Of a stretch of 14,421 nt of DNA, positions 1-14,421 are shown in pieces. The position numbers were made by a program, and so were the translations under genes. Source of the stretch: Candidatus Poribacteria bacterium (GTDB lineage Bacteria > Abyssobacteria > SURF-5); the NCBI GenBank assembly GCA_016215705.1, contig JACRIR010000057.1:1-14421 (forward strand), written 5' to 3'. Below the pieces are notes generated by a model. It did no database searches, was not told where the DNA came from, and saw only the letters and a program-made list of their open reading frames with translations. Every line of letters starts with the position of its first letter. Position 1 is the first letter of the stretch.

Positions 1-765
1 ATGAAATGGCTCGGGGCCAACTCGTTCAGAACGTCGCACTACCCCTATGCCGAGGAATACCTCTCGCTCGCCGACCGCATGGGATTCCTCGTCATCGACG
101 AGATGCCGACCGTCGGGCTCAACTACAGGATGTACAACGATGGAATTCTGCAGAAATGCAAAGAAGTTCTTTCGGAACTCATCGAGCGCGACTGCAACCA
201 CCCGAGCGTCATCATGTGGAGCATCGCGAACGAGCCTGACGCTTTCACCGAGAGCGCAGCCGATTTCTTCGGAAAGCTGCGGAATCACGCGAAGGAACTC
301 GACCCCTCGAGGCCCGTTACGATTGCTTCTGTTCACAGCCCGGTCGATCATACCTTCGGCGTTGTTGATGTGATTTCGATAAACCGCTATTACGGCTGGT
401 ACACCGAGCCCGGCCAAATAGACCTTGCGGCCCGAAAACTCAGCGACGAGCTTGACAGGATTCATCGCGAACACAAGAAACCTATCCTCGTTTCCGAGTT
501 TGGCGCTGATTCGATGACGGGCCTTCACTCGGACCCGCCCGAGATTTTCACCGAAGAGTATCAGGCTGCGCTTCTGCGGGCGTATATAGACGTGATTCGG
601 TCGAAGGATTTCACCATCGGGGAGCACATCTGGAATTTCGCGGATTTCAAGACACCTCAGAACTACACGAGAACCGTTCTCAACCGGAAGGGGTTGTTCA
701 CACGTGACCGCCAACCGAAACTTGCCGCTCACATGATAAGACAAATGTGGCAAGCCACGAAGTAA
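1..765 (+). CDS. uidA: Beta-glucuronidase (glycoside hydrolase family 2), 3' part only
   Basis: C-terminal TIM-barrel part of a GH2 beta-glucuronidase, which hydrolyses beta-D-glucuronides. The frame is open from base 1. The first Met aligns with an internal Met just before the IGANSYRTSHYP stretch of E. coli UidA, so the real start lies upstream of the window. Visible family marks are GANSFRTSHYPYAEE (residues 6-19), the acid/base Glu in IANEPD (E78), INRYYGWY (127-134), the nucleophile Glu in VSEFGAD (E166) and WNFADFKT (211-218). The N-x-K motif (N228, K230, in LNRKGLFTRDR), which recognises the glucuronate carboxylate, is present and favours glucuronidase over beta-galactosidase. The end is intact (stop 763-765). 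No signal peptide can be judged. It is transcribed convergently toward the minus-strand genes. Family call is sure; exact substrate is an inference. Confidence 0.93.
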   Translation: MKWLGANSFRTSHYPYAEEYLSLADRMGFLVIDEMPTVGLNYRMYNDGILQKCKEVLSELIERDCNHPSVIMWSIANEPDAFTESAADFFGKLRNHAKELDPSRPVTIASVHSPVDHTFGVVDVISINRYYGWYTEPGQIDLAARKLSDELDRIHREHKKPILVSEFGADSMTGLHSDPPEIFTEEYQAALLRAYIDVIRSKDFTIGEHIWNFADFKTPQNYTRTVLNRKGLFTRDRQPKLAAHMIRQMWQATK

Positions 766-846
766 CAAGCAGGCGAAAAATGAAAGAAACAAGGCCAAAG
801 ACGAAAAGGAACAAAGCAGTCACCTACTTCTGCAGTACTCACGATT

Positions 847-873
847 GAAATCATGAATCCCTGTCATGATTTC
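847..873. repeat. Perfect inverted repeat downstream of beta-glucuronidase gene
   Basis: Arms GAAATCATGA (847-856) and TCATGATTTC (864-873) are perfectly complementary over 10 bp around a 7-nt loop. It lies about 80 nt past the glucuronidase stop. There is no T-run after it, so it is a poor intrinsic terminator. It could be an operator-like palindrome or part of a dispersed element. Confidence 0.5.
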
Positions 874-900
874 GCACGACACCCTACATGGAAATCACGA

Positions 901-920
901 GGGCGCAATGAATTGCACCC
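901..920. repeat. GGGCGCAAT-type dispersed palindrome, copy 1
   Basis: Arms GGGCGCAAT and ATTGCACCC (one mismatch) flank a 2-nt centre and are followed by CCTACAG. The same unit recurs at 982-999, 1327-1346 and 1376-1395. Such short GC-rich palindromes in intergenic DNA are typical of REP-like elements. Confidence 0.7.
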
Positions 921-936
921 CTACAGACATGAATAA

Positions 937-979
937 AGAAAATCGGGGACACGATGTCGCATCGTGTCCCCGATTTTCT
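937..979. repeat. GGGGACA-family perfect palindrome, copy 1 (possible terminator)
   Basis: Two perfectly complementary 20-nt arms (937-956 and 960-979) surround a 3-nt loop. The core is ATCGGGGACACGAT and its complement. It is related to the copies at 5357-5399 and 6244-6274. On the minus strand the stem ends in TTTTCT and continues TTATTC, so it could also end transcription of the small gene at 1038-1217. It sits between two GGGCGC-type units as if inserted into that element. Confidence 0.75.
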
Positions 980-981
980 GA

Positions 982-999
982 GGCGCGATTCATCGCGCC
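982..999. repeat. GGCGCGAT-type dispersed palindrome, copy 2
   Basis: Arms GGCGCGAT and ATCGCGCC around a 2-nt centre, same family as the units at 901-920, 1327-1346 and 1376-1395. It directly abuts the GGGGACA palindrome at 937-979. Confidence 0.7.
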
Positions 1000-1037
1000 C
1001 GATACGTGCTGTTTGGCTGCGGCAATGCCGCCTGTGG

Positions 1038-1217
1038 TTACTCTTCCGACTTTTCTTTGTCGTAATCCTCTTTGACCAATCGCCAGACCACGCACCGCTC
1101 GCGGTTCCTGCAGTGTAGCTTGGGGTCGCGACAGGTAAGGCACAGATCACACATGTGTATGTCGTGCTTCTCACACCAGAATTTTGCAACGTGGTCCGGA
1201 TGCTGCGGGCATCGCAT
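1038..1217 (-). CDS. Small Cys/His-rich putative zinc-binding protein (59 aa)
   Basis: A 59-codon frame from ATG at 1217 to TAA at 1038. An in-frame TGA lies two codons before the ATG, so the start is fixed. The product is dense in metal ligands: C3, H6, C15, H18, C23, C26, C29, H35, C36 and C42, opening CPQHPDH and continuing HMCDLCLTCRD. The spacing C-x2-H-x8-C-x2-H-x4-C-x2-C matches the first half of the B-box-like modules encoded at 10534-10863 and 11976-12563. The tail is charged (KEDYDKEKSEE). There is no membrane segment, so it is probably cytosolic. Both neighbours are repeat-rich spacers; the 937-979 hairpin on its 3' side could be its terminator. The ribosome binding site is weak. 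I know no named family; zinc binding is inferred from the ligand pattern. Confidence 0.68.
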   Translation of the reverse strand: MRCPQHPDHVAKFWCEKHDIHMCDLCLTCRDPKLHCRNRERCVVWRLVKEDYDKEKSEE

Positions 1218-1326
1218 TTTCCGTCAGTACCTATCGGCGCCGCTCACGTTCGAAACCGTGAACATGCGCGGCGTTCATTCTTGCGCCATTAACAATGGAA
1301 TCATGCGAATAAGTTGGCTCTTGCAA

Positions 1327-1395
1327 GGGCGCAATAAATTGCGCCCCTACAGGCACTAATTCTCAAACCTTGTAGGGGCGCGATTCATCGCGCCC
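1327..1395. repeat. Pair of GGGCGC palindromes in inverted orientation (BIME-like)
   Basis: Unit 1327-1346 has perfect 9-bp arms GGGCGCAAT/ATTGCGCCC and is followed by CCTACAGG. Unit 1376-1395 has perfect arms GGGCGCGAT/ATCGCGCCC and is preceded by CCTTGTAGG. The two units therefore face each other as one larger inverted repeat around a spacer at about 1354-1366. This is the arrangement of bacterial interspersed mosaic elements built from two REP units. It lies just past the end of the aldolase gene and may protect or end that transcript. Confidence 0.75.
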
Positions 1396-1429
1396 AACGT
1401 TCTTCTCGGTTGCAGTCCGGCTACGCCTC

Positions 1430-2839
1430 TTATTCAAGCACTTGAATGGCGCTCTTGGGCGCAGGCGCCGGCGCCGATATGGGCTTTATGAACTTCTTCG
1501 TCAGACCATCGGTGTTCGGGACACTCAGTTGCTTAAACAGGAAATCGAACTTCGCTTCCAACTTTGCGCAGATTTGCCGCTTGATGTCTGAGGGCAGGTC
1601 CCAGGTTTGTTTCTTGAATGGGCCGAAGCCCTTCTTTCGGGTTTTGTATACGAACTGCTCCTGCGTCTGGTCTGCTTTCTTCTCGGCTGCGCACTCTTTG
1701 TCAAGATAGGCGTAAATCTCCCGTCTCAGGTCTTCGGGAAACGCAGAGTTATCGTAGATCATGTTCTGGAATTCGGTGGCCAAATGAACCTCGGCGGTTT
1801 CTCTGTCGGCAAAGATATGAAATGCGTCTTCGGGGAGGGTCGACGCGCCGTGCTGAACTGCGCCCGCCATTCCGTATTTATCGCGCGCGAGCTTCGACAG
1901 CTTTTCGAGTGTGTCGAAGTCGACCTTTACTTTTGCGATGGTGCCGTCGGGCAATGGGATGCCGCCGTGGGTCGTGCCCGTCTGGACGCTTATCTTGCTG
2001 ATGCCCTGCACGCTGCCGCCCTTTTGCAGTTTTCCGTTGTAGTTGTCCATGAAGCCGGTGAGGTCCTCGACGGTGCTGTTCTCGGTTCCGACCTCGCCTA
2101 TCTCGCCCCCGATCGAGACAGTGACCCCTTTCGGCTCTTTCCCTCGAATGAACGCCGTGAACTCATGGGTAAGCGCGGCGTTTATTTCCTGCTGAGCTTC
2201 CTTGGTTGGTTTGCTCAGGTCAACGACCGTGGAGGAGTCTATGTCGATATTATAGAACCCGGCGCTGATAGACTCTTCTATCAACGAACGGATTGCGTCA
2301 AGCTCCGTGTCGGGCGAACTCTTATATTTCTTGGCGTTCACCTGGTAATGATCGCCCTGGATGAACACGGGGCCGCTGTAACCGCTCGCCAGCGCGCCTC
2401 CCAGCACTGCGGTCGCATATTCAGCCGGCCTCTGGAACGTGTATCCCATTTCCGAGCGCGCGATCTCGAAAATAACCGGGCCGACCTTGCTCTTAAGCGC
2501 ACTCTTGAAAATGGTCTCGGAAACATCGAACGTCAGGCCACGGATGTTTATCGCTGGAACCGTGAACCCTCTGCATTCGCCGCGTCCGCGCGCTATGTAC
2601 AGATCATGAATACTTGCAGGCTTTACACCGCATGCGTCCCCGCCCATGCGCACGAGCCACCGGCACAATTCCTGAATATCCTTGTCGGAATTGAAAATGG
2701 AATTATAGACAAGCGCATACGCGAGCTTGCGGAATTTGTCCTGGTTGCTCACGGTCAGGCCGCTGTCCTTTAGCGCCGTAACACCCTTTAGCAGCGATTT
2801 TATTTCGCCAACGTTCTTGTAGACGGTAGCGGAGTTCAT
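1430..2839 (-). CDS. Class II fructose-bisphosphate aldolase-like protein with N- and C-terminal extensions
   Basis: A 469-residue member of the zinc-dependent class II ketose-bisphosphate aldolase family, which cleaves or forms sugar bisphosphates via DHAP or a related ketose. The core begins near residue 75 (HDLYIARGRG, then FTVPAINIRG). It shows the GDH motif (D163, H164), NIDIDSSTVVDLS (197-209), GGEIGEVG (244-251, E246), the metal His in TGTTHGG (H291) and VQHGASTLPEDAF (328-340). The family is usually about 290-360 residues. Here there are roughly 75 extra residues before the core and 80 after it, ending in an APAPAP stretch. A strong site, AAAGGAGG (2846-2853), precedes the ATG. The gene is 100 nt downstream of the RDD gene and could be in the same transcript or have its own promoter. 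Substrate may not be fructose-1,6-bisphosphate. Confidence 0.88.
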   Translation of the reverse strand: MNSATVYKNVGEIKSLLKGVTALKDSGLTVSNQDKFRKLAYALVYNSIFNSDKDIQELCRWLVRMGGDACGVKPASIHDLYIARGRGECRGFTVPAINIRGLTFDVSETIFKSALKSKVGPVIFEIARSEMGYTFQRPAEYATAVLGGALASGYSGPVFIQGDHYQVNAKKYKSSPDTELDAIRSLIEESISAGFYNIDIDSSTVVDLSKPTKEAQQEINAALTHEFTAFIRGKEPKGVTVSIGGEIGEVGTENSTVEDLTGFMDNYNGKLQKGGSVQGISKISVQTGTTHGGIPLPDGTIAKVKVDFDTLEKLSKLARDKYGMAGAVQHGASTLPEDAFHIFADRETAEVHLATEFQNMIYDNSAFPEDLRREIYAYLDKECAAEKKADQTQEQFVYKTRKKGFGPFKKQTWDLPSDIKRQICAKLEAKFDFLFKQLSVPNTDGLTKKFIKPISAPAPAPKSAIQVLE

Positions 2840-2845
2840 CGTCTT

Positions 2846-2853
2846 CCTCCTTT
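2846..2853 (-). promoter_or_regulatory. Strong ribosome binding site of the aldolase-like gene
   Basis: AAAGGAGG lies 6 nt before the ATG at 2839. It is the best Shine-Dalgarno match in the window and supports high translation of this gene independently of the upstream cluster. Confidence 0.8.
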
Positions 2854-2871
2854 TGTCTGTGCTCGCAGCGG

Positions 2872-2900
2872 TTTATATAAGAAAACAATCGCCGACAGAA
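2872..2900 (-). promoter_or_regulatory. Possible -10-like element before the aldolase-like gene
   Basis: The minus strand reads TTATATAAA (2872-2880), a -10-like AT island in the 100-nt spacer. No convincing -35 is seen; TTCTGT at 2895-2900 is 17 nt upstream but a poor match. Near the upstream gene's stop, the arms TGAAATC and GATTTCA (2919-2942) could form a 7-bp hairpin, without a T-run. Confidence 0.2.
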
Positions 2901-2939
2901 TATGCCTACCGGACAGATTGAAATCACCTATTCCGGATT

Positions 2940-3761
2940 TCACAAAATTATATCGCCGTGTCTGTCGTGTGTCAATTCTGACTGAGAAGATGTTTTGTCC
3001 CGGCTTTGGAAAAGGCTCTCAACAGCGTTGCGCACGTATTGCTCGTCTGTAAGCCCGAAGGTGGCTTCCTCGGGAAAGGCAGCAAGAGAACGGAAGTGAG
3101 AAGCGATATCGCGGAAGAGGGCCACGCGTGCGTCCGGATCAAGCCCTTCGCGCCGCAAGAGCGCCTGCAAAGCGATGGCGGCCTCCTGCGCCGGGACATC
3201 CTGACGCAAGCGCGCCACCAGATGCGGATAATCTCGAAAAGAATTGTATTTGCCGGCAGCGATGGTCTCGATGTCGAGCTCGAGACTCGGGCGACTCCTG
3301 ATCACGATCGTGTTGGCGGCATAATCGCCCAACCGTTGCGCCCGGCGGGTCACCAGACAAGATACTCCTCCGACAAGATACAGAAAAGGCATCGCGTCGA
3401 CAGCCCTTAAGAGGTTCCGAATCACAATCTGGCTGAACTGGAGACGCAATCCCTGCTCATCAACGACCCTGAGCTTGAACAGGCGTTTCCCGAGCGTCTG
3501 GCCGCGCCAGTGCCATTCCGTCAGAATGCCGTAACTGATTGAGACGCTGAAGTACATCAGAATGACGATCGCCATGGCGACATCCCGGCTCAGAAGACCC
3601 AGCGTGGAGAGTAGCGCCGAGAGTGTGCTCGTCACAGCGGTGATGCACGCGAGATCAATAGCCCACGCGAAGAAGCGGGTAGTCGGCCCTGCAAGGAGCA
3701 GCGAGAACGAAATCCCTTCGGGTGTCTCGATTATCAAAGTGTTTGTTTTCTCTTCACGCAT
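2940..3761 (-). CDS. RDD family membrane protein
   Basis: A 273-residue RDD-domain protein, last gene of the MoxR cluster. The RDD marks are RFFAWAIDL (29-37), the pair of membrane segments at about 31-56 and 60-80, GQTLGKRLFKLRVVD (87-101), and QRLGDYAANTIVI (142-154) after a third hydrophobic stretch. The C-terminal 110 residues are soluble and helical in character, with no motif I recognise. The start ATG (3761) overlaps the end of the SpoIIM-like gene by 8 nt (ATGCGTGA), so translation is probably coupled. RDD proteins are found with MoxR/DUF58/SpoIIM in many bacteria. Their molecular role is unsettled; transport or envelope stress roles have been proposed. Confidence 0.88.
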   Translation of the reverse strand: MREEKTNTLIIETPEGISFSLLLAGPTTRFFAWAIDLACITAVTSTLSALLSTLGLLSRDVAMAIVILMYFSVSISYGILTEWHWRGQTLGKRLFKLRVVDEQGLRLQFSQIVIRNLLRAVDAMPFLYLVGGVSCLVTRRAQRLGDYAANTIVIRSRPSLELDIETIAAGKYNSFRDYPHLVARLRQDVPAQEAAIALQALLRREGLDPDARVALFRDIASHFRSLAAFPEEATFGLTDEQYVRNAVESLFQSRDKTSSQSELTHDRHGDIIL

Positions 3762-4788
3762 GTTGACTTTCGGCTTCGTGTCCCTTCATGACCTTCCCGG
3801 ATGAATTCTTGCCGGACCTTGCCAAAAAGAGAGAAAGCAGCGCCAGTTCAATCAACCCGAAGGCGATCTTCAAGGAATAGGGCAACACGGGTTCGTGGTA
3901 TTGCGAGAAGAACGCCTCGACAATGCCGGCCCACACAAGCAAGAGCCCCACGCCGAAGATGAGCGTCACAAGGTCATTCGAGATTGAGCGAAGGCGCGTC
4001 TTGAGCGATTCGGGAGAGCCCCTGCCGATAAGCGCTTTTCCAAGTATCAGTCCGGCTTGCCCCGCAATAAGGATAGCCGGAATCTCAATCGACCCGTGAG
4101 GCAGAAGCCATCCGGCCAGGAAGCGACTCTCTCCGGCGAGAACATAATCGCAAACGACCGCCCCCAGAATTACACCGTTATAGAACAGAAGAATAATAGT
4201 TCCGAGACCCCATGTCATACCCAGGGCCATTGTGAATATGGAGACCCGTGTGTTGTGCGTCATGAGCATCGCAGAGAATGAGCTCTTGTGGCCCTCCATA
4301 TGATCTTTCGCACGCGATTCCTCGCGCGCGACGCGGTCGGACGGATGTGTCTGAAGGTGAGAGAAAGGCATGAGAACGCTTTTCGAGTCCGGGTCCAGCG
4401 ATATTGCCAGCCCTCCGAACGCGCTGCCGACAATCGTAATAATGACTGCTAATGCAAAAGCGCGCGCATGGCGGCGAAACGTCTGTGGAAACGTCTGAAA
4501 GAACCATTCCCGAGGAGAGAAGCGGTGAGGCTTTAATCGTGTCTCGTGAATCTCGGCATACGCCCGCGCGACGAGCGCCTCGAGTCTCTGGCGAATGCCC
4601 GGCTCGAACGGAAAGGCGGAGAGCCTCGCAAGATCGCTGGAGGCGCGCTGGTAGAGATAATGAAATCGTTTTGCCTCCTCCAGACTCAGTGAGCGCTCCA
4701 TCCGTTTTTCAAGCGAATCCAGAACGTCTTCGATCTCGCGCCAATATCTCTCTTCGGAGGCGACGAATCGCTGCAGGTCGACAATCAC
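3754..4788 (-). CDS. SpoIIM-like (stage II sporulation protein M family) membrane protein
   Basis: A 344-residue SpoIIM-family protein. A soluble N-terminal helical part (RYWREIEDVLDSLEKR, 14-29; FHYLYQRASSDLARL, 42-56) is followed by a membrane domain. Hydrophobic segments lie near 108-130, 183-216, 235-255, 272-292 and 304-322. Conserved-looking stretches are HNTRVSIFTMALGMTWGLG (178-196), LFYNGVILGA (201-210) and LPHGSIEIPAILIAGQAGL (229-247). I place the start at the GTG at 4788, where GTGA overlaps the DUF58 stop by 4 nt with GGAGG about 8 nt upstream. The longer frame to 4917 would overlap DUF58 by 133 nt. Outside spore formers these proteins accompany MoxR/DUF58/RDD and are not evidence for sporulation. 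Confidence 0.88.
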   Translation of the reverse strand: MIVDLQRFVASEERYWREIEDVLDSLEKRMERSLSLEEAKRFHYLYQRASSDLARLSAFPFEPGIRQRLEALVARAYAEIHETRLKPHRFSPREWFFQTFPQTFRRHARAFALAVIITIVGSAFGGLAISLDPDSKSVLMPFSHLQTHPSDRVAREESRAKDHMEGHKSSFSAMLMTHNTRVSIFTMALGMTWGLGTIILLFYNGVILGAVVCDYVLAGESRFLAGWLLPHGSIEIPAILIAGQAGLILGKALIGRGSPESLKTRLRSISNDLVTLIFGVGLLLVWAGIVEAFFSQYHEPVLPYSLKIAFGLIELALLSLFLARSGKNSSGKVMKGHEAESQHA

Positions 4789-6209
4789 AGGAGTTGCCTC
4801 CGCTTGACATTGACGTATTGCGAGACCAATTGTGGACACATCATCTCGTTGTTCAACAGCGTCATCGAGACACCTCGTCGCTTCAGAACTCTCTCGAGCT
4901 CGCGGAGTTGCTGCCACTGGATATGGCCGCCCATGCGTTCATAAAGGTCATCTGCCGTCGCCACTCGCGGGTCCGAGAACAGCGGCGCAACTCCTGTTGA
5001 AGTCAGCACGTTCACCAACACAAGATGTCGCCGCCCGAGGATGTCAAGATTGCGCACAAAGTGCTCAGCCAGTACGGGATCGTCCAGGTTCGTCAGGAAG
5101 ATGAGAAGCGCGCGCCGCCGCAAACGCAGGCGGATGAAAGAGAATGCCTCGCCAAAATCAGGATTCGCCATCTTCGGCTGCAATGTGTAGAGGGCATCGC
5201 GACATAGGCCGTAGTGGGCCTTCCCATTTCTCGCGCGGATGAACGCCCTCACTTGATCATCAAACGCCAGGAGACCGAACAGGTCGCCCTGCTTCTCAGC
5301 CACAAGGCCTAATACCATGGCGGCGGTGACAAAACGCTCCAACTGGGTAGCCGACTGCAAATCCGGGGACACCATGCGGCATGGTGTCCCCGGATTTGCG
5401 GTCGCCCCCGGATTTGCAGGCGCGTGGCATGATGTCCCCGAATTTGGCGATGGCTCCTCGATACTGCGCGCGCTCAGACGCGACGAATCGATGATTACAT
5501 AGACCTCCTGAGTCCGCTCAATCTGGAATACCTTGGTTATCGGATGACTTCGCTTTGCGGTCGCCTTCCAGTGAATGTCTTCGTAGCTGTCTCCTGGTAT
5601 ATATTCTCGAAGCTTCTCGAATTCCTTCCCCTTGCCGACTTGACGCTGAGCATGCAAGCCCAACATGCCCCTGTTCAGAAACAAAGCCGCCAGGCCCTTT
5701 TGCTCACGCAAAGTATTGGGATAGACACGCACTTCGGCGCGAGCGGGCGATGTCTTGCGAATCGCCCAGAATCCCACCGGCGAATTTGCTTCCAAATAGG
5801 CGTTCTCAAACACGTAGTTGCCGCGCTTCAGAGCCGTGAACGGCCATGAAACGCGCGAATCAACGCTGCCTTCAGGCAAGACGGCCAGAACCTCTTCGTG
5901 CGGAGAGCAAAACTCCGCCGGCAAGGAAAGAGCTATGCGCAGCCGTCTCTTGTCGGCGCGGTTGTTCTGTATTCCGATCTCCAGAATCCCTTCTCGGTCC
6001 TTGGCCAGTCTGACGATTTCGGGAAACGCTACGCGAATGCCTTTCAGCCGACCTGACGCCAATGCTGCATCCGCAATGACGAACACTATGAATGCGGACA
6101 TGAACGCGATGGACACGATCATGGTGGCAGGCAGAAGGGCGGCGAGCGCTGAAAAAGGCAATATCACAACACCGGTCCAGAAGAGCAGTCTCGGCTGCGG
6201 GACAATCAT
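4785..6209 (-). CDS. DUF58 domain protein (vWA-like MoxR partner) carrying an in-frame palindromic repeat insert
   Basis: A 474-residue DUF58 protein. Two N-terminal hydrophobic segments (about 8-27 and 29-50) anchor it. A beta-rich domain follows (70-165), then the DUF58 signature, GKGKEFEKLREYIPGDSYED (192-211) and IHWKATAKR (212-220). A vWA-like fold begins VYVIIDSSR (236-244), giving a DxS metal-site start. DUF58 proteins act with MoxR ATPases in the same operon. Residues about 253-287, between the DSS loop and LERFVTAAMVLGLV, are Pro/Gly/Ser/Cys-rich and are encoded by GGGGACA-family palindromes (5357-5399 and 5405-5446). I read this as an insertion beside the metal-binding loop that kept the frame. 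The ATG (6209) follows AGAGG by 7 nt. The gene ends in a GTGA overlap with the SpoIIM-like gene. Confidence 0.9.
   Translation of the reverse strand: MIVPQPRLLFWTGVVILPFSALAALLPATMIVSIAFMSAFIVFVIADAALASGRLKGIRVAFPEIVRLAKDREGILEIGIQNNRADKRRLRIALSLPAEFCSPHEEVLAVLPEGSVDSRVSWPFTALKRGNYVFENAYLEANSPVGFWAIRKTSPARAEVRVYPNTLREQKGLAALFLNRGMLGLHAQRQVGKGKEFEKLREYIPGDSYEDIHWKATAKRSHPITKVFQIERTQEVYVIIDSSRLSARSIEEPSPNSGTSCHAPANPGATANPGTPCRMVSPDLQSATQLERFVTAAMVLGLVAEKQGDLFGLLAFDDQVRAFIRARNGKAHYGLCRDALYTLQPKMANPDFGEAFSFIRLRLRRRALLIFLTNLDDPVLAEHFVRNLDILGRRHLVLVNVLTSTGVAPLFSDPRVATADDLYERMGGHIQWQQLRELERVLKRRGVSMTLLNNEMMCPQLVSQYVNVKRRQLL
5357..5399. repeat. GGGGACA-family perfect palindrome inside the DUF58 coding region
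   Basis: Perfect 21-nt arms (5357-5377 and 5379-5399) with a single central base. The core is ATCCGGGGACACCATG and its complement. Same family as 937-979 and 6244-6274. On the minus strand it encodes about 14 residues (ANPGTPCRMVSPDLQ region) in frame within DUF58. Confidence 0.85.
5405..5446. repeat. Degenerate partial second copy of the GGGGACA palindrome in DUF58
   Basis: On the minus strand this reads CAAATTCGGGGACATCATG, then CAAATCCGGGG, i.e. repeated left halves of the neighbouring perfect palindrome (5357-5399), with changes. It encodes the PNSGTSCHAPANPG part of the protein. The tandem half-sites suggest more than one insertion or a partial duplication. Confidence 0.65.
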
Positions 6210-6412
6210 TGCGGCGCCTCTAACTTCCTGCAGAAGCCCATAGTTGGGGACACCATGCAGGATGGTCTCCCCAATATGAGGATCGTAGCATTCCTGTCAC
6301 ATAAGAATTCTGGTCGAGCGGAACCATGCAAATCCCCCCTTCCCCCCTTTACAAAAGGGGGGTTAGGTTGGATTTTCCCGCCTGGCAACGAATAGGTGGC
6401 CGGCGCACTCAT
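6206..6412 (-). CDS. 68-codon frame bridging moxR and DUF58 genes through two repeats (doubtful gene)
   Basis: ATG at 6412 overlaps the MoxR stop (ATGA), and its TGA at 6206 overlaps the DUF58 ATG (ATGA). A continuous 68-residue frame thus fills the 199-nt spacer. It runs through two dispersed palindromes: the one at 6330-6375 gives PNPPFVKGGRGDLHG and the one at 6244-6274 gives GRPSCMVSPTMG. The peptide has no domain I recognise and most of it is repeat-derived, so it may have no function as a protein. The double ATGA overlap could still carry ribosomes across the insertion and keep moxR and DUF58 translation coupled. It may equally be chance. Confidence 0.28.
   Translation of the reverse strand: MSAPATYSLPGGKIQPNPPFVKGGRGDLHGSARPEFLCDRNATILILGRPSCMVSPTMGFCRKLEAPQ
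6244..6274. repeat. GGGGACA-family palindrome, copy upstream of DUF58 gene
   Basis: Arms TTGGGGACACCAT (6244-6256) and ATGGTCTCCCCAA (6262-6274) with one mismatch and a 5-nt loop. It is a shorter, slightly decayed relative of 5357-5399 and 937-979. It lies in the moxR-DUF58 spacer, 35 nt before the DUF58 start. Confidence 0.75.
6330..6375. repeat. CCCCCCTTT/AAAGGGGGG dispersed palindrome
   Basis: Perfect inner arms CCCCCCTTT (6342-6350) and AAAGGGGGG (6354-6362) around the loop ACA, with outer arms AAATCC (6330-6335) and GGATTT (6370-6375). This is a third palindrome family, unrelated in sequence to the GGGCGC and GGGGACA types. Similar C-run/G-run palindromes are widespread dispersed elements in bacteria. 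Confidence 0.75.
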
Positions 6413-7383
6413 CGCGGAACGGTCACTTCCTGGAGAACGCGCTGAACAACCTCGGGCACACTGAGCCCTTCGATTTCAAATTCGGGCCGAAGAATCAACC
6501 TATGTTCGAGAACCGGCAAAGCCATAGTCTTGACATCGTCAGGCGTAACGAAATCCCGGCCGGAAATTGCAGCCAATACCCGGCTTGAGAGCAGGAGCGC
6601 CTGTGTGGCGCGGGGTCCTGCGCCGACGAGCACCGCGTCATCGGAGCGCGTCTTGCGGACGACCTCCACAATGTAACCGATGAGTTCCTCGCGCGCGGTT
6701 ATGCCCTCGAGCGCGCGGCGCAGCCGGACCAATTCATCGGCGCTTATGACCGCCTTCACCTCGCCCCTTTCCAGAGTTTCCTCGGGCGAGCAGTCGCCCA
6801 GCATGCGCTTTGCCAGTTCCGTTTCCTCCTCGCGGCTGGGGCATCCCATCGTTATCTTAAGCATGAAGCGGTCCTTTTGCGCCTCAGGCAAAGGATACGT
6901 CCCCTCGAATTCTATGGGGTTCTGTGTTGCAAAGACCGAGAAATTGACCGAGAGCATATGGGTTTCGCGGTCAATGGTGACGCGCCGCTCCTGCATCGCC
7001 TGAAGCAGCGCCGACTGTGTCTTGGCGGGAGCGCGGTTTATTTCGTCCGCCAGCAGAAACGTGGTGAAGATGGGCCCTTTGACAAGAGTGAATTCATTCC
7101 TCTGAAGGTTGAACACGTTTGTCCCGATGATATCGGAGGGCATCAGATCGGGCGTGAATTGGATGCGCGAGAACTCGCAGCCGAGCACGCAGGCGAGCGT
7201 TCGGACCAACAGCGTCTTCGCTATTCCCGGAACGCCCTCCACGAGGGCATGCTGTCCCGAGAATATGGCAATAAGCGCTTTGTCGACTGCGTCCGCGTTT
7301 CCGATAATGACTTTCCCGACTTCACGCCGCGCCTGCGCCAACACGTTATTCAAGTATTCGACGTTTCCCTGTTCATTGTCCAC
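6409..7383 (-). CDS. MoxR family AAA+ ATPase
   Basis: A 324-residue MoxR-type AAA+ ATPase, a chaperone-like ATPase that works with DUF58/vWA proteins. Walker A is EGVPGIAKT (49-57). Walker B is LLADEINRAPAK (110-121). Sensor 1 is ATQNP (152-156). The family stretch FEGTYPLPEAQKDRF runs 159-173, and sensor 2 is GAGPRATQALL (254-264). Length and Walker A position fit the family when the start is the GTG at 7383, which follows GGAGAGG by 10 nt and overlaps the DUF4350 stop by 11 nt. An ATG at 7464 would add 27 residues of unrelated sequence inside the upstream gene. All catalytic motifs look intact. In most genomes the DUF58 gene follows directly; here 199 nt of repeat-bearing DNA separates them. 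Confidence 0.95.
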   Translation of the reverse strand: MDNEQGNVEYLNNVLAQARREVGKVIIGNADAVDKALIAIFSGQHALVEGVPGIAKTLLVRTLACVLGCEFSRIQFTPDLMPSDIIGTNVFNLQRNEFTLVKGPIFTTFLLADEINRAPAKTQSALLQAMQERRVTIDRETHMLSVNFSVFATQNPIEFEGTYPLPEAQKDRFMLKITMGCPSREEETELAKRMLGDCSPEETLERGEVKAVISADELVRLRRALEGITAREELIGYIVEVVRKTRSDDAVLVGAGPRATQALLLSSRVLAAISGRDFVTPDDVKTMALPVLEHRLILRPEFEIEGLSVPEVVQRVLQEVTVPR

Positions 7384-8671
7384 GTTTCCAGTCCCTCTCC
7401 GCCAATATGGCGCAAATGTCCTTATATGCCCGCACGGAGTCGCGCTGCATGGGGGGGAGCGCATTCTCCCTGTCTATCACTGCTTGAATCTGAGCCCCTT
7501 GCTTTCCCTTGCTTTTCGGGTCATACGCAAATGAGCGCTGCCATTCCTCCAGACAAACGGAAAGAATACGCCGCGTCGGAATACTGCGCCTCAAAAGGTT
7601 GACGAGACCCGCAGCCGCATCCTTGCCCCGCGCCGAATTTGCATCCTCTCCCTCGCCCGCGGCTCGCCCGGGAACAAGGCTGAATGCGTTCTTCCACACA
7701 AACAGCGCCACTAACACGGCCAGGCCGGCCAACAAACCATGCAGCCTGTACTTCCGAACGAGTGTCATGATTCCCGGCTGCTCCGCGATGCCGAAGTGGG
7801 TTTCATCGAAGACCACAGTCGTCGAGGAACCGATCAGCCACGCGAGGAGCGCAGGGCGCCTCTCTTTTCGCATCGCCTCGTTGCTGATGAAATAAGAATC
7901 GCTGCACAGGGCCATCGTGCCTCTGCCCCAGGGCCTCTCGATAATGACTGCGCGGCCATCCCTCGAATAAAGGGTTTGCCATGCTGAGTCCAATTTATCG
8001 AAGAACAACGCAGTATGCCACGACAATGAAGAGGGCAATTCGCCTCGCGCCGCGTCTCTCATGGCGAAGGCAGGCGCGTAATCGCCGCTCTTGGATTCTG
8101 GGAGCGGCCAGAATGAAAAAGAAAAGCTCCAACGCTTCTCAATCGAGACCATCATTCTACGGCATGGTTCGTCGGATTCGTCATCCCCCTTTCCGTCCTC
8201 TTCCTCCCCTTTTCGTTCTTTCCCGTTTGCAGAATCCCCTTCCTTGCCTTTCTTTTCTTTCGTTTCTTCCTCTTCCTTGGGAATGAAGCGATATGCGGGC
8301 TCGTCTCTAAACGGGAAGAAAGTGATGACAAGTCGTCCTCCATCCGCGACAAACTTTTCGATTGCCAGGATGGTGTCCTTCGGGTCTTCACTCAGGTTGG
8401 CGGCGAAAATAACAAGCGTCTGTCCCCGCCCTCCGCCAAGGAGCGAAAGCGGCCTAAGATTCCGGCGGACGGATATTTTCCCGATCGACTCTGTTGCGCC
8501 GTACAAGGCGCGACTCCCGAGGGGATCGCTTCTGTAAGAAGAGTACATCGGATACACGTCCCCGATTTCATAGCGCAGCATGAACAATCTAACAAGCCCG
8601 AAAAAAAAGACAGTGATGAGTGCGACAAGAAATACAAAGTTCCATCTGGTGCTTTTAGTATTAGCTTTCAT
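7373..8671 (-). CDS. DUF4350 domain membrane protein with Lys/Glu-rich insert
   Basis: A 432-residue DUF4350-type protein. One TM segment near the N-terminus (about 11-30) is followed by an extracytoplasmic part: SDPLGSRALYGATES (48-62), TLVIFAANLSEDP (85-97), FVADGGRLVITFFP (107-120). A second TM segment lies at about 311-329, and a cytosolic tail follows. The pattern resembles GATase-like extracellular domains in which DUF4350 sits beside MoxR and DUF4129. Residues about 131-169 are almost all Lys, Glu, Gly and Asp, encoded by a purine-rich tract, and look like a low-complexity expansion. The gene starts 15 nt after the DUF4129 gene, with GAGGAA overlapping that gene's stop. It ends in an 11-nt overlap with moxR. 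Function unknown beyond its cluster. Confidence 0.85.
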   Translation of the reverse strand: MKANTKSTRWNFVFLVALITVFFFGLVRLFMLRYEIGDVYPMYSSYRSDPLGSRALYGATESIGKISVRRNLRPLSLLGGGRGQTLVIFAANLSEDPKDTILAIEKFVADGGRLVITFFPFRDEPAYRFIPKEEEETKEKKGKEGDSANGKERKGEEEDGKGDDESDEPCRRMMVSIEKRWSFSFSFWPLPESKSGDYAPAFAMRDAARGELPSSLSWHTALFFDKLDSAWQTLYSRDGRAVIIERPWGRGTMALCSDSYFISNEAMRKERRPALLAWLIGSSTTVVFDETHFGIAEQPGIMTLVRKYRLHGLLAGLAVLVALFVWKNAFSLVPGRAAGEGEDANSARGKDAAAGLVNLLRRSIPTRRILSVCLEEWQRSFAYDPKSKGKQGAQIQAVIDRENALPPMQRDSVRAYKDICAILAERDWKRGQ

Positions 8672-8686
8672 AGGGAAAAGGGTTCC

Positions 8687-10537
8687 TCAGCCGCCGTTCG
8701 CACTTAATCTCCCCTCGTTGGCGATAATCGAGTCGACCGACTCGCGGCCGGCTGCATGCATCCCGTACCATACCGATTCGTAAATCGATACGCTGTTGGA
8801 AAAGATATCAAGGGTCTCGGGCTGCGCATGAGCCCGGCGGGCAAGCTCGTTCTTGTAGTCACGGTTCGATTTGAACCTGGCGATTTGAATCATTTCACGG
8901 CGCCCGAGATTGGCCAGAGTAGCCAGAAAGACTGCTCTCAGGGCGAGTCGCAATTCTCCCTTCTCAATCAGTTCGCGCGCCAACGCAAGCCAGTCATCCT
9001 CCGGCAGCCAATCGGCGGTCGTGCTCTCATCCTCGAGGTCGGGGCGAGCTCTTACGGCCTCCGCGACAATCTCATGAGGTTCGACTCTCCATTGTTTGAG
9101 AATACGCCACAGCATTATTCCGGCCACACAGAGTAGTCCGGCCACGAGCAAATAGAGAATAAGTCTTAGGGTCGGGCTGAGTTCCATGAGACCCGGCTTT
9201 ACCGGTTCCTCGACATCGCGCAATTCCCTCAGCCACTTGATGAACCTATCAATCCACCGAAAGATTGGGTCGCCCCAGCGAAGAATGGCTTCGCCCCAAT
9301 CGGCCAAAGTATCGACCGCTCCCCGGGCAAACGCCGCAAACAGTCCTTCTTCTTCCTCTGTTTCCGGGCGTTTCAAGCGGGGCATTCTCCAAGCGTACTC
9401 GCGGCCTTGCAACTCTCGTTCCAGCGCTCTATCCAGCTCGGAGGACGACACGCTGAGATTTGATATCTCTTTCGCAGGTTGCCCTATTGGCGCGGCAATG
9501 GCGCGCCCAGAAGAAAAGACGACTGTCCCGAGAATGACCAAGACGATCGTCAGCCGCGCTGCACCGACACGGCGTTTCGGCTCGACGCGCTCGCCCTCCC
9601 CTGATGCTGTGAAACGTTTCAGCTCGACCCTCAAGTCCTCGCCGGTGCTAAGAGATTCTCCATAGAAGCACCGCAGAACATACGCGGCTTTCACCAATGG
9701 GTCCAAGCAAAGATAAGCAAGTCCGCAGACAACGGCGAAGAAGGTGCTATTGAGCATGCTTCCGCCTCTCAGAAAGGCAATCTGGGCGCCGGTGAGCGCA
9801 CGAAGCAGGAACGGCAAGAAGATAATAGCCGACGCGATGTTTGCCGCGACTATCACCCCGAAGGGATTCAACACCATGGAAAGAATCAGAAGAACATACC
9901 AGAAATAGGCGACGATAAACAACGACACTGATCCCACTGTCGGCACAAACTGGATCAGCACGAGGAAGAAGGCGGCGACGATCATAAGCAAGTACGGGCT
10001 TATCGCCCAGATGAGCAAGTGATTCTGCTTCTGCCAGAGACGCGCCATGGCGACTGCCCTGCCAACGAGGCTCCTGACGGCGCGCTCATCGCCGTTGTCC
10101 AGCACTGTTATATTTTGGTAAGCGGCGTAGGTCCAGCCGAAAGGAACCGTCACAAGCAAAGCGACAGGCAGCATAAAAAGGCCCGACGGCTGAAGAATGG
10201 TCTGACGCATTGCCACTCGCAGAAATCTTTTCAAGTTCCAGCGAACGGGCGTTTCGCCGCTGACCTCCACCCAAAGCAGACGCGAATAGAGTGTCTGCCA
10301 CGTCTTCATCCAGATGAATAACAAGGAAAGGACGAAAGCGCTTCCGGGAAGGCGCTCGCGCGCAAACGCGCTTTTGCTCATGTCGGCCCAGAAGTAGAGC
10401 AGGGCGAGAATGAAGGGCAGACTGCCGACGCAATAACTCGCGATCGTCCGCAGAGGCGCGCCGCGCAGGAGATGAAAGGCTTCTTCAATAATCTCGATTG
10501 CGCCTTTATCATCTCCATGTTTCCGCTTGGGTTTCAT
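8687..10537 (-). CDS. Large multi-TM protein with C-terminal DUF4129 domain
   Basis: A 616-residue membrane protein. The N-terminal half has about seven hydrophobic segments (near 32-50, 66-80, 118-140, 176-198, 202-222, 226-248 and 264-288). Residues 328-349 (RLTIVLVILGTVVFSSGRAI, then AAP) look like a secretory signal peptide inside the chain. An extracytoplasmic stretch follows, with a TM helix at 457-478. The C-terminal DUF4129 part has WLPEDDWLALARELIEKGEL (510-529) and IARFKSNRDYKNELARR (552-568). DUF4129 proteins accompany MoxR/DUF58/DUF4350 or transglutaminase-like genes. I take the ATG at 10537, which forms an ATGA overlap with the preceding stop. A GTG at 10564 would add nine residues. 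The N-terminal half may once have been a separate gene. Confidence 0.85.
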   Translation of the reverse strand: MKPKRKHGDDKGAIEIIEEAFHLLRGAPLRTIASYCVGSLPFILALLYFWADMSKSAFARERLPGSAFVLSLLFIWMKTWQTLYSRLLWVEVSGETPVRWNLKRFLRVAMRQTILQPSGLFMLPVALLVTVPFGWTYAAYQNITVLDNGDERAVRSLVGRAVAMARLWQKQNHLLIWAISPYLLMIVAAFFLVLIQFVPTVGSVSLFIVAYFWYVLLILSMVLNPFGVIVAANIASAIIFLPFLLRALTGAQIAFLRGGSMLNSTFFAVVCGLAYLCLDPLVKAAYVLRCFYGESLSTGEDLRVELKRFTASGEGERVEPKRRVGAARLTIVLVILGTVVFSSGRAIAAPIGQPAKEISNLSVSSSELDRALERELQGREYAWRMPRLKRPETEEEEGLFAAFARGAVDTLADWGEAILRWGDPIFRWIDRFIKWLRELRDVEEPVKPGLMELSPTLRLILYLLVAGLLCVAGIMLWRILKQWRVEPHEIVAEAVRARPDLEDESTTADWLPEDDWLALARELIEKGELRLALRAVFLATLANLGRREMIQIARFKSNRDYKNELARRAHAQPETLDIFSNSVSIYESVWYGMHAAGRESVDSIIANEGRLSANGG

Positions 10538-10863
10538 CGCTGTTCCCAGTAGCCTGCCTGCCACAGTGTCCCTTCATGAAATGAAGAGGGGAGGATGAGC
10601 AACCCGCGTCCCATAAAATAGAAGAACAGCCACAGCGTAAGCACTCCGATTGCGCACAGAAGCGCCCGACCGACCGAAGCAAGGCGGACTCGAGGCTCGG
10701 CTTTGCCCTCAGTCAGGCGTGCCAGGCAGGAAGCGCACACAACACGGTCCTCGTGCTCGGTGACACACTCGCGACAGTAGTACCGCCCGCATTCCGGACA
10801 CCGGGCGGCAGCCTCGCGTTGCCCATGGTTGAAACATCGTTGCCGGCTTAGTAGTCGGTCCAT
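10534..10863 (-). CDS. Short B-box-like zinc-finger protein with one TM segment
   Basis: A 109-residue protein. The N-terminal half holds a Cys/His module with C10, H13, C22, C25, C30, C33, C43 and C46 (CFNHGQREAAARCPECGRYY, then CRECVTEH and VVCASCL). This is the B-box-like spacing C-x2-H-x8-C-x2-C-x4-C-x2-C. A single hydrophobic segment (about 66-90) follows, then a short tail, so the finger is probably cytoplasmic on a membrane anchor. The module matches the second half of the protein encoded at 11976-12563. The ATG (10863) lies 72 nt after the preceding gene. The stop overlaps the DUF4129 start (ATGA), so the pair is likely co-translated. Zinc binding is inferred from the ligand pattern; the partner is unknown. 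Confidence 0.8.
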   Translation of the reverse strand: MDRLLSRQRCFNHGQREAAARCPECGRYYCRECVTEHEDRVVCASCLARLTEGKAEPRVRLASVGRALLCAIGVLTLWLFFYFMGRGLLILPSSFHEGTLWQAGYWEQR

Positions 10864-10935
10864 CTGCCTTTCACTCCGAAGAATTCCCCCTCATGAATTC
10901 GTATGGCCGTGTGTGGAAGCGGCCTTCCTCGTTTC

Positions 10936-11979
10936 TTAAGAAGAACTCGTTTGAGACGCAGCATACTTTGTCCGGAACTTGTTCAGCAAAGCAATACCGG
11001 AGATCGCCAAGGCCGAATGAAGGACCCCGATGACTATGCAATAGGACTCAAAGACGGAGCCCCTGAGGCGAATCTCCTGTGGAATGCTTTGGGATACGAG
11101 CTCGGGATGCGACATTACGTAGACCGCCCCATAGATCGACCCAAAGAGATAGCCTCCGATAAGAACGGCCAACACTGCCCACGTTATGCGCCTGAGCGCC
11201 AGAGGGAGGTCGCTCCGGTTTTGCTTTCGCAGCGCGATTACGGCGAGAACCATCGACGCCACGAAACATGCCATATCCGCCATATTCTTTAGCGCGTTTT
11301 GATAATAGACGTCCGACAGAGCGCTGAGCCCCAGGATGAAGAGCGAAACGAAAAGCGCCAGATGCAGCCGGCCGTGCTCGTGACGCCACTCCTGCTTCGG
11401 TTCGGAAGAGACGAATTGATCGGGCAGCGCGTGGACCGACGCTTGCACGTCGACCCAATCCTCCGAGCCGGCACCGAGGTCTTCCGGGGTGAGCTTTCCC
11501 TGCGCGGCCTCGATCAGTGGCTTCAACATACCGACGACTTTCCGCGCTGTTCGAAGACGGCCGAGCGAGGTCAAATGCTCGACGTGGACTGCCGTATGCA
11601 ACCGGCACACACACGTCGGGCCGAACAGACTGTTCAATAATAGGGCCAGAAGAAGAATGCCGGCCCAGACGCCCAATAGAACTCCTGCAGGCGTCGATTT
11701 CCACCAAACCGCAGCCATAAGACCGGCCAAGCCAAACCCTGCCGCAACGCACGCAAGAATCACATTCGCGGTTCTGCCGCTGGTTGTGCGGCTGATCGCT
11801 ATTGCCTGGATATCCTTGAGATAGAACCGCTTATAGCTCTCTGAATAGGCCGTCATGTGAACCTGCAAAATGTGGTCGTCCGCCAGCCATAGCCGGTTCC
11901 AATAGAACTCGAGCAGGCCGAATCGTTTTCGCGCCCGTCCGGGCAAGCGGCGGTATGTGCTCGTTTTCTTTGAAGTCAT
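10936..11979 (-). CDS. Six-TM membrane protein of unknown function
   Basis: A 347-residue protein I cannot assign to a named family. The N-terminal 65 residues are soluble and beta-like (LEFYWNRLWLADDHILQVHM, 23-42; KRFYLKDIQAIAISRT, 50-65), resembling the start of a bacterial PH-like domain. Two TM helices follow (about 72-92 and 98-118), then a soluble segment (LHTAVHVEHLTSLGRLRTAR, 127-146) and an acidic linker. Four more TM helices lie near 205-222, 233-250, 264-288 and 312-333. Its ATG overlaps the stop of the zinc-ribbon gene by 4 nt (ATGA). The basic Lys/Arg-rich N-terminus suggests a cytoplasmic start. The tight coupling suggests it forms a complex with the zinc-ribbon membrane protein. 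Confidence 0.8.
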   Translation of the reverse strand: MTSKKTSTYRRLPGRARKRFGLLEFYWNRLWLADDHILQVHMTAYSESYKRFYLKDIQAIAISRTTSGRTANVILACVAAGFGLAGLMAAVWWKSTPAGVLLGVWAGILLLALLLNSLFGPTCVCRLHTAVHVEHLTSLGRLRTARKVVGMLKPLIEAAQGKLTPEDLGAGSEDWVDVQASVHALPDQFVSSEPKQEWRHEHGRLHLALFVSLFILGLSALSDVYYQNALKNMADMACFVASMVLAVIALRKQNRSDLPLALRRITWAVLAVLIGGYLFGSIYGAVYVMSHPELVSQSIPQEIRLRGSVFESYCIVIGVLHSALAISGIALLNKFRTKYAASQTSSS

Positions 11980-12563
11980 TTAAAGATGGTGTTCCCCATA
12001 AGCCTTATGGCGGCAATTCCCCACCCGATCATCTCGAGACTCGAGAGAATTATTGCCGCCACGAATCGCCACTTTCCTCGCGGTGTCACCGTGCCGGGAG
12101 AATTCCAGTGGCGCACTGCGATGAACAAGGCCGCCGGCGCGGTGAATACCGTCACACAGAAAAAAATGAGAGGAACAACAGCGAGCAGCATGGCGATGTC
12201 ATCATAGCGCGTGACATCAGCCTGCAGCCGCTCGAGTTTCCCCTTTTTCACTCCTTTTTCGATGCACGTCGGGCACAAGTGCTTGCCGTCGAGCTCGATA
12301 TCGCACAACGAACACAAGAACCGTCCGCAGCCTTCGCACGGGACCACGGCCTTCTTTGCAGAATGATAGAAACAACTGCTTTCGCCTTCCGTAAAAAGCG
12401 CTTCGCCCGAACTGCCGGGGGCTACGTCGTGGAAGAGCGCAGGAAACGCATCCACGCGGATGTCGGCCCGGCAAGATGGACAGGCCGATTGAACCGACGG
12501 ATCGCTCAGAATGAGAGAGATGGGCATACGGCAATTGCCACACTCGATCTGAAGAGCTTTCAT
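11976..12563 (-). CDS. Membrane protein with zinc ribbon and B-box-like zinc finger
   Basis: A 195-residue protein with two predicted zinc sites and a membrane tail. Site one is a zinc ribbon with C8, C11, C28 and C31 (ECGNCRMP, ACPSCRAD). Site two is B-box-like with C64, H67, C76, C79, C84, C87, C97 and C100 (CFYHSAKKAVVPCEGCGRFL, then CSLCD and HLCPTC). Two hydrophobic segments follow, about 122-151 (with a Pro-rich centre) and 166-186. The second site repeats the finger of the protein encoded at 10534-10863, down to the spacing, so the two are probably paralogous modules. The gene begins 13 nt after the GYF_2/RDD gene and overlaps the next by 4 nt. Function unknown; a regulatory or assembly role beside the MoxR system is an inference. 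Confidence 0.82.
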   Translation of the reverse strand: MKALQIECGNCRMPISLILSDPSVQSACPSCRADIRVDAFPALFHDVAPGSSGEALFTEGESSCFYHSAKKAVVPCEGCGRFLCSLCDIELDGKHLCPTCIEKGVKKGKLERLQADVTRYDDIAMLLAVVPLIFFCVTVFTAPAALFIAVRHWNSPGTVTPRGKWRFVAAIILSSLEMIGWGIAAIRLMGNTIFK

Positions 12564-12576
12564 TGGTCCGATCTTT

Positions 12577-13380
12577 CTATTTCCGGATTACCCGCGTGTC
12601 GCAGATGCGGTCGTGAAGTGTTCGCTTTTCTTCGTCGAACGCCGCCATGATGTAGCCGATGCCAAGAATCAAACTGCTCAGCATCTCGGCAAAGTAGCGC
12701 GCAAAGGCGCGCAAATAGGTTACGCGTCCACGGTCAGACGTTATCACTCTCAATCCACACGCCATCTTCCCCGGAGTGGCGGCGTACTTGCCGACAAAGA
12801 ACGTCGAGTAGGATACGGCAACGGCTATCTGGACAAGCATCCTCACGAACAACAAGGCAAAGAATGCGGGGCCGGGACGCCCGCCGACCGGCCCGCTTGC
12901 GGTCAGGCCGACAATGGTGAGAAGAAACTGCAAACTGTAATTTACGACCCCGAGGATCAACCCGTCGACTATCTTGGCCACAAATCGAATCCAGAATCCT
13001 CCGTAAACCAGTGTTGCAGGCAGCGCCGAACCTTCTTTCAGACGCTGGAAAAAGATGGGTTTGCATCTGGCGCAGACCAACGTTTCCCCGTAGCGAACCA
13101 TATCGTCGAGCGGGAACGAGTTGCCGCACTCGGCGCAGGCATAGCCTTCACCGGTTGCCTGTCCCACGGGCGACGACGTGCGGCCCATGGTTGCGCTGCC
13201 CGTTGCGGTACGGCCTTTGCTTTGCGCCCGGACCTCGCCGTGGCGCTGCCATTCCGCCATGCCGGAATGCCAAACGAGAGTATCCGAAGCGATTCTGCCG
13301 GCGTCCACGAGCCCCTGAAATTCGAAGTCGTCGATGGGGCCCACTCGTTCTCCCTGTCGCACATAGTACCAATCCGTCAC
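12577..13380 (-). CDS. GYF_2 - zinc ribbon - RDD fusion membrane protein
   Basis: A 267-residue protein, first gene of the cluster. Residues about 3-50 are a GYF_2-type domain (WYYVRQGERVGPID, 4-17; LVWHSGMAEW, 35-44), usually a protein-interaction module. A polar Ser/Thr/Gly linker follows. A zinc ribbon has C82, C85, C103 and C106 (CAECGNSF, CARCKP). The rest is an RDD domain: GGFWIRFVAKIVDGLIL (127-143), TM helices near 132-160, 171-194 and 232-248, TPGKMACGLRV (202-212) and KRTLHDRICDTRVIRK (252-267). The GTG start at 13380 has GGAGGGG six or so bases upstream and a promoter-like sequence 53 nt upstream. It is the second RDD protein of the cluster; the other lies at its far end without GYF or zinc ribbon. 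Confidence 0.9.
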   Translation of the reverse strand: MTDWYYVRQGERVGPIDDFEFQGLVDAGRIASDTLVWHSGMAEWQRHGEVRAQSKGRTATGSATMGRTSSPVGQATGEGYACAECGNSFPLDDMVRYGETLVCARCKPIFFQRLKEGSALPATLVYGGFWIRFVAKIVDGLILGVVNYSLQFLLTIVGLTASGPVGGRPGPAFFALLFVRMLVQIAVAVSYSTFFVGKYAATPGKMACGLRVITSDRGRVTYLRAFARYFAEMLSSLILGIGYIMAAFDEEKRTLHDRICDTRVIRK

Positions 13381-13384
13381 GTTG

Positions 13385-13393
13385 CCCCTCCTT
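13385..13393 (-). promoter_or_regulatory. Ribosome binding site fixing the GTG start of the GYF_2/RDD gene
   Basis: AAGGAGGGG just before GCAAC-GTG supports the GTG at 13380 as the start. The next Met is far inside the GYF_2 domain. Confidence 0.75.
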
Positions 13394-13432
13394 CCTGTTC
13401 CATCCCTGTTTCCTCACGCCTGATACCCTACA

Positions 13433-13461
13433 AAGTTACACGGATTAGGCAAAAATGTCAA
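13433..13461 (-). promoter_or_regulatory. Sigma-70-like promoter of the MoxR cluster
   Basis: The minus strand has a perfect TTGACA -35 (13456-13461), a 17-nt spacer, and TAACTT (13433-13438) as a moderate -10 (three of six bases). A start near 13425 would leave a leader of about 45 nt before the GTG at 13380. It is the only good promoter seen before the ten-gene unit. Experimental proof is lacking. Confidence 0.5.
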
Positions 13462-13549
13462 CCTTTGATTATCGGGGATTGACCAAATCCTGCAATCGCG
13501 AGCACCGCATCCGCTTATGGCGCGAATATTTGTGCAAAAATCTTGCCAA

Positions 13550-13712
13550 TTGCCTTTACTCTTTTCCTCCTCTTCCTTTCTCATTTCGTACTCCCTTTTG
13601 TCATCCCCGCCCTCTCCCTTGTTATTCTCGCAGTTCCCCTTTCGATTTCCGTCCTCTTAACGTTTCACGTGAGCTCTGTGACACCTTTCGCCCTTTGTCT
13701 TCTTTCGCTTAG
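13550..13712. other. Pyrimidine-rich, strand-asymmetric tract
   Basis: The plus strand is mainly C and T for about 160 nt (for example CTCTTTTCCTCCTCTTCC), so the minus strand is polypurine. Frames across it give Leu/Phe/Ser/Pro-rich peptides, which is a composition effect. A similar bias occurs at about 8180-8285, inside the DUF4350 gene. Confidence 0.55.
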
Positions 13713-13854
13713 CGGCCTGTGTCGAGGGCAATAGCGAGCAACAACAGAAATGTTTCATTATCGTACAAAAGGTACAAAAACGTTGGCAATTCGAAATACC
13801 GATACTTATCTTATGCTGCCGGCCATTGGCAGCAAGTCAACGCCGGAGTTTTGT

Positions 13855-13980
13855 GTTCCGTGTTACGTGGTTCATGGTTTATGGTTCATGGTTCATGGTT
13901 CATGGTTCATGGTTCATGGTTTATGGTTTATGGTTCATGGTTCATGGTTTATGGTTCACGGTCTACGGTTTACGGTTTAC
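13855..13980. repeat. Heptanucleotide tandem repeat (GGTTCAT/GGTTTAT/GGTTTAC)
   Basis: Sixteen 7-nt units run without a gap from 13869 to 13980: GGTTCAT and GGTTTAT variants first, then GGTTCAC, GGTCTAC and two GGTTTAC at the right end. Two decayed units, GTTCCGT and GTTACGT, precede them (13855-13868). The period is not a multiple of three across the run, so apparent proteins such as GSWFMVH repeats are artefacts. Such heptamer arrays are known intergenic minisatellites (STRR-like) and change in copy number by slippage. Confidence 0.9.
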
Positions 13981-14044
13981 GGTCAAGAGGTTGCACCGTA
14001 TATGTTGAGCAGTGTGCTTTGGTTGATGTCCTTTCGTTGTTCCC

Positions 14045-14109
14045 CTTGATAAGGGAGCCTGGGGCTCCACGTTCCCCTTGATCTTGATAAGGAAGCCTGG
14101 TGCTCCACG
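14045..14109. repeat. Imperfect direct repeat of about 27 nt
   Basis: Copies at 14045-14071 and 14083-14109 share CTTGATAAGG(G/A)AGCCTGG(G/T)GCTCCACG, differing at two positions, offset by 38 nt. The flanks GTTCCCCTTGAT are also repeated (before each copy), with a CTTGAT duplication in the second. It looks like a local tandem duplication. Confidence 0.75.
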
Positions 14110-14122
14110 CCCGGGCGTGGAG
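14103..14122. repeat. Perfect 20-bp palindrome
   Basis: CTCCACGCCC (14103-14112) is followed directly by its exact reverse complement GGGCGTGGAG (14113-14122). It overlaps the end of the second direct-repeat copy. It has no loop, so it is more likely a protein-binding site or part of a dispersed element than an RNA hairpin. Confidence 0.7.
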
Positions 14123-14296
14123 TTGATTGTTTGGCCATGCGCTCCTTCCCGCGCGCATGTTTTGAACTGTGAAGACAAGCGGCTGCCTCCGGTCCCCCAC
14201 CACGATTTTCGCCGGTATTAGCCGTGCCGTTGGCGAAGCGAACAGCAAGAATGAGTTTCTTTTCGCATCGCTCAGGCCGGCCTTCGGCGCGTGGCT

Positions 14297-14314
14297 GCCA
14301 TACAACGGTATGGC
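14297..14314. other. Short stem-loop
   Basis: GCCATAC (14297-14303) and GTATGGC (14308-14314) form a perfect 7-bp stem with a 4-nt loop AACG. It lies in the unassigned right end of the window. Confidence 0.45.
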
Positions 14315-14378
14315 GAGGGTATTCTCCATGACGGGCGCATGTCGGTTGTAGACCCGGCCTGTTAACGCGCTTCTCTGT

Positions 14379-14416
14379 CCAAGTCTTCCGCAGAAGCATG
14401 GCGGGAGGCCACTTGG
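14379..14416. other. Bulged stem-loop at the window end
   Basis: CCAAGT (14379-14384) pairs with ACTTGG (14411-14416), and CTTCCGC (14385-14391) pairs with GCGGGAG (14401-14407) with one wobble. There is a 3-nt bulge GCC and a 9-nt loop. It may be part of a structured RNA continuing outside the window; no known RNA family is recognised. Confidence 0.35.
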
Positions 14417-14421
14417 ATGAG

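Follow-up and report, generated by a model that had tools for sequence, protein, structure and literature searches.

MoxR-DUF58-SpoIIM loci are common in bacteria. The one analysed here is joined upstream by four further genes, A to D, and it raises the question of whether these belong to the MoxR system and, if so, what they might contribute to it. The window, that is, the whole stretch of 14,421 nucleotides that was analysed, makes up contig C231, from an assembly of 5.47 Mb; its group is represented by three species in the genome collection used here. On its minus strand, running from 13380 to 2940, lie ten co-directional genes in the order A, B, C, D, DUF4129, DUF4350, MoxR, DUF58, SpoIIM, and RDD (Table 1). 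The open reading frames named in an earlier note on this DNA are all present, in the positions, on the strand, and with the families given there. Its range for the cluster, 7373-13461, covers the upstream genes but omits MoxR, DUF58, SpoIIM, and RDD, which lie at 2940-7383.

Table 1. Features of the MoxR locus in the window and the basis of their assignment
Feature	Position	Strand	Basis
Gene A: GYF_2, four-Cys zinc ribbon, RDD membrane domain	12577..13380	-	Pfam and homologue alignment
Gene B: zinc ribbon, B-box-like finger, membrane hairpin	11976..12563	-	Pfam, homologues
Gene C: predicted PH-like domain split by membrane hairpin, C-terminal helical membrane bundle	10936..11979	-	Predicted structure
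Gene D: B-box-like finger and one membrane helix	10534..10863	-	Ligand conservation, zf-B_box 19.8 bits
Multi-membrane-helix protein, C-terminal DUF4129 domain	8687..10537	-	Pfam 20.0 bits; ATGA overlap with D
DUF4350 protein	7373..8671	-	Pfam 51.8 bits
MoxR AAA+ ATPase	6409..7383	-	AAA_3 207.4 bits, AAA_lid_2 73.1 bits
DUF58 protein (vWA-like), N-terminal membrane anchor	4785..6209	-	Pfam 75.5 bits; hydropathy
SpoIIM-family membrane protein, start GTG 4788	3754..4788	-	Pfam 119.9 bits
RDD-family membrane protein	2940..3761	-	Pfam 72.9 bits
Promoter-like site TTGACA-17-TAACTT, ahead of gene A	13433..13461	-	9/12 consensus, chance level

Core genes and layout of the locus

The core set MoxR-DUF58-DUF4350-DUF4129-SpoIIM-RDD is borne out by Pfam. 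DUF4350, AAA_3, DUF58, SpoIIM, and RDD all score above their cut-offs (26.9 bits in the case of SpoIIM, PF01944, which is the sole SpoIIM of the window genome). DUF4129 falls under its cut-off of 24.8 in the window, and its assignment is settled by the separate DUF4129 gene of the L010 locus, which scores 35.7 bits. The ATPase combines AAA_3 and lid domains with the motifs GVPGIAKT and LLADEIN, which places it among the MoxR AAA+ (AAA_3) proteins, and a DUF58 gene lies downstream of MoxR in all complete loci, as in MRP-type MoxR and DUF58 pairs. Against bpMoxR, the MoxR protein of the window reaches 37 bits, far under its AAA_3 score. MoxR-vWA ternary conflict systems (Kaur 2020) have a third component (VMAP, iSTAND, or similar) and effector domains beside the vWA protein; such parts gave no Pfam match in the ten proteins, a search in which not all such parts have models. 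Three further AAA_3-type MoxR genes of the window genome, two on contig C246 and one on C150, adjoin DUF58-like genes; no relatives of A-D were found at these three loci.

Most of the junctions are tight, as the earlier note had described (mostly 4-15 nt). A and B are separated by 13 nt and DUF4129 and DUF4350 by 15 nt, while overlaps join B to C (4 nt), DUF58 to SpoIIM (4 nt, GTGA), SpoIIM to RDD (8 nt), and DUF4350 to MoxR (11 nt if MoxR starts, as is likely, at GTG 7383; the longest open reading frame begins at 7464). D overlaps the DUF4129 gene, which starts at 10537 and not at GTG 10564, by 4 nt, and the same 4-nt overlap was seen in L009, L010, and L095 when coordinates were compared. 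The description does not extend to the C/D and MoxR/DUF58 junctions, which are gaps of 72 and 199 nt. A scan of the window returned no minus-strand terminator-like site in the junctions among the ten genes, and thus none that would split the upstream genes from the core. The ten genes, putatively one operon, thus share a strand and are mostly separated by short junctions. The promoter-like site behind which the genes had been placed fared less well: TTGACA (13461-13456), a 17-nt spacer, and TAACTT match 9 of 12 consensus bases, which alone is no better than chance, and a scan of the region gave 4 sites against 3.4 expected and did not list 13461-13433. This site was left out of the evidence.

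Other features of the window lie within or around the cluster. The MoxR/DUF58 gap (6210-6408) holds, on the minus strand, CCCCCCTTTTGTAAAGGGGGGAAGGGGGG, which looks like a dispersed repeat and reads NPPFVKGGRGD. Upstream of the putative operon, positions 13868-13983 form a tandem array of 7-, 14-, and 21-base units (TGGTTCATGGTTTA) with 89-92% matches. Downstream of the cluster, the minus strand encodes a large class II fructose-bisphosphate aldolase-like protein (1430-2839, 469 aa, 47.6 bits), and at positions 1-765 a glycoside hydrolase family 2 enzyme is truncated by the contig end to its C-terminal part.

Neighbourhood and co-occurrence of A-D with the core

A MoxR search of the genome collection identified a like set adjoining MoxR in L009, L010, and L011 and a rearranged one in L080; the group names attached to these loci are Acidobacteria (L009), Kiritimatiellae (L010, L011), and Kuenenia (L080), labels that may be wrong. 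A profile of gene B was run over about 380-390 genomes in each of three groups, and up to 20 kb around its matches was annotated with profiles built in this analysis. Since the profile used was that of B and not of MoxR, the presence of MoxR nearby was not assumed from the outset. Apart from the window, 28 loci have exactly the ten-gene order; they come from the window's own group and from the groups of L010 and L009, and many of the loci are related by descent and are not independent observations. In an alternative arrangement, A-B-C stand behind RDD; this is mostly the case in a fourth group, the Planctomycete-like genomes, and is seen also in three genomes of the L009 group. Where D was recognised in this order (L080, L210), it lies upstream of DUF4129 or DUF4350, and in L148 all of A-D are behind RDD. 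Wherever D occurs, DUF4129 follows it immediately, with few exceptions.

The upstream genes would have been poor candidates for the MoxR system had they occurred mostly without MoxR neighbours. Instead, MoxR, DUF58, SpoIIM, or DUF4350 is present on the annotated stretch at 49 of the 60 full-length B loci of the three groups, and this, together with the recurrence of the ten-gene order, upholds the assignment of all four genes to the system. Of the 11 B loci with no core gene on the stretch, five have a contig end only a few kb away. The locus has come apart in G464, G676, G566, and G481, with core genes at other places in the genome; in G615 and G632, the break falls deeper within the set, and each of the two parts was located. 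G481 retains B-C-D and DUF58-SpoIIM-RDD, with MoxR and A not located. Because the breaks fall at differing junctions, position alone does not explain why the parts are retained.

B also co-occurs with SpoIIM across genomes. In the L010 group (387 genomes), 37 genomes have full-length B, 59 have SpoIIM, and 34 have the two together (Fisher p 2.6e-29, a guide only, as the genomes are related). Three of the 37 B genomes have no SpoIIM match, among them G713 and G661, in which the locus is cut by a contig end. In the Planctomycete-like group, SpoIIM was found in 19 of 20 B genomes compared to 160 of 392 genomes overall (p 2.6e-7), and 141 of those 160 have no strong B match. SpoIIM itself is of two types in the L010 group. 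The type found with A-D scores >340 bits and stands in the order MoxR-DUF58-SpoIIM-RDD; the other scores 66-104 bits in the order RDD-SpoIIM-...-MoxR-DUF58, and none of B, C, and D was found at the 12 loci of this second type that were inspected (L188-L197, L199, L200). On a SpoIIM tree of 127 rows, in which duplicate rows of the window and of L095 were counted as other, the A-D label required 4 changes, compared to 42 in shuffles. G001, a genome of the window's family that is only 91% complete, is without A, C, DUF4129, and SpoIIM together.

These data bear on a rival explanation, that the upstream genes are mere neighbours hitchhiking in an operon with no functional link to MoxR. Most of the loci come from limited lineages, in which a neighbourhood could persist by descent; however, alternative orders and broken loci keep parts of the set, and from one genome to the next, the presence of the genes tracks the SpoIIM subtype. 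Hitchhiking, to which we give very little credence, is largely refuted by gene order, broken loci, and the phylogenetic profile, and we are confident that A-D are functionally linked to the MoxR core. At the level of gene sequence and order, the comparison shows A-D to be dedicated companions of one MoxR-DUF58-DUF4350-DUF4129-SpoIIM-RDD core in at least four groups, kept after locus breaks.

Domains of the A-D proteins

The GYF_2 domain that had been ascribed to one upstream gene was confirmed in A, at 52.6 bits against a Pfam cut-off of 25.8, along with an RDD domain of 81.8 bits. The cysteines of its ribbon (82, 85, 103, and 106) are common to all five first homologues. Modules are swapped among the homologues of A: most carry RDD, that of L011 has DUF975 (111 bits), and that of L080 is without a GYF domain and has a B-box-like finger preceding RDD.

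The B-box finger is best known from eukaryotic TRIM proteins. In B (19.6 bits) and D, the zf-B_box scores are both under the Pfam cut-off of 24.1, yet 37 of 46 B homologues match at E<=0.01 (best E 3.9e-6), and we therefore consider B-box-like a fair name. Both fingers have B-box spacing, with C-x2-H, C-x2-C, C-x2-C, and a last ligand pair in a cross-brace, this last pair being Cys-Cys and not His-His. All 38 homologues of D share its eight zinc ligands (C, H, C, C, C, C, C, C) without change, and those of the B finger are kept in 58-62 of 62, with the ribbon cysteines of B in 55-56 of 62. Treble-clef fold matches for B were weak (Z about 5), and a Foldseek search with the B model gave no significant match, the finger of ZitP ranking third (probability 0.82, E 0.93). 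We know of no link between ZitP and MoxR. That three of the four extra genes encode ribbon or B-box-like modules on membrane anchors thus holds for A, B, and D, with the B-box scores below the cut-off, and the fourth, C, is predicted to be a PH-like membrane protein and not a finger protein. Hydropathy and the Arg/Lys residues ahead of the membrane helices of B and D suit cytosolic fingers. These Arg/Lys residues, together with the expectation that zinc-thiolate sites lie in the cytosol, lead us to place the fingers, GYF_2, and the PH-like domain putatively on the cytosolic side.

Related fingers occur outside the locus. The window genome has B-box-like fingers at six other places, and four such proteins (L219, L221, L222, and L224, from G000 contigs C176, C166, C31, and C80) combine GYF_2, B-box, and TPR; a finger and TPR; a finger and Yip1; and B-box, DUF6982, and TPR. 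In G001, one protein (L178, 3916-5817) unites a B-box-like finger, a membrane helix, and a PQQ-type beta-propeller, and its gene adjoins that of a finger-TPR protein (2445-3527). Judged by sequence matches, the B-box-like finger is a general membrane-linked module in these organisms, unlike A-D, which as families are dedicated to the MoxR system.

For gene C, an AlphaFold2 model was built with 44 homologues (pLDDT 86.5). It comprises four strands (27-64), a two-helix membrane hairpin (67-119), two strands (122-135), a closing helix (142-160), and further helices. Residues 5-162 matched solved structures of PH, PTB, or PH-GRAM domains, with Z scores of 9.1 (9pvg_D), 8.8 (3dcx_E), 8.7 (3hsa_C and 2yf0), and 8.5 (5yqr), and shorter homologues of about 165 residues consist solely of the PH-like/hairpin part. 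The PH superfold consists of two stacked sheets with a C-terminal helix as a lid, and the model gives good grounds for reading C as a putative PH-like domain that carries a membrane hairpin between strands 4 and 5. Foldseek alone gave nothing significant for this model, and Pfam had no family for C and no PH match in it; six C homologues matched DUF6232 weakly (best E 0.002). For residues 194-347, the VIA list contained helical bundles, taken as a common arrangement only. NCBIfam matches to SMR efflux pumps (E 0.006-0.02) resemble membrane-helix noise and were dropped.

A putative MoxR-DUF58 machine and its relation to known systems

MoxR ATPases remodel their targets via vWA partners, for example in NorQ-NorD (PMC13036017, PMC9976466). 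By a narrow preference, we take the ten genes to encode one remodelling machine, membrane-bound and driven by MoxR-DUF58, whose finger, GYF, and PH-like parts would serve in the cytosol as adaptors for recruiting clients or partners. The genetic link has good support, and client recruitment is what we infer. The MoxR ATPase would act on the vWA-like DUF58 protein from the cytosolic side, in the manner of NorQ on NorD, and SpoIIM, RDD, DUF4129, and DUF4350 would make up the membrane part. On the cytosolic side, the B-box-like fingers (B, D), the zinc ribbons (A, B), GYF_2 (A), and the PH-like domain (C) would bind to peptide segments in client or partner membrane proteins, and the MoxR-DUF58 pair would then remodel, mature, or assemble these proteins in the envelope. 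Given its position directly before DUF4129, D probably contacts the DUF4129 protein. Against this machine stand the general nature of the B-box-like finger, the shared descent of many loci, the 141 Planctomycete-like SpoIIM genomes with no strong B match, and the weak treble-clef matches of B. The reading offered in the earlier note, a membrane-bound assembly or quality-control complex, is thus supported in part.

A-D could also be structural subunits that bind no clients, their fingers and PH-like domain holding the membrane complex together through contacts among A, B, D, DUF4129, and SpoIIM. The fixed gene set and the adjacency of D and DUF4129 fit this explanation, as does the exchange of A's membrane part, which is RDD in the window and DUF975 in L011; such exchange is expected if the cytosolic part makes the contact. 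However, the usual ligands of GYF_2 and B-box-like modules are peptides of other proteins, and multiple fingers in parallel exceed the needs of a scaffold, so that we find a purely structural role unlikely, if still worth serious attention. Alternatively, the fingers might sense or deliver metal or redox state in a system that inserts or checks metal in envelope enzymes, with the zinc sites as switches. Many Cys/His ligands are indeed fully conserved, and the MoxR-vWA pair NorQ-NorD inserts metal (PMC13036017), but the ligands form full B-box and ribbon sets, as is typical of structural zinc, and the loci read share no metal enzyme or transporter as a regular neighbour, which makes such a role improbable.

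Extended beyond the window, the adaptor-bearing machine would be a widespread ATP-driven device for handling membrane proteins in several phyla, with the three finger proteins, the GYF domain, and the hairpin-split PH-like domain as client receptors of MoxR-DUF58; we put this forward tentatively. The four fixed adaptor-like genes on the core would offer handles toward clients, their finger, GYF, and PH-like domains being usable as baits, and the split-locus genomes show which parts persist wherever they are located. If true, the remodelling machine would place a B-box-like finger in a defined bacterial ATPase system.

The papers searched agree with the earlier note in describing no functional link between B-boxes and MoxR: the one paper in which both appear treats them separately. 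Burroughs 2011 apart, we found no paper joining MoxR with B-boxes or zinc ribbons at such a locus, and SpoIIM and DUF58 were found together only in a general survey. The absence of a described role holds for the MoxR link and not for the finger itself, as a role of prokaryotic B-boxes in membrane-protein folding, stability, and proteolysis has been proposed, according to PMC4506424, which cites Burroughs 2011. The B-boxes of prokaryotic membrane proteins ascribed there to Burroughs, Iyer and Aravind have a similar B-box-like binuclear finger; compared with that account, the fingers of the window differ in belonging to a constant set of ten genes built on a MoxR core. ZitP, a Caulobacter zinc-finger adaptor that binds PopZ (PMC5182065), is also a bacterial zinc finger with a binding partner, its fold match to B being not significant.

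Related to the core are the described MoxR-DUF58-SpoIIM systems, in which membrane remodelling has been proposed for the SpoIIM family, some of whose homologues lie near vWA and AAA+ genes (PMC5898192). The core of the window is alike, but that account describes no zinc-finger, GYF, or PH-like partners; to a MoxR-DUF58-SpoIIM system, the locus of the window adds four adaptor-like genes as constant companions. NorQ-NorD and RavA-ViaA (PMC13036017, PMC9976466, PMC3893208) likewise pair a MoxR ATPase with a vWA partner and remodel or mature membrane-bound enzyme complexes, whereas in the window the partner is a membrane-anchored DUF58 protein accompanied by eight further fixed companion genes.
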